From NCBI RefSeq assembly GCF_001719045.1, contig NZ_CP015423.1:1488001-1552000 (forward strand): a stretch of DNA of 64,000 bases, given 5' to 3'. The first letter of the stretch is position 1, and the number at the start of each line of letters is the position of its first letter. Below the pieces are notes generated by a model. That model saw only the letters and a list, made by a program, of their open reading frames with translations, was not told where the DNA came from and searched no databases. Shown here piece after piece: positions 1-64,000 of the stretch. The position numbers and the translations under genes are program-made. This DNA comes from Paenibacillus polymyxa. Lineage in GTDB: Bacteria > Bacillota > Bacilli > Paenibacillales > Paenibacillaceae.

Positions 1-1
1 G

Positions 2-217
2 GGATGTGATGATATAGAAGCCTGTCGTTATACCGAACCTCCACTGACGACTGTAAAACAAGACAAGCAAAAAATAGGCCGTCTAGCCGCTATGGTGCTG
101 TTTGACCTGATGAATAAACAAATGGATACGAAATGTATTAAAGTAGAGCCGGAACTAGTCATTCGTAGCTCCTGCGGAGCCCGGCAACATTGGAACCATA
201 CGAAGGTCAAGAGTTAG
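2..217 (+). CDS. LacI/GalR-family transcriptional regulator, C-terminal part (5' end outside window)
   Basis: Frame 2 is open from the window edge to TAG at 215-217 and encodes 71 residues of a sugar-binding regulator tail. GCDDIEACRYTEPPLTTV matches the last beta-strands of LacI-family effector domains (usually GFDD..A....P.LTTV), followed by the usual IGRLAA helix and a closing ELVIRSSCG strand. The DNA-binding part lies upstream, so neither ligand nor target can be read. It converges on glpK and shares a bidirectional terminator with it. Family assignment is fairly sure; partial gene. Confidence 0.8.
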   Translation, partial: GCDDIEACRYTEPPLTTVKQDKQKIGRLAAMVLFDLMNKQMDTKCIKVEPELVIRSSCGARQHWNHTKVKS

Positions 218-227
218 CATATGCCTT

Positions 228-267
228 AAAAAAGATGACTCCTGATAAATTCAGAAGTCATCTTTTT
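228..267. terminator. Bidirectional intrinsic terminator between the LacI gene and glpK
   Basis: A-run, then GATGACT (234-240), a 15-nt loop, AGTCATC (256-262) and a T-run. It works in both directions and separates the two convergent genes. Confidence 0.85.
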
Positions 268-301
268 GCAGTTTAATATTCATAGACCCATCGCTTATCT
301 A

Positions 302-1798
<1,497 letters not shown>

Positions 1799-1827
1799 TC
1801 ATCTCTCCCCGTGTAAATCCATCGTTT

Positions 1828-2652
1828 TTACGCTGTAAGTTTGTGATCCATTTTATGATTTTTATAAGTTCGACTCATACGGAAGGTAATCAAGAGTACA
1901 ATCACGATGATCCCTAGTAAAATCCAAAAAGCCGGAGTCACACTCCCCTTAAAAACGGCCTGATAAAATGGCCCTGCGAAAGATCCCCCCAATAGCGGTC
2001 CTATAACGGGCACCCATGCATATTTCCAGTTGGACGCCCCCTTACCGGGAATCGGTAGTAAATAATGCATCAGACGCGGCCCAAAATCCCTCGCTGGATT
2101 GATGGCATAGCCCGTTGTGCCTCCAAGGGATAAACCGATACTGACAACTAAAAAACCAACAATCAACGGTTTCAGGCCGTCTGTAAATGAATTGGCGCCA
2201 AACGACAGTAAAGCAAGAACAAAGATGAAAGTACCTATCATTTCACTAAGCACGTTTCCAAACGGATGATCAATAGCTGGTCCTGTCGCGAATACACTGA
2301 GTTTGGCTGCTGTGTCCTCCGTCTCTTTCCAGTGGGGCCAATAATGCAAAATAACGATCACTGCACCCGCCATGGCCCCGAGAAGCTGAGCCACAATATA
2401 GCCGGGAACATCTTGCCATGGAAAACTACCCTGAAATGCCAACGCCAGTGTAACTGCCGGATTCAAATGCGCTCCGCTGATTTGACCCACTGCATACACC
2501 GCAATAGCTACCGCGAGCCCCCAACCCATTCCGACCACAATCCAGCCGGAAGCGTGGGCAAATGACTTTTTCAGGGACACCCCTGCGCACACTCCGCCAC
2601 CTAGGGCAATAAGAATCATTGTCCCTATGAATTCGGCTGCGTATGGCGACAT
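1828..2652 (-). CDS. glpF: Glycerol uptake facilitator (aquaglyceroporin)
   Basis: Membrane channel of the MIP family that lets glycerol diffuse in for GlpK. 274 residues, about six membrane helices. Two half-helix motifs are intact: GAHLNPAVTLA (NPA at 64-66) and AINPARDFGPR (NPA at 185-187). The Asp after the second NPAR is typical of glycerol facilitators rather than water-only aquaporins. The start ATG follows AGGAGGTAGG. First gene of the glpF-glpK operon, with a leader hairpin and a cre-overlapped promoter upstream. Confidence 0.95.
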   Translation of the reverse strand: MSPYAAEFIGTMILIALGGGVCAGVSLKKSFAHASGWIVVGMGWGLAVAIAVYAVGQISGAHLNPAVTLALAFQGSFPWQDVPGYIVAQLLGAMAGAVIVILHYWPHWKETEDTAAKLSVFATGPAIDHPFGNVLSEMIGTFIFVLALLSFGANSFTDGLKPLIVGFLVVSIGLSLGGTTGYAINPARDFGPRLMHYLLPIPGKGASNWKYAWVPVIGPLLGGSFAGPFYQAVFKGSVTPAFWILLGIIVIVLLITFRMSRTYKNHKMDHKLTA

Positions 2653-2702
2653 ACAACCTACCTCCTCAATAGATCATCCGATTTTGATCGTTTTCATCGC
2701 AC

Positions 2703-2766
2703 AAAAAAAGAAAAGCCATCACAAACCAACCCTGTGCTGTACCATGGGATGTCTGCGTGGCTCTCT
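2703..2766 (-). terminator. Leader terminator upstream of glpF (candidate GlpP antitermination site)
   Basis: On the minus strand, in the roughly 140-nt leader, AGAGAGCCA (2766-2758) can pair with TGGCTTTTCT (2718-2709, one bulge), followed by a run of T. In Bacillus glpFK, a leader terminator is read through when GlpP binds glycerol-3-phosphate. The hairpin is visible; the GlpP link is inference, because glpP is not in the window. Confidence 0.5.
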
Positions 2767-2797
2767 TGTCTCCGTCACGATTATTAACTTAAATTTG

Positions 2798-2826
2798 ATA
2801 CTATATAAGCATGTAAGCGATGTCAA
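2798..2826 (-). promoter_or_regulatory. Sigma-A promoter of glpF-glpK
   Basis: On the minus strand, TTGACA (2826-2821), a 17-nt spacer and TAGTAT (2803-2798). This is a near-consensus promoter about 145 nt upstream of the glpF start. Confidence 0.8.
2812..2825. promoter_or_regulatory. cre box (CcpA site) overlapping the glpFK promoter
   Basis: TGTAAGCGATGTCA matches the cre consensus TGWAANCGNTNWCA at every defined position. It overlaps the -35 and spacer of the glpFK promoter, so CcpA/HPr-Ser-P would be expected to block transcription in glucose. Confidence 0.85.
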
Positions 2827-2863
2827 CTGCGGATTTACGTTTCTTCATAGCTTAAAATAATCG

Positions 2864-2893
2864 TTGACCATGTTAGATTCTCCGATTTATGAT
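2864..2893 (+). promoter_or_regulatory. Sigma-A promoter of the PTS permease gene
   Basis: TTGACC (2864-2869), an 18-nt spacer and TATGAT (2888-2893), about 77 nt before the ATG at 2970. It lies about 40 bp from the divergent glpFK promoter and its cre box. Confidence 0.65.
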
Positions 2894-2969
2894 GTGAAAA
2901 AATGGTTTAATGTGAGGATTTCAGGATGAATACGACACTCCCAAACTCGATGAAGAAGGGAAGAATGTT

Positions 2970-4451
2970 ATGCTGAAATTTCTGCAAAAAATCGGCAAGT
3001 CGTTAATGCTTCCAGTAGCCACTCTACCCGCTGCAGGGATCTTGCAAGGATTAGCTCTGATTAATTATGAAACGGATATACCACTTGGTCCCGGAGTTGG
3101 CGGATTTCTGAATCATTATATCACTCCTTTTCTGAACGAGGGGGCGGGGGCCATCTTCGGTAACCTTGCGCTCATTTTCTCCATTGGTGTTGCCATTGGT
3201 CTGGCAGGCGACGCAGTAGCCGCATTATCGGCAGTCATTGCCTATATGGTGCTGACCCGTATTTTGGCGGCAGTGCCGGGTATATTTGCATATATTCCAG
3301 ACGACGTCAAGCTGGACATGGGCGTATTGGGGGGTATTTTTATCGGTGGATGGTCTGCTTTTCTGTTTAAAAAATATCATAATATTCAGCTCCCGGATTG
3401 GCTTGGCTTCTTCTCAGGCAAACGCTTTGTCCCCATGATCACCGCCTTTACGACCATGATTCTGGCCATTCTGCTCGGCATGATCTGGAGTCCGATACAA
3501 GATGGGATTGCAGTCTTCGGCAACTGGATTGTCGGCTTTGGCGGAATCGGATCAATGGTATTCATGATTGCCAATCGGCTGCTGATCCCGCTCGGTTTGC
3601 ATCATGTGTTGAACTCGATCGCATGGTTTCAAATTGGTGACTACACCAATGCTGCCGGTGAGGTCGTTCATGGTGACCTGACGCGTTTTTTTGCAGGCGA
3701 TACATCGGCGGGTATATTCATGTCCGGCTTTTTCCCCATTATGATGTTCGCGCTGCCAGCAGCAGCCCTCGCATTCATCCATACCGCCAAACCGGAAAAA
3801 CGTAAAGCCGTCGCTTCCATCTTCATCGGTTCTGCGCTGGCATCGTTCCTGACCGGAATTACCGAGCCCCTCGAATTTTCGTTTATGTTCATTGCACCAT
3901 TGCTTTACGGCGTTCATGCTCTGCTGACAGGCCTGAGTGGCCTGGTCGTATACCTACTGGATGTCAAACTTGGCTTTTCTTTTTCAGCAGGACTCATTGA
4001 CTATCTGGTCAATATGAAACTCTCCACCCATCCGTTGCGAATGATCCCGGTCGGACTTGTCTTCGCCCTCATCTATTACTTTCTGTTCCGATTTATCATT
4101 CTCAAATTCAACCTAAAAACTCCTGGGCGTGAAGACGATGTAGAAGACAGTCTCCTGTCTGAGGCTAACGAATCTGTACCCAATGGAAAGGCAAGCACCA
4201 CATCCAACACTCAGTCCAGTCAGGCAGGCAGAATACTAACCTATCTCGGCGGTTCAGACAATATCCAAAGCATTGATGCCTGCATCACGCGGCTGCGTCT
4301 TGTCGTCAAAGACGACAAAGCGGTTAACGATCAAGCTCTCAAGCAGCTCGGAGCGTCGGGAATCATCAGGCTTGGTAATGGTACCCTGCAGGTTATTTTC
4401 GGGACTCGGTCCGAAATTCTGAAAGATGAAATACAGCGGCTGATGTCATAG
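2970..4451 (+). CDS. PTS sugar permease IICB, N-acetylglucosamine/glucose type
   Basis: Membrane permease that imports and phosphorylates a hexose using HPr. The 493 residues are arranged as IIC (about 1-385, opening MLKFLQKIGKSLMLPVATLP), a linker, then IIB (about 415-493). The IIB phosphocysteine is Cys438 in SIDACITRLRL. LIPLGLHHVLN and GITEPLEFSFMF are typical sugar-binding IIC motifs. Overall pattern is closest in memory to Bacillus NagP, so GlcNAc is the best guess, but glucose or glucosamine is possible. No IIA domain is present, so a general IIA-Glc must serve it. SD AAGGGAAG; monocistronic with its own terminator. Confidence 0.85.
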   Translation: MLKFLQKIGKSLMLPVATLPAAGILQGLALINYETDIPLGPGVGGFLNHYITPFLNEGAGAIFGNLALIFSIGVAIGLAGDAVAALSAVIAYMVLTRILAAVPGIFAYIPDDVKLDMGVLGGIFIGGWSAFLFKKYHNIQLPDWLGFFSGKRFVPMITAFTTMILAILLGMIWSPIQDGIAVFGNWIVGFGGIGSMVFMIANRLLIPLGLHHVLNSIAWFQIGDYTNAAGEVVHGDLTRFFAGDTSAGIFMSGFFPIMMFALPAAALAFIHTAKPEKRKAVASIFIGSALASFLTGITEPLEFSFMFIAPLLYGVHALLTGLSGLVVYLLDVKLGFSFSAGLIDYLVNMKLSTHPLRMIPVGLVFALIYYFLFRFIILKFNLKTPGREDDVEDSLLSEANESVPNGKASTTSNTQSSQAGRILTYLGGSDNIQSIDACITRLRLVVKDDKAVNDQALKQLGASGIIRLGNGTLQVIFGTRSEILKDEIQRLMS

Positions 4452-4469
4452 CTGAATCCCTAACTTAAA

Positions 4470-4510
4470 CACGTGCGTTCTTCATATAACAGACGCGCGT
4501 GCTTTTTTTT
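4470..4510 (+). terminator. Intrinsic terminator after the PTS permease
   Basis: CACGTGCGT (4470-4478) pairs with ACGCGCGTG (4493-4501) with one wobble, followed by eight T. Confidence 0.85.
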
Positions 4511-4647
4511 AGTAATAAACGTTTCAAATTTTTTGTTTTTGGTTAAGGCAATGCACATAAATGGGTAACAGCTTCATATGATGGAGCTAAACCATTTACA
4601 ACTTGTTTAGCAGGCAGATTATCTCAGACAGCAAGGAGGGAAATGAT

Positions 4648-5931
4648 GTGAAGACAGTACAATGGCTGGTATTATGTCTTGCTTTTCTCACGATGTTCAG
4701 TGCTTGTAGTGAACCCTCGTCCTCTGAAAGTCAATCATCTGAAACTAATTTGTCAAACAGAAAAAAGATAACGCTTACATTGTGGTACTGGAACCGTTCC
4801 ATTGACGATGAACTACTCGCCCAGGCGGAAAAACAATTTCCCAACATTGAATTAAAAACTCAAAAAATAGGCGGTGACTTCAAAGCCAAACTGAAGACAA
4901 CGCTCGCAGCTCGTTCCGGTGAACCAGACATCGTAGCTCTGAACGATTGGATGGTGGAGCTGTTCCCCAGTGCGGATCGTTTTTATGACTTAAGGGAACT
5001 CGGAGCAGACCGCTTGAAGGATCAATATTTGGAATGGAAATGGAATCAAGGGATCACTCCTGATGGTAAAATGATTGCATTTCCCATGGATACTGGGCCT
5101 ACCGCCCTCTTCTATCGAAGTGATCTGTTTGCACAAGCAGGCTTGCCTAGTGAGCCTGAAAAGGTTAGTGCCTCCATCCGCACATGGGATGATTACATGG
5201 CAGCCGGAGAACAACTTCAGCAGAAATTCGGAAGCCGTTCATTTTTGGCTGATAATATTGTAAACGTTTACAATCAGGTACTCGCTCAGCACACAAACCT
5301 TTACTTCAAGCCGGATGGCAGCTACATCGGCAATCAATCTCCTGACATCCGTCTGGGCTGGAAAACCGCTGTCGATTTCCACAAGAAGCATCTGCTCGCC
5401 AATGCGGATGGCTGGACTCCCGAATGGAACGCTTCGGTCAATAACGGCAAAATTGCCTCTTTTGTAGGGGCTATCTGGATGAAGCAAGTTCTCACAGAGG
5501 CCGCGCCGGATACAGCGGGCAAATGGAGAGTCGCCCGTGCTCCTGGAGGAGACGGCAACCTGGGTGGTTCTTTCATTTCTATCCTCAAATCCAGCAAACA
5601 TCCCAAAGAAGCTTTTGAAGTCCTGACCTGGCTGCAAAACCCGGAACACCAGCTGGAAGCCTACCACAAAATCGGACTGTTCCCGTCCACTCCCGGCGTC
5701 TATGACGATCCTATCATGGAGACACCCGAGCCTTTCTTTGGTGGTCAGGCCACCGGACTCATCTTTGCCACTTCCGCACGTCATGTGAAAAGCAGCTATT
5801 TCGGCGAGCGCTATCCTGTCATCCACGGCATTGTGACCCGTCGCCTTGCTAATGTCGCCAAGCAGGATGCCAATCCCGATGCATTATGGACGGAAACCAT
5901 GGATCGAATCGAACGGGAATTACAGCGATAA
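4648..5931 (+). CDS. ABC-type sugar-binding lipoprotein
   Basis: Extracellular solute-binding protein of the family-1 (MalE/UgpB-like) type, tethered to the membrane by lipid. I place the start at GTG 4648, because AAGGAGGG (4633-4640) sits 7 nt before it; a longer reading from TTG 4603 has no SD. This gives 427 residues: a short signal (KTVQWLVLCLAFLTMF), lipobox FSAC, a Ser-rich linker, then ITLTLWYWNRS and WNQGITPDGKMIAFPMD, which resemble sugar-binding protein lobes. It heads a three-gene importer with two permeases and no ATPase, so an MsmX-type shared ATPase is likely. Substrate unknown. Confidence 0.9.
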   Translation: MKTVQWLVLCLAFLTMFSACSEPSSSESQSSETNLSNRKKITLTLWYWNRSIDDELLAQAEKQFPNIELKTQKIGGDFKAKLKTTLAARSGEPDIVALNDWMVELFPSADRFYDLRELGADRLKDQYLEWKWNQGITPDGKMIAFPMDTGPTALFYRSDLFAQAGLPSEPEKVSASIRTWDDYMAAGEQLQQKFGSRSFLADNIVNVYNQVLAQHTNLYFKPDGSYIGNQSPDIRLGWKTAVDFHKKHLLANADGWTPEWNASVNNGKIASFVGAIWMKQVLTEAAPDTAGKWRVARAPGGDGNLGGSFISILKSSKHPKEAFEVLTWLQNPEHQLEAYHKIGLFPSTPGVYDDPIMETPEPFFGGQATGLIFATSARHVKSSYFGERYPVIHGIVTRRLANVAKQDANPDALWTETMDRIERELQR

Positions 5932-5963
5932 AAAACAAAATTCAAAAAAGGCGTGTGGACATT

Positions 5964-6839
5964 ATGCTGAGAGAAATCTGGAAGCACCGTGTCGTTTATG
6001 CTGCGATCTCGCCGTTTTATCTGCTGTTTGGCATCTTTGGACTGTTTCCGATTGGCTTTTCATTATATCTAGCGTTTCACAAATGGGACGGGATCGGAGA
6101 CATGACCTACAACGGCTGGGGCAATTTTCGCTACCTTGTGACAGACAATGAATTTTGGCAGGCTGTAGGCAACACCTTTGTGATCTGGGTGTATGCAACG
6201 ATTCCGATGCTATTCTTCGCACTGATTATTGCCTTTCTGCTTTATGCCCCTTTTGTGAAAATGCGCACCTTATGGCGAGTTGGATTCTTCCTGCCCAATG
6301 TGACGTCTATTGTGGCTGTTGCCATCATATTTGGTGCCTTATTTGCCAACAATTTTGGATTTCTCAACTACCTTCTGCAACTCTTGGGACTACCCATGGT
6401 TCAATGGTTGAATGTGCCATGGGGTATCCAAATTGCCATTTCTTCTATGGTCGTATGGAGATGGATGGGCTATAACGCAATCATCTATTTGGCCGGACTC
6501 CAGAGTATTCCGCATGTGCTGTATGAGGCCGCCAAAATAGACGGGGCAACCGGAGCGCAAGCTTTTTTCCGCATCACTATCCCCATGCTGCGCCCAGTCA
6601 TTCTGTTTACGGTCATTACGTCCACCATCGGCGGTATGCAGCTCTTCACCGAGCCACAGGTCCTGGTCGGTAATGACGGCGGTTCCGGGGCAAGTGGCAT
6701 GACCATCGTTTTATACCTGTACCGCGAGTCGTTCATTAACAACTATTTTGGATATGGTGCAGCCGTCGGATGGGGCATGTTCCTCATCATTGCTCTATTC
6801 TCCATCATAAACTGGAAACTCGTTCAAGGTAAAAAATAA
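5964..6839 (+). CDS. ABC sugar transporter permease, MalF-like
   Basis: Inner-membrane permease subunit with about six helices. The ATG at 5964 (MLREIWKH) is preceded by AAAGGCG about 10 nt upstream. The frame is open further upstream, but that part would overlap the preceding gene and is not protein-like. The EAA loop that docks the ATPase is intact: YEAAKIDGATGAQAFFRITI. 291 residues, usual length. It follows the binding protein by 32 bp and precedes the second permease by 22 bp. Confidence 0.93.
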   Translation: MLREIWKHRVVYAAISPFYLLFGIFGLFPIGFSLYLAFHKWDGIGDMTYNGWGNFRYLVTDNEFWQAVGNTFVIWVYATIPMLFFALIIAFLLYAPFVKMRTLWRVGFFLPNVTSIVAVAIIFGALFANNFGFLNYLLQLLGLPMVQWLNVPWGIQIAISSMVVWRWMGYNAIIYLAGLQSIPHVLYEAAKIDGATGAQAFFRITIPMLRPVILFTVITSTIGGMQLFTEPQVLVGNDGGSGASGMTIVLYLYRESFINNYFGYGAAVGWGMFLIIALFSIINWKLVQGKK

Positions 6840-6861
6840 CGATGGGAAGGAGCTTCACAAC

Positions 6862-7689
6862 ATGATGCAGACACGCGCAAAATCCTTTGTTTTATATGCC
6901 GGATTGTTGGTGGGAATCATCCTGTCGATGTTTCCATTTTACTGGCTGATCGTCATGGCAACTCGTACCACTTCAGACATCTACCGTTTTCCACCGCAAT
7001 TGTGGTTTGGCAGCCACTTCTTGGATAACATAACGAGAGTATTACAGCAGATTAATTTTGCCGGAGCCTTTTTTAATACCCTTTTTGTAGCCAGTTCTGT
7101 TACCCTATTGGTTCTGTTTTTCGATTCACTGGCAGGTTTTGCATTCGCCAAGTTTGATTTTCCGGGCAAAAAAGTGCTATTTATCGTTCTGCTAGCTACA
7201 ATGATGGTCCCTTCACAACTTTCGCTTGTCCCCTCCTTTGTCATGATGGCCTCCTTTGGATGGGTAGGTACGTTCAAAGCGCTTATCATCCCGGGGATGG
7301 TTAATGCCTTCGGCATTTTCTGGATTCGTCAATATGCGGAAGAATCCATCCCAAAGGAGCTGCTGGATGCGGGCCGGATGGACGGATGCAGCTTTTTTCG
7401 ACTGTACTTGAATGTAGCACTGCCTATTCTACGTCCTGCGTTCGCTTTTCTCGGCGCGTTTACCTTTATAGGAGCTTGGAATGATTATTTATGGCCGCTA
7501 ATCGTCTTAACGGATGAGCGTAAATTCACGCTCCAGATTGCACTGTCACAATTGAACGGGATTTACAATACGGATTATGCGATGGTCATTGCGGGCACCC
7601 TGCTGGCTGTACTGCCACTTATTATTTTGTTTCTTTTCATTAGCCGCCAGTTTATTTCCGATCTTGCCGCCGGAGCGGTCAAAGATTAG
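6862..7689 (+). CDS. ABC sugar transporter permease, MalG-like
   Basis: Second membrane subunit, 275 residues, about six helices. The EAA-type loop reads ELLDAGRMDGCSFFRLYLN, with Gly at the expected place but EAA replaced by ELLDAG, which is common in the MalG branch. GATGGGAAGGAG lies upstream of tandem ATG codons (6862, 6865). Last gene of the importer operon; no ATPase follows, and transcription of the next gene starts from its own promoter at 7696. Confidence 0.93.
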   Translation: MMQTRAKSFVLYAGLLVGIILSMFPFYWLIVMATRTTSDIYRFPPQLWFGSHFLDNITRVLQQINFAGAFFNTLFVASSVTLLVLFFDSLAGFAFAKFDFPGKKVLFIVLLATMMVPSQLSLVPSFVMMASFGWVGTFKALIIPGMVNAFGIFWIRQYAEESIPKELLDAGRMDGCSFFRLYLNVALPILRPAFAFLGAFTFIGAWNDYLWPLIVLTDERKFTLQIALSQLNGIYNTDYAMVIAGTLLAVLPLIILFLFISRQFISDLAAGAVKD

Positions 7690-7695
7690 ATTTAC

Positions 7696-7725
7696 TTGAA
7701 TTCCCTTATTCATTTCATGTATAAT
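7696..7725 (+). promoter_or_regulatory. Sigma-A promoter of the alcohol dehydrogenase gene
   Basis: TTGAAT (7696-7701), an 18-nt spacer and TATAAT (7720-7725), leaving a leader of about 105 nt in which I see no clear riboswitch. Confidence 0.7.
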
Positions 7726-7837
7726 AGTTAATCGTCATTTCAAATAGCTTACATGATGAAGTTAGGTATCCAACAGGCAATCAGGTTAAGCGATTTACGA
7801 TTTGAACATGAACTATGAACTGAGGGGAACTTTCCAG

Positions 7838-9010
7838 ATGAACAAATTCACATATTATAACCCCACCAAATTAATATTTGGAGACAATCAAATTGAAGAA
7901 CTGCAGCAGGAGCTGCTGAATTACGGCAAAAATATTTTACTGATATACGGAGGCGGAAGTGTCAAGCGAAATGGTCTGTATGACCAAGTATTAAACGCGT
8001 TAGAGCCGCTACATCTTAACATTCATGAATTGTCCGGCGTAGAGCCGAATCCGCGCTTGTCCACCGTTAAGAAGGGCATCGACATTTGCCGAAATGAAAA
8101 CATCGACTTCTTACTTGCAGTAGGCGGCGGAAGCGTTATTGATTGCACCAAAGCCATCGCAGCAGGGGCTAAATATGACGGCGATGTGTGGGATATTATC
8201 AACAAAAAGCACATGCCGACCGAGGCTCTACCATTCGGCACCATCCTCACACTCGCCGCCACCGGTTCAGAAATGAATCCGGATTCTGTTATCACCAACT
8301 GGGAAACGAACGAAAAATACGTATGGGGCAGCACGGTGACGCATCCGAAATTTTCGATTCTGGACCCAAAAAACACCTTCTCTGTGCCACGTGATCAGAC
8401 GGTATATGGCATGGTGGATATGATGAGCCATGTGTTTGAACAGTATTTTCACAATGTTAAAAATACACCGTTGCAAGATCGTATGTGCTTTTCCGTGCTG
8501 CAAACCGTGATCGAAACTGCACCTAAACTGCTGGAGGATTTGCACAACTACGAGCATCGTGAAACGATTTTATATGCCGGAACGATTGCTCTTAACGGAA
8601 CACTGCAAATGGGCTACTTCGGGGATTGGGCTTCGCATACGATTGAACATGCATTATCCGCTGTATATGATATTCCTCATGCTGGCGGTCTGGCAATTCT
8701 GTTTCCCAACTGGATGAGACATACAGTGGATCAGGATGCTGCACGCATGAAGCGGCTGATGCTCAGCATGTTTGACTTAGACACCGTAGGTAAAACAGAT
8801 AGAGAAATCGCCTTGGAAGGTATTGATCGTCTTAGTGCATTCTGGACAAGTCTCGGTGCCCCTTCTACGCTGGCCGATTACAATATTAATGATGAGCAAT
8901 TGGAAAAAATCGCGGACATTGCAGCCCGTGAAATGGAGTACGGAGGCTTTGGTAATTATAAAAAGCTGAATCAAGAAGATATTTTAGCTATTTTGCGTGC
9001 ATCGTTATAA
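7838..9010 (+). CDS. Iron-containing alcohol dehydrogenase (butanol dehydrogenase type)
   Basis: NAD(P)H-dependent group III alcohol dehydrogenase that reduces aldehydes to alcohols in fermentation. ATG 7838 has GAGGGGAA 8 nt upstream; the longer frame from 7802 lacks an SD. 390 residues. Visible features are [17 protein letters not shown] (nucleotide-binding GGGS), [12 protein letters not shown] (Asp and His metal ligands) and [19 protein letters not shown] (remaining His ligands). The sequence resembles Bacillus YugJ/YugK and clostridial BdhA. Monocistronic, with its own promoter and a strong terminator. Confidence 0.92.
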
Positions 9011-9015
9011 CATTT

Positions 9016-9062
9016 AAAAGGGAGTGTCCTCAAGCCTGTGATGGCTGAGGGCACTCCCTTTT
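9016..9062. terminator. Bidirectional terminator between the ADH and symporter genes
   Basis: A 17-bp arm AAAAGGGAGTGTCCTCA (9016-9032) pairs perfectly except one position with TGAGGGCACTCCCTTTT (9046-9062). It serves two convergent genes. Confidence 0.9.
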
Positions 9063-9067
9063 GGAAT

Positions 9068-10486
9068 TTATGAATTAACCGTGTGTCCCTTTTCTTCTAC
9101 TTGAATAGCTGCCCCTACACTGGCACCTGCAAGAATGCCCTTTTTCTTATTAGGATACAGAGAATCCATATAGGTTCGGGTTTCCGCAACTACAATTCCT
9201 GATAAGCCGAGCAGTGCAATCAGGTTCGGGAAAGCCATCATTGCGTTAAAGATATCTGCCAGCAGCCAAATGGCTTCCAACTTGATGAACGCACCTCCTG
9301 CCACAAGTGCGATGAACAAATAACGGTATGGTTTAATCCATTTGACACCCAGTAAATATTCAACACAACGTTCCCCGTAGTAACTCCAGCCCAGTATCGT
9401 TGTGAACGCAAATAAAATAAGGCTAATCGTCACGAGCTCTGCACCAGCCGGAAAGGCACTGGAAAACGCATGCTGGGTCATCAGACCTCCATCGTCATTT
9501 CCACTCCATATTCCCGTAACCAGCAACGTAAATCCCGTCAGATTACAAATAATCATTGTATCAATAAATACGCCTGTCATGGATATCAGCCCTTGTTCTG
9601 CAGGCCATTTCGTCTTAGCAGCAGCTGCTGCAATTGGCGCACTTCCCAAACCGGCTTCATTAGCAAAAATACCTCTGGCAACTCCGCTTCGCATCGCCAA
9701 CATAATCGTCGCTCCGGCAAATCCACCCGTTGCAGATGTGGTCGAGAAGGCCCCTTGTAATACTAAAGCAATCGCATGAGGAAGCTCTCCTGCAAACTTA
9801 ATGAGTACAATTAAGCAAACTACGATATAGAGCCCCGACATGAATGGAACAATCTTTGTGGATACCTTGGCAATACTTTTGAGTCCTCCAATCGTAACAA
9901 CAGCCGTTAACACGGAAATAATGATCGCTGTAACTACCGTTGGCACTCCAAAGCTACTTTCCGTCGAAGAAACGATAGCCTTTACTTGCGGAAAAGTACC
10001 GATTCCAAATAGGGCTACAAGAACACCAGAAAAGGCAAACAACATCGCCAACGGCTTGAAACGGCGGCCAAGTCCGTTTTCAATATAATACATCGGACCA
10101 CCCGAAAATTGTCCGTTCCGGTCTTTAACACGGTATTTAACGGATAATAATCCTTCCGCATATTTGGTTGCCATCCCGAAAAAAGCTGCAACCAGCATCC
10201 AGAATAATGAACCGGGCCCACCCAGTTTGATTGCTGTTGCCACGCCGACGATACTTCCTGTACCTACAGTAGCTGCCAGTGCCGTGCTCAATGCTCCGAA
10301 GCTGCTTACATCTCCACTACCTTCGTCCGGCGCTTTACCAATTAGCTTGAGCGCCAAAGGCAATCGAATAACCTGGAGCAGCTTCAAACGGATCGTTAGC
10401 CACAACCCAGTGCCCATTACGAGAATAAGAAGCGGTGCTCCCCATATCCAGCTGTCAATCGTCTCTAATACATGTACCAAATTCAT
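9068..10486 (-). CDS. Alanine/glycine:cation symporter (AGCS family)
   Basis: Sodium- or proton-coupled importer of small amino acids. The ATG at 10486 (MNLVHVLETI) follows GGAGGAG; the frame runs further upstream but lacks an SD. 472 residues, about 11 helices, with family motifs TVGTGSIVGVATAI, FWMLVAAFFGMATKYAE and RGIFANEAGLGSAPIAA. A tandem glycine riboswitch lies directly upstream on the same strand, so glycine is probably a real substrate. Its own promoter is at 10858-10887. Confidence 0.92.
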   Translation of the reverse strand: MNLVHVLETIDSWIWGAPLLILVMGTGLWLTIRLKLLQVIRLPLALKLIGKAPDEGSGDVSSFGALSTALAATVGTGSIVGVATAIKLGGPGSLFWMLVAAFFGMATKYAEGLLSVKYRVKDRNGQFSGGPMYYIENGLGRRFKPLAMLFAFSGVLVALFGIGTFPQVKAIVSSTESSFGVPTVVTAIIISVLTAVVTIGGLKSIAKVSTKIVPFMSGLYIVVCLIVLIKFAGELPHAIALVLQGAFSTTSATGGFAGATIMLAMRSGVARGIFANEAGLGSAPIAAAAAKTKWPAEQGLISMTGVFIDTMIICNLTGFTLLVTGIWSGNDDGGLMTQHAFSSAFPAGAELVTISLILFAFTTILGWSYYGERCVEYLLGVKWIKPYRYLFIALVAGGAFIKLEAIWLLADIFNAMMAFPNLIALLGLSGIVVAETRTYMDSLYPNKKKGILAGASVGAAIQVEEKGHTVNS

Positions 10487-10648
10487 TTCAACCCGCTCCT
10501 CCAGCATATTAGAAAACAAAAAAGAGTCAAATCCGCTGATTCGACTCCTGGAGAGGTTAAAGGCACGAAAAAATACAACCATCTTGTGCAGGTTTCTACC
10601 TCAATAGCTCATAAAAAAGCCTAGGGCATTCCCTGTCACAGGTTATTC

Positions 10649-10825
10649 GCGTCTCTGTCCTTTTGCCTGAGAGTTTAAGCAGATGTTATCTGCGGTGCAC
10701 CTTCGGCGCCCAATTAAGGGTCTCTCCAGAGTTCTGTCCGTTTACGGTCCCCGCTTGTTGCTGTAATCAGCCTAAGCACCTGAGAGTTTTGCCCCTTCGG
10801 TCGGAACCTTCGTTCCATCTCCCGC
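10649..10825 (-). ncRNA. Tandem glycine riboswitch upstream of the symporter gene
   Basis: Read on the minus strand there are two aptamers in series. The first contains GCGGGAGA, GACCGAAGGGGCAA, CTCTCAGG and ends near GGAGAGACC. The second contains GCGCCGAAGGTGCACC and CTCTCAGGCAAAAGGACAGAG. Both carry the conserved GCCGAAGG/CTCTCAGG cores of the gcvT element. A T-run follows at 10618-10613, but I cannot resolve the terminator hairpin by eye, so ON or OFF behaviour is not decided. Confidence 0.93.
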
Positions 10826-10857
10826 AAACATCAACCAGACATATGAAATTTTTATTC

Positions 10858-10887
10858 ATTATACAGAAAACTTTCAGCTTATTACAA
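10858..10887 (-). promoter_or_regulatory. Promoter of the glycine riboswitch/symporter transcript
   Basis: On the minus strand, TTGTAA (10887-10882), an 18-nt spacer and TATAAT (10863-10858), about 33 nt before the first aptamer. Confidence 0.7.
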
Positions 10888-11002
10888 GTGAAAAGTTTGT
10901 GAAGCCCTCTGAAATATTATTATTGTGTCTATCGAAAAAGCGGGTACAGCAGATTGCATCCTTAGAATGTCCTCTGCTATACCCGCCCGAGACGATATGG
11001 AA

Positions 11003-12514
<1,512 letters not shown>

Positions 12515-12611
12515 TCAAGTGCTGCAAATATGAATCAATACCTAACGATAACCGTTCTCCTTTGAAATGCATTGACAGATACTTTAAAATAGACGTAATG
12601 CCTTCATAAGC

Positions 12612-12642
12612 ATCCTAATCGTTGTAACGCGTTTCATGTCAA
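12612..12642 (-). promoter_or_regulatory. bglA promoter with a LacI-type operator in the spacer
   Basis: On the minus strand, TTGACA (12642-12637) is followed at once by the palindrome TGAAACGCGTTACA (12636-12623) and then TTAGGA/TAGGAT (12618-12612, spacer 18-19). The core AACGCGTT is perfectly symmetric. It resembles a cre box but the CG is out of register, so I assign it to the adjacent LacI regulator. The same layout recurs at 40432-40460. Confidence 0.65.
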
Positions 12643-12676
12643 GAATTTATTTTTTTCTTATGTGAGGAGAAGCACC

Positions 12677-13648
12677 ATGTCGAATCTTGATCAAATTGCA
12701 AAACTGGCGGGCTTTTCCAAAGCTACGGTATCCAGAGTATTAAATCAGTCCCCCCATGTTAGTCACGAAACAAGAGCTAAAATTTTGAAAATCATGCAGG
12801 AATTAGATTATGTTCCTAATCGAAATGCCATTTCTCTATCCAAGGGTCAGACGCTTCAGATCGGTATCATTACTTCAACTATTAATGAAATTGTTCTCGC
12901 TTTTCTGGACAGCTTTGTGGAAGTAGCGGGCCAATATGAATTTCAAACCATTATTTATACTTCGGGAGAAGACAAAAAGAAAGAGCTTCAAGCCTTTGAG
13001 GATTTAAAAAGAAAAAGAGTCGATGCGCTGGTCATCATTTCCTGCGTGAATGACACTGATTTTTTGAGCACCTATTGCAAATATGGCCCGATCGTGTCGT
13101 GGCAACGAATGGAGCATACCGATATTCGCTCCGTCGCTATGGATCAGTATGAAGGATATATGTTAGCGCTCAAACATTTGATACAAAAAGGCTATACTCG
13201 TATAGCCAATGCTTTTGGCCGTCCGAGCAGTATTAATACCCATAGTAGACAACGAGCCTACGAACAGATCATGAGTGAGCACAATCTGCCCGTGTTGCAA
13301 CACTGGAATCACTCTTCTATTTATAATATCCGTGATGGCGAACAGGTCGTACGGGATCTGTTACAGCATCCGGACGAATTTCCAGAGGCTATTTTATGTG
13401 CTAACGATTATGTAGCAGTGGGCATTCTCTGCGAAGCACGCAGACAACAACTGAACGTACCGGAAGATCTAGCAATTGTTGGATTCGATAACACGGAGCT
13501 GGCGCATACGCTGGGGATTACAACGATTCAAAATCCTATCATGGCTCAAGCACAAAATGCCTTTTTCATGCTTTCCCCTCAGCTGATTGGACGCCAAATG
13601 AAGCTTCATTCGCTAGAGTACAGCCTCATTGAACGTACGACTACATAA
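12677..13648 (+). CDS. LacI-family repressor, likely controlling bglA
   Basis: DNA-binding regulator. ATG 12677 has GAGGAGA upstream; GTG 12662 is inside the SD region and less likely. 323 residues: HTH at 1-25 (DQIAKLAGFSKATVSRVLN), hinge YVPNRNAISLSKGQ, then a periplasmic-binding-like effector domain. It is clearly paralogous to the protein at 39355-40329: both share YGPIV(S/T)WQR, MDQY(E/Q)GY and the ending ERTTT/ERATT. Each stands beside a 6-phospho-beta-glucosidase gene, so a phosphorylated beta-glucoside is the likely inducer (inference). Confidence 0.9.
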   Translation: MSNLDQIAKLAGFSKATVSRVLNQSPHVSHETRAKILKIMQELDYVPNRNAISLSKGQTLQIGIITSTINEIVLAFLDSFVEVAGQYEFQTIIYTSGEDKKKELQAFEDLKRKRVDALVIISCVNDTDFLSTYCKYGPIVSWQRMEHTDIRSVAMDQYEGYMLALKHLIQKGYTRIANAFGRPSSINTHSRQRAYEQIMSEHNLPVLQHWNHSSIYNIRDGEQVVRDLLQHPDEFPEAILCANDYVAVGILCEARRQQLNVPEDLAIVGFDNTELAHTLGITTIQNPIMAQAQNAFFMLSPQLIGRQMKLHSLEYSLIERTTT

Positions 13649-13723
13649 GGTAACGATGTACTTGCAAATTAGGCAAAAGGGCCTTGATATGAAATATTTT
13701 TTGTCGAAAGAGAATAAAATATG

Positions 13724-13751
13724 TTGAAATCGCTTTTTTTTGTGCTACAAT
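13724..13751 (+). promoter_or_regulatory. licT promoter with a weak cre-like site
   Basis: TTGAAA (13724-13729), a 16-nt spacer and TACAAT (13746-13751). TGAAATCGCTTTTT at 13725-13738 matches the cre consensus except at the last two positions, so CcpA control is possible but unproven. Confidence 0.6.
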
Positions 13752-13765
13752 AGCACTATATCGAA

Positions 13766-13852
13766 GGATTGTGACCGGTGATGCGGGCAATGCCTGAGTT
13801 CAATTGAGTGCTATTGCTAACAATAGTATTGAATTGTGCTTAGGCATTTTTT
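13766..13852 (+). promoter_or_regulatory. RAT antiterminator and overlapping terminator in the licT leader
   Basis: GGATTGTGACCGGTGATGCG...GCAATGCC (13766-13794) matches the ribonucleic antiterminator bound by BglG/LicT proteins. Its 3' part is the left arm of a terminator, AATGCCTGAG pairing with CTTAGGCATT and followed by T (to 13852). LicT binding would therefore free transcription of its own gene (autoregulation). Confidence 0.9.
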
Positions 13853-13881
13853 ATTGGTAAAGGATGGGAGGGGGAACTTCA

Positions 13882-14724
13882 ATGATTATTGAGAAGGTGC
13901 TCAATAACAACGTCCTATTGACTAAAAACGATAAAGGCAAAGAGGTCATCGTGATGGGAAGAGGTATTTCCTTCAAAAAGGTGGCTGGTGATCAAGTCGA
14001 TGATGATAAAATAGATAAGATTTTCATGTTAAATGAAAACGAGTTCACGGCCAAACTAACCGAGTTGCTGAACGATATTCCTGTATCTCATCTGGAGGTC
14101 GTGAATGAAATCGTAACCCATGCAACGGAAGTGTTGGATACGGAGTTAAGCGATAATATTTATTTAACGTTGACCGACCATATTCATTTTGCCATACAAC
14201 GGCAAGAAAAAGGACTGGCACTCCAAAACGCGATGCTGTATGAAATTAAACGCTTTTACAAAAAAGAATTTGCAGTTGGGCTGGATGCTCTCCAAAAAAT
14301 TGAAAATACGCTCGGAGTAAAATTAGGCGAAGATGAAGCGGGATTTATTGCATTGCATATGGTGAATGCACGGATCGACGGTAACGAAATGAAGTCCACA
14401 CTGAAAATGACTGAGATTGTCCAACATATCTTGAACATTATTACGTATCATTACGGAATTGTGCTGGATGAGTCTTCTTTTAGCTACTCGAGATTTTTGA
14501 CACATTTGCAATATTTTGCGATGCGAGTGATTCGCAAAGAAGTCATTCACAGTGGTGAAGAATTTTTGTACAACCAGGTAAAGCAGACGTATACCGAAGC
14601 TTTTGCTTGTGCTCAAAAGATCAATGAGTATCTGGAAAAAACATACGATCAATATTTAAGCAAGGATGAATACGTATATCTAACTATCCATATTCATCGC
14701 GTAACTGAACGTAATAACATATAA
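13882..14724 (+). CDS. licT: BglG/LicT-family transcriptional antiterminator
   Basis: RNA-binding antiterminator controlled by the PTS. ATG 13882 follows GGGAGGGGG. 280 residues: CAT RNA-binding domain (1-55, MIIEKVLNNNVLL and GRGISFKK), PRD1 (about 60-170) and PRD2 (about 172-280). The regulatory histidines are all present: His100 and His159 in PRD1, His208 and His270 in PRD2, matching Bacillus LicT positions to within one residue. It should be inhibited by BglP-dependent phosphorylation and activated through HPr. RAT sites lie before its own gene and before bglP. Confidence 0.95.
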   Translation: MIIEKVLNNNVLLTKNDKGKEVIVMGRGISFKKVAGDQVDDDKIDKIFMLNENEFTAKLTELLNDIPVSHLEVVNEIVTHATEVLDTELSDNIYLTLTDHIHFAIQRQEKGLALQNAMLYEIKRFYKKEFAVGLDALQKIENTLGVKLGEDEAGFIALHMVNARIDGNEMKSTLKMTEIVQHILNIITYHYGIVLDESSFSYSRFLTHLQYFAMRVIRKEVIHSGEEFLYNQVKQTYTEAFACAQKINEYLEKTYDQYLSKDEYVYLTIHIHRVTERNNI

Positions 14725-14754
14725 GACTAACAATTTCATACTTTCATCGTTCAT

Positions 14755-14855
14755 GGATTGTGACTGGTAAGGCAGGCAAAACCTAAACTGATGGTGAAAT
14801 CGACGTTCCCTTATAGGAGAGAGTGCGTAGTTTTCACCACGAGTTTAGGTTTTTC
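14755..14855 (+). promoter_or_regulatory. RAT antiterminator and terminator in the bglP leader
   Basis: GGATTGTGACTGGTAAGGCAGGCAAAACC in two halves (14755-14783) is a canonical RAT. The end of it, AAACCTAAACT, pairs with AGTTTAGGTTT (to about 14852) to form a T-tailed terminator with a second paired part GGTGAAA/TTTTCACC. It separates licT from bglP, so permease expression needs active LicT. Confidence 0.92.
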
Positions 14856-14944
14856 TTGTTTACAAGTTTAAAAAGATGCACGCCGGCGTATCTTAGCAAC
14901 AGCTGTAAACAGTAAATCCTATCAGTAGCAAGAATAACCCATAA

Positions 14945-16813
<1,869 letters not shown>

Positions 16814-16831
16814 CGTTTTAACTATCAGACT

Positions 16832-16868
16832 AAAGAAGCTTTCCCAACAATGGAAAGCTTCTTTTTTT
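16832..16868 (+). terminator. Intrinsic terminator after bglP
   Basis: AAAGAAGCTTTCC, a 7-nt loop, GGAAAGCTTCTTT and further T. Confidence 0.92.
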
Positions 16869-16951
16869 ATACATAATGAGACAAGTGTTACAGCTAGAAA
16901 TGGAAATATCATTTACTGTAAGTGTAAGATTGTAAAAAAAGGAGGATTTCT

Positions 16952-17467
16952 GTGAAAAAAGGATATATCGCCGGGTTAAGTGTCATTGTATTACTTATCA
17001 TTGGTATCGCTATTTCAGCTGTAGCTAAATTTCAAGACCTAGAGCAGGTTGTTCAACAAAAAGACAAAGAAATCCAAGCGAGCAAAAGCAATTACCCGGA
17101 AATATATGACCACTTGAATGCGGTTACATTCGAAAATTTTAAGAGTTTAATTCAACAGGATCGAAGTGTACTTGTCTATGTCGGCAGACCCAGTTGTGGC
17201 GACTGCAACCGGTTTGAGCCTAACTTTAACAAGATGATTGAGCAGTATAATCTAGGCTCTAAAATTACTTTTTTGAACGTACACAAAATCCATAAGGACA
17301 AGTCCCAATGGAATAAATTCAAAGAGGATTACAACATAAAATACACCCCCACCATTGCAGAATTCAGAAACGGCAAACTGGTTGATAAAATAGAATGGAC
17401 ACCTAAAAGAGACCTCAGTACGGACGCCGTAAAAGAGTGGCTGACTTCCAAGAAAATTATTTTATAA
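16952..17467 (+). CDS. Membrane-anchored thioredoxin-like protein
   Basis: GTG start at 16952 after an ideal AAAAGGAGG. 171 residues: an N-terminal membrane anchor (about 5-27), a short Gln/Lys-rich stretch that could coil (32-48), then a thioredoxin fold with redox motif CGDC in GRPSCGDCNRF and the cis-Pro loop YTPTIAEFRNG. It resembles the thioredoxin-like proteins annotated as bacteriocin transport accessory proteins, but there is no bacteriocin gene nearby and I claim only an extracytoplasmic thiol-disulfide role. Monocistronic with its own terminator. Confidence 0.8.
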   Translation: MKKGYIAGLSVIVLLIIGIAISAVAKFQDLEQVVQQKDKEIQASKSNYPEIYDHLNAVTFENFKSLIQQDRSVLVYVGRPSCGDCNRFEPNFNKMIEQYNLGSKITFLNVHKIHKDKSQWNKFKEDYNIKYTPTIAEFRNGKLVDKIEWTPKRDLSTDAVKEWLTSKKIIL

Positions 17468-17514
17468 GTCTCTTTTCTATTCATTTCATTACAAACACAA
17501 AGAACTGTTTATGC

Positions 17515-17556
17515 AAAAAAAGGTATTCATGTCTATAATGCATGAATACCTTTTCT
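17515..17556 (+). terminator. Intrinsic terminator after the thioredoxin-like gene
   Basis: AAAAGGTATTCATG, a 9-nt loop, CATGAATACCTTTTCTT. A-rich on the left and T-rich on the right, so it could also act on the minus strand for manC. Confidence 0.9.
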
Positions 17557-17664
17557 TAGGAATGCACAGGTCATCTAAGCTCTAATAAAAAATAGTTCCT
17601 CCTACTCTTTACTGCCTTCTGATAAACCTCGTTCGTATCTATCAGTCCCTATAATGGTAGGCAC

Positions 17665-19029
17665 TTATAGAGTATGGTCGTCAATCGAATCAGGCAATTC
17701 ATATCGGATAATATCTGTTTCGGATACGATATGTCCGATTTGTGACTCAATGAATTCTAAATCTCCCTCTACTGCCCCTATAAAATGCTTTGTACCGGGT
17801 TCTACGACAATAATCTCACCTGGGCTGACTATCTGTGTCACGCCATTGATAGAGACACTTCCGGTTCCAGAAACTATGGTCCATACTTCTTTACGGTACT
17901 GGTGCTCATGATAGCTGATAAATCTTCCGTTCGATATGACCACGCGTTTGGTCACTGTCTGCAATCCACTTGACGCCTGCTGATGGGATAATACAGTTTG
18001 CTTTCCCCAGAAGCGCTCCTCAAAACGCGGGCCGATTTCAATTTCCGCCACCATATCCTTAATTCCTGTTGACGACTGTCGATCCGTAACCAGCACGCCA
18101 TCTGGACCAGCAACGACAATAATGTCCGGGACATTCCAGATGCTAACCGGAATCTCCAGTTCATTGATGATATGCGAGTCATGTGAAGCTTCTGAAATAT
18201 ATCCCGGGCCACTTAGCTTCGAACTTACTTCCCGCACCAACGAATCCCATGTGCCCAAGTCTCTCCACTCTCCATGATATGGAAGCACGGAGAGCTTATG
18301 AGTATGCTCTACTACCGCAATATCGAAGCTAGTTTTAGGCAAGTCTGCATAATTTGTCGAAAGAGAATTGTAGTCGGCTGGTAAACCCATTTGCTCCAGA
18401 ATATCCAACAAAAAGCCCAGTCTAAAAGCAAACACCCCGCAATTCCATAAGGCCCCTTCGCGGATCAACGCTTCTGAACGGATCAGATCCGGCTTTTCTA
18501 CAAATGAACTAACTCTATAATATGGCTGGTCAAGTGAAGAAGAGGCTGAAGGCACAATATATCCGTATTTATCAGAAGGCTCCGTTGGCGCAGCCCCCAT
18601 TAATGCGATATGGCTTCCTGATTGCTCTAATATTGAAGGAAGCCTGCGCAGATGTTCAAAAAATTCATCCCCCGCATACCCGTCCACAGGCATGACCCCT
18701 ACGATCTCGTCGCGTGATGCACCTGCAACGTCATGCAAGTAGGCTGTAGCCAGGGAAATGGCCGGGAAGGTATCCCGCTGAGTAGGCTCCTCAATGACTA
18801 CAGCACCTCCGCCAATTTGCCCCCGGATCAGCTCGGCCTGAGTTCCACTCGTCGAAAAATAGGCCTCATCTACCAAATTCGCCTCATCTAATTGCCTCCA
18901 TATTCGTTGCAGCATACTTTCGGGCCGTTCGTCGTGACGTAGTATCGAAAGAAACTGCTTGGGACGGTTCACATTGGATAAGGGCCACAGACGTTTACCC
19001 GAACCTCCAGATAATAAAATCATTCGCAA
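17665..19029 (-). CDS. manC: Mannose-1-phosphate guanylyltransferase (with C-terminal cupin)
   Basis: Makes GDP-mannose for polysaccharide synthesis. 454 residues: nucleotidyltransferase domain (1 to about 280; signature SGGSGKRLWPLS and SFVEKP) and a cupin of the type II phosphomannose isomerase class (about 350-445; YHEHQYRKEVWTIVSG). TTG at 19029 lies 8 nt after AGAAGG; the ATG two codons later (19023) is 14 nt away, so I favour TTG, though this is a close call. It opens the polysaccharide region and is divergent from a response regulator. Confidence 0.9.
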   Translation of the reverse strand: MRMILLSGGSGKRLWPLSNVNRPKQFLSILRHDERPESMLQRIWRQLDEANLVDEAYFSTSGTQAELIRGQIGGGAVVIEEPTQRDTFPAISLATAYLHDVAGASRDEIVGVMPVDGYAGDEFFEHLRRLPSILEQSGSHIALMGAAPTEPSDKYGYIVPSASSSLDQPYYRVSSFVEKPDLIRSEALIREGALWNCGVFAFRLGFLLDILEQMGLPADYNSLSTNYADLPKTSFDIAVVEHTHKLSVLPYHGEWRDLGTWDSLVREVSSKLSGPGYISEASHDSHIINELEIPVSIWNVPDIIVVAGPDGVLVTDRQSSTGIKDMVAEIEIGPRFEERFWGKQTVLSHQQASSGLQTVTKRVVISNGRFISYHEHQYRKEVWTIVSGTGSVSINGVTQIVSPGEIIVVEPGTKHFIGAVEGDLEFIESQIGHIVSETDIIRYELPDSIDDHTL

Positions 19030-19101
19030 AGATGCAACCTTCTTCCTGTAAATTAATACTTTCTTACATTATAGGACTGTTCAATTTTCGCATTTCTGCC
19101 G

Positions 19102-19119
19102 AATACATAAGTATGTATT
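19102..19119. repeat. Inverted repeat in the manC / response-regulator intergenic region
   Basis: AATACATA AG TATGTATT, 8-bp perfect arms, between the two divergent starts. Candidate operator; no protein can be assigned. Confidence 0.5.
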
Positions 19120-19182
19120 ATCGTGGCAAATACATGATTATGCAATGCTATTGTATCTTTGTCTGTACAGGAGATGTCAGTC

Positions 19183-19878
19183 ATGCCCATAAAAATACTC
19201 GTCATTGAAGATCAAAAAAGTTTGGCAGATATGATTGCTCTTCATCTTCAGGAGGAAGGCTATCATACCGAGCTTATTTATGACTCTAAACTTGCAATTC
19301 CTACACTTATGCGTTTTAAGCCGGATATTATTGTGACCGCTCTGATGTTTTCCGGTAAAGTCGAATGTGCGCTGATCAGCCAAATCCGTCAATTTACCAC
19401 AGTCCCTATGCTGGTCATCTCTAATAACAACGTGCTGAATATAAGAATAAAGGCTCTGGATGACGGAGCAGATGACTTCTTATGCAAGCCGTTCAGTCTG
19501 ATAGAGTTAAATGCCCGCATCAAAGCCCTGCTGCGCCGCTGCGGCCGCAACATGCTCACTGAATCGCAAACGGTAACTCAAAAGATTAAAAAAGTAAGGG
19601 TTTGGGTGAATGATTACCGTCATTGTCTGTTAGTCGATGACCAAGAAATAGAAGTTACTCAAATCGAATTTTCTATTATAAAAGAGATGTCCTGCTATCC
19701 AGGTAAAGTCTTTACCCGCAGTGAGCTGATGGATCGGATCAAAGGCGGAGATGGCGCTTATCTGGATCGCACTATCGATGTACATATTTCCAGCCTCCGC
19801 AAAAAAATAGAACGTGACCCTAAAAATCCTCAGCACATCCGTACTGTATGGGGCAGAGGCTACAAATATGAGATGTAG
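19183..19878 (+). CDS. OmpR/PhoB-type response regulator lacking the phosphoacceptor Asp
   Basis: ATG 19183 (MPIKILVIEDQ) follows AGGAG by 9 nt. 231 residues: receiver domain (1-118) and winged-helix DNA-binding domain (about 130-231; LDRTIDVHISSLRKKIERDP, TVWGRGYKYE). The acidic pair E9-D10 and the conserved Lys in CKPFS are kept, but the site normally phosphorylated reads IIVTALMFSG, with Ala53 where Asp is expected. It would therefore act without classical phosphorylation. No kinase is adjacent on the same strand. Divergent from manC across a palindrome-bearing gap, so control of polysaccharide genes is a reasonable guess. Confidence 0.88.
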   Translation: MPIKILVIEDQKSLADMIALHLQEEGYHTELIYDSKLAIPTLMRFKPDIIVTALMFSGKVECALISQIRQFTTVPMLVISNNNVLNIRIKALDDGADDFLCKPFSLIELNARIKALLRRCGRNMLTESQTVTQKIKKVRVWVNDYRHCLLVDDQEIEVTQIEFSIIKEMSCYPGKVFTRSELMDRIKGGDGAYLDRTIDVHISSLRKKIERDPKNPQHIRTVWGRGYKYEM

Positions 19879-19920
19879 CTGTATCATGGCTACCCATTTC
19901 CCCACAGAGCAGCTTGCTTT

Positions 19921-22900
19921 TTATGGAAGTTTTCGCTTCTTCCACCGCCGATAAGGAAGAAAACAAGCTGCCCCACCCAGTATCCCTATGAGGAACAGCA
20001 CCCAGCCGAAACGGTAGGCGGAAGCCAGAATAACGACGACCTTCCCGTTTCCGTTACCATCGGTGATGAATCCGGTAGTCACTCCATTGACGGACAGACG
20101 GGCTCGCTGATTTTCGCTACCCAGCCTGAACTCCCACAGTGGATTGGGTGATTCGGTCTCCCGGATCAGCACCTGTTGATGCGTTGGATTATATAGCGTA
20201 AAACTGCGTTCCATGGAATTTTCACGAGTAGCCTGAATGCTTTCCGAAGCATGGGGAGCCATAAAAAAGGTATCCATATCCGTTCCCTCAAACAACGTAA
20301 ATTGATCCACAGTGATCATCGCTTGATAAGGGATGATGGAATATTGCTTCATCTGAAATAAGCCTGACTGCTTCTTGTGCGCATGCGCTAAAATCTGAAA
20401 CTGCATCATGGCGGTTCCTGCCGGAGCCTTCACAATTTGATCATAATGATTCCATTGTTCCTTATCTCTTTCCTCCACCTCATCAATATAGGAGGTTTGG
20501 AGAACCTGTGACGCTTTATTCAAAAAAATGACCTTCATATGCCGACTTCCAATTTGTTCTGATCGCGCATCCAACTGCACGGCATACTCTTGCAGCGGCT
20601 CTGCCTTCATTTTCTTGGACGCATAAATATTCCAGTCACAGGAATAGCTAGGTGCGTAACGAATAGACAGTTCTTTGTCCTTGATTGACATATTCGTCTG
20701 ACCAGGTCGAATATCCGCCACACATCCGACATCCGTCGTGCTCAATGATTCCTTCGTATCCTCCCCAGGCATCACCGTCACTTCCTGCCCGCCCATTCGA
20801 TGAATATCTCCAAAACTACTTAATGACGGTACTTGGCTGTCCAGCACAAGGGTTAAGTGATACTTTCCCTTGGTTAGGAACAGATTTTTGAATTCCACTC
20901 GACCATAGTCATTCAGCAGACCGGGAATTTGTATGATTTTCTTGGCAAAACCATCCTGATTGGGCACCGTTTCAATAACCTGTGTTTCGGATAAAGAGGT
21001 AGCGGGTAACCGCTTATACGACTCCCCCGTATGAATCGTTCTGGTCAACACCTCTCCAGTCTCTTCATTCGTCCACTTCATCGTTAATGACCCCTGGTAC
21101 CCGGCGGGGAGATTAGCCAAAATAGCTGTGGCATAGGTTCCCGTTTTGGCGACTTCCACATCCCTGCTTAACGCCCCCTTCTGATAGCTGATTCCCCGCC
21201 CCATACTAAGTCTTGGTGAAGCACGCTCCGTCTGCACATTTCCTTCGGCGTTAAAATCGTTCTCTGCCTCCAAGGTGAAAAAGAGCTTGCCCCGCTTTAA
21301 TGCCTGCTCCACGGGAAAAGATAGCTGATCTAGCTGATCCACAGGCACAATCGCAAATTGATTGACCGCATTAAAGCCTTGCAGGTTATTAACCGTGACC
21401 GGGGTATCTCCTTTGGGAAAGGCATGCACTCCCAGATCGACCCATTGGAATTGGTTTAAACCATCATCCTGAGTTTTGATATTAACCACTTTGTCGGGCA
21501 GTGTGACTTGCAATTTCCCGCCTGCCTTATTCATAAACACTCTAGCATATACATGCGAGGTTTGAGGCTGATCCAGTTTTTTGTGCATCGTAAACGTGTT
21601 AGGCTTGCTGTATTGCCCCAAATCACGCAGCTGGATATCATGAATCCACCAGTAATTTTTTTGCTGTGGACGCTGTAAGGTTAACAAATCCATTCGCATC
21701 CAATAGCTGCCTGGCGGCGAAACGTATTCCCCGTAAAATTTCACACTGTCAAAATTATATCCCTCCGAGGGCGCCACAACATAGCTAACCCCCAGCTCAC
21801 GCATTTGCTTATCGTAAAATCTCATTTTTACATGCATTTTGTTCGTCCCGCGGCCAGAAACAGTAATTTGGAACTGATACGGATTATTTTCCTTGGCTTC
21901 CAGCAAACCCGATCTAGCGACCTGCCATATATTACTCGGGTCTCCCTTCATAATTTCGCCGTGCAGAGTGGGCACATCATTCAATTCCTCACGGGGATTA
22001 GCCTGCACACTGAACAACTGCGGATTATCCGGCTTGAAGAAGGTTTCTGTTCGCAACATGGAATCAAAGTCCACGACCGTCTTCCCAGCGATGCTGCTCA
22101 TCTGATACGGGGCCACATCCAGCTTCTTACTGGCAAAGGTAACCGCAATCCCTGCATCCATTTCCATATCGAACGGAAAGTTCCGTATATTTTGGGAGGA
22201 TAAATACCATAACCAATCGTTGGTCGAGGCAAAGGTTTTGGACCATTTTAAAAAGGCATTACCATCCTCAATGGCATCAAAAGGCCGTAAGTAATCCTCT
22301 GCTGGAAGCTGTGACAACAGCAAGTCATTAAAGGACGCCGCTTCCACATAATCCCCTTTGTTAATCGTCTGGATGGTTTTTAGCTCAGGCCTTAACGCAC
22401 TGAACAGCACTCCAAAGCGGTTAAAATCAAAACCAGGCAGATGACTGTAGCTCTCCAGTCGGCTAAAACCGTAAGGTGTTACAATTTTACTCGCAAGGAT
22501 GTTCATATAGGGCGGTGTCTGATCGAGATTGAATATGGAAAATAACCCGTTTTGGTACGTACGTTTCAACCCGGTCTGACCTTCCAGCTGAGACAGGTGG
22601 AAATCCTGCCGCTTCTCCTGGCCCACATATTCATCATGGTAGACCAACTGGTTGACCCCAAAGGTAGAGAACAGCCAGCCTAACCGGGAGCTTAATCCGT
22701 TGTCCATAACATACTGCAGAAAATTCATATAGTATGTAATGCCGGGATCATTCCCCTCATGATGAAAGATCGTATTTTTAGGAGAAGAGTATACCTGAAA
22801 GTCTCCGGTTGCCTTCTCGTTTGCGGTCTTCCCTTTATTCCATTTGGGTGTGGCTACTCCGTTATAGCTCTGAATCATATTGTCAGCAATCGGAAAGTAT

Positions 22901-24351
22901 AATGCCTTGCTATCGAAACGATCCGGGTCAGTCAGCTTTTCAGCCATTTGACTATAAGCCTCCGGCACTTGTACCGGCTTGTAGTACCCCTCTATGAACT
23001 GAGTACGCAAGGGAGCAAAATACACCCCCAGGCACAAGACGACGATAACAACCGCCAGCCTTTTATATACACGTTGCAATGGGGATGATCCGAACCATTC
23101 CATAAATTGAATGACACCAAAGGTCAGCAACACCCCGAAATTAAGGGCAATCAGTCCAATAAATTTGTTAGGATCACGGAAAACCGAACCAATCACAGGG
23201 GTTTTCGTAACCAAAATGACAAACCACTTGGCAATGGATGGGAACGTCGTCCCAGTAGCTGCAACCAGAAACAGCAGCGTAAGTAGCGAGAAGATCAGAA
23301 TAATCGGATTTTTATGTGAACGTGTCACCATCGCATACCCGATCAATAGCAACAAAAATCCCCCTCCTATATAAAACATGCTAGGCAGTGAGGACAAGGA
23401 AAACATGGGCCACCAATAGCTCAGTAAATAACCTACGTTATATAAACTGCTGTTGCGGCTGAACAGAGACAACGTATCCACAACGTTGATATTATGCTGA
23501 GACGCTTGAGCGTCCATCAACATGCTACCGACATATAGAGACAACCAATAAAAACTGAGCAGACCAAAAAAGACGCCAAAAATGATCCCTTTACGCAAAA
23601 AATTGCCGTATAACGGCTGCAAATAGCTGCGACCAGCCTTTCGGTGGGTCCAGGTTAGTTTGATCAGTAGCAACAAGGTGAACAATCCCAAGTAAATCAT
23701 GCCGAAGAAAAAATAATGAATTGCCGCAGCACTAACGGTGAATACCGTAGCCAACAGGAACAGGTCGATCCAGTTCCGTTGATAAAGCTTGTGGGGATGA
23801 TAGTTTTTTATTTGTTGAATTTGAAACTTGGGGTCCACCGCACTAAAGAAGAATCGCAGCATTAACGGAAACAAACTATATCCACAGAGCAAATAAATAT
23901 GCTGAATGCGGAAAATAACCCACGGATTCAGCGCATAAAACAACGAGCCGACCATGATGGCAAAAATACGTGTCTTCGTAAAGCTTGGTGAATAATACAC
24001 ACTGACCAGTCGCTTGGCAAAGGCATACATCGAAAATGCCGAAACAAATAACAAGCCTGTAATAAACGACTTGAGCAAGACCGGGCCGCTTTCGTCAAAT
24101 AAGAGTGACAGTCCATAGAAGGGCAAGATGTACAGGATACGTGGAGCATTGAACAAGGTCGAGGTAGACCATCGCTCGTTCCATACTCCGGTTATTTCCT
24201 CCAGATACCGATGAGAGGTGGCTCCAAAAGCAATGTCGCTAAACACAATTTGCCCTGGTCCATAGATGGGTGCAAGATATGCAACAATCGCAATCAGCAT
24301 CAACATCATTGCCGCCATATCGTAGCGGTAGCGAAATATCCATTTTTTCAT
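19921..24351 (-). CDS. Very large multi-pass membrane protein with extracytoplasmic domains (GT-C-like)
   Basis: 1476 residues. The first ~440 contain about 11-12 hydrophobic segments after a short Lys/Arg-rich N-terminus, with an acidic motif FSDIAFG in the first outer loop, as in GT-C lipid-sugar glycosyltransferases. The next ~970 residues are hydrophilic, beta-rich and presumably outside the cell. A last membrane helix (FGWVLFLIGILGGAACF) and a basic tail end the protein. No exact family is recognised; the layout recalls YfhO-like and arabinofuranosyltransferase-like proteins. The start follows AGAGGGGG, 50 bp after the sensor kinase gene. Role in decorating or assembling a surface polysaccharide is inferred from neighbours. 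Confidence 0.7.
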   Translation of the reverse strand: MKKWIFRYRYDMAAMMLMLIAIVAYLAPIYGPGQIVFSDIAFGATSHRYLEEITGVWNERWSTSTLFNAPRILYILPFYGLSLLFDESGPVLLKSFITGLLFVSAFSMYAFAKRLVSVYYSPSFTKTRIFAIMVGSLFYALNPWVIFRIQHIYLLCGYSLFPLMLRFFFSAVDPKFQIQQIKNYHPHKLYQRNWIDLFLLATVFTVSAAAIHYFFFGMIYLGLFTLLLLIKLTWTHRKAGRSYLQPLYGNFLRKGIIFGVFFGLLSFYWLSLYVGSMLMDAQASQHNINVVDTLSLFSRNSSLYNVGYLLSYWWPMFSLSSLPSMFYIGGGFLLLLIGYAMVTRSHKNPIILIFSLLTLLFLVAATGTTFPSIAKWFVILVTKTPVIGSVFRDPNKFIGLIALNFGVLLTFGVIQFMEWFGSSPLQRVYKRLAVVIVVLCLGVYFAPLRTQFIEGYYKPVQVPEAYSQMAEKLTDPDRFDSKALYFPIADNMIQSYNGVATPKWNKGKTANEKATGDFQVYSSPKNTIFHHEGNDPGITYYMNFLQYVMDNGLSSRLGWLFSTFGVNQLVYHDEYVGQEKRQDFHLSQLEGQTGLKRTYQNGLFSIFNLDQTPPYMNILASKIVTPYGFSRLESYSHLPGFDFNRFGVLFSALRPELKTIQTINKGDYVEAASFNDLLLSQLPAEDYLRPFDAIEDGNAFLKWSKTFASTNDWLWYLSSQNIRNFPFDMEMDAGIAVTFASKKLDVAPYQMSSIAGKTVVDFDSMLRTETFFKPDNPQLFSVQANPREELNDVPTLHGEIMKGDPSNIWQVARSGLLEAKENNPYQFQITVSGRGTNKMHVKMRFYDKQMRELGVSYVVAPSEGYNFDSVKFYGEYVSPPGSYWMRMDLLTLQRPQQKNYWWIHDIQLRDLGQYSKPNTFTMHKKLDQPQTSHVYARVFMNKAGGKLQVTLPDKVVNIKTQDDGLNQFQWVDLGVHAFPKGDTPVTVNNLQGFNAVNQFAIVPVDQLDQLSFPVEQALKRGKLFFTLEAENDFNAEGNVQTERASPRLSMGRGISYQKGALSRDVEVAKTGTYATAILANLPAGYQGSLTMKWTNEETGEVLTRTIHTGESYKRLPATSLSETQVIETVPNQDGFAKKIIQIPGLLNDYGRVEFKNLFLTKGKYHLTLVLDSQVPSLSSFGDIHRMGGQEVTVMPGEDTKESLSTTDVGCVADIRPGQTNMSIKDKELSIRYAPSYSCDWNIYASKKMKAEPLQEYAVQLDARSEQIGSRHMKVIFLNKASQVLQTSYIDEVEERDKEQWNHYDQIVKAPAGTAMMQFQILAHAHKKQSGLFQMKQYSIIPYQAMITVDQFTLFEGTDMDTFFMAPHASESIQATRENSMERSFTLYNPTHQQVLIRETESPNPLWEFRLGSENQRARLSVNGVTTGFITDGNGNGKVVVILASAYRFGWVLFLIGILGGAACFLPYRRWKKRKLP

Positions 24352-24401
24352 GCTTGTCCCCCTCTCTTGAACTTCTCGTATATCTGTCGGTTATCTTGGA
24401 C

Positions 24402-26135
24402 CTATCTTCTCAAACGAACGATTGCCTGCAAGCCCTGATCGGTATTACGCAGCTTTAAACGACCGCCTATGGTCTTCAGGTATGCATCCATATGGTACAG
24501 GCTGAACGCATGCTCCTGCGAGTTTTGGGAATAGTCTGGCTGGAAATAGCTCCAACGCATTTTATCATCAATCCCGCCGCCCGTGTCTTCAATGTTAATA
24601 ATAATTTCTCCTTCTTCCAGCCGTGAACTAACCTTAAGCACTTGAGATTGCCGCTTGGACCGCAGACCTGTTCGGCCCTTTTCCTGCTTCTCAGGCTGCT
24701 CCCCACCTTGGCCCATGGCCTGCACTGCATTTTCCAGCAGCCCCTGAATCGTTTTGTACAGCATGGGTGCTTGTGCTGCAATTGATGGAACAGGCTCTTG
24801 CCGCAAGATCACTTGAATGTTCTTCATGTTCAATGAACGGTTCGCCCATTTCAGCGACTCAGACAATACTTCATTCATATCTGTAAAGCTAATTCCACTA
24901 TTATCATGCATCTTCTCTTCCAGCTCATCGCGCAAGCTACGAACTCCCGTCAGTAACTCTCCCAGTGAGGATTCCTGTCTGAGACGACCCTGGATGAAAT
25001 TTTCATTCAACTCGCGAAAATACTCCAGTTCCTCATGAGAGGCTCCTTTTCCCTGACTCGAAGCCGCTTCAAAGCGGTTTGCTAGATCATGATAAAATCC
25101 CAGTAGCTTCAAATCATCACCGCCTGTGAGACGGCTAGTCTGCTCTTGCAGCTCTTGTAGTTGCTGCTCAATCGTCTGCATTAACGGCAAATAATAGGTG
25201 TCCTGCTGCTGTCGCATATCTTCATCTCGCCGTTGGTCACGCACCTGATTGTTCACGATGGCATCCTTTACAATCCGTTTGCGGAACTGTACGAGCATGG
25301 CCCACAGAATGAACAATATCAAAACCATGACCATCCATAACTGTTTACGAAAGGAGCTGATTCGCTGAGCTGTATCCTCACTGGCATCCTTAACCGATAT
25401 GTAAAGGGCCTCTTCCCCAAGGCGGCTGAATCCTATTCCGTGTTTCTCTCCGCCATCTTCGATGATACCTGTATTGCCTTCCAGCAGCCTACGGGTTACG
25501 CCCGTGATGTCCGTTCGGTTAATATCCGAAGTACTTCGGGAAGCTACGACCTTAAATTGACCGTTATAAAATAAAGTCTCATGCTGGTTAATCGGTTTAC
25601 TTTTAATAATCCCGCTGAGCATATCAGCGTCAACCGTGCGCACCATAAAACCGCTCATCTGTGCCCCTTGAATCCTGCATGCTATATACTGGGCAGGCTG
25701 ATGATCCTCTGTCACAAAAGAGCTTACTGCACAACCATTTTGCAGCCATTTAATCTGCTGGACTACACTTTTCATCTCACGATTGTCTCGTCCGACCATC
25801 ACATGATACTGCTCATCCAGCACATAAAAGGCCCCGCTTTCACGCTTAAAACCCTCAGGATACTGGCGTGTTCCCTGATTCAGCATATCTCTGCCCAGAC
25901 TGGACGACAGCTCCTTCAGTTCAGCCTGCCATGCGGCATAACGCTCGGTTATGCTGCTAGAAAGTTCCTGTACCTCATACTGGAGCTGTTCGTTCTGAAT
26001 CTCCGCCAAGTGAACACTGAATTGTCGCACGACAAACCATTGAAGCACAGCGGCCAGAAACACTGTCACACCCAGGACGATCAGGTACAGGATCAGCTTT
26101 TGCCAACCTGGTTTCAACAAAGCCCATTGTTTCAT
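24402..26135 (-). CDS. Membrane sensor histidine kinase-like protein
   Basis: 577 residues: a first membrane helix (about 14-35), an extracytoplasmic sensor of ~220 residues of Cache-like appearance, a second helix (LWMVMVLILFILWAML, about 270-290), a coiled region rich in Gln/Arg, then a kinase core. The ATP-binding N box is GLLENAVQAMGQ and the G1 box is IEDTGGGID. The candidate phospho-His is in FYHDLANRF, not a standard HisKA box, so phosphotransfer is inferred. It overlaps the preceding small gene by 4 bp and precedes the large membrane protein. The divergent response regulator at 26627 is its likeliest partner. Confidence 0.75.
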   Translation of the reverse strand: MKQWALLKPGWQKLILYLIVLGVTVFLAAVLQWFVVRQFSVHLAEIQNEQLQYEVQELSSSITERYAAWQAELKELSSSLGRDMLNQGTRQYPEGFKRESGAFYVLDEQYHVMVGRDNREMKSVVQQIKWLQNGCAVSSFVTEDHQPAQYIACRIQGAQMSGFMVRTVDADMLSGIIKSKPINQHETLFYNGQFKVVASRSTSDINRTDITGVTRRLLEGNTGIIEDGGEKHGIGFSRLGEEALYISVKDASEDTAQRISSFRKQLWMVMVLILFILWAMLVQFRKRIVKDAIVNNQVRDQRRDEDMRQQQDTYYLPLMQTIEQQLQELQEQTSRLTGGDDLKLLGFYHDLANRFEAASSQGKGASHEELEYFRELNENFIQGRLRQESSLGELLTGVRSLRDELEEKMHDNSGISFTDMNEVLSESLKWANRSLNMKNIQVILRQEPVPSIAAQAPMLYKTIQGLLENAVQAMGQGGEQPEKQEKGRTGLRSKRQSQVLKVSSRLEEGEIIINIEDTGGGIDDKMRWSYFQPDYSQNSQEHAFSLYHMDAYLKTIGGRLKLRNTDQGLQAIVRLRR

Positions 26136-26593
26136 GCTTCCCTGTCCCCTCCATTTTGTTCAAGACGGCTCAAAATAGCCTGCATCAGGCATTCCAGCTC
26201 GTAGCTGACCAGCGGTAGCCGTGCGCACAGCAACCGGGGAGTGCGACGCTGGAGGGCAGCAAACCTCGCAGCGGTTTCCGTTGCCCCGTTCGTCAGTAGG
26301 ATCAACTCGCATGTTTTTGCGATATATAAGCGATCCAGCTCTTCCTCGCCGTATTCTCGCAGATCAACAACGTAAATATCATGACGATCGTCCATATGCT
26401 GAAGTGCGCTGGAGACAGCCAGGGTCACCCCTGTATGCCGTGCAGCATGATACTGATGAAGGAGACGCATACCTTTTTCCCAGAGGGCATGTTCAGCCGA
26501 ATCAAATCGTTCACAAAAAAGACGCAACGCCCGTTCTGTATTGACATCTTTCAAAAATGCCAAAACGCTGATATTATACATGTAGTTCCTCAT
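26132..26593 (-). CDS. Uncharacterised protein coupled to the sensor kinase
   Basis: 153 residues, soluble, alpha/beta by composition, with strands such as HDIYVVDLREY and CELILLTNGA. It has no signal peptide or membrane segment and I do not recognise the family. ATG 26593 follows AGGAAG by 6 nt; the second Met (residue 5) also has a GAGGAA and is possible. Its stop overlaps the kinase start by 4 bp (translational coupling), and it is divergent from the response regulator at 26627 with only 33 bp between the starts. A signalling accessory role is inference. Confidence 0.65.
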   Translation of the reverse strand: MRNYMYNISVLAFLKDVNTERALRLFCERFDSAEHALWEKGMRLLHQYHAARHTGVTLAVSSALQHMDDRHDIYVVDLREYGEEELDRLYIAKTCELILLTNGATETAARFAALQRRTPRLLCARLPLVSYELECLMQAILSRLEQNGGDREA

Positions 26594-26626
26594 TTCTTAC
26601 TTCCTGATTGGAGTTGCGCAGTTCTT

Positions 26627-27331
26627 ATGACACCCCAAAACATTCTATTTGTTGACGACAGCCCTATGGTTCTGTCCCTGCTCGAACGGACCTTGACGCA
26701 AGAAGCATTTACCTTACATACCGCTCACACGCCCAAAGAAGCCTTACAAGTGCTGGAACAGCACCCGATTGATGTGGTCGTTTCCGATCTGCTCATGCCT
26801 GGTCTGGATGGGATTACCTTCCTTCGCATGATTAAGAAGGATTATCCACATATCGTACGAATCATTTTGTCTGGTCACCTGCATACGCAGTCCATTTTAT
26901 CGGCAATTAATCAAGTCGGTGTGTTCCGTTTTTTGACGAAACCGCTGGAGTTGGATGATGATACGCTAAAGAAAATACTGTATGAGGCGCTTGATCAGGC
27001 CAAACTCAACCGAAATAGCCTGCATGCAGAACAGAACGTAGCTTCCGACCTGTCAGCATTTATAGACAGCATTTTGAACGCTCCGTACCGACCCTATGTG
27101 CTACTGAATGAACAAGATATCGTAACCGCTGTACACATTGCACTCGCTGAGCTGTATCCTGTCGGCTGCTCACTACGTCATCCTGACGGGGAAGGTATTC
27201 AGTTAACCACGCATTCATTATATATACCGTATGAGGAGTCGGAATCTTCCGATCCCGACCTGTACACGCTGGATACGCTGACCCTTGGCCATTCATCGTT
27301 ACGCCTTATCCGCCTTAGCGAGATCGCCTGA
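26627..27331 (+). CDS. Response regulator with CheY-like receiver and unknown C-terminal domain
   Basis: I start it at ATG 26627 (MTPQNILFVDDS); the frame is open further upstream, but that part is antisense to the neighbouring gene. SD is poor (TTGGAG, 13 nt away). 234 residues: receiver 1-125 with D10/D11, phosphoacceptor Asp54 in VVSDLLMPGLDG, ILSGH and the Lys in LTKPLEL all present, then ~105 residues with no DNA-binding or output motif I recognise. Receivers of this RpfG/HD-GYP-like type often end in HD-GYP, but no HD-GYP motif is present. Its 3' end overlaps the convergent glycosyltransferase gene by 33 bp. Confidence 0.82.
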   Translation: MTPQNILFVDDSPMVLSLLERTLTQEAFTLHTAHTPKEALQVLEQHPIDVVVSDLLMPGLDGITFLRMIKKDYPHIVRIILSGHLHTQSILSAINQVGVFRFLTKPLELDDDTLKKILYEALDQAKLNRNSLHAEQNVASDLSAFIDSILNAPYRPYVLLNEQDIVTAVHIALAELYPVGCSLRHPDGEGIQLTTHSLYIPYEESESSDPDLYTLDTLTLGHSSLRLIRLSEIA

Positions 27332-28210
27332 GTGACGGGTGCCGCCCTTTAACACGGCGGCTACCCCAATCACAGTCAGGCATACATACATCCACAACAT
27401 CCCCATCGTCAGCAAGGGGTGACGGATATAGTTTTTCAAATTCCCCCATGTATACAGCACCGGACGGAAGAAGTACCAACGTTCCAGCGCCTTTCGCAAT
27501 CCGCCCTCTTCAGATGACATCGTACGATCCATCACCGAAAAGTAGTAAGCTTTTTTACGTAATACATCGTGCAGATACACCTGTTTTTCATCATGGTATA
27601 CCCGTGTAAATACCGCCCGGCGAATAACTCCGCCAGACTCTATATAACGCAAGGTTGGCTGTATTTCTTCAAAAGCAATCTGCTCCGCATTAAATCCGCC
27701 CGTCGATTCATAAGCGCTCATTCGCCAGAAGCGTGCCGCTTCAATGGAGCGTTTTCCCAAGGTCTCACCCGCGTTATTAATCACATTTCGCTCAAAAACT
27801 TTCACTTTGGAAAAAAAATTGTCCGCTTCCGAATACGCCTCCTCCGGAATGACCAAGGCGCCAATATCCTGATGATCGTCAAAAAAGTCGATGCTCTGCT
27901 GAATCAGATGTTCGGCTAAAATCATATCGGAATCCAATACAAATATGTATTCGGCCCCCAAGTGTTTTGCTTCCTCAACCGCCCTGACCCTGGCGACTCC
28001 CCGCTCCCCATGGGGAAGCTCCAGTACCGTTACGGGTACTGAACTCCCTGCCGACAGCATACGAATCGTCTCGACGGTCCGGTCATTGGAGCCATCATCA
28101 GCAATTACAATATGCAGATCCTTGTAATTTTGCCCCATACAGCTTCGCAAACAAGGCTCTATCGTCCGCTCATTGTTGTACGTGGAGAAGAGTATGACCA
28201 CTTTGTCCAC
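27299..28210 (-). CDS. Family 2 glycosyltransferase
   Basis: 303 residues with a GT-A fold: VVILFSTYNNERTIEPCL at the N-terminus, ADDGSNDRT for the nucleotide, and metal-binding DSDM (residues about 92-95). A C-terminal hydrophobic helix (MLWMYVCLTVIGVAAV) suggests membrane association. The start lies inside the preceding glycosyltransferase gene (41-bp overlap), so the two are probably co-translated. It likely adds a sugar to a lipid-linked polysaccharide unit; donor and acceptor are unknown. Confidence 0.88.
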   Translation of the reverse strand: MDKVVILFSTYNNERTIEPCLRSCMGQNYKDLHIVIADDGSNDRTVETIRMLSAGSSVPVTVLELPHGERGVARVRAVEEAKHLGAEYIFVLDSDMILAEHLIQQSIDFFDDHQDIGALVIPEEAYSEADNFFSKVKVFERNVINNAGETLGKRSIEAARFWRMSAYESTGGFNAEQIAFEEIQPTLRYIESGGVIRRAVFTRVYHDEKQVYLHDVLRKKAYYFSVMDRTMSSEEGGLRKALERWYFFRPVLYTWGNLKNYIRHPLLTMGMLWMYVCLTVIGVAAVLKGGTRHSGDLAKADKA

Positions 28211-29396
28211 TCTGTTCTGCCTCCTCTACCCAATCTTCCATCAACTGCTCAAACGTAGCAGCCGTATGATCAAAATGGAATCTTAACGCATATTGATACG
28301 CCCGCTCACGGATGGCCATGTAATCTTCGCCGCCCTTCGCTGCTCTTTCCATTTGTTCAGATAATCCCCGGATGTCGCCGTGAAAGCATAGATACCCGCT
28401 TTTTCCGAAATCCGTTGCATCCACCAGCCCCGGTGAATTGCTGACAATGCTGGGCGTTCCAACGGCTGCGGCTTCGGTAATCGTCAATCCCCAGCCTTCA
28501 CGCAAGGAAGGAAACACCAGCGCGTGGGCACGACTCATCAGCTCCAGCTTATGCTCTGCTGAAACAAATCCGTAAAAGGTAATATCGGCTTGCGATTGCC
28601 CCTGTTCATCCGGTTCTCCGTATGTTAATCCATATCGTTTCATAATCGGCAACAATTGTTCTGCCACATAGGTTTTATCGGTTTTTCCGGCAATCCATAA
28701 CATAGCCTGAGGGAACTTTTCCTTGAGCTGCCCAAAGGCCTCAACGACCAGATCAATGCCTTTATATTTGACGAAGCGCCCAGCATACATGAAGGTCGGA
28801 TTAGGCTCCTTCGTTAAAAATTGTTCGCGCGGCCAATGATCAAACTCAATGCCTTCCGGTAAAAGATGGACACGATCCGGGTGAAAGCCCAGCTTAAGTA
28901 GATCGTATCGAGTAGACGGAGATACCGTAAGCGTCCGATCCTTACGAGCCAGCTTAAGCATCAAGGGCTCCATATGAAACCCAATAACATTTAGCGGGAA
29001 TTTGGCGTTCTCAAACCATATCTCCCTTGTTAGCTGATGTATGAAAAAAATCCGCTTGGATGCCTCCACCCAAAATCGGGTAAAGAATTGATGCGTATTC
29101 GCCTGGTTAATCACATAGTCGATCTTCCTTCGATGACGACGGTAATAGCGCATCGCATAATAAATAACACTGTATATGTTCCCTTTTCGAATATACGTAA
29201 TACCGTCAATAACTTCATGCTCAGGCATCCCCTCAAATTGAGGTGAAAAATGAATGAACTGGAAGCGGCCTTGCTGTGAACGTTTAAGCATTTCGTGGGT
29301 GAAAATTTCTGCTCCCCCGCTTTTAGGTGAACGAATGTCACGCCAGGAAAGCAATAGAACTACGGTTTTACCGTCCTGTTCATGTATGGTATTCAT
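28170..29396 (-). CDS. Family 4 glycosyltransferase
   Basis: 408 residues, GT-B fold of the GT4 class. The donor-site signature is visible as MYAGRFVKYKGIDLVVEAF, VFPSLREGWGLTITEA and the Glu of the E-x7-E motif (EGWGLTITEA), with VGTPSIVSNSPG following. Cytoplasmic; acts on lipid-linked sugars. It overlaps the flippase gene by 17 bp and the GT2 gene by 41 bp, so it belongs to a tight four-gene operon (31771 to 27299). Confidence 0.9.
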   Translation of the reverse strand: MNTIHEQDGKTVVLLLSWRDIRSPKSGGAEIFTHEMLKRSQQGRFQFIHFSPQFEGMPEHEVIDGITYIRKGNIYSVIYYAMRYYRRHRRKIDYVINQANTHQFFTRFWVEASKRIFFIHQLTREIWFENAKFPLNVIGFHMEPLMLKLARKDRTLTVSPSTRYDLLKLGFHPDRVHLLPEGIEFDHWPREQFLTKEPNPTFMYAGRFVKYKGIDLVVEAFGQLKEKFPQAMLWIAGKTDKTYVAEQLLPIMKRYGLTYGEPDEQGQSQADITFYGFVSAEHKLELMSRAHALVFPSLREGWGLTITEAAAVGTPSIVSNSPGLVDATDFGKSGYLCFHGDIRGLSEQMERAAKGGEDYMAIRERAYQYALRFHFDHTAATFEQLMEDWVEEAEQSGQSGHTLLHVQQ

Positions 29397-30645
29397 GGGG
29401 TAAATCCCCCTTTATCTTTATTTTGAACAAATGCACATAGGCGTCTATTACAAAGTAGAGAGCCATAGCTCCGTAAACAATGAACTCAGATAGCAAAAAA
29501 TCTACCGGGTCTGTGTGGGCTATATGAAAGGCTACTAATAAGGCCGCGGCTCCTGCCATCAGACTGAACATAAATTTGCGTCTGCCCACCAATACGTGCA
29601 CATGTACAAAAAACAGCACGATGGAAAATAGCCAGTACACCCAGCCCCCCCATGGAATATAGGCCTCGGCCGATTGGTAAGAGGCTCCGAATAATATGGG
29701 AATAGAGGATGGGAACACAAAGGTCGTGCCCACATATACACAGATTGCAGCTACAGCCATTAATCCGGCATAGACGGCAATCAACTTGCCCAAAGCTTGG
29801 CGGTCATGCCCCTGTGCACCGATCTTTGGAATAAAGGCAGCAATGAGGCTATACGAAACGTAATAGACCAATTGGCTGTACTTCAGTGCAATGGCATAGC
29901 TGCTGGCCTGCTCGGGAAAGTAATGCTGTACATACAACATGTCGATGGAGATACAAAACAAAATAAATAAATTCGTCATAAGGCTATCGGTGAAATCCTG
30001 ACTCAATGATTTCCATAGCCCAGAAGGGATATGTTCTCTACCGTATGTGAATAAGGACAAGCCACGAGCAGAAACGATCCAGCCGTGGAGCAGCGACAGT
30101 AACATTCCCCCACAGCTCGCTAACAGTAGGGCTTCCAGCTTTAACCCCAGTGCAGCCAGGACAAAAAACAGGCTCAGCTTCCCTAGTACCTCAATGTAAT
30201 AGTTCACATTGAGCGCCAACATGCGTTCCCTGCCCTGTAAATCTCCGCGGCACGAACTCACAAGAATATGCAGTCCGATCAAGCCATACAGCATGAACAG
30301 CGGGTCGGATTCGACGCCTAATAACGAACGCAGTAACGGATGAAAGATGAGTAAAATGATCATGGCAAGCACGGTTAGCACCAAAGGTGCTTTGAGTAAT
30401 AGAGAACCGAGCGGTAAGCTTCGTAGCGCAAGCTTTTGGTCTCCCTTAGAGACCAGTTTGGCAGTTAATAGCTGGATGGATAAACCCAAAACGGATAAAA
30501 GCGCAAAAAGCGCCAGCAGCGCATTCGCCTGGCCATAAGCTTGTCCGGTAAGATACCAACTCGCTGCAATGTGGAAGAAAAAATTAAATCCGTTAAGCAG
30601 CACATTAAAGAGAGGAAACATCAACGATCGCAATCGGTTGTTCAC
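29380..30645 (-). CDS. Wzx-like polysaccharide/lipid flippase
   Basis: 421 residues, almost entirely hydrophobic, about 12 membrane helices, with the MATE/Wzx-type start (LMFPLFNVLLNGFNFFFHIAASW). In such loci this protein moves the lipid-linked repeat unit across the membrane. It lies 4 bp after a GT2 gene and overlaps the next glycosyltransferase gene. No Wzy polymerase is obvious in the cluster unless the 1476-residue protein plays that part. Confidence 0.8.
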   Translation of the reverse strand: MNNRLRSLMFPLFNVLLNGFNFFFHIAASWYLTGQAYGQANALLALFALLSVLGLSIQLLTAKLVSKGDQKLALRSLPLGSLLLKAPLVLTVLAMIILLIFHPLLRSLLGVESDPLFMLYGLIGLHILVSSCRGDLQGRERMLALNVNYYIEVLGKLSLFFVLAALGLKLEALLLASCGGMLLSLLHGWIVSARGLSLFTYGREHIPSGLWKSLSQDFTDSLMTNLFILFCISIDMLYVQHYFPEQASSYAIALKYSQLVYYVSYSLIAAFIPKIGAQGHDRQALGKLIAVYAGLMAVAAICVYVGTTFVFPSSIPILFGASYQSAEAYIPWGGWVYWLFSIVLFFVHVHVLVGRRKFMFSLMAGAAALLVAFHIAHTDPVDFLLSEFIVYGAMALYFVIDAYVHLFKIKIKGDLPHEYHT

Positions 30646-30649
30646 GTTG

Positions 30650-31771
30650 TTATCTCACCCGCCGATCCAGTCGCCAAATATCAATGATGGAGCGCAAAAA
30701 ACGAATAGAATCCTTCCAGACATGGATGTGCGAGCCATCCCGGTCAATACATTTGACGGGTAATTGCAGCACACGAAGCTGGAGTCGCTTGGCAATAAAC
30801 ATCATTTCCAAATCCAACGCCAGTCCGAGCTGTTCCTTTAAATGCGGAAACATTCGCTTCACTGCAACCGAACTCATCACTTTAAGCCCAGTCTGGGAAT
30901 CCACCACACCTGTGGGTAAAAAAGGACGGGAAATGACTCGCTTACCAAAGCTGACGACAGATCGCAATAAAGATCGATTCTCAGCGGTCATATCCTTGGT
31001 TCCGATCACGACATCATAATAGCCCTGCTGAACAACATTAATCATTCTGGCAATATCCTCAATAAAAAAGGAGTCATCTGCGTCCACAAATACGTAGTAA
31101 TCCGCACCAATGGTCCGCATCCCTTCCAGATACGTCCCTGCCTTACGTGTATTGCGTCCCAATTCCCTTGTTTGAAGCAGCGGGCTAAGATTCTGATTAA
31201 TCCGGTTTACGGACAAGTCCGTGGCTGCCTCCAGCGCTTTAATCAAGGCATTCGTACCATCGTAGCTGCCATCATCAATGAGATAAATCGAACCTTCAAT
31301 AATATGGCTGCGGATAAAGACCTGCAATCGTTCAGCAAAGGTTTTGACATGAACAAAACGTTGCTCTTCGTTATATACAGACAAGATAAATGCAATATGT
31401 TGGCTTTTGGTCGAATACTCGGGATAGAGCAAGCTTTGTATTTCCGAAAGCATTTCTTCGTTGTCATTGGCTTGCCAAAATAGTAGCCGCAAACGACCTA
31501 CTCCGATGATTTGCACCATATGCTGATCACTGAACGGAAATGTTACATCCGTCACCAGTAACAGTGGCATTTGCGGAAATTGGCTACGGATCTGATTGGC
31601 TTTCCGCACTGCCTGCCCCGGCTCCCTATAATCAATCAGGCAACAACATGCGTTCTCGTAGACTGAAGCTGCCTCCGTGTCCTCGCACTGTATATATTGG
31701 TAAAAACAAATCACATTGGGATAATCAATAGCCCTGTCGTTATCGCTAAAAATGGCTATAGGTCCCTGCAC
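30650..31771 (-). CDS. Family 2 glycosyltransferase with an N-terminal receiver-like domain
   Basis: 373 residues. GTG 31771 has GGAGAGG 5 nt upstream. Residues ~1-118 have the strand/helix rhythm of a receiver domain (IAIFSDND at the start, CCLIDYREPGQAV around the acceptor site, LLLVTD later), but no conserved Lys is evident. Residues ~125-373 are a GT2 domain like dolichol/undecaprenyl-phosphate sugar transferases: AFILSVYNEEQRF, LIDDGSYDGTN, DADDSFF (metal site) and TGLKVMS. First gene of the polysaccharide operon. The receiver-like reading is inference; the GT2 part is secure. Confidence 0.8.
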   Translation of the reverse strand: MQGPIAIFSDNDRAIDYPNVICFYQYIQCEDTEAASVYENACCCLIDYREPGQAVRKANQIRSQFPQMPLLLVTDVTFPFSDQHMVQIIGVGRLRLLFWQANDNEEMLSEIQSLLYPEYSTKSQHIAFILSVYNEEQRFVHVKTFAERLQVFIRSHIIEGSIYLIDDGSYDGTNALIKALEAATDLSVNRINQNLSPLLQTRELGRNTRKAGTYLEGMRTIGADYYVFVDADDSFFIEDIARMINVVQQGYYDVVIGTKDMTAENRSLLRSVVSFGKRVISRPFLPTGVVDSQTGLKVMSSVAVKRMFPHLKEQLGLALDLEMMFIAKRLQLRVLQLPVKCIDRDGSHIHVWKDSIRFLRSIIDIWRLDRRVR

Positions 31772-32168
31772 ACAAACCTCTCCTTTTCCTCCGAATAGTT
31801 CTATTTTGTTGAAAAAGAATTAAGAATGTTTGCTTATAGGAGTTAAATTAATGTCCAAATACTTCATATTTCCTTAACAAAATAACTGACACTCCATGAT
31901 ATATATGGAGATAAGAGAAGAAAAACTAATTTTCATATTTGATAAAAACAGAGCATTTAGACCTGATTCATTAGAACCAAAATCATCAGGAATGGTTAGG
32001 GAATCTATATTGAAAGTTAGTTCTTTTATATCATTAGAAAGAAACAAATATGGTTATTTTGTCATAGATAAATGCAAGAATAAAACATATTTGCACGTCC
32101 ATACTATGGACAACATGTCATCTTTCGTTATGAATAGTTATGAAAATGAAGAGAAGGAAGGTCTTTCT
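31772..32168 (+). other. Intergenic region before malic enzyme, with an unusual in-frame open stretch
   Basis: AT-rich DNA between divergent genes. From ATG 31896 the malic enzyme frame stays open for 91 codons without an SD at its head. TTGAAAAAGAATTAAG near 31811 could hold a promoter, but none is convincing. No RNA element seen. Confidence 0.4.
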
Positions 32169-33890
32169 ATGGAAGCATTTTATGTCAATCGCGATGGGTC
32201 ATTATCTACTCCATTACGGGGAAAGGATGTGTTGGCAAATCCCCTTTTGAACAAAGGTGTCGCTTTTACAGAAGAAGAACGCAAGGAGCTGGGTTTGGAA
32301 GGAATCCTTCCTCCAACCGTCCTTTCATTGGAGAAACAGAGCGTACGGGCATATCAGCAGTTTCTAGCACAACCCACCATGCTGCGAAAAAATGCTTCTC
32401 TCAACGACCTTCACAACCGAAATGTCGTACTCTACTACCGGCTGCTAACCGATCATTTGAGTGAAATGCTGCCCGTAGTCTACACGCCGACTGTAGGAAC
32501 CGCGATTCAAGAATATAGTCACGAGTACAACCGCCCTGGAGGCATATATTTGTCGATAGATAACCCGAACGGTATTGGACAAGCATTCCATAATTCTGGT
32601 TTGAGCGGCCATGATGTGGATCTGATCGTCGTGACAGATTCCGAAAGTATTTTAGGGATTGGTGACTGGGGCGTTGGGGGGATTAACATTGCTATCGGCA
32701 AGCTTGCAGTGTATACGGCTGCGGCAGGTATTCATCCCGGGCGGGTGCTGCCAATTGTACTGGATGTAGGTACAAATAATGAAAAGCTGCTGAATGATCC
32801 ACTGTACATCGGAAACCGCCATAAACGGGTTCGCGGAGAAGCCTATAACCAGTTTATTGATACTTTTATCAGCAAAACGTTAGCGCAATTCCCAAAGGCG
32901 CTTTTACATTGGGAAGACGTGGGTAGCGTAAATGCACGCCATATTATAGGAAAATACGGTCAAAGTATACTCACCTTCAACGATGATATACAAGGTACAG
33001 GAGCGGTGACCTTGGCTGCGATTCTTTCGGCGGTGGGTGTCACCAAGACTCCGCTGCTTGAACAAAAAATACTTGTTTTCGGCCCAGGGGCAGCAGGAAT
33101 CGGTAATGCTGATCAAATTCGGGGTGCTATGATCGAGGACGGCCTTTCCGCAGAACATTCCTTCAAGTCCTTTTGGGCCTTTGATTATCGCGGGCTGTTA
33201 ATGGAAGATATGGAAGACGTATTGGAGTATCAGAAACCGTATGTGCGCAATAAGGATGAAGTCAGTTCATGGACCCGGTCGGGTGACGGCAAAATACCAC
33301 TGCTGGAGGTCATCCGTCAGGTGAAGCCTACGATATTGATTGGAACTTCCGGTGTAGCAGGTGCCTTTTCTGAAGAGATCATCAAGGAGATGGCGAAACA
33401 TGTAGAACGCCCGATCATTATGCCCATGTCCAATCCTACAAACCTTGCAGAAGCAGTACCCGAGGATTTGATCCGGTGGACCGATGGCAAAGCACTGATT
33501 GCAACCGGAAGTCCTTTTGAGCCCGTCACCTATAACGGTACGAAATTTGAGATTGGACAGGCGAACAATGCCTTTGTTTTTCCGGGACTGGGTCTGGGTG
33601 CGATTGTGGTTAAAGCCAAAAGGATTACCCCTGCGATGTTTACAGCGGCAGCAGTTGCTGTTGCCAATGGTGTAGATTCGAATACGCCTGGCGGTGCACT
33701 ACTCCCTCATATCCGAAAATTACGCGAAGTTTCGTACGCTGTTGCGATTGCGGTTGCAAAAGCCGCGATACAGGATCAGGTAGCTCAGGCGCACATTTCA
33801 GATGTGGAACAAGCTATACGAGATGCAATGTGGAAACCGGAATATGCCAAGGTCAAAGCTGTGGAAAATGTAATTCATCACCCTCACTAA
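32169..33890 (+). CDS. NAD-dependent malic enzyme (SfcA/MaeA type)
   Basis: Oxidative decarboxylation of malate to pyruvate. ATG 32169 ([10 protein letters not shown]) follows AAGGAAGG and matches the usual start of MaeA-type enzymes ([20 protein letters not shown]), giving 573 residues, the normal length. Visible motifs: [33 protein letters not shown] (metal-binding Asp pair) and the Rossmann [16 protein letters not shown]. Monocistronic between the polysaccharide locus and the thiamine operon. Confidence 0.93.
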
Positions 33891-33937
33891 GCCCAAAACA
33901 CCTAACTAGAGGAAATTTCATATTTTGCACACTATGT

Positions 33938-33966
33938 TTGACATAGCGTATGAACGTATGTACAGT
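33938..33966 (+). promoter_or_regulatory. Sigma-A promoter of the thiamine operon
   Basis: TTGACA (33938-33943), a 17-nt spacer and TACAGT (33961-33966), just upstream of the TPP riboswitch. Confidence 0.75.
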
Positions 33967-33987
33967 AATAGTCAAAAGAATAGAAGT

Positions 33988-34076
33988 CCACTAGGGGAGC
34001 CGCTATGGCTGAGACAAGAACGTATCTTGGACCCTTTGAACCTGATCTAGTTCGTACTAGCGTAGGAAAGTGGAGC
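33988..34076 (+). ncRNA. TPP riboswitch (thi box)
   Basis: Conserved elements in order: CTAGGGGAGC, GGCTGAGACAAG, GGACCCTTTGAACCTGATCT, then CGTAGGAAAGTGGA. These are the core of the thiamine pyrophosphate aptamer. It precedes a terminator and the tenA-thiM-thiD-thiE operon, so TPP should switch the operon off. Confidence 0.95.
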
Positions 34077-34126
34077 CTTCGTATATAAGGTTTCAAACGT
34101 TTTTTTGCGTATTGGGCCTATTGTTG

Positions 34127-34158
34127 AAGCCGCTCCCATTTTTCCGGGGCGGCTTTTT
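34127..34158 (+). terminator. Riboswitch-controlled terminator
   Basis: AAGCCGCTCCC, a short loop, GGGGCGGCTTTTT. It stands between the TPP aptamer and tenA, as expected for the expression platform. Confidence 0.88.
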
Positions 34159-34223
34159 AGCGTTGTTCCGGAATTATATTCTTACAGGACTTCTTGCTCT
34201 TCAATTTGATGGAGGTGGGGAAA

Positions 34224-34913
34224 TTGAGTTTTACAGAAGAACTCCGTCGGCAGGCGGACGGCATTTTTCAAGCGATTTTTGAGCACCCCTTTGTGAGAGG
34301 TATTGCTGAAGGAAGTTTGACAAGGGGACAGCTGATTCATTATGTAAAACAGGACTTTGAATATTTGAACGCCTACATGCGGATATACGGCATCGCAATC
34401 TCCAAATGCACGAATCGGGAGGACATGGCTGTATTTAATGAACAAATCTCTTTTATTCTCCACAGCGAGGTTCATCCGCATCAAAATTTCTGTGCTGTCG
34501 CAGGGGTGACCTATGAAGAGTTGCAGGGATATCCGCTCGCTCCGTCGGCTCATCACTATATCCGTCACATGCTGACGGTTGCGCATGAGGGTAGCCTGGG
34601 CGAGATCTTGGCTGTGCTGCTGCCATGTATGTGGACGTATGCCGAGATTGGTCGCAGGCTGCTGGATGAAGTAAAGCCGGATGAGTCTCATCCGTTCAAT
34701 GAATGGATTGGCTTCTATGGAGACCAGCTTGATGATACAACACTCAAGTTCCGAGAACGTGTAGATGCTTGGGCGGAAGACGCAACGACTGCTGAGCAGG
34801 AGCGGATGATTGAGCATTTTATACTGAGCTGCCAGCTGGAATATAAGTTCTGGGATATGGCTTATAAGCAGGAAGAATGGCCGGTCCAGATGCAGGCAGC
34901 GGTCTTGGAATAG
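34224..34913 (+). CDS. tenA: Thiaminase II / aminopyrimidine aminohydrolase
   Basis: Salvages the pyrimidine half of degraded thiamine. I choose TTG 34224 (MSFTEELRRQ), because GGAGG lies 8 nt upstream; ATG 34209 lacks an SD. 229 residues, all-helical family. Typical stretches: HPFVRGIAEGSL, YVKQDFEYLNAY and LPCMWTYAEIG, with the active-site Cys expected in LSCQLEYKFWDMA. First gene under the TPP riboswitch; 74 bp before thiM. Confidence 0.94.
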   Translation: MSFTEELRRQADGIFQAIFEHPFVRGIAEGSLTRGQLIHYVKQDFEYLNAYMRIYGIAISKCTNREDMAVFNEQISFILHSEVHPHQNFCAVAGVTYEELQGYPLAPSAHHYIRHMLTVAHEGSLGEILAVLLPCMWTYAEIGRRLLDEVKPDESHPFNEWIGFYGDQLDDTTLKFRERVDAWAEDATTAEQERMIEHFILSCQLEYKFWDMAYKQEEWPVQMQAAVLE

Positions 34914-34987
34914 TCAGCCTGGCGATTCGATGCGTGAAGTACGGTTAATGCCCTGTTGAACCACCAACTATAGAGAGGATAATCATT

Positions 34988-35830
34988 ATGAGTACATGGG
35001 AAAAAAGTTATTCGGATCTCCTGACGAAGGTACAAAACAGCAAACCCCTCGTTCACAATATGACCAATGTGGTAGTCACCAACTTTACGGCCAACGGTCT
35101 GTATGCATTGGGCGCCTCCCCGGTGATGGCCTATGCACCTGAGGAAGTAGCAGATATGGCAAAAATAGCAGGCGCCGTCGTGTTAAACATCGGTACACTG
35201 AACCGCGAACTGGTGGATGCCATGATCATTGCTGGACAATCGGCGAATGCACACGGTGTTCCGGTGCTGCTAGATCCGGTCGGTGCGGGAGCAACAAGCT
35301 TTAGAACTGAATCGGCACTGCGAATCCTGAGTGAAGTCAAAATCTCATTGGTGCGGGGCAATGCAGCCGAAGTCGCACATCTTGTTGGAGAAGCGCGTGA
35401 GATTAAAGGCGTAGATGCCGGTGACAGTGCTGACAGCGGCCATGTCGATCTGGCAATTCGGGTTGCTCGAACGCTCAATACGATGGTTGTCATTACTGGA
35501 AAAGAGGACGTCATCACTGATGGGGCCGAAGCACGAATGATTAGCGGCGGAGACGCGCTGCTCACGAAGGTAACCGGAGCAGGCTGCCTGCTGACCTCTG
35601 TGTTGGGTGCCTTTGCAGCTGTTGAACCCAACCTGCTGCTCGCAGGTACAGCAGGTTTGGCATTTTACGGTGCAGCAGCTTCTCGAGCCGCAGCACGTAC
35701 CGCAGAGCTGGGGCCCGGCAGCTTCCAGATTGCCTTTCACGACGAGCTGGCCAAACTGCATACAGGTTCACTAGAGGGGCATGTCTCGATCCATGAAGCC
35801 GGAACAACAGCAGCAGGTGGTGCGCGATGA
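34988..35830 (+). CDS. thiM: Hydroxyethylthiazole kinase
   Basis: Phosphorylates the thiazole moiety of thiamine for salvage. 280 residues; [19 protein letters not shown] at the N-terminus, [14 protein letters not shown] and [14 protein letters not shown] (catalytic Cys and anion hole) identify the family. SD GAGAGGAT. Its stop overlaps thiD by 4 bp. Confidence 0.96.
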
Positions 35831-36657
35831 CAGACGTTCGTGTACCCAGAGCGCTGACGATTGCTGGTTCGGACAGTGGCGGCGGGGCCGGAATTCAAGC
35901 CGATCTCAAAACCTTTCAAGAACTTGGCGTATACGGCATGTCGGCTATTACGGCTATTACCGTACAGAATACCTTAGGAGTCCACGGCGTATATCCGCTA
36001 CCAGAGGAAGCAACAGCGGAACAGATCGAAGCCGTAGGATTAGACCTTGGAGTGGATGCCCTGAAGACTGGCATGCTGTTTAATGCCGGCATCATCCGTC
36101 TTGTGAGCGAGCAGATCCGAAAGTTCGGCTGGAAAAAGGTCGTCGTCGATCCCGTGATGATTGCCAAGGGAGGCGCTGAACTGCTGCAGCTGGAAGCGGT
36201 GCAGGCTTTGAAGGACGACCTGCTCCCCTTGGCCCTGGTCGTTACACCGAATATCCCGGAGGCGGAAGCCCTGACAGGGATCAGTATCGATACGATGGAG
36301 GATCGCCGCGAGGCTGCGAGACATATTAGCAGTATGGGACCAAAATTCGTTGTGATCAAGGGTGGCCACGCTGACGAGAGCGAGAGCAGCGGACAGATTG
36401 TTGACCTGCTTTTTGACGGAACCGCCTTTATAGAGCTGAGCGGCAAGCGAGTACGGACTGTCCATACACACGGAACAGGGTGCACTTTCTCGGCAGCGAT
36501 TACCGCGGAATTAGGGAAAGGGATGTCTGTACCGGAGGCTATCTCGAATGGTAAAGCCTTCATCCAGGCGGCGATTGAGGATACGTTGTCTCTGGGACAG
36601 GGACACGGCCCAACCAATCATTGGGCCTACCGACGTCGTCAGGAGATGCTTCTATGA
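35827..36657 (+). CDS. thiD: Hydroxymethylpyrimidine/phosphomethylpyrimidine kinase
   Basis: Two-step kinase making HMP diphosphate for thiamine synthesis. 276 residues, ribokinase fold: [41 protein letters not shown] (catalytic Cys). ATGA overlaps link it to thiM before and thiE after. Confidence 0.96.
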
Positions 36658-37367
36658 GCGGCAGAATATTGTCAGAGGTGGTGCGCCGCCATCTACAGAT
36701 ATACCTGGTGCTTGGAAGCGTGAATTGCCTCGCGGAACCAGTCTGGGTCGTGCAAGAGGCTCTGGCTGGCGGGGCAACCATGGTCCAGTTCCGAGAAAAG
36801 GGTCTCGGCGCGTTAACGGGCGTTCCTATGTTCGAACTCGCGCGCCAGCTACAGGAACTGTGCCGTCACGCTGGTGTCCCCTTCATCATCAATGACGATG
36901 TGGAGTTGGCTCTTGAACTCGACGCCGACGGTGTTCACATCGGTCAGGACGATGAATCCGCCGATTCCGTCCGCGAGCGAATCGGAAATCGAATTTTAGG
37001 CGTCTCCGCCCATACCATTGAGGAAGCACGTCGAGCCATCCTGCAAGGTGCTGATTATCTCGGCGTCGGGCCAATCTATCCCACCATCTCGAAAGATGAT
37101 GCCCATGCCGTACAGGGACCGGCAATTTTATATGAGATGCGTAAAGCGGGAATTGATGTGCCGATTGTTGGGATCGGAGGTATTACAGTGGACCGTGTTG
37201 AGGAAGTCGCACGTGCAGGTGCAGATGGTGTAGCGGTGATTTCAGCCGTGACACAGACAGAGCAGGTTAGAGGTGCGGTCAAGGATTTAAAGAAAAATAT
37301 GGTCTCATTTCTCAATGATCCGATCTACATGTTTGATATTGATTCAACAGATCATCCAGCTTTTTAG
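36654..37367 (+). CDS. thiE: Thiamine-phosphate synthase
   Basis: Joins HMP-PP and thiazole phosphate. ATG 36654 overlaps the thiD stop and has AGGAGATG upstream; the frame runs further upstream but only inside thiD. 237 residues, TIM barrel: MVQFREK, VHIGQDD, LGVGPIYPT, VGIGGIT. The last ~25 residues extend beyond the usual end, and the final 56 bp overlap a small gene on the other strand. Confidence 0.95.
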   Translation: MSGRILSEVVRRHLQIYLVLGSVNCLAEPVWVVQEALAGGATMVQFREKGLGALTGVPMFELARQLQELCRHAGVPFIINDDVELALELDADGVHIGQDDESADSVRERIGNRILGVSAHTIEEARRAILQGADYLGVGPIYPTISKDDAHAVQGPAILYEMRKAGIDVPIVGIGGITVDRVEEVARAGADGVAVISAVTQTEQVRGAVKDLKKNMVSFLNDPIYMFDIDSTDHPAF

Positions 37368-37479
37368 ATTGTTCTATTACTTTGGGATGCGTTAAAAATC
37401 CATACTTTTTCTGGACCTGGTACAGTTTCTTCCTAGCCCTTTCGACACAAAGTAAAGTCACACTTTGATTCATCAGCAT
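37312..37479 (-). CDS. Small Spo0E-family aspartyl-phosphate phosphatase
   Basis: 55 residues, below usual gene-caller limits. The ATG at 37479 (or 37473) has TAGGAGGG upstream. The core KYGFLTHPKVIEQSKKLDDL matches the Spo0E signature (helix, short loop, helix with SQ-E-LD; here SKKLDDLL, so Gln and Glu are Lys). Family members dephosphorylate Spo0A-P and delay sporulation. It ends inside thiE (56-bp antisense overlap). Start and motif make it likely real; the substrate is inferred. Confidence 0.75.
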   Translation of the reverse strand: MLMNQSVTLLCVERARKKLYQVQKKYGFLTHPKVIEQSKKLDDLLNQYQTCRSDH

Positions 37480-37601
37480 GATCCCTCCTATATGTCATAT
37501 TTTATAACAAAAAGACGTTTTTTGGATTTTCGAATGATGCGCCTAACAAAAAAAGAACATCACAAAAGTTTGCATAAACAGCAAAGCCCCAAAATCCACG
37601 T

Positions 37602-37648
37602 AAAAAAGCCTCCGTCCCCCCTAATAAAGCGGGACCGAGGCTCTTTTT
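37602..37648 (-). terminator. Intrinsic terminator after the quorum-sensing pair
   Basis: AAAAAGCCTCCGTCCC pairs with GGGACCGAGGCTCTTTTT. On the minus strand it ends the transcript of the peptide gene at 37693. Confidence 0.85.
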
Positions 37649-37692
37649 CATAAAAAGATTCAATGAATATTAGAACATACAACCTAACCGTT

Positions 37693-37815
37693 TTAAGCAC
37701 CTCCAATTTGTACTTGAGGCGTTATTCTTTGATTTTGGTTATGCGACTGAACAGGCATTGATAAAATAAACAAGAAGCTAGCTGCGATGACCAGCAGAAT
37801 CATTTTTTTCAACAT
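37693..37815 (-). CDS. Secreted pro-peptide, predicted quorum-sensing signal (AloP/Phr-like)
   Basis: 40 residues, too short for most gene callers. ATG 37815 follows AAAAGGTGTGG. Lys-rich start (MLKKM), a hydrophobic signal core (ILLVIAASFLFILSM), a signal-peptidase-like PVQS, then a short polar tail ending TPQVQIGGA. This is the layout of Phr, AimP and AloP pro-peptides, whose C-terminal 5-10 residues become the signal. It overlaps the end of the regulator gene by 38 bp in the same direction, which is typical of receptor-signal pairs. Mature form and processing are not known from sequence. Confidence 0.72.
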   Translation of the reverse strand: MLKKMILLVIAASFLFILSMPVQSHNQNQRITPQVQIGGA

Positions 37816-39196
37816 TGTCTAACCACACCTTTTCTAATAGTTTGAAATACTCTTCCCTTGTTTCGGGAAGCGCATGTGCTTGGAAATGTGCAAAAAGTCC
37901 CGTACAGTTTATAAAATAAGTCTCATTATTTAGTATGTGAGCTTTTACCAATGCATATATTAAGTGTTTAAAGCCATCATTGAACATTCCCCGTCTTAAA
38001 TAGTAATAAGCCAGTTCGTAACCAAACCATGCAAAATAATCCGGCATCACTTGTTGGGTGTACATATCAGTAGATTGTGATAGCAGAGCAAAAGAATTAA
38101 TCTCCACTTCAAAACGTGAAAGGACATCATTGATATCTATTGCATATCGGTTAGCAGCTATCATAACGTTCAGCAACTTGGATAGCTTTTCATTCTCGGA
38201 AGTGATTGATGTGGATGCAATATATTCAACATAATGAGGAAGCACATTCGTATCTCCAGATAGGAGTTTATTTACATAAGTATTACCTTCTGCCCAATGC
38301 TTGAACAAGTTGACCCAGTGTTGAGTTTTCTGGTCTGTCTCGATCACCCAATCTAAATCTGCGTAGGCATTTGTAAATTGTAATGCTTGCTGATAATCGC
38401 CTTGGGCTTCACAGACACTCGCACACAGTAAATCAGCATAGGTAATGTACACAAACATCGGGCGACTCAGCCTCTTTTCAGACTCCTCCCACTCTCGCTT
38501 TTTCTGTTGATGTTTCAAAGAATATTGGATCTCCGCTTTGGCTCTCATTTTCCGAGCAGTTGCATCGAGCTTGTCCCATTCACGCAGAGAACGATACACA
38601 TTCGCCAAATCTTTTAACGCATCGAGTTGATCTATTTCATTCAGACGTTCGACAAAGGGTTCAAATCGTGTAGCCGCCTTGAGATTTCGAATCTGATTGT
38701 TACCCACCTGAATGGTAAACATACGATACTGACAGATAGCCAAACGTTCAGAATGCTGGTACTTCTCGCCTTCCGCAATCCCTTCGTAGAGCAACAATGC
38801 AGCATTGTGCTGACCTTGTGCGAATAATTTTTCTGCTGCATCAAATAACTTTGGGGAATATAGAAGGTTGTCCATAATATGTCCCACTACAAGCTGGATA
38901 GCATCCAACTTGTCCAGTTCCGCACAGCGAAACAATAACGGCTCAATTCGCCTCCAATCCGGGGAACGCTCAATGATGTAGTTATCTATGTATAGTTCGT
39001 AAAAAAAACCTTCTGGTAGTCCCATAGCCCAAGTGATTCGATCAAGCTGATGTATAGCAACAGGACGATGCTTGGCAATCCAATTATTAAGTGTTCTTTG
39101 GTGAACACCTGAATGTTCGGCAAATTGTGCCAGCGTCAAATTGTTTTCCCCTAAATAATCCTCTAACTTCGTCAAAATCGTAGGTGTATGTCCCAA
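37778..39196 (-). CDS. RNPP-type HTH-TPR regulator (AloR/AimR-like), predicted peptide receptor
   Basis: 472 residues from TTG 39196, which has AAGGGTGG 7 nt upstream; ATG 39214 is in frame but lacks an SD. Residues ~10-60 form an HTH (LTLAQFAEHSGVHQRTLNNW). The rest is helical with TPR-like repeats, for example AEKLFAQGQHNAALLLYEGI, YRSLREWDKLD, AQGDYQQALQFTNAYAD and YYLRRGMFNDGFKHL. This is the RNPP plan (PlcR, NprR, AimR), and Paenibacillus polymyxa is known to carry many AimR-like AloR proteins with AloP peptides. The peptide gene follows with overlap. DNA targets are unknown. Confidence 0.82.
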   Translation of the reverse strand: MGHTPTILTKLEDYLGENNLTLAQFAEHSGVHQRTLNNWIAKHRPVAIHQLDRITWAMGLPEGFFYELYIDNYIIERSPDWRRIEPLLFRCAELDKLDAIQLVVGHIMDNLLYSPKLFDAAEKLFAQGQHNAALLLYEGIAEGEKYQHSERLAICQYRMFTIQVGNNQIRNLKAATRFEPFVERLNEIDQLDALKDLANVYRSLREWDKLDATARKMRAKAEIQYSLKHQQKKREWEESEKRLSRPMFVYITYADLLCASVCEAQGDYQQALQFTNAYADLDWVIETDQKTQHWVNLFKHWAEGNTYVNKLLSGDTNVLPHYVEYIASTSITSENEKLSKLLNVMIAANRYAIDINDVLSRFEVEINSFALLSQSTDMYTQQVMPDYFAWFGYELAYYYLRRGMFNDGFKHLIYALVKAHILNNETYFINCTGLFAHFQAHALPETREEYFKLLEKVWLDNVEKNDSAGHRS

Positions 39197-39247
39197 GTCA
39201 TAACCACCCTTCATACAAAAAATCCAAATTTTATACTTTCACCTCAA

Positions 39248-39276
39248 ATTATTCACCAAGTTTTAACATGTGTCAA
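39248..39276 (-). promoter_or_regulatory. Promoter of the regulator/peptide pair
   Basis: On the minus strand, TTGACA (39276-39271), a 17-nt spacer and AATAAT (39253-39248). Confidence 0.65.
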
Positions 39277-39354
39277 CATTTTTCTTCCATTATTCCTACT
39301 ATATAAACTTTAATATGGAAATTAATAACCACTAACATGAAGTCCCTTTTGGAA

Positions 39355-40329
39355 TCAGGTGGTCGCTCGCTCTACTAATTTGAATTCCAGATGATGTATC
39401 GTTTCATCCAGCCCTTCGAGGGCATTTCGAATCATAATGAACGCATTCTCAGCTTGCTTGTCTATCGGGTAATGAATCGTAGTTAAATCAAGCAAATGCG
39501 AGATTTCGGTGTTATCAAAGCCTACTACTGCAAAATCACTCGGTACAGAAACACCTAGCCTACGCGCTTCAGTCAAAAGACCTGCTGCCAAATAATCCGT
39601 AGAACAGGCAAAGGCGTCCGGCCTGTCTGTTTGTGCTCGTTCTGCCCACCAATGAGCTATTTGTTCACCAGCTGCTATTGAATTTAAATCATAAAAATGC
39701 GGGAAGGCCTCAGCGTCCAAATCATATTTTTCGCAAAAGTCATGATAAGCTCGAATGCGTTCTTTTGTATTCAACCCCCGCATGCTGCCGTACACATTCA
39801 CAATTTTCCGATATCCTCGGGCGTACAAATGTTCCAATGCCAGCGTATAGCCCTGATACTGATCCATAAATACAGACGGGATTGCCTCAATGTTTACACG
39901 CTGCCAGGTCACAATCGGACCATATTTTGTATAATGCTCAATCACACTCCACTCATTAACACGAATCATACAGACCAAAGCGTCCAGTTGCTTTCTCCGC
40001 AACATTTCCAGCGCTTCAAGTTCTCGACCTTTCTCCCCATTCGTAATAAACAGCGCTATATTAAAGCCATGCTCCTGGGCATACATTGTAAATCCACGCA
40101 CAAATAAACCCAATGAATCATTAAAAGAAAGTGAAATAATCCCTATGAGCTTGGTCATGCCCTTTTTTAAAGATACCGCATTTAAATTGGGAACATAATC
40201 CAGCCGATCTATGACCTCCTGCACACGCTGCCTTGTGGGTTCACTCACGTACGGATGGTTGTTAATGACACGGGACACCGTAGCCGAGGATACCCCCGCC
40301 AGCTTTGCAATTTCATGAATATTCGCCAT
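39355..40329 (-). CDS. LacI-family repressor, likely controlling the GH4 gene
   Basis: ATG 40329 (MANIHEIAKLAG) follows GAGGTGAG. 324 residues: HTH ANIHEIAKLAGVSSATVSRV, hinge DYVPNLNAVSLKKG, and an effector-binding domain. It is a paralogue of the repressor at 12677-13648 over its whole length. Divergent from the GH4 6-phospho-glucosidase, whose promoter contains an 18-bp perfect palindrome. Likely inducer: a phosphorylated beta-glucoside (inference). Confidence 0.9.
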   Translation of the reverse strand: MANIHEIAKLAGVSSATVSRVINNHPYVSEPTRQRVQEVIDRLDYVPNLNAVSLKKGMTKLIGIISLSFNDSLGLFVRGFTMYAQEHGFNIALFITNGEKGRELEALEMLRRKQLDALVCMIRVNEWSVIEHYTKYGPIVTWQRVNIEAIPSVFMDQYQGYTLALEHLYARGYRKIVNVYGSMRGLNTKERIRAYHDFCEKYDLDAEAFPHFYDLNSIAAGEQIAHWWAERAQTDRPDAFACSTDYLAAGLLTEARRLGVSVPSDFAVVGFDNTEISHLLDLTTIHYPIDKQAENAFIMIRNALEGLDETIHHLEFKLVERATT

Positions 40330-40431
40330 TTTTCTCACCTCGTTCTTTCTATTTTAGCATGTTCGTGTTTAGCATGTTCGTCGTGTCCGCCCTATAATTG
40401 TCACCTCCCAAAATAAGTTTTTTAAAAGCGC

Positions 40432-40460
40432 TTGACCTGTAATGCATTACAGGGATTACA
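40432..40460 (+). promoter_or_regulatory. GH4 gene promoter
   Basis: TTGACC (40432-40437), 17 nt, then a poor -10, ATTACA (40455-40460). The spacer is filled by the operator palindrome, as at bglA. Confidence 0.5.
40436..40453. promoter_or_regulatory. 18-bp perfect palindrome, predicted LacI-family operator
   Basis: CCTGTAATGCATTACAGG is its own reverse complement. Its core TGTAATGCATTACA closely matches TGAAACGCGTTACA at the bglA promoter (consensus TGWAAYGCRTTACA). Confidence 0.8.
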
Positions 40461-40514
40461 GTGAATTTGTGCTTAAGAAAGCGGTTTACAAAACATACTT
40501 AGGAGGCACTAACT

Positions 40515-41858
40515 ATGAAAAAAGGCATAAAGATTGCAACCATTGGCGGAGGCTCCAGCTATACACCAGAACTAGTAGAAGGCTTCATCAAACGTTATGC
40601 AGAGCTTCCCATTCGGGAATTGTGGCTGGTAGATATTGAGGCAGGACGTGAAAAACTGGAGATCGTAGGTGCTATGGCCAAACGGATGGTGAAGGCCGCA
40701 GGCATTGATTGTGAGGTACATTTGACGCTGGATCGTCGGGAAGCGTTGAAGGACGCCGATTTTGTAACGACCCAATTTCGGGTAGGCTTGCTGGAAGCCC
40801 GGATTAAGGATGAAAGTATTCCGTTAAAACATGGCATGATCGGTCAGGAGACCAATGGGGCCGGAGGAATGTTCAAAGCGTTTCGCACCATACCCGTTAT
40901 CCTCAGTATTGTGGAAGATATGAAAGAACTGTGTCCGAATGCATGGTTGATTAATTTTACCAACCCTGCGGGTATGGTCACCGAAGCCGTGCTTCGTTAT
41001 GGTCAGTGGGATAAAGTCATCGGATTATGTAATGTTCCAATCGGCGCGATCAAGAGTGCATCAGCTGTGCTGGACAAACCGGAAGAAGAGCTGTTCTTTA
41101 AATTTGCAGGGATTAACCACCTTCATTGGCACAAAATTTATGACAAAACAGGGACCGAATTAACAGAGCAAGTTATTGAAGGACTGTACGCTCCGGGTGC
41201 AAAGCCAGAGAAAGTCGTTGAAAATATTAAGAACATGCGCTTCCTGTATGATCAAGTTCGTCAATTGAAAATGCTGCCTTGTCCTTACCATCGGTATTAC
41301 TATATGACGGATAACATGCTCAAGGAAGAATTAGAGGAAGCCAAAAACGAAGGAACTCGGGGCCAAGTGGTCAAACGTCTGGAAGAAAGTCTGTTCGAAC
41401 TGTATAAAGATCCGAATCTGGATTACAAACCAGAGGAATTATCCAAACGCGGTGGTGCGCATTACAGCGATGCAGCCTGTGAAATCATTAATTCCATTTA
41501 TAACAACAAAGGCACATTGATGGTGGTTAGTACACGTAACAATGGTGCGATTGATGATGTTCCTTATGATAGCGCCATCGAAGTGACCAGTGTTATTCGC
41601 GCCCACGGTGCCGAACCTGTCAACTTTGGCAAATTCCCACCTGCACAGCGGGGCTTGCTGCAAGTAATGAAGGCAATGGAAGAGCTGACGATTGAAGCGG
41701 CGGTCACCGGTGACTATGCAACAGCACTGCAAGCCTTCACCCTGAATCCGCTCGTACCAAGCGGGGACATTGCTCAAACCGTGCTGGATGAATTGCTGGA
41801 GGCACACAAAGAGCATCTGCCGCAGTTCTTTGCTCATAAAGAGAAGGCGACGGTATAA
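40515..41858 (+). CDS. 6-phospho-beta-glucosidase, glycoside hydrolase family 4
   Basis: NAD- and metal-dependent hydrolase of phosphorylated disaccharides (LicH/CelF/ChbF group). 447 residues: IATIGGGSSYTPELVEGF (NAD site), INFTNPAGMVTEAV, LCNVPIG (metal-binding Cys) and AGINHLHW (metal-binding His). SD TAGGAGG. The beta-type assignment is the commoner one for this branch; alpha-linked substrates cannot be excluded. No PTS permease gene is adjacent. Confidence 0.9.
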   Translation: MKKGIKIATIGGGSSYTPELVEGFIKRYAELPIRELWLVDIEAGREKLEIVGAMAKRMVKAAGIDCEVHLTLDRREALKDADFVTTQFRVGLLEARIKDESIPLKHGMIGQETNGAGGMFKAFRTIPVILSIVEDMKELCPNAWLINFTNPAGMVTEAVLRYGQWDKVIGLCNVPIGAIKSASAVLDKPEEELFFKFAGINHLHWHKIYDKTGTELTEQVIEGLYAPGAKPEKVVENIKNMRFLYDQVRQLKMLPCPYHRYYYMTDNMLKEELEEAKNEGTRGQVVKRLEESLFELYKDPNLDYKPEELSKRGGAHYSDAACEIINSIYNNKGTLMVVSTRNNGAIDDVPYDSAIEVTSVIRAHGAEPVNFGKFPPAQRGLLQVMKAMEELTIEAAVTGDYATALQAFTLNPLVPSGDIAQTVLDELLEAHKEHLPQFFAHKEKATV

Positions 41859-41893
41859 AAAGGTAGGTCGCTATCATCCTGCTGGAACACAAA

Positions 41894-41919
41894 AAAGCTT
41901 CCTACATGTAGGAAGCTTT
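41894..41919 (+). terminator. Hairpin after the GH4 gene
   Basis: AAAGCTTCCTACATGTAGGAAGCTTT, a perfect inverted repeat 36 bp after the stop. The T-run is short, so it may be a modest terminator. Confidence 0.7.
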
Positions 41920-41924
41920 GCTAT

Positions 41925-41936
41925 ACGTCCCAGGAG
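41925..41936 (+). repeat. Left copy of a 12-bp direct repeat (candidate attL)
   Basis: ACGTCCCAGGAG is identical to 44594-44605, which is the 3' end of tRNA-Arg plus one flanking base. It sits just beyond the GH4 terminator and lies in the orientation expected for an element inserted at the tRNA 3' end. Confidence 0.45.
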
Positions 41937-42021
41937 TACTTGCTGGGACGTTGGTGTTATTGGGTTTGTACTTGGCTTGACAATCCGTCATTAAGCTTAT
42001 TGATAAATTTGTTAGACTTTT

Positions 42022-42924
42022 TTAAAGTATGATCTCCGTTGAAAAAGCAATAACCGCTTTCCCCGTAATTTGAACTAATACGGGTTTTCCCTGTTCCTTT
42101 TTCACATGAACATGCATTGTTCCCTCTCTTTTGATTGCCTCACCTTGTAAAATATCAAAATCAAAAGACTGCTCATTCTCATTTTGCAAAATGTTATAGT
42201 GTACCAAATAGGCTCCAAGCGGTCCGTTTGCATTTCCTGTCACCGGGTCTTCAGCTATTCCAATTGCAGGAGCAAACATTCTTCCGTGAACCAATATATC
42301 CTCTTGTGGATTTAATGTAAAAACATAATATCCATTACATCCAATATGCTTGCTGATTTCTGTAAGCTTCTGCAAATCAGGTTTTAAACTATGTAGTATT
42401 TCATTGGAGTAAATCGGAACCATTACCTTAGAATGACCTGTTGAAGATATTGCAACTGGATATTCCATGCAAATATCTTTACAAGAAATACCTAACGCAT
42501 TTGCAATCTGACTTCTTATTTCATCATTTAAAGGCTCTGATACAGAAGGTTCTCCCTGTGTCATTACAATAGAATAGTCATCTTCATACTTTATAACATC
42601 AACAGGCAATATACCTGCTTTTGTTTTTTGGATAATTCTTCCAGTTTCAGCTTTTCTCTCAATTGCATAAATATAATGCGCTGCTACTGTTGCATGACCA
42701 CAAATTGGAACCTCAGTTGTTGGAGTAAAAAATCTTACTTCAACATCATAATTTGAAGAATCTGTTTCAAAAATAAATGCAGTTTCCGAATTATTTAATT
42801 CTCTTGCAATTCTCTGCATCTGCTCATCTGTAAGTCCATTTGCATTTGGAACAACTCCAGCAGGGTTACCATGAAATCTATTTTTTGTAAATGAGTCTAC
42901 TTGATATATTCTATATTTTTTCAT
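42022..42924 (-). CDS. PhzF-family isomerase/epimerase-like protein
   Basis: ATG 42924 (MKKYRIYQVDSF) has AGAGGCG upstream; the longer frame is not supported. 300 residues. Family marks: FHGNPAGVV, NNSETAFIF (catalytic Glu), CGHATVAAHY and AEDPVTGNANGPLGAYL. Diaminopimelate-epimerase fold; the substrate of most members is unknown and this is not part of a phenazine cluster. It is visibly more AT-rich in codon use than the neighbouring genes and lies inside the tRNA-Arg-associated segment, so it was probably acquired. Confidence 0.88.
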   Translation of the reverse strand: MKKYRIYQVDSFTKNRFHGNPAGVVPNANGLTDEQMQRIARELNNSETAFIFETDSSNYDVEVRFFTPTTEVPICGHATVAAHYIYAIERKAETGRIIQKTKAGILPVDVIKYEDDYSIVMTQGEPSVSEPLNDEIRSQIANALGISCKDICMEYPVAISSTGHSKVMVPIYSNEILHSLKPDLQKLTEISKHIGCNGYYVFTLNPQEDILVHGRMFAPAIGIAEDPVTGNANGPLGAYLVHYNILQNENEQSFDFDILQGEAIKREGTMHVHVKKEQGKPVLVQITGKAVIAFSTEIIL

Positions 42925-43177
42925 AATTTCGCCTCTATAAATACTAGTTTGTCTGTCTGTTAAATCTGATATTAACATACTTTTTAGGCAGTTTCACTTA
43001 AATTAAAAGATATAATATGGCCCTTTAATGAAAACGAACTGATCCTTATTATAGAATCGCGCTCTTTTATGGAAGATTGTTATTAAACTAAAGCCGCAGT
43101 TAGCTGAAATGGTCTTCTCAATCCTTATCTAAAAGCGGAATAAATCTTTTATGATTATAGATACTTTTAGATTCTGC
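42925..43177 (+). other. Intergenic stretch between phzF and the IS element
   Basis: About 250 bp of AT-rich DNA. I see no gene, RNA element or convincing promoter. Confidence 0.4.
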
Positions 43178-44277
43178 CACGCCTGTTGAATAACCAAAAT
43201 AAGTAACTCAATTCATGAAACAAGAGGTGCACTGAAGAAGAACGCGCCGAATCTGAATCAGCCATTCAACAGGTAGTTTTGAAGAAGAAATAGACGAGAA
43301 AATCGCGCAAAGGAAAGAACGGCATGTTGGGGCCATGAAGTCTGAGCAGTAACAAATAGCCAATTGAGCAGGACATAGACGATTAGAGCACAGAATAATT
43401 GCCCATAGACCGCATTTTCAGTCGTACCAAACAGCGTTGGAATATTCAAATGTTGCTTGATCCAACGAAAGAAGACTTCAATCTGCCATCGAGCCTTATA
43501 GATCTGTGCGATTTGTTCTGCGGTCACCTGCATTAAATCGGTAACCACCCGAATTTCCCGACCTTCAAAATCCCGAAACATCACCACACGATGACGTTGT
43601 CTGGAACGACACTGAGGGGTCCCCAACTGGCAAGTGATATCCCGAATGACGGATGAATCTGGCTTCGTAAGGCGACGTAGCGCATGAGGCTTTTCCAAAT
43701 GGACGTTATCGCGAAGCCGAATGACAAACGATTGTCCATGGGTTTTGAAGTGATCCAGACGCTCCAGTTTCCCATAAGCACGGTCCATCACCAAAATGTA
43801 GTCCGGTTGAGCCAACGCTTCACTCATGGGGCCATCATGCTTGGAGCCCAGCGTTTCGACCACCTGAAGGGGTTGCCCATTTTCTGCTCGTAAAGCGAGT
43901 AGATGGAAAAGTTCCTTAAATACGGAAAACGGGACTTCGGCGGCTTTGGTTGAAAAGCGTGAGTAGTGGACGACGGACAAGCCACAGAGAGCCGCATAAT
44001 CTACGCTGGATCGATAGCTACCCCATTGTTCCAACGCAGCCATGCACCAGTATTGGAGTAAATGGTACACCGTAAACTTGCGGGCTTTGTCTTCATAACC
44101 TATTAACTTCACAACCCTTTGAACTTCTTCAGGAGTCAGCATAGATTCAAGGATAGATGTAATCGTGATAGAATTTTTCATGAGATCGTCTTCTTTCGGA
44201 TTCGTTTGGATGGTACCAACGATTCTACAGAAAAGACGATCTTTTTTCTACCATTTTGTGGTTATTCAACAGGCGTG
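43178..44277 (-). mobile_element. IS4-family insertion sequence with degenerate transposase
   Basis: Terminal inverted repeats CACGCCTGTTGAATAACCA at 43178-43196 and its exact complement at 44259-44277 (19/19). Length 1100 bp. No clear target-site duplication is visible in the flanks. One end interrupts a tyrosine integrase remnant. Confidence 0.88.
43208..44181 (-). pseudogene. IS4-family (DDE) transposase, internally deleted and frameshifted
   Basis: ATG 44181 opens 307 codons ending at 43258. The start and centre look like a DDE transposase (YILVMDRAYGKLERLDHF with the second Asp; YKARWQIEVFFRWIKQHL with the Glu region). The segment that should carry the first catalytic Asp (the DST motif) is missing: FKELFHLL runs directly into ALRAENGQP, which normally follows about 55-60 residues later. 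Near 43280 the frame shifts; the family's usual tail (KLPVEWLIQIRRVLLQ) continues in another frame to a stop at 43208. It is therefore very unlikely to be active. Confidence 0.85.
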
Positions 44278-44469
44278 CTACTATATAAAGGTATTAGTTT
44301 ACTGTATGTTTCGGAGCGGCTTGGTCACGCCTCATTAGATATCACTACCTCTACATATGCCCACCTTATGAAAGAGCTACGTGAACAGGATTCAAAACAA
44401 CAGACATTTTTGAACGTTTATATAGCGTGTAAAAATCGTGTGTATAATTTGAGTAAACAGGTGTATTGA
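44278..44469 (+). pseudogene. Tyrosine recombinase/integrase, C-terminal remnant
   Basis: From the IS boundary the frame reads LLYKGISLLYVSERLGHAS, then TTSTYAHLMKELRE, to a stop at 44467-44469. This is the last ~63 residues of a phage-type integrase, with the box II His (GHAS) and the nucleophile Tyr (STYAHL) intact. The rest is gone: the IS replaces it and no N-terminal part is seen on the other side. Its place at the 3' end of tRNA-Arg fits an old integrative element. Confidence 0.85.
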
Positions 44470-44594
44470 TCACACCTTTTTCTAACGTTTTCTATCGTAA
44501 CCCCAATAAAAGAAAAAACGCCCCAAACCCTTATATATCAAGGATTTGAAGCATTTTTAATTTCGTTCAAACTTTACATATCTGAACACTTCGA

Positions 44595-44668
<74 letters not shown>

Positions 44669-44842
44669 AAGATGCTGATCAATAATACCTTATGTATTCA
44701 GCGCATTGATTATTATATCACATTTCGAGCAACTGTCAAAAGCATTTTTTCATGATGTAGGGAAGTGGGCTGCAAAAGGAATCATTTGGACGCTAACGGG
44801 GTATTATGTACAAAGAACCATGCATAAAGGAGGGGTTGAGCC

Positions 44843-45136
44843 GTGAGAGGTCTTTTGTCGTCACTTTGTTATTTCAGCATTTTCTTCGCACCTTTTCTAG
44901 TGCCTGTCATTGTGTGGATTGCAGTACGGGACGAATATGTTCAGGGACATGCAAAAAAAGCCATTTTATCGCATATTTTCCCCATTATTGCGGCAATTCC
45001 GCTAGTGTATTTTATTATTACCGCGAATCATGCAGGTTCAGTGATCGGTTTTGTACTGCTATTCGTAGTGGTCTATCTCGGAGTTTTTGTTTATAACATC
45101 TACAAAGGGATTATGACGCTGCGTGAAGCGGCTTAG
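44843..45136 (+). CDS. Small integral membrane protein (DUF4870/Tic20-like)
   Basis: GTG 44843 follows AAGGAGGGG. 97 residues with three hydrophobic segments (about 5-27, 46-60, 66-88) and a polar loop DEYVQGHAKKA. Small proteins of this layout fall in the DUF4870 group. Function unknown. Followed by its own terminator. Confidence 0.75.
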   Translation: MRGLLSSLCYFSIFFAPFLVPVIVWIAVRDEYVQGHAKKAILSHIFPIIAAIPLVYFIITANHAGSVIGFVLLFVVVYLGVFVYNIYKGIMTLREAA

Positions 45137-45141
45137 TTCAA

Positions 45142-45191
45142 AAAGAAGCCTCCTACATACCGCTAATTTGGCGGGATACGGAGGCTTCTTT
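45142..45191. terminator. Intrinsic terminator after the small membrane protein gene
   Basis: AAAGAAGCCTCC (45142-45153) pairs with GGAGGCTTCTTT (45180-45191). Symmetric enough to serve the small minus-strand ORF at 45239 as well. Confidence 0.85.
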
Positions 45192-45238
45192 AGGTTCATT
45201 TTTGATGAGTTGCTGTTGCTATTTGGTTCAATGGCTGC

Positions 45239-45376
45239 TTATTTATTCCCAAAGCGTTTAGGACTTCTCCGTACTTCATGTCTTACGTTTTTCTCCAGCA
45301 CTTCTTCCGCGAACTCATTGTTATGAATATAACTGCTGCCTTTATTTTTCTTATAATTCGCTTTGCTGTCTATGAT
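45239..45376 (-). CDS. Short basic ORF with strong SD but no standard start codon
   Basis: On the minus strand AAAGGAGGGGG is followed by ATC (45376-45374) and ATA (45373-45371), then an open frame of 43 codons encoding a basic hydrophilic peptide (SKANYKKNKGSSY, FAEEVLEKNVRHEV, RRSPKRFGNK) to TAA at 45239-45241. SD spacing is 5 nt to ATC and 8 nt to ATA. There is no ATG, GTG or TTG in frame between SD and coding part. Either a rare AUA/AUC start is used or the gene is decayed. I do not recognise the family. Confidence 0.45.
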   Translation of the reverse strand: MIDSKANYKKNKGSSYIHNNEFAEEVLEKNVRHEVRRSPKRFGNK

Positions 45377-45455
45377 TTCCCCCTCCTTTCACGCTGATCC
45401 GGCGATGGCGCCGGGGCCCAAATCAACAAAAGCCGAGGCATAGCACACCATATCC

Positions 45456-45815
45456 TCATGCCCCAAACTCCTTGGCGAACTCTGTGCTGAGCTGCCCATA
45501 GGAGAGCAATTCTTTTTTAAACTTCTCTCGCTCCTCACCAGCAGTAATGTGTGTAGAGTCGGTAAAAGCCTTGTCTGTCACTTCCTCAAATGCCGAATGC
45601 AGATTATTGTCGTACCAATCCAGCTCCAGATCGGCGTCATTGCGGATGATCCGTATCATGTCATAGTCATGCTGACCATCCGTCTGATCCTTGGCCGTAA
45701 TATAGACCAACAGTTCCGGGTCATCTGCGGCACCGGGCCGCACCTCTACCTCAGCGCAGCGCACTCCGTCAAGTTCAGTGAAGCGGCGTATTTTGGCATC
45801 CTTGATGTAGTACAT
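45456..45815 (-). CDS. Uncharacterised acidic protein
   Basis: ATG 45815 (MYYIKDAKIRRF) follows AAGGAGGG; the frame is open upstream but unsupported. 119 residues, acidic, soluble, beta-rich in the first half (CAEVEVRPGA, ELLVYITAKDQ, YDMIRIIRND) and helical at the end. No signal peptide or recognised motif. Divergent from asnB. Confidence 0.7.
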   Translation of the reverse strand: MYYIKDAKIRRFTELDGVRCAEVEVRPGAADDPELLVYITAKDQTDGQHDYDMIRIIRNDADLELDWYDNNLHSAFEEVTDKAFTDSTHITAGEEREKFKKELLSYGQLSTEFAKEFGA

Positions 45816-45978
45816 GGTCTCCCTCCTTCCTTGCGAGTAGACGGGTTGCCCCATCTGTAGTTTTCGGAACGGACAGACATTTTATGCTTCTTTTCGGCAT
45901 ATATACTGATGAACTGGGGATTTAGTTTTTGATTCATTCCAACACTGGATGAACACGACAAAGAGAGGATGAACAGAC

Positions 45979-47823
45979 ATGTGCGGAATTACAGGTTTCA
46001 TACAGTGGAACGGAGACTTAATGCATCAATCTGAGCTGCTGCTGAATATGACACAAACGCTCTCCGATCGCGGACCGGATGCTGCGGGTACCTGGATATC
46101 CAACCCGTGTGCCTTCGGACACCGAAGATTGAGCGTTATGGACCCGGAAAATGGCGCTCAGCCCATGATCCGGCAGCTGGAGGATATCACTTATACGATT
46201 GTATATAACGGGGAAATATATAACGCGCCTGAGCTGAAAAAAGAGCTGCAACAGCGCGGGCATTTTTTCCGTACACAATGCGACACGGAGGTGCTGCTCG
46301 AATCCTATATCGAATGGGGCCCTGAATGTGTGGATCGGTTAAACGGCATTTTTGCGTTTGCGGTCTGGGATAGCGAGCGGGAGCAGGTATTTCTGGCACG
46401 GGATCGGCTGGGAGTGAAGCCGCTATTTTATAGCCAAACCGAAGAAGTATTCGTATTTGGCTCAGAACCCAAAGCACTGCTCCAGCATCCAGCGGTAGAG
46501 GCAGCAGTGGACGCCGAGGGATTGGCCGAAATTTTTATCATCGGGCCTGCACGTACCCCCGGACACGGCGTCTATTCGTCTATGAAGGAGCTACGCCCCG
46601 GGCATACGTTAACCTACAGCCGCGACGGCGTGCGCATCCATGCCTACTGGACACTGGAAAGCATTGCGCATGAGGATAACACCGAAGAAACGGCACTTAA
46701 GGTAAGAGAACTGTTGCTAGATACGGTGGAGCGGCAGCTCATTTCGGATGTTCCAGTGTGCACCTTATTGTCTGGCGGGCTGGATTCAAGCGCTCTATCC
46801 GCATTAGCTGTCGATTATTACAAACGTACCGGGCAGGGACAAGTTCATACGTATTCGGTCGATTATGTGGATAACGACAAGCATTTTAAAGCCCATGCGT
46901 TTCAACCCGGAGCCGATGCCCCCTGGATTCAGCGGATGGTGGATGAATTAGGGACAAATCATCACTGGATTGAATTCGATACGCCAGAAGTCGTAGCAGC
47001 TCTGAACAACTCCACACTAACGCGGGATTTACCCGGAATGGCGGACGTGGATTCGTCGCTGTATCTCTTTTGCCGGGAGATTAAAAAAGGAGCTACGGTC
47101 GCTATTTCCGGCGAGGCTGCGGATGAAGTTTTTGGCGGATATCCTTGGTTCCACCGGGAGGATATGCTGAATTCGGGTACATTCCCGTGGGCAGTTGCAC
47201 CCGATATGAGAGCCAGTCTGTTGTCTCCTGAGGTACGGGACTGGATCAAGCCGCTGGAGTATTTGAACGATCGCTACTCAGAAGCGGTAGGAGAAGTGCC
47301 GAAGCTACCGGGGGAAACAGGAAAAGCTGCGCAAATGCGCGTCATGTCCTATTTGAACATCACCCGCTTTATGCCTACTCTACTGGATCGCAAGGATCGG
47401 ATGAGTATGGGAGCCGGACTGGAAGTGCGGGTGCCGTATTGCGATCATCGTTTGGTACAATATGTATGGAACATTCCGTGGAGTATCAAGATGACAGGCG
47501 GACGTGAAAAAGGTATTTTACGCAAGGCGCTGGAGGGTGTATTGCCGGATGATGTGCTGTATCGCAAAAAAAGCCCATATCCCAAAACGCATAACCCTTC
47601 CTATCTTGAGGCTGTGAAAAAGCAGGCGCTGCAGCTGCTGGATGATTCCTCTTCCCCACTGCTCAAGCTGATCGATGCGCAAAAGGTACGTGATATTGCC
47701 GCCTCACCGGAGGCATCCACCAATCTGCCTTGGTTTGGTCAGCTGATGTCGGGTCCCCAGTTGTTCGCCTACTTGGCTCAAGTGGATAACTGGTTACGCA
47801 CTTACAAGGTTGCTATTCGATAA
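45979..47823 (+). CDS. asnB: Asparagine synthase (glutamine-hydrolysing)
   Basis: Amidates aspartate to asparagine with glutamine and ATP. 614 residues: class II glutaminase domain with catalytic Cys as residue 2 (MCGITGFIQW) and VYNGEIYN, then the synthetase domain with the PP-loop LSGGLDSSALSAL and ISGEAADEVFGGYPW. SD GAGAGGATG. I looked for a T-box leader and found none. Terminator at 47908. Confidence 0.95.
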   Translation: MCGITGFIQWNGDLMHQSELLLNMTQTLSDRGPDAAGTWISNPCAFGHRRLSVMDPENGAQPMIRQLEDITYTIVYNGEIYNAPELKKELQQRGHFFRTQCDTEVLLESYIEWGPECVDRLNGIFAFAVWDSEREQVFLARDRLGVKPLFYSQTEEVFVFGSEPKALLQHPAVEAAVDAEGLAEIFIIGPARTPGHGVYSSMKELRPGHTLTYSRDGVRIHAYWTLESIAHEDNTEETALKVRELLLDTVERQLISDVPVCTLLSGGLDSSALSALAVDYYKRTGQGQVHTYSVDYVDNDKHFKAHAFQPGADAPWIQRMVDELGTNHHWIEFDTPEVVAALNNSTLTRDLPGMADVDSSLYLFCREIKKGATVAISGEAADEVFGGYPWFHREDMLNSGTFPWAVAPDMRASLLSPEVRDWIKPLEYLNDRYSEAVGEVPKLPGETGKAAQMRVMSYLNITRFMPTLLDRKDRMSMGAGLEVRVPYCDHRLVQYVWNIPWSIKMTGGREKGILRKALEGVLPDDVLYRKKSPYPKTHNPSYLEAVKKQALQLLDDSSSPLLKLIDAQKVRDIAASPEASTNLPWFGQLMSGPQLFAYLAQVDNWLRTYKVAIR

Positions 47824-47907
47824 GCTACGCTGAATGCTGAAGCAATAGAGCTTCTAAGCGGCAGCGGCAATTTTTCGCTGTGTACTATATGGGGAACAGA
47901 AAGTACC

Positions 47908-47951
47908 AAAAAGGCTATCCGCAGCTTATGACTGACGGATAGCCTTTTTTT
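47908..47951. terminator. Terminator between asnB and rdgB
   Basis: AAAAAGGCTATCCG, a 12-nt loop and CGGATAGCCTTTTTTT; it can serve both convergent genes. Confidence 0.9.
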
Positions 47952-47992
47952 CGTTATGTGAATGGGGGATGATTTCGCCCCTGTTACCAATG

Positions 47993-48625
47993 CTATGCCT
48001 GTGGATTACCCAGCTTTGTTGCCAAATCACGCAGAGCTATCCCTCGGTGACTGATAGCCTGCTTTTGTTCCAACGTCAGCTCGGCCATTGTCTTTTCAAA
48101 CTCTGGCAAATAAAACAGCGGATCATACCCAAACCCGCCGCTGCCGGCGGTTTCAGTAGTAATCCAGCCCTCCACAGAGCCTGTCGATTCCAACGTCTCG
48201 CCAGTCTGCGGATTATATAGAATCAAGGTACAGACGAATTGAGCCGGGCTTAGCAAAGGCTGTCCCGTATCATCACCCAGCTGCTTCGATTCTAGAACGT
48301 CGAGCAGCTTAATATTGTTTTCGTGATCGCTGGCACCTTCTCCAGCATAACGGGCAGAGTATACCCCCGGTGCACCGTCCAGCAAGTCCACGCAGAGGCC
48401 GGAATCATCGGCCAGTACGGGCAAACCGAGCACATCTCCTACCGCTTTAGCTTTTTTCAGTGCATTTTCGGCAAAGGTTTTGCCATCTTCAACGACATCA
48501 GGAATGTCGGGATAATCGTACATGCTTCTGACTTCCTTGCCAAACGGCGCAAAAGCATGCGCAAATTCCCGCACCTTTCCTTTATTTTTCGTAGCGACAA
48601 TGACGACCGGACCATCCAGCCGCAT
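47993..48625 (-). CDS. rdgB: XTP/dITP pyrophosphatase
   Basis: House-cleaning enzyme hydrolysing non-canonical purine NTPs. 210 residues of the HAM1 family: VIVATKNKGKVREF at the start, LADDSGLCVDLLDGAPG, and ISHRGIAL near the end. Its start shares one base with the rph stop. The order gerM-rph-rdgB is the same as in Bacillus subtilis (gerM-rph-ysnA). Confidence 0.95.
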   Translation of the reverse strand: MRLDGPVVIVATKNKGKVREFAHAFAPFGKEVRSMYDYPDIPDVVEDGKTFAENALKKAKAVGDVLGLPVLADDSGLCVDLLDGAPGVYSARYAGEGASDHENNIKLLDVLESKQLGDDTGQPLLSPAQFVCTLILYNPQTGETLESTGSVEGWITTETAGSGGFGYDPLFYLPEFEKTMAELTLEQKQAISHRGIALRDLATKLGNPQA

Positions 48626-49386
48626 TAGGCGCCAGCTCCTGTACGTCCAGCACCGATCTTATCAGCAATCGGTCCAAGCACTTCTTTTTGGCGCTCAATC
48701 ATTTGCAGAATCCCTTGTTCGCCCAAGCTAAGCAGTTGATCCAATTCGTTACGGTCAAATGGGCTTTCTTCACCTGTACCTTGCAGCTCAACATATTTTC
48801 CACTGCCAGTCATGACAAGATTCATGTCCACTTTAGCCTTGGAATCCTCTTCATAGTTCAGATCCAGCAACGCTTTTTCACCAACAACCCCTACGCTGAC
48901 GGAAGCCAGAAAATCAGTAATTGGAAAAACAGGCAGCTTGTGCTGGGTGGCAATTTTATTAACCGCAATCGCCAACGCTACGAAAGAACCGGTAATTGAG
49001 GTTGTGCGTGTTCCGCCGTCCGCCTGAATGACGTCACAATCCAACGTAATCGTCCGTTCACCAAGCGCCTGCAAATTGACCACCGAACGCAACGCTCTTC
49101 CAATCAGACGCTGAATTTCCATGGTACGGCCTGTCAGCTTCCCACGCGCAGCTTCACGCTGATTACGGCTATGAGTCGCACGCGGAAGCATGGAATACTC
49201 CGCGGTCACCCAGCCCTTTCCTTGTCCCTTCATAAAGGGGGGTACGCGTTCTTCTACAGTAGCCGTGCAAATGACTTTCGTCTCGCCAACCTCTATAAAA
49301 ACAGACCCCTCCGCGTATTTATTTACTCCTGCTGTCAATTTCATCGGGCGCAGCTCATCACCGTTTCGTCCGTTAGATCTACTCAT
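48625..49386 (-). CDS. rph: Ribonuclease PH
   Basis: Phosphorolytic 3' exonuclease trimming tRNA 3' ends. 253 residues; [13 protein letters not shown] at the start, [49 protein letters not shown]. Middle gene of the gerM-rph-rdgB operon. Confidence 0.96.
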
Positions 49387-49478
49387 GCTTTTTCCTCCTA
49401 CGTCGTATGCAACCTGTTCTTATATGTTTATTTTACCAAAGTGTGCAGGCAAAAGCACCCCAAGGACGATTCCCGCCC

Positions 49479-50537
49479 TTAAAGAGGGATTTCGTTAATA
49501 TGTTGCGGCTTGGCTACAGGCTCTCCATAATTTTGATTATTTTGTCCAATTACGCTTTTTTCACCATTCAGTTCAATCCGAATTTTTGTTTTGACCGCAT
49601 CATCTGAATTGTCTGCCGCTGTCAGCACAACCGATTCCAAAAATTCAGCAGGCACAGCTTCTCCTTTAGCAAACATATCATCTGAGAGAGATACCGTAAT
49701 TACGTTGTCTTTGGAGCGTTCTACCGATTTCAGCGCCGTCTCCCCTGTCATCACTTCTTGTAACCCATCTTTGGTCTGCGGCCCTTGAATCAATTGATGC
49801 AGTGCTGACTGGACACGATCTTTCTCAGGGCTAACCAACCGTGTTACAGGTACATAGTATTGAACTCCAGCAGGAGAAGAGGAAGAGAAATACACAGTGA
49901 CTGGACTGGAATCCAGGGGTGTCACGCCATGACCAATTTCCAAATTAATACCTACTGCACGCGTCAATGGATGATCCAGCGGTGTGCCGCCAACAGGCAT
50001 TTCGTTCAGTTTTTTGCCCTCCACCCAGATCTGTACGCTCTCAATATCGGGACGGTCGGTTAGGGTCCAGGTCAAGCTCTCCATTAATTTGCGTTCTTCC
50101 TGTGGCTTATAGTTGGCGAAAGATTTGTTGAATTCGACAACAGCCAGCTTGTTGTTCTTGTCCACTGTCACACTTTTTACTTCTGTACCCTGGGGTATTA
50201 CCCCTTTAAATCCCTCTGGTAATAATCCAGCATATGGCCCGCCCTCAACCAATGTTTCCAGCGCTGACTTGGCATCTGCCTGCACATCACCTGTAGCAAT
50301 CGGTAAAGATACCGGGGCCAGCAAACCGTTATGATCTTGCAAAAAAACAGCCCTCAGTTGCCCTGTACTGGCAGGTGCTTTTCCCGTTACAGCCTTAATC
50401 ATGGACTGCTCTGTCGTGGACGGCGGGGGGTCAATAGATGCCGATTCGTCGCCGAAAAGGCTGCAGCCTGACAACAACAGGGGTAGGGATAGCAGTCCAG
50501 CTACAGAGGTCATACGCCATGGGTGTTTTATATTCAT
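49479..50537 (-). CDS. gerM: Sporulation/germination lipoprotein GerM
   Basis: 352 residues: lipoprotein signal with LLLSGC, then two GerMN domains (about residues 60-190 and 205-325; QVWVEGKKLNEM-like strands and YYVPVTRLV mark their halves). GerM is made in sporulation and needed for proper cortex/forespore sealing and germination. SD GGGAGGAAC. First gene of the gerM-rph-rdgB run. Confidence 0.9.
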   Translation of the reverse strand: MNIKHPWRMTSVAGLLSLPLLLSGCSLFGDESASIDPPPSTTEQSMIKAVTGKAPASTGQLRAVFLQDHNGLLAPVSLPIATGDVQADAKSALETLVEGGPYAGLLPEGFKGVIPQGTEVKSVTVDKNNKLAVVEFNKSFANYKPQEERKLMESLTWTLTDRPDIESVQIWVEGKKLNEMPVGGTPLDHPLTRAVGINLEIGHGVTPLDSSPVTVYFSSSSPAGVQYYVPVTRLVSPEKDRVQSALHQLIQGPQTKDGLQEVMTGETALKSVERSKDNVITVSLSDDMFAKGEAVPAEFLESVVLTAADNSDDAVKTKIRIELNGEKSVIGQNNQNYGEPVAKPQHINEIPL

Positions 50538-50689
50538 AAGTGAAGTTCCTCCCTAACAATTTTGTACAGATTGTACTAATATGTATACGAGCCTCGCGTA
50601 AAAAATAACTACTTTTTCAGCAGACTGGACACACTGATCATAATTGCAGTGGAAATCAGGATCTATACGAGGAGGGGAATTTCAACTTT

Positions 50690-51247
50690 ATGGACAAGAA
50701 AAAAGCACCATACAGCTTGAATAGTAAAAAGGTAGCCGATGCCACCCGCGAGTTGCTGCACAAGCGTGGTGTACACCTGACTGAAATCGCAGAACTGGTC
50801 ATGCTTTTACAAAAAAAATATTACCCGACCCTAACGATGGAAGAATGTATTGAGAATGTGGACAAGGTGCTGATGAAGCGCGAGGTTCAAAATGCAGTGC
50901 TCACGGGCATCCAACTCGATATCCTTGCCGAACAGGGCGCCCTTCTTCCCCCATTGCAGGACATGATTGAGAATGATGAGGGATTATACGGAGTGGATGA
51001 GATTCTGGCCTTCTCCATCGTAAATGTGTACGGCAGCATTGGATTTACCAATTACGGTTATGTTGATAAACTCAAACCCGGTGTTCTGGAACGCTTGAAT
51101 GATAAAAGCCTCGGGCCGATCCATACGTTCCTGGACGACATCGTGGGCGCTATCGCAGCTTCGGCCAGCAGCCGTATCGCCCATCGCAAACAGGCAGAGC
51201 GCGAGCAGGAGCTTGGGGAAGAAAGTGCACCGAATACAACACGTTAA
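50690..51247 (+). CDS. Phosphatidylglycerophosphatase A-family protein (YutG-like)
   Basis: 185 residues, soluble, with the Gram-positive PgpA-like core FSIVNVYGSIGFTNYGYVDK and LDDIVGAIAAS. Start ATG 50690 follows GAGGAGGGG. Bacillus YutG has this architecture and is linked to phosphatidylglycerol synthesis. Activity is inferred by family. It stands alone, divergent from gerM. Confidence 0.82.
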   Translation: MDKKKAPYSLNSKKVADATRELLHKRGVHLTEIAELVMLLQKKYYPTLTMEECIENVDKVLMKREVQNAVLTGIQLDILAEQGALLPPLQDMIENDEGLYGVDEILAFSIVNVYGSIGFTNYGYVDKLKPGVLERLNDKSLGPIHTFLDDIVGAIAASASSRIAHRKQAEREQELGEESAPNTTR

Positions 51248-51324
51248 AAAAACAACAACACCCTAAATTATAAACAACACGTTGGAATATAACAGATATA
51301 GACAAGCTTAGAGGAGAACTAGAC

Positions 51325-51759
51325 ATGGCAAACGTAACTGAAGGATATACATTCCGTACGATGCAGGCTGACGATTATGATCAGGCCATTGAGCTTTGGA
51401 ATGGCTTAGACGGATTAGGATTAAGCGAGGCCGACTCACCGGAGCGGATTGCACGCTTTTTACAACGGAACGAAGGACTTAGCTTTGTCTGTGAGTACAA
51501 CGGAAACATTATAGGCACGATTTTAGCGGGTCACGATTCTCGCAGGGGGTTTTTGTATCATCTCGGTGTAGCCACAGCACATCGTGGTCAAGGGATCGCG
51601 CCCAGACTGGTGGATAAGGCGTTATCTGCTTTGCTGAGAGAAGGCATTGATAAATGTCATCTGTTTGTAATGGAGCATAACGCAGGGGGTCAACGCTTCT
51701 GGTCAGATAACGGCTGGGAGAAACGGGATGGAATTTTACTATATTCCCGAGGGCTTTGA
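51325..51759 (+). CDS. GNAT-family N-acetyltransferase
   Basis: 144 residues. The acetyl-CoA loop is visible as GVATAHRGQGIAPRLVDKAL, and the later strand KCHLFVMEHNAGGQRFW is typical of the fold. SD GAGGAGAAC. Substrate unknown. Confidence 0.88.
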   Translation: MANVTEGYTFRTMQADDYDQAIELWNGLDGLGLSEADSPERIARFLQRNEGLSFVCEYNGNIIGTILAGHDSRRGFLYHLGVATAHRGQGIAPRLVDKALSALLREGIDKCHLFVMEHNAGGQRFWSDNGWEKRDGILLYSRGL

Positions 51760-51796
51760 ATAGGGTCTAAGTGCTTGATCTATACAAATAGGAACG

Positions 51797-51837
51797 CCGG
51801 GTCTGATTCAAGTCGAGTTAGAAACGATCAGACCCGG
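51797..51837 (+). terminator. Hairpin after the acetyltransferase gene
   Basis: CCGGGTCTGAT pairs perfectly with ATCAGACCCGG. There is no T-run, so it may be a transcript-stabilising or weak terminator hairpin. Confidence 0.5.
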
Positions 51838-51906
51838 TGCATAAAACTCACAACATATTGATTAGCAATCCTGACATTTCAAGCCCAGATTACCTTCATT
51901 CATAAA

Positions 51907-52698
51907 TTACAATCCATTTTTTGGACGCAGTGCACGTTCTACAATTCCCAGCGTGGATTGACGAGAGAATAACCGGGATACCTGAGCTACCCAATAGTTC
52001 TGGCGACCGGAAATGATGTGACTACGCCCCTTTTCAAATGCTCTCAACGCGTTCTTCACAACGGTTTGGGGAGTTTCCCTAATTCCAACTGACGCTTCAC
52101 TTGCGCCAACAATATCAAAAAAAGGCGTTTCTGTTGAGCCTGGACAAAGGGCCAGAACTTTAAGCCCCCGTTTCCGATTTTCGGCCCATAGCGCTTCAGT
52201 AAAAGAAAGCACAAATGCTTTGGTTGCTCCATACACCGCCATATAAGGATCGGGCTGAAATGCAGCTGTGGAAGAAACATTGATTAATCCACCATCCCGC
52301 TTACGCAATAAATCAGGCATAAATGCATGTGTGATGTCGACTAAAGCAGCCACATTGAGCATCACTTCCTCATGCTGTCGTTCTCCTGAAACCTGCTCAA
52401 AGTATCCATAGGTGGCAAAACCGGCGTTGTTAATCAAGAGATCTACCTTCAGCTGTTGCTTTTGAACCTCCTGATGCAATGCTTGTGGTGCTCCTGGTGT
52501 GGAAAGATCCATCGCAATCACCGTTGCTTTTACGTTAAATTTAGCTGAGAGTTCTTTAGCCAGCGTCTCTAATTTGGTTTCATTGCGTGCTACCAAAATG
52601 AGATTACATTTCTTAACTGCGAGCGAATAGGCAAAGGCCTCGCCAATCCCGGATGAAGCCCCTGTGATCAGAGCTGTTTTGTTTGCGTACATAAACAT
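51907..52698 (-). CDS. Short-chain dehydrogenase/reductase
   Basis: ATG 52698 (MFMYANKTALITG) follows GGAGG by 8 nt; the ATG at 52713 overlaps that SD. 263 residues: NAD(P) loop TGASSGIG, NNAG, catalytic SSTAA and YGATK. Substrate unknown. It lies downstream of a TetR gene on the same strand and may be its target. Confidence 0.92.
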   Translation of the reverse strand: MFMYANKTALITGASSGIGEAFAYSLAVKKCNLILVARNETKLETLAKELSAKFNVKATVIAMDLSTPGAPQALHQEVQKQQLKVDLLINNAGFATYGYFEQVSGERQHEEVMLNVAALVDITHAFMPDLLRKRDGGLINVSSTAAFQPDPYMAVYGATKAFVLSFTEALWAENRKRGLKVLALCPGSTETPFFDIVGASEASVGIRETPQTVVKNALRAFEKGRSHIISGRQNYWVAQVSRLFSRQSTLGIVERALRPKNGL

Positions 52699-52803
52699 GA
52701 TGATAACCTCCATAGTATCATAGTTTTATTTTAGAAACATTGTTACCGCTACTCTATAATGAACTGAAGTCATCTACTATGACGACCTCAGAACACTTCA
52801 TAT

Positions 52804-53442
52804 TTACGATGGGGATGAGGATGTTTTAAATGCTACGAGCGTATTCTTCAGTGTAAATGTATACACTCCTTGAGCCATATCTACATCTGAAAAATGACCT
52901 GCAAACTGAAGATGTATGACTCCATGTAAAGCAGACCACAGCATTCGGACAACCAACAGCGGATCTTCCTCTTTCAGTGCCCCTATCTCCATAGCATGTG
53001 TGACGGTGTGCAGAATTCGTGACAATGCCGTTGTGGTACCCTCCAAGCTCTGTTCATCCGGCTTGAAATCAGATAATGCACCGCCAAACATCATTTTGTA
53101 ATAAGCTGAATGAAGCTGCGCAAATTCCCAGTACGCCCAGCATAGAGCTTCAAGATCAGCGAGTACGCTTTCGGTAACAGGTACTTGCTGGAAGGATTCA
53201 GCCAATAGCCGACATCCATCCAGGTACATCTCATTGGCAAGACCGTCCTTACTGCCAAAAATACTGTAAATGATCTTGGTGGAACAGCTTAATTTCTGCG
53301 CAACTCGCCGCACGGTCACGGCCTCTGGCCCTTCTTCCGCAAGAAGGATGCATGCCGCATCGATGACATTTTTACGTAGCAATTGCTGCTGCTGTAGCTT
53401 CACTTCCGAATAGGTTTTATAGGGATGCGATGGCTCGGACAT
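52804..53442 (-). CDS. TetR-family transcriptional regulator
   Basis: 212 residues. N-terminal HTH VTVRRVAQKLSCSTKIIYSI followed by the helix FGSKDGLANEMY, then a ligand-binding domain of the TetR_C class. SD AAGGAAG. Located 105 bp upstream of the SDR gene. Confidence 0.9.
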   Translation of the reverse strand: MSEPSHPYKTYSEVKLQQQQLLRKNVIDAACILLAEEGPEAVTVRRVAQKLSCSTKIIYSIFGSKDGLANEMYLDGCRLLAESFQQVPVTESVLADLEALCWAYWEFAQLHSAYYKMMFGGALSDFKPDEQSLEGTTTALSRILHTVTHAMEIGALKEEDPLLVVRMLWSALHGVIHLQFAGHFSDVDMAQGVYTFTLKNTLVAFKTSSSPS

Positions 53443-53580
53443 GATTCAATACACTTCCTTTTGCTTATTAAGAACTGTCGCTTGATGCTACTATAATAAA
53501 TTAAAGATCTACACAAGATTTCAGGAAACAGCGTTTCCGTTAAGAATCATAGTATTCTAAGCCTGAGTGTTTGTCAAATG

Positions 53581-53620
53581 AAAAAAAGAACGCAATGAGT
53601 AGGTACACTTACCGCGCTCT
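53581..53620 (-). terminator. Terminator after the NmrA-like gene
   Basis: On the minus strand AGAGCGC pairs with GCGTTCT around an inner GGTA/TACC stem, then TTTTTTT. Confidence 0.65.
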
Positions 53621-53662
53621 GGTTGAATACTTAAAAATGAAGCTATGTTTGGCGTTCCATGA

Positions 53663-54298
53663 TTAGTAGGCAATGCCTACTCGTGTACGGACAAATTCGT
53701 AACTCTTGCATTGACGATAGGTAAAATCAGCCGTATCCGCGGTGGTAATTTGTGAGCCACCTTCAGGCAAAAAATCTTTTTCCACACGATAAATCCCTGT
53801 CCGCGCTCCATCCGGCAGATAGGTTGGACATACGATTGTCCAGTCTAGTGCTGATTCACGCAGCAATTCGTACACTCGCCGATGTTCCTCAGCCGCACGA
53901 GTGCTGCGTCGCCGGGTCTCGGAGGACTCGTACCGATACAGGTCCGGTTCGGTCTGGCTTTGTAAAATCCCTGCCGTTCCTACCGTAATGAGCCGGGAAA
54001 TGGACTGCTCCTGCATGAGCCGGATCAGCAGGGCTATATTAGCGGATAAGGTAGTCGTTCCACCCGTATTCAGCGCACTGATCACAGTCGTCGCCCCACC
54101 CTTCAGCGCTTGTGCTACGTTCTCTGCATTAGTGGCATCGCCTTGTACGATTTGCAGCTGATTCCCGTATCCGGGTGCGTAATCCTCCAGCTTGTCCGGT
54201 GAACGAACAAGGACCGTAACGGCATGACCGTCCGCTAATGCATAATCTAATATGTACCGTCCTACGCGTCCGGTAGCTCCCAGCAGCAGCAAATTCAT
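53663..54298 (-). CDS. NAD(P)-binding protein, atypical SDR/NmrA-like
   Basis: ATG 54298 (MNLLLLGATGRVGRYIL) follows AAGAGGA; the longer frame is unsupported. 211 residues with the GATGRVG dinucleotide loop, VTVLVRSPDKL and WTIVCPTYLPDG. Related proteins are NADH-flavin reductase-like or biliverdin reductase-like. Function not assignable. Confidence 0.88.
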   Translation of the reverse strand: MNLLLLGATGRVGRYILDYALADGHAVTVLVRSPDKLEDYAPGYGNQLQIVQGDATNAENVAQALKGGATTVISALNTGGTTTLSANIALLIRLMQEQSISRLITVGTAGILQSQTEPDLYRYESSETRRRSTRAAEEHRRVYELLRESALDWTIVCPTYLPDGARTGIYRVEKDFLPEGGSQITTADTADFTYRQCKSYEFVRTRVGIAY

Positions 54299-54375
54299 AA
54301 AATCCTCTTTTCCGGCATGCATGCCGCTTGTCATGTTGCTCTTGTCATGTCACTTTGTTGGTTAACTTTCCGCGA

Positions 54376-55386
54376 CTATTGGCGGCAAAGGGGATAGAAG
54401 CGCGTGATTGAGTCCGTCTCGCTCATAGAGGCCCGTTCACGGCGTACCAGTTCCACCAGATGAGCCAGCGTCTCGGACATGGCAAACCTTAGCTGGTGAA
54501 TACCCAGCTTGCCACCGAACATGGCCATGCACAGCTCATAGGCTGTGCTGCCCTCCGGTTGGATCAGCTGCTGGAATTTCTCCAGCCGTTCTTCATGATG
54601 CGCCAGCAACGCTTGCGTCCGCTCCCGAAAATAACCAAACGGATTGCGGTGCCCCGGATATGCCCACGCTACCTCCAGCTCGCCTAGACGCTGCAAGCCG
54701 TCTACATAAGACTTCAACGGCTGGGCATCACTGTCTGGCAGCAGACTGATATTAGGAGAAATCTGCGGCAAAACTGCGTCACCGCAGAGGATAACGCCGC
54801 TATTCGGGTCATATAAGGACACATGTCCGGGCGCATGTCCTCCTGTCTCGACGGGGAGCCAACTGCGTTCACCCCATTCCAGACGAGCGTCCATTCCGGT
54901 AGGAATAACGGTAATCTCAGGCTGTGGATTCACTTGCAAATATGCCTGCCGCATATGTAATTCCAAGGCCGACACTTGCTCCAAAGGAAAGCCATGCTGG
55001 ACAAAAAAGCGGGGAAGCCTGTTCTCCATAGCGACCGTCGATTCTGGAGCGTCCCACATCATCATCGCTTCCTTATGGCTTCGAGCTGACATATGAACAC
55101 GAGCCTGACTTTGCTGCTGCATCCAGCCCGCCAATCCGTAATGATCGGGGTGATGATGAGTCACCACAATGTCAGAGATATCCCCAAAGGACATCCCCAG
55201 CTGTTGGAAGACATGCGCCCATTCTGCCTCAGTGTCCATATTGCGCGGCCCCGGGTCTACAATCGTAAAACCGTGCTGTCCCTTGAGCACATAGCTATTC
55301 ACCCAGCGCAGCGGAAAGGACATGGATATTTTGACCTGAAAGCCTCCGTCTATTCGCTCACACGGTGTAAGCTCTGGCATTTTCAT
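54376..55386 (-). CDS. MBL-fold metallohydrolase
   Basis: ATG 55386 (MKMPELTPCER) is the first good start after the end of the upstream gene; the longer frame overlaps that gene. 336 residues: metal site VTHHHPDHYGLAGW, ETGGHAPGHVSLYDP and LCGDAVLP are the hallmark motifs. Glyoxalase-II-like group. 22 bp downstream of the methyltransferase gene. Confidence 0.9.
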   Translation of the reverse strand: MKMPELTPCERIDGGFQVKISMSFPLRWVNSYVLKGQHGFTIVDPGPRNMDTEAEWAHVFQQLGMSFGDISDIVVTHHHPDHYGLAGWMQQQSQARVHMSARSHKEAMMMWDAPESTVAMENRLPRFFVQHGFPLEQVSALELHMRQAYLQVNPQPEITVIPTGMDARLEWGERSWLPVETGGHAPGHVSLYDPNSGVILCGDAVLPQISPNISLLPDSDAQPLKSYVDGLQRLGELEVAWAYPGHRNPFGYFRERTQALLAHHEERLEKFQQLIQPEGSTAYELCMAMFGGKLGIHQLRFAMSETLAHLVELVRRERASMSETDSITRFYPLCRQ

Positions 55387-55408
55387 GGCTTCCATCCGCC
55401 TTTCTGTT

Positions 55409-56194
55409 TCAAGCCCGCACGCCGACAAAAATCATTCGAGGCGAAGCATCTTCAATATATTGATCTTCATTATAGCTTCCGTGTACCTGCTCTATAGATA
55501 GTCCGGCTTGCTCTAGCAATCCACGAAACTTTTCATATGGATATAGCTTCACTCGTTCATGATACACGCGCGCAGGTTCTCCCTCAGTAGGAGTCGTGCC
55601 CAGAGCAGAGGCTACCTCAGTGCCCGCAACGGATGCACTTGACCGAATCGCAATTTGTTTTTTCACAAAGCCATCTTCAATGACCCGACGCTCCTCAATC
55701 CAATTCCCTTCATCCTCCCGTGACGAATGCGGTACCAAATGAGCGGTTACATAAGCAGGGTTCAAATAATCTATGATAAAGCGTCCTCCCGGCTTCAACA
55801 GCCGATATATTTCCTTTAATACTTTAAGCTGCTCCTCATCCTTTTCAAAATAACCGAAGGAGGTGAACAAATTCATCACCGCGTCATAGCTTTCATCCAG
55901 CGGCACCTCTCTCATATCCCCTTGATGCCAACTTACCCGCCCTTCGGAATCAGCTGCACGAGCCTCTCTTAGCAGCACATTGGAAAGGTCTACACCTGTC
56001 ACCTTATAACCTGCATCTGCGAGCGCAAGCGAATGACGGCCCATCCCACAGCATAAATCCAATACGCTGGAGCCTTGCGGTAATTTGAGCCAGGAGATCA
56101 TTTTTTGCACTTCCTGATAGGCTCCCTGAAAGTCGCGATGCTTGTATACCAATAAATAATCTTCCCCAAAGCTTTGCTCGTACCATTCTGCCAT
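55409..56194 (-). CDS. Class I SAM-dependent methyltransferase
   Basis: ATG 56194 (MAEWYEQSFGEDY) follows GGAGGAGAAA; the frame to 56218 is unsupported. 261 residues: SSVLDLCCGMGRHSLALAD (SAM motif I), YDAVMNLFTSFGYF and LKPGGRFIIDYLNP. Substrate unknown. First of a short minus-strand run with the MBL and NmrA-like genes. Confidence 0.92.
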   Translation of the reverse strand: MAEWYEQSFGEDYLLVYKHRDFQGAYQEVQKMISWLKLPQGSSVLDLCCGMGRHSLALADAGYKVTGVDLSNVLLREARAADSEGRVSWHQGDMREVPLDESYDAVMNLFTSFGYFEKDEEQLKVLKEIYRLLKPGGRFIIDYLNPAYVTAHLVPHSSREDEGNWIEERRVIEDGFVKKQIAIRSSASVAGTEVASALGTTPTEGEPARVYHERVKLYPYEKFRGLLEQAGLSIEQVHGSYNEDQYIEDASPRMIFVGVRA

Positions 56195-56331
56195 ATCGTT
56201 TCTCCTCCATGAACTCATTTCGCTCTATTACATACTATATTAGCTTTTTCAAACTGGAAACTCAAAAGCATTACGAATAAGGGTTTTACAAAAAATCCTG
56301 AGCAACAAACATGTTACAATAATCGTTATTT

Positions 56332-56416
56332 GAATCCATTTCATAATACCTTCAGTAGCTTTAATAAAGAGTACATATAGATCAAAATGGTTTAATCATT
56401 TATGAAATGGATTCAT
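56332..56416. repeat. 16-bp perfect inverted repeat with 53-bp loop
   Basis: TGAATCCATTTCATAA at 56332-56347 and its exact complement at 56401-56416, between the methyltransferase and the DUF72 fragment. No T-run. Could be an operator pair or a remnant. Confidence 0.6.
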
Positions 56417-56537
56417 TTGAGCTTAAATATTCATAGGAACTTCATACCAACTTCATGTGATTCACCCCATTTTATCATTAAAATGATTCATGGGAACGCC
56501 TTTAGAAGGATTCATAAGAGAAAGGAGCGGGGAAGTT

Positions 56538-56894
56538 ATGATTCAAATTGGACTTACGGGTTGGGGCGATCATGATGACTTGTATCCAACCGGCACCAAA
56601 GCTAACCAAAAACTAAGCGTCTATGAAAGCCATTTTCCGGTAGTAGAGATGGATAGTTCTTTCTATGCGGTGCAGCCCACAGATCGTATGGCACGCTGGG
56701 CGGCGGAAACCCCTGACTCTTTTTCATTTCTCGTCAAAGCCTATCAAGGCATGACTGGACATACCCGCGGCAAGCAGCCTTACTTCAAAACAATAGATGC
56801 CATGTACGAAGCACTGCATGCATCTATACAACCTCTTCGAGAAGCGGGCAAGCTCAAAGCCGTGCTGTTTCAGTACCCACCTGTATCTATATAA
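56538..56894 (+). pseudogene. DUF72 family protein, 3'-truncated
   Basis: ATG 56538 (MIQIGLTGWGDH) follows AAAGGAGCGG. 118 residues cover the N-terminal part of the DUF72 (YecE-like) barrel: GLTGWGDHDD, EMDSSFYAVQPTD, FLVKAYQGMTGH and FQYPP. The family is about 250-290 residues; here the frame ends three codons after FQYPP, exactly where the base composition falls to AT-rich. The rest of the gene is not seen downstream, so it was probably cut by insertion or deletion. Confidence 0.85.
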
Positions 56895-56901
56895 AAATAT
56901 A

Positions 56902-57024
56902 TGTTCATAAATCTATTTTTTATATAATCCCTTGATTTTCATGAACGAAATGAATATTTTCTAAATGTACATAAATCTATATGTGTACATAAATAACTGG
57001 TCAGACATATAAAATGTACATAAT
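56902..57024. repeat. Four imperfect TGTACATAAAT direct repeats
   Basis: TGTTCATAAATCTAT (56902), TGTACATAAATCTAT (56966), TGTACATAAATAACT (56984) and TGTACATAATTAAAG (57015) lie in AT-rich DNA right after the DUF72 break. No gene here. Possible operator array or iteron remnant. Confidence 0.5.
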
Positions 57025-57122
57025 TAAAGACAGTTCGTTTAATGAAACAAAAAATCAAACGTGGCGCGCTGGCCATTTTACGCAGTAAATAGGAACTTCC
57101 TGAAATCAAGCAAATTCCTACA

Positions 57123-57162
57123 AAACAAAAAACATGAGACCGGTAACTGTACCGAGCTCATG
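57123..57162 (-). terminator. Terminator of the small-peptide region
   Basis: On the minus strand CATGAGCTCGGTA, a 4-nt loop and TACCGGTCTCATG (two mismatches), then TTTTTTG. It lies 62 bp past the stop of the four-Cys ORF. Confidence 0.75.
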
Positions 57163-57224
57163 CTTTAAAAGATGCTTTTTGTTTGGTCTTTTTTTATAAA
57201 CTCACTACTAATTTCATTACTCAC

Positions 57225-57392
57225 TCACTCATCACCTGAACAGGGAAGCCCAATGTTAACCCATTGCCCGTTATTACAGACAAAAGTTGTTCCAATATTA
57301 TCATTTGATCCGCCGATACATTTACTTGAACCTTCGCTACAACTTCTTAGAGATTTATTATTTTGTTTATTTTTTGATTTCATTTTTGCCAA
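57225..57392 (-). CDS. Small four-cysteine peptide ORF
   Basis: TTG 57392 follows GAGGTGATT; ATG 57383 is an alternative without SD. 55 residues: a basic, Asn/Lys/Ser-rich first third (MKSKNKQNNKSL), then four cysteines (RSCSEGSSKCIGG ... FVCNNGQWVNIGLPCSGDE). No signal peptide. It is the last ORF before the terminator at 57123-57162, behind the RiPP-like precursor. It might be another precursor or an unrelated small protein; I cannot assign it. Confidence 0.55.
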   Translation of the reverse strand: MAKMKSKNKQNNKSLRSCSEGSSKCIGGSNDNIGTTFVCNNGQWVNIGLPCSGDE

Positions 57393-57423
57393 AATAATCA
57401 CCTCATAATTAGATTTGTATTAG

Positions 57424-57573
57424 TCAGTCTGGGGCATCAGTATCTGTATCGGTGGGACCTAATGTTACTGAAGCTGAAGTTCCAGTTACATCTCCGTCAA
57501 CTATTGGGGCGGATTCACGAAAATTTATACCGAAAGGGAATAATTCGAGTTCATACTGTACTAATAAAATCAC
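57424..57573 (-). CDS. Possible ATP-grasp-modified RiPP precursor peptide
   Basis: GTG 57573 (AAGG 6 nt upstream) opens 49 codons. The middle reads LFPFGINFRESAP, resembling the PFG/PFF leader motif recognised by ATP-grasp peptide ligases, and the C-terminus is a Thr/Asp-rich stretch TLGPTDTDTDAPD, the residue pairing expected for ester cross-links in graspetides. It directly follows, with overlap, a broken ATP-grasp maturase gene. The start is uncertain and the whole locus may be dead. Identification is inference from motif and context. Confidence 0.45.
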   Translation of the reverse strand: MILLVQYELELFPFGINFRESAPIVDGDVTGTSASVTLGPTDTDTDAPD

Positions 57574-57837
57574 TTATTGCCTTATTATCTATGTTATCCC
57601 CAATATAAGGATTTGGCTTGATTCTCCACCATATCTTAGATATATCATTAAAATTTAATGACTTGTCGTTTATTATGAATTTTCCATGAGGTTTATCCGG
57701 TTTCATGATTAGGGCGATTTTGTGGTTTTTATTGTAAATATCAAAAATTTGGACTTTAACTTCTTTGCTATTAAACCGGCTCGAACAGCTAATAAATGTG
57801 GATCATTTTCGTGTCCAAATAACAAAACGTTCTTCAT
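57551..57837 (-). pseudogene. ATP-grasp peptide maturase, N-terminal remnant with frameshift
   Basis: ATG 57837 follows AGGAG. The first frame reads KNVLLFGHENDPHLLAVRAG and IAKK; near 57757-57765 the sense moves to another frame: VKVQIFDIYNKNH, IMKPDKPHGKFIIND, LNFNDISKIWWRIKPNPY, to a stop at 57551. The strand pattern and the phrase DISKIWWRIKP match the pre-ATP-grasp domain of MvdC/MvdD-like and related RiPP maturases (typical D-x-S-x-VWWRRP). The ATP-grasp domain itself is missing. Family call is by eye. Confidence 0.5.
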
Positions 57838-58418
57838 TATTATTTATCTCCTAAATCGATATTTATCCAACTAATTCAATTTGAATCTGAATTTCTACTG
57901 CTCATTTAAGTATTATTCTCTAAGCATATCTTAAATATACCCATCTGCTTGCTAAGCGGGCTATTCTGTTTTATTGCGGTCTTGAAAATAGAGAATTTAA
58001 ATTTTGTTCAAATTGTACCTTGACGTCTGATGAGCGGTTTTTTTAGAAAGATATGATAAGAGAATTTGCAAGGGGTAGATGCTTTTGAAAAACAAGGAAT
58101 TATGGACGGACAATAAATAGACGTTATGATTATGGAAAAATTGATCTAAGCCGAAAGAAGCAAGACCCATTCAAAGGGGCTTGCTCCTTTTTTAAAAAAA
58201 TAGTTACATAGAAATGCAGCAGAATAAGGTCTTCTTTATTTCTATATAAAGGCTCATACTCTCATGGTTGGTCCTTTATGGCTTTGTTAGTAGTCAAAAC
58301 ATCCGATTTATACATAAACTTGAACCTGCTAGTACTCAAATCGTCTAATATGACTAGCAACTGACATAGATAAAGGAACTCCTATTGGTTACATCGATAG
58401 CTTAATACCATTTCCTTG
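57838..58418 (+). other. AT-rich intergenic region with one terminator
   Basis: No gene is convincing. On the plus strand GCAAGACCC (58160-58168) pairs with GGGGCTTGC (58176-58184) followed by TCCTTTTTT, a terminator with no clear upstream gene; a 13-codon ORF (MLLKNKELWT...) with AAGGGG upstream begins near 58079 and is too short to judge. Confidence 0.4.
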
Positions 58419-59414
58419 TTATGAAGACAGCATCATCATATCAATTAAATCAATCGCCAAAGATTTAGATCCACTAATACCTTTAACATATTTTAAAGGA
58501 CCTTCTGAGGACCAGTTCATTGAGGTGAGTTTTTTTAGATGTTTGTGCATCAGATTATAACCCAATCTCCCACGTTCATTTATACTCTTTGTTAAAATCT
58601 TAGCCCCGGCGATAGAAAGGGCATCAAGACAAACAATATGGGTTATACGATAATCCCCATAATCTATCCACTCTTTTGAAAAAATATCTTTGATGTAACG
58701 GTAATAATTTAAAGCTATTTGATATTTTTCTTCGCTGCTCATTCCTACCAGTTTTTGTTCTTTGAATAGAAACTGGAGTGTTCGATACAGGTTTTGAAGA
58801 GTAATATGGCGACCACGGGTACGTTTACCAACAATGCTGCCGATGTTGTGAAAGGGACTCTCAGGACGAGTGATTAGCTCTGTTGCAATCCAGCTATATT
58901 CATCAGAATTTCGACGTAGGTATTTACTTAATGAAGTCCCAATACCTTTAGCTTTAGTATTAATAGTATCAAATAATTGTATTTCTTCGTCTTCATCTAG
59001 ATAGTGAAAAGCTAGGAAAGGTATATTTAATTCAGCATTTGTTTCTTGAATATAACGTTCAATACCACCAAGACGATGTTGTCCATCCATAAGGGATGCT
59101 TTCCCTTTACACACAAGTCTTCCGTAATTTGTTCTTATATTATCGTAAGCTGAAAACTCCCAATTCCCAGCAGCATTCAACAAAACAGGGGTAAATAAAG
59201 CATCGTCACCTTTAGATAAGTATATTGCAAAATCAGTACTTCTTTTAGAATCTATAGGCCGTTGATAGCCTTTACCAGCAGGATGATCGTAATGCTTAAC
59301 AAAAGTAACATTTAGTGCTGTTGAAGCAGGTAAGTAACTTTGGTAGGCAACTTTACCACGCATTTTATATTGAAGAACATTTTCAATAACAATGGGCTTA
59401 GGCAAGCTATTCAT
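58419..59414 (-). CDS. DGQHR-domain protein, DndB-like
   Basis: 331 residues, start ATG after AAAGGTGA. The DGQHR motif is at 110-114 (KASLMDGQHRLGGIERY), preceded by YQRPIDSKRSTDFAIYL, the N-terminal pattern of DndB/ParB-like nuclease-fold proteins, and followed by FHYLDEDEEIQLFDTINTKA. In DNA phosphorothioation systems DndB regulates dnd genes. Here there is no dndCDE or restriction set in view. It is divergent from an XRE regulator. Low GC and island context suggest transfer. Function open: orphan regulator or part of an uncharacterised defence module. Confidence 0.82.
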   Translation of the reverse strand: MNSLPKPIVIENVLQYKMRGKVAYQSYLPASTALNVTFVKHYDHPAGKGYQRPIDSKRSTDFAIYLSKGDDALFTPVLLNAAGNWEFSAYDNIRTNYGRLVCKGKASLMDGQHRLGGIERYIQETNAELNIPFLAFHYLDEDEEIQLFDTINTKAKGIGTSLSKYLRRNSDEYSWIATELITRPESPFHNIGSIVGKRTRGRHITLQNLYRTLQFLFKEQKLVGMSSEEKYQIALNYYRYIKDIFSKEWIDYGDYRITHIVCLDALSIAGAKILTKSINERGRLGYNLMHKHLKKLTSMNWSSEGPLKYVKGISGSKSLAIDLIDMMMLSS

Positions 59415-59460
59415 AGTTTATTCACCTTTTCTGTTAATTTCTTCGTAGTTGTCATTAGAT

Positions 59461-59489
59461 AATATAGACCTTTAATTGTATAATTTCAA
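59461..59489 (-). promoter_or_regulatory. Promoter of the DndB-like gene
   Basis: On the minus strand TTGAAA (59489-59484), a 17-nt spacer and TATATT (59466-59461). The direct repeat TAACATGAA at 59501 and 59516 (15-bp period) lies just upstream and could bind the divergent XRE protein. Confidence 0.65.
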
Positions 59490-59561
59490 TTAGCAATATA
59501 TAACATGAATATCTGTAACATGAACAGCAACTTACCTAATCTGTAAAGAGAGGTGGTTGCT

Positions 59562-59933
59562 GTGGAAATTCATATTACTGATTATGTAGGAGAGCGAATA
59601 AGAGCTATCCGAAAAAGTAAAAATTACACTCAGGAGCAGCTGGGTGAAAAAGTTGGCTTGCCTCAGCCCTATATTGGGGGAATAGAGCGAGGTGAGAGGA
59701 ATATTTCTTTAGAGACATTGGAACGAATTTTAGAAGCTCTTGAAACCTCTCCTGACGAGTTTTTCAGATTTTACAATGACAAGTACTTCTCTGAAGATGA
59801 AAGGACTAGAGAAAGAATTCTAGACAGCTTGAGTGAATTATTATCAAAAAGATCTGTTAATGATATTCAAATGATTCAACAATTGGCGCATAATGTTTTA
59901 GTCACAATAGATTCTCATATAGAAAAAAAATAA
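59562..59933 (+). CDS. XRE-family HTH regulator
   Basis: GTG 59562 (MEIHITDYVG) has GAGGTGG 5 nt upstream; the GTG at 59553 lies within that SD. 123 residues: HTH IRAIRKSKNYTQEQLGEKVG and PYIGGIERGERNISLETLER, then a helical C-terminal tail (SPDEFFRFYNDKYF, IQMIQQLAHNVLV). Of the type found beside restriction and defence genes. Probably controls the divergent DndB-like gene (inference). Confidence 0.88.
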   Translation: MEIHITDYVGERIRAIRKSKNYTQEQLGEKVGLPQPYIGGIERGERNISLETLERILEALETSPDEFFRFYNDKYFSEDERTRERILDSLSELLSKRSVNDIQMIQQLAHNVLVTIDSHIEKK

Positions 59934-59969
59934 CCTATCCAAACAAAAGTTTGGGTAGGTTATTTTTTT
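59923..59969 (+). terminator. Intrinsic terminator after the XRE gene
   Basis: AAAATAACCTATCCAAAC, AAAA loop, GTTTGGGTAGGTTATTTTTTT. Confidence 0.92.
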
Positions 59970-61076
59970 GATCTACTTAGCAAATATGGAATTTTCTTAG
60001 TACACCTCATTAAATAAACACAAGCTTGTAACTGAGACAGATGAACACTATATAATTTTTGAGTATTATACTCCTTATATTTCTATGTCCATTGAATAAA
60101 GGCTGTTAGAGGATGAACTATCGTTTTCCCATCAAGCTTATTATTTATACAATAACTGCATGATTTCTAGTAGCTCGTTCTTTCTGTATCCATTACTCTG
60201 CTAACGCTATATAAACACTAAAAGAAAAAATTTCAGTATTCATATCCTACTTCAATTTTATCGTGCATTTTCAATAGTATTTCCCCTTAAAACAACTTTC
60301 TTTCAATATACAATCTCCACATTTTGTACACAACTATGATTTATGTACAAAAGAATTACGTATATATCCAGAATAACAGCTCATTTTGCCCGCATCGGAG
60401 AATGACTATGATCGAGATGTTGCCAGAACGTCGATTCAGAACTTAACGGAAAATAAGCACCCATTTCAGCAGGAGGGGTACATGGGGTGTGTCGTGACCG
60501 TTAGCTGCATGTATAACCCATATGAAGCACAGACCGGATTTTCACAACAGATGAAGTTGCCTGATCCAGCTAAATATTTGAAGCAACCAAAAAGATTTCT
60601 ACAGGTTTTGGGACACATAACAGTCGGCCGCCTAGGTGTTAGCATAAGTAACTGATGCGAAAAGTTATAGTAGTGATAAATTGGGAGTGCATACTGGAAC
60701 ATATTTTCGTGCAGCAGAAGCCAAAAGTCCTTAAGGAGCATTCTCCATATAACAGATTGCCCAACCAAGCGTGATATTTTAGCCATGAACTTCGTGAGCG
60801 GACTTCCAGTCTAGACATTTTCGCGTATGAAAGTTAATGAGGTGAATCACTTTTTCCATTTTCTCATTACAATCCCCTCTTCGTCGGGGTTCCTGTCTTG
60901 TAACCGATTGGTTATATGTAAAAATTCGATTTTTAATATCTTAATACATTCCTAAATGGAAATATTTTCGATTATTTGGGTAAAATATAATCGAGCTAAA
61001 AATTGATTGTTAGTCCCATAAGGGAAGGGCAAAGTCTAATAAAATTCCAGAAATTGAAAGGATAATCTAAAAAGTC
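59970..61076 (+). other. Long intergenic region without a supported gene
   Basis: AT-rich for most of its length. A plus-strand frame from TTG 60386 (89 codons: ASENDYDRDVARTS, NLTENKHPFQQEG, KYLKQPKRFLQVLGHITV) and a minus-strand frame over 60466-60786 overlap each other; neither has an SD and I recognise neither. The first looks more protein-like and may be a remnant. No RNA or terminator seen. Confidence 0.4.
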
Positions 61077-62375
61077 ATGGTTAAGAAACGTAGAGACATC
61101 AACGAGCTGGACGAGAATCAGATTTCAGACTACATTCACGCGTTGAACATCTTGAGAGCACGGTCAGAACAGGCTCCCGACGATGAGTCAGGGTATGCTT
61201 TTCAAGCAGGCCTTCATAATGATCCATTCATTGGTCCATGTGAACATGGCAATGATCTTTTCCTTGCGTGGCATCGAGCACACCTGCACTACTTCGAGAA
61301 GCTCCTTCAGGAGGCCGACCCGCCTCGTACAGCCAACGTAACCATTCCTTTCTGGGACTGGATTCACCCGGAGACGAGTGGTAAATTCCCTGCTGCTTTT
61401 ACGAAGCCAGGCCTATTAATGCCCGACCGGAATAACAGTCCTACAGAACTACCTCCCGATACACTCCAGATCGTGACCGAGGAGACGGACTGGAACGAAT
61501 TTGGTGGCTTTCCCAAAGAGCACTCAACAAGAAATTACGGAAAGCTCGAACTTGGTCCACATAACTACATGCACTCTTTTTACATTGGAGGAAGGATGGC
61601 TAACCCCAGCACTGCTGCGGAGGACCCAATCTACTGGAGCTTTCACGCCTTTATTGATCTGCTGTGGGCAGAATGGCAGCGGAGGAATAGCATGCCATCC
61701 TCGACCTCTCCTGACGCGGACCTAAGAGGTTTCCTCACGAAGCCGAAGCACAAGGTCCGCGATTTTCAGAAAACAACCGATCTTGACTATGAGTACGAAT
61801 ACACAAACAAATTGGATCAGGCATTCGGAGTTGATCAGCCAGAACACATACGGTACGAGCTTCTTGCAGCAGAATCCTTGCAGCCCCTGTTTTCCGATGA
61901 GTTGGATTTAGAATTAAGAAGGGAGTTACGGGCACAGTTCACTTTACCATCGCCGCCTGCTGCTACTGAGATGGCTATCGTTCGTCTCCAAGATTTGAAG
62001 GTTCCTACGAGTGGAAGCTATATGTTTCGTGCCTATGTCCATCCCAAGGAAGTACCGTTCAACAAAGACGATCCGGGCTTTCAGCACCAGTATGGGGTCG
62101 GTTATGTAGCTTTGTGGAAGTCCCATGCGACTAGTAATTCCCACGGCGGACATGGCGACCACAGACACCATGGTCCATCCCATCATCCTTCCTCCTGCAT
62201 AGTCGGTTTCGATGTATCGAGACAACTTGTTATCCATGGGAATGCCTCTGATCTCGTATTAACACTACAATACATCCTGGCCCCTAACCCAACAGGGGAG
62301 CCTCAGTCTAACCCTGATCTCGTCAAAGAGGTACAAATTGAGGACATTCTACTGGAGGCTTATGCACAGTCATGA
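61077..62375 (+). CDS. Tyrosinase-family copper oxidase with His-rich C-terminal region
   Basis: 432 residues. Type-3 copper centre: CuA histidines His47 (GLHNDP), His57 (CEHGND) and His66 (FLAWHRAHLHYFEKLL); CuB histidines His162, His166 (PHNYMHSF) and His190 (PIYWSFHAFIDLLW). Such enzymes oxidise phenols to quinones. No signal peptide. The last ~170 residues are a beta-rich domain with an unusual His cluster (SHGGHGDHRHHGPSHHPSS), possibly binding copper. The SD is weak: AAAGGAT about 17 nt upstream. Its stop overlaps the next gene by 4 bp. GC content is higher than the AT-rich flanks, a sign of separate origin. Confidence 0.9.
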   Translation: MVKKRRDINELDENQISDYIHALNILRARSEQAPDDESGYAFQAGLHNDPFIGPCEHGNDLFLAWHRAHLHYFEKLLQEADPPRTANVTIPFWDWIHPETSGKFPAAFTKPGLLMPDRNNSPTELPPDTLQIVTEETDWNEFGGFPKEHSTRNYGKLELGPHNYMHSFYIGGRMANPSTAAEDPIYWSFHAFIDLLWAEWQRRNSMPSSTSPDADLRGFLTKPKHKVRDFQKTTDLDYEYEYTNKLDQAFGVDQPEHIRYELLAAESLQPLFSDELDLELRRELRAQFTLPSPPAATEMAIVRLQDLKVPTSGSYMFRAYVHPKEVPFNKDDPGFQHQYGVGYVALWKSHATSNSHGGHGDHRHHGPSHHPSSCIVGFDVSRQLVIHGNASDLVLTLQYILAPNPTGEPQSNPDLVKEVQIEDILLEAYAQS

Positions 62376-62872
62376 GAACGCCTGTTTTTGAACTCCACAT
62401 CCTACCCATGATCCGGGTCATGGATAGGGAGCATATGCGATTTGCATTCGATCTTTGGGACTACGATCAGGTCGTTCAGCATGCGGACGATGTTGCAGCA
62501 CGAATAGCAGTGGACATGCCGCCAACTAATTCTGGCGGTCCTTGGCCGGATGAATGGGTTCAACTCTTCCGCCGCTGGATAACCACTGGCTTCAAACGAC
62601 TTGAACTCGGTTTCGCACAGTATACTTGGAATCAGACCACAACAGCTTCAACGCTTCAGGCTACCGGAACATATCCTGCCGCCGGGTACAAAGGTTGGCT
62701 CCAAATGGAATCTGAAACAGATACGAAAAAGACCTACATGCTCTACTTTGAAGCTCCAGACACTCACCTAGGAGGCACACCTGAAGACTTCAATATCCGC
62801 GAGCGCTACAGCGCGGCAGATAACCGATCAATTTTTATTCGCGATAATGCGGGAATCCATCAGATTCACTGA
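62372..62872 (+). CDS. Unknown protein translationally coupled to tyrosinase
   Basis: 166 residues. The ATG overlaps the tyrosinase stop (ATGA), so translation is coupled. Soluble, no signal peptide. Visible parts: ELHILPMIRVMDREHMRFAF at the start, PWPDEWVQLFRRWITTGFKRLELG, and a beta-rich end (YKGWLQMESETD, KTYMLYFEAPDTHLGG). No known family recognised; it does not look like the MelC1 caddie of streptomycetes. Coupling suggests a partner: copper delivery, a subunit or substrate handling. Confidence 0.8.
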   Translation: MRTPVFELHILPMIRVMDREHMRFAFDLWDYDQVVQHADDVAARIAVDMPPTNSGGPWPDEWVQLFRRWITTGFKRLELGFAQYTWNQTTTASTLQATGTYPAAGYKGWLQMESETDTKKTYMLYFEAPDTHLGGTPEDFNIRERYSAADNRSIFIRDNAGIHQIH

Positions 62873-62914
62873 GATTCGTTTCTTGCAGTTGGGCCTAACC
62901 GAGTCAGTTAAGCA

Positions 62915-62960
62915 ATAGCCGGTTTCCTTTACAATGTTACGGAAGCCGGTTACTTTTTTT
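62915..62960 (+). terminator. Intrinsic terminator after the tyrosinase pair
   Basis: TAGCCGGTTTCC pairs with GGAAGCCGGTTA (two G-U), then CTTTTTTT. Confidence 0.88.
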
Positions 62961-63800
62961 ATGAATGCACCCTGAATAGTTTTGGGCTAATATTTCGTTT
63001 GGCTTGATGGACATGTGACGTGATCCTTATTCCAGTTCTTCGTTCCCATCATACTCAGCAGCAATCTATGCATAAAAGATTATCCATTTCAATTTTATGG
63101 ATAGTGTCTTCAAAACTATATAATAAGTTATAGGACGACCGTAAATGATAAATCTACGTATCCTCCTTAGAATTTATCTCATCTTCTTAACGAACGCGAG
63201 GCTTTGTTCGGTACTTATTAATTCGGCTTAACTATACTGAATAGTTAAAAATGTTTTTAAATAGGTTGATAGAATGGTTTGACATGGGTCTCAATGGGCA
63301 TGAGTACTGGCAAAAGCCGCAAAAAATAGGGACTTCGGCGATGCTAACCAGCTTATTATGTTCACCCCTCCATAAAAAATCGTAGGCTATTTTCCCCATA
63401 TCGAGTATCGAAGAGGCCTTTTTATTCGAATATTTTTACAATCGTGTCGGGCTGAAAATCGTTTCCTCAATCAGCAAATCGGAGTGCAAAAAAAGTACAA
63501 GGAGTTGGAAAAGAGATATCACCTTAGATCGTAGTCGGTTGGATCGAATCAATTCGAGAAGAAGTACATGTTGCCAAGGCACTGACCTGGTTGGGAATTG
63601 CCCTTGCGACGTACTATTGCTGGAAAGCGAAATATGGAGACATTACCTGTAAATCTAAACATCGTCACGTCGAGACCACCGCTATACTACCTTATTTGTG
63701 GATGTAGATACCAAAACGGTACTGTCTGCACCAGCTGGAAAGAATAAGGATAGCTTTTTAAGCAACAACTGATTCATAAAGAAGATACAACCACTACGTT
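62961..63800 (+). pseudogene. Transposase debris and otherwise empty DNA
   Basis: No intact gene. Short plus-strand pieces look like transposases: IREEVHVAKALTWLGIALAT with YYCWKAKYGD (about 63555-63640, IS3-like HTH phrase) and RYTTLFVDVDTKTVLSAPAG with KNKDSF (about 63680-63760, ISL3-like). Frames are broken between them and no inverted repeats were found. 62961-63240 holds nothing I can identify. Confidence 0.5.
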
Positions 63801-63812
63801 AAAGATAGAAAG

Positions 63813-63845
63813 AGACTCGTGAATCAGTAACTTTTTCACGAGTCT
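63813..63845 (-). terminator. Terminator after the S8 protease gene
   Basis: AGACTCGTGAA pairs with TTCACGAGTCT; on the minus strand it follows the protease stop by 26 bp. Confidence 0.8.
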
Positions 63846-63871
63846 TGCCATTTTTGCTATTACAAACTTTT

Positions 63872-64000
63872 CTAAGAACCTACTAAAGGAACAACCATCG
63901 CCTTTATCGCTTCCACGGCTGCCTTAGCGTCGATCCGTCCATAACCATATCTGTCATGCCATCCTTCTGTAGCTGGAGGATGAGGTCTTGCTGTTTGCTT
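63872..64000 (-). CDS. Subtilisin-like serine protease (S8), C-terminal end (5' part outside window)
   Basis: The last 42 residues of a protein whose end reads GWHDRYGYGRIDAKAAVEAI, the typical closing GYGRIDAxxAV helix of S8 peptidases, preceded by TARPHPPATEG. Catalytic residues lie beyond the window. Stop at 63872, then a terminator. Confidence 0.8.
   Translation of the reverse strand, partial: KQTARPHPPATEGWHDRYGYGRIDAKAAVEAIKAMVVPLVGS

Follow-up and report, generated by a model that had tools for sequence, protein, structure and literature searches.

In this work we have examined a regulator gene and the very small gene that follows it in a 64,000-nucleotide stretch of Paenibacillus polymyxa DNA, the whole of which is called the window below. 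Alo quorum-sensing systems were described in this species in 2020 by Voichek et al. (PMC7425212), and no larger sets of paralogous quorum-sensing pairs than those of Paenibacillus were known at that time (PMC7425212). If the pair in the window is one of many, how do near-identical channels stay apart? We addressed this question by the covariation of receptors with their peptides, which names candidate residues and signals for each channel and each orphan receptor.

Organization of the locus

The receptor gene aloR lies on the minus strand at 37778-39214 and encodes 478 residues from the ATG at 39214. The true start is probably the TTG at 39196, since most aligned paralogues begin at that point, and the resulting product of 472 residues fits the length of about 472 given in the original prediction. 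A promoter, TTGACA-17-AATAAT (39248-39276, minus strand), matches in 11 of 12 letters; the scan as a whole gave 5 sites against 6.3 in shuffled sequence, but of the 22 upstream regions that were aligned, 18 had the box, as TTGACA or TTGACG. A LacI-type regulator gene lies upstream on the same strand, and thiE (36621-37367, plus strand) converges from the other side. Alignments of the thiE product to close relatives stop at residue 228-234 of 248. The helix-turn-helix attributed to the receptor is present at its N terminus, with a Pfam HTH_3 score of 23.1 bits that barely reaches the cut-off of 23, and the one TPR match (TPR_7, 19.3 bits) is below its cut-off of 27.9. NCBIfam gave one weak match per protein, and the best PHROGs match was a general transcriptional regulator. 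Sequence searches against solved structures returned 0 matches for the receptor alone and, for the receptor alignment, 22 weak matches to helix-turn-helix proteins and one antibody chain, with no TPR receptor among them.

Is the small reading frame at the end of aloR a real gene? The frame, aloP (37693-37815, minus strand), encodes 40 residues with the tail QVQIGGA, and its overlap with the 3' end of aloR on the same strand is exactly 38 bp (37778-37815), as originally predicted. The ribosome-binding site ascribed to it is AAAGGTG at 37832-37826 (minus strand), within aloR, and AAGGTGTGG precedes most related aloP starts. The putative secretion signal agrees with an N-terminal hydrophobic helix (mean hydropathy 3.0 across 11 residues). 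The rho-independent terminator thought to close the gene corresponds to a hairpin at about 37601-37648 (minus strand); the 81-nt stretch 37670-37590 folds with -35.5 kcal/mol (z -6.5), 0 of 200 shuffled sequences were equally stable, and the hairpin was absent from the output of a simple terminator scan. That such a gene is easily missed in annotation also seems right: AloP had 3 matches in about 5.8 billion proteins, although this search depends on words of 5 letters common to query and target and has little power with so short a peptide.

For comparison, 66 of 100 loci were kept (identity above 55%, peptide start near the receptor stop, no N; L142 and L143 excluded). The same -38 offset was found in 62 of these 66 receptor-peptide pairs, and counting from the peptide end there is a G at -3 in all 66 and at -2 in 65, the last letter being A in 46, F in 12, S in 5 and another in 3. 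It could be argued that the frame exists only because the 3' end of aloR is conserved and that it is no working peptide gene, as its first 12-13 codons fall within aloR. We consider this extremely improbable, because outside the overlap, beyond codon 14, the frame is under purifying selection (pN/pS 0.33 in 85 close pairs, with changes mostly at third codon positions), the G-G near its end is constant, its length range is narrow and its tail tracks receptor residues, as described below. Alo peptides are moreover real elsewhere, since published mass spectrometry of the medium detected fragments of 9 of 14 AloPs (PMC7425212). The observations of the original prediction are confirmed, and its interpretation as a receptor with its own signal peptide is supported.

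Relation to known systems

As had been proposed, sequence comparison places the locus among the AloR/AloP quorum-sensing pairs of the known Alo family. The window receptor has 143/445 identities (32%) with AloR13 over its residues 7-446 of 478, or 92% of its length, which lies above the published homology threshold for AloRs of at least 30% over at least 80% (PMC10075063). AloR13 was located through the published AloP13 pro-peptide, which matched in G025 (100%), G026 (96%), G007 (83%) and weakly in G045, with no match in the other 3 genomes searched, our own genome among them. The AloR13 gene is followed by aloP13 and then by an ORF that looks Spo0E-like. In its own 5.76 Mb genome the window receptor is one of 21 AloR-like places. 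A large protein set yielded 1046 receptor matches, and among the 120 matches listed those with a named organism were from Paenibacillus, the exceptions being two assemblies named 'Bacillota bacterium' and one metagenome from compost.

With the published Alo systems the locus shares a receptor with a helix-turn-helix and a putative TPR-like part and a pro-peptide gene with a signal sequence that overlaps the receptor gene or lies directly behind it; a C-terminal signal of 6 residues (known for some AloPs and predicted here), a spo0E-like gene behind some of the pairs and many paralogues per genome are common to both as well (PMC7425212). It differs in that its peptide ends in GGA and not in HGRGG, and in that it occupies a variable site, where it is missing from G025, the bearer of the published AloP13. 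The AimR/AimP arbitrium of Bacillus phages has the same order of receptor, peptide and regulated gene, and AloR and AimR stand in one clan of a published structural tree (PMC12700828), a link that is a published grouping and not a sequence comparison. In contrast to phage-carried AimR, the window locus is found among bacterial metabolic genes, between the LacI-family gene and thiE and in the same chromosomal place in relatives, and its probable target is spo0E rather than aimX. Rap/Phr and PlcR/PapR combine a secreted pro-peptide, re-import of a short peptide and a TPR receptor (PMC7425212), as is proposed below for the window locus. Rap works as a phosphatase and not as a DNA-binding regulator, and no Rap/Phr or PlcR/PapR chain was among the matches in our sequence searches of solved structures. 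The ComS/ComR systems of streptococci have fewer pairs per genome. They belong to another subfamily and were the subject of an earlier study of receptor-pheromone coevolution in an RRNPP member (PMC8605241).

A prophage or plasmid origin of the window locus was considered and is unsupported by its neighbours. Elsewhere, AloR relatives do occur on mobile DNA, with 34 records from plasmids, 2 from phages and 21 loci on viral contigs. Those of the viral contigs (L260-L280) often come with an aloP. In Brevibacillus phage SecTim467 (L286) a putative Spo0E gene lies just 5' of the AloR relative, and a 45-residue hypothetical protein overlaps its end. On two Paenibacillus plasmids (L282, L285) aloR is followed by a Spo0E-family gene, with AbrB-type genes adjoining, as if such plasmids bore their own sporulation timer. 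Two receptor ORFs of our own genome, L017 (G000:C1:5169285-5170079) and L019 (G000:C1:2570907-2571686), have 285 and 306 residues and match AloR residues ~190-466 only, yet overlap a signal-peptide-like ORF; they may be receptors without the helix-turn-helix (Rap-like) or truncated ones.

The locus in related genomes

When the region beside the LacI orthologue was read in 14 related genomes, an aloR was found after LacI in 7 of them (G027 97%, G063 78%, G060 76%, G018 73%, G059 72%, G062 64% and partial, G045 56%). G008 retains aloR residues 1-145 only, in G013 aloR is displaced by ~7 kb, and no aloR was seen beside the LacI orthologue in G025, G026, G019, G061 and G007. In a quick tree the receptors of G027, G060, G059, G063 and G018 form one 10-row clade with the window receptor, and those of G062 and G045 fall outside it. 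The tails at this place are QVQIGGA (G027 and our own genome), RDQIGGA, LVQHGGF, QVQIGGS and QEQIGGA, which is the conserved frame with a variable tail that had been foreseen. The expectation that relatives retain the pair intact failed in part: the G063 receptor is without its N terminus, the G062 peptide is unreadable, and some relatives, whose receptors end in LFYY, are orphans with no detected aloP (L005, L116, L117, L118, L128, L129, L135, L144, L146, L147, L148, L150, L152 and L090). L005 is an orphan of our own genome (G000:C1:5123055-5124395), and orphan receptors are known in these families (PMC7425212).

Covariation of receptors and peptides

We asked which receptor residues change together with which peptide residues in 69 pairs, using as null model labels evolved along the receptor tree in 300 simulations. 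Receptor columns after 460 were omitted and letters were grouped (F/Y/M/L/I, I/V, D/E). The columns named here were reached in 0 of the 300 simulations. Position -1 of the peptide covaries with receptor residues 255, 249 and 251 (z 17-18) and with 304 (z 14), -4 with 346, 350, 342 and 310 (z 16-22), and -6 with 396 and 393 (z 17-18). The highest value belongs to -5 and residue 315 (z 31), where Q goes with N in 41/41 and T with Y in 22/22, other letters being mixed in 6. At -7 no receptor column was significant (best family-wise p 0.17 in the 69 pairs). Since covariation reaches -6 and is not found at -7, the mature signal is probably the hexapeptide VQIGGA (codons at 37696-37713, minus strand), and the data support the view that the window receptor reads the last six residues of its peptide. 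The proposed recognition residues (249, 251, 255, 304, 310, 313, 315, 342, 346, 350, 393 and 396) span codons 249-396 of aloR (38027-38470, minus strand). Their order along the receptor is broadly the reverse of that of the peptide positions, and 342, 346 and 350 have helical spacing; the reverse order would fit a peptide lying along the superhelix.

Could such a pattern result from shared ancestry, or from gene conversion that moves the receptor end and the peptide as one block, and not from contact? The two genes adjoin, the paralogues seem to recombine, and in a quick tree the orphans ending in LFYY sit in two separate clades, as would be expected from recombination. We nevertheless regard this explanation as improbable. 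The strongest columns are not those nearest aloP, for -1 tracks residues 249-255, ~650 bp away, and the stretch 395-454 gives just 0.08-0.11. The result holds (z 10-43) when the tree is built from the N half alone or from a C half stripped of the code columns, and the peaks of the different peptide positions fall in different receptor segments. The changes also make physical sense: a large end goes with Gly, Thr or Ala at 255, an acidic -6 with Arg396 and a Gly at -6 with Glu393. Furthermore, the code columns predict the peptide better than the nearest relative does at -1, -4 and -6 under all four identity limits; for -1, when neighbours above 80% identity are left out, they are right in 119/126 cases against 63/126 for the nearest relative. 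At -5, predicted from its one column with close relatives allowed, they are worse (89/126 against 105/126).

In pooled rows, which include near-identical ones, the misfits number 5/125 for -1/255, 2/123 for -4/310, 3/126 for -5/315, 11/126 for -6 with Q393 alone and 1/88 for S/Y304. Sign tests on independent pairs, which are of low power, gave median p values of 0.02, 0.06, 0.06, 0.04 and 0.016 in the same order. The loci of the GG class, as we call pairs with this peptide end, that miss the rules are L131, L273, L086, L115, L263, L205, L209, L195 and L212. Contact between the receptor and its own peptide is the reading that we follow below.

Rules and their application to further loci

The associations were worded as rules: V at 255 goes with A or S at the peptide end and G, A or T with a bulky end; A at 310 goes with H, Q or N; N at 315 goes without T; and at -6, Q393 with R396 goes with D or E, and E393 with R396 goes with G. 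Peptides were read at L001-L019, L034-L050, L095-L154 and eight loci beside LacI orthologues; loci after L050 of one batch of at most 30 and the fragments L020 and L021 were left out, and copies were removed (L034 = L081, L035 = L082, L037 = L086, L039 = L084). In the counts of set 1, the plasmid loci and set 2b, loci with no ORF found, with a broken or cut ORF or without G at -3 were unusable.

In set 1 (65/86 usable) the rules were right for 315Y in 22/23, 315N in 40/40, 255V in 50/50, small 255 in 15/15, 304Y in 5/6, 304F in 44/44, 310A in 26/26, other 310 in 38/38, 393Q+396R in 25/25 and 393Y+396W in 29/30. At the plasmid loci (5/5 usable) 22/22 applications were right. In set 2b, with 43-53% identity (35/60 usable), the counts were 1/1 for 315Y, 31/31 for 315N, 22/24 for 255V, 9/9 for small 255, 5/5 for 304Y, 17/19 for 304F, 6/7 for 310A, 25/27 for other 310, 11/11 for 393Q+396R and 15/15 for 393E+396R with G. 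Set 2 is no clean test, because both it and set 1 had been viewed by the time the rules were written, but the rules were fixed before a third set, made up of viral-contig loci and additional plasmid loci, was fetched.

The 27 loci of the third set gave 28 receptor entries; of these entries 5 had already been seen and L286 was omitted, so that 22 were unseen, of which 14 were scorable, and several of its pairs are near pairs of set 1. Here 56 of 61 applications were right (255V 7/7, small 255 6/7, the 304 rules 2/2 and 5/5, 310A 4/5, other 310 9/9, 315N 9/9, 315Y 3/5, 393Q+396R 6/7, 393E+396R 3/3, 393Y+396W 2/2), and a single distant-class row, L278, accounts for 3 of the 5 misses. The rule of 393E with G was derived from set 2, and its support in the third set is limited to these 3/3. 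Extension of the code to distant AloRs (37-45% identity, HGxG peptides) was tried and failed: of 40 loci 8 could be scored, and the rules were right in 1 of 27 applications, with four of the misses having a Trp end outside the letters of the rule. The code is therefore a property of the GG class and not of all AloRs.

The Spo0E-like gene and a candidate operator

What might the receptor control? Behind aloP lies a gene that the original prediction had omitted, a Spo0E-like phosphatase gene of 55 codons (37312-37479, minus strand; PF09388 at 49.2 bits, cut-off 23) with the ribosome-binding site AGGAGG at 37489-37484, which overlaps the 3' end of the convergent thiE (thiE ends at 37367). In our genome 5 of 8 Spo0E-like genes lie on the same strand as an aloR and ~0.25-0.4 kb after it. 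For alo13 a reporter assay showed that the receptor activates spo0E and the peptide silences it (PMC7425212), and by analogy spo0E is the probable regulatory target of the window receptor. It may instead be that the receptor regulates something else, its own operon or distant genes, and that the spo0E promoter is independent. The terminator stands between aloP and spo0E, and a spo0E match was seen neither in ~0.7 kb flanks of a 48-row sister clade nor at the same-locus relatives L083 and L084. With the alo13 precedent, the repeated position of spo0E behind an aloR and an element that is conserved where the -35 box of its promoter would be, we consider such independence rather unlikely and spo0E the better candidate.

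This element, CCAAAA-N7-TTTTG (37508-37525, minus strand), is directly 5' of the -10-like TATAAA (37506-37501) of spo0E. CCAAAA occurs in 15/15 chosen spo0E upstream regions and the whole pattern in 9/15, and the copy at spo0E is the sole exact match within the window. With modest confidence we propose it as the candidate site of AloR. A genome-wide regulon based on this candidate was dropped, as the longer pattern with up to 3 mismatches had 50 matches against 27 for the reversed control.

A proposed mechanism and possible separate channels

Taken together, we think it very probable that the locus is a three-gene Alo quorum-sensing module with VQIGGA as signal, spo0E as output and a modular peptide code. 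According to this model, aloR and aloP would be co-transcribed from the promoter at 39276-39248, AloP would be exported through its signal sequence and cut outside the cell to the C-terminal hexapeptide VQIGGA, and this would return to the cell (in known systems through Opp) and bind in the TPR groove of AloR. By analogy with alo13, peptide-free AloR would activate the downstream spo0E and bound peptide would switch it off, so that at high density, we propose, Spo0A phosphatase is lowered and sporulation favoured. Which peptide is bound would be set by the code, residues 249/251/255/304 reading -1, 310/342/346 reading -4, 315 reading -5 and 393/396 reading -6. The locus in this way points to sporulation control through Spo0E.

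Our genome holds six GG-class peptides, four of which, VQIGGA (L001), VQIGGF (L002), VQHGGA (L003) and VQHGGF (L004), combine two letters at each of two positions; ATHGGA and DQQGGA complete the six. The receptors of L001-L004 match their peptides, residues 249/251/255 being either LRV or TNG/TGG and residues 310/313/342/346/350 either G-Y-E-K-V or A-I-D-Q-I. Repeats of a hexapeptide within a genome were 2 among 65 pairs against 5.3 expected (16 genomes, P 0.053), a hint that the sharing of signals is avoided. It seems fairly likely that GG-class AloRs are modular readers, in which four patches assort independently and each read a single position of a hexapeptide whose GG core is constant, and hence that a genome can run several separate though closely related channels.

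The covariation code appears to be the new part of this work, the locus itself being of a known family. Among the records listed by a literature search, with most subscription papers and preprints outside its coverage, none was by its title or abstract a study of AloR specificity, and the main text of PMC7425212 contains neither 'specificity' nor the strings 'covari' and 'coevol'. If the code is true, the signal of an AloR could be read from its sequence, orphans included, and the code residues of orphans would predict the signals that these receptors might overhear, for L005 a signal of the form (D/E)-Q-(I/V)-GGA. Specificity could then be rewritten with few residues, and insulation, eavesdropping and re-targeting would become testable by single exchanges in Bacillus subtilis reporters.
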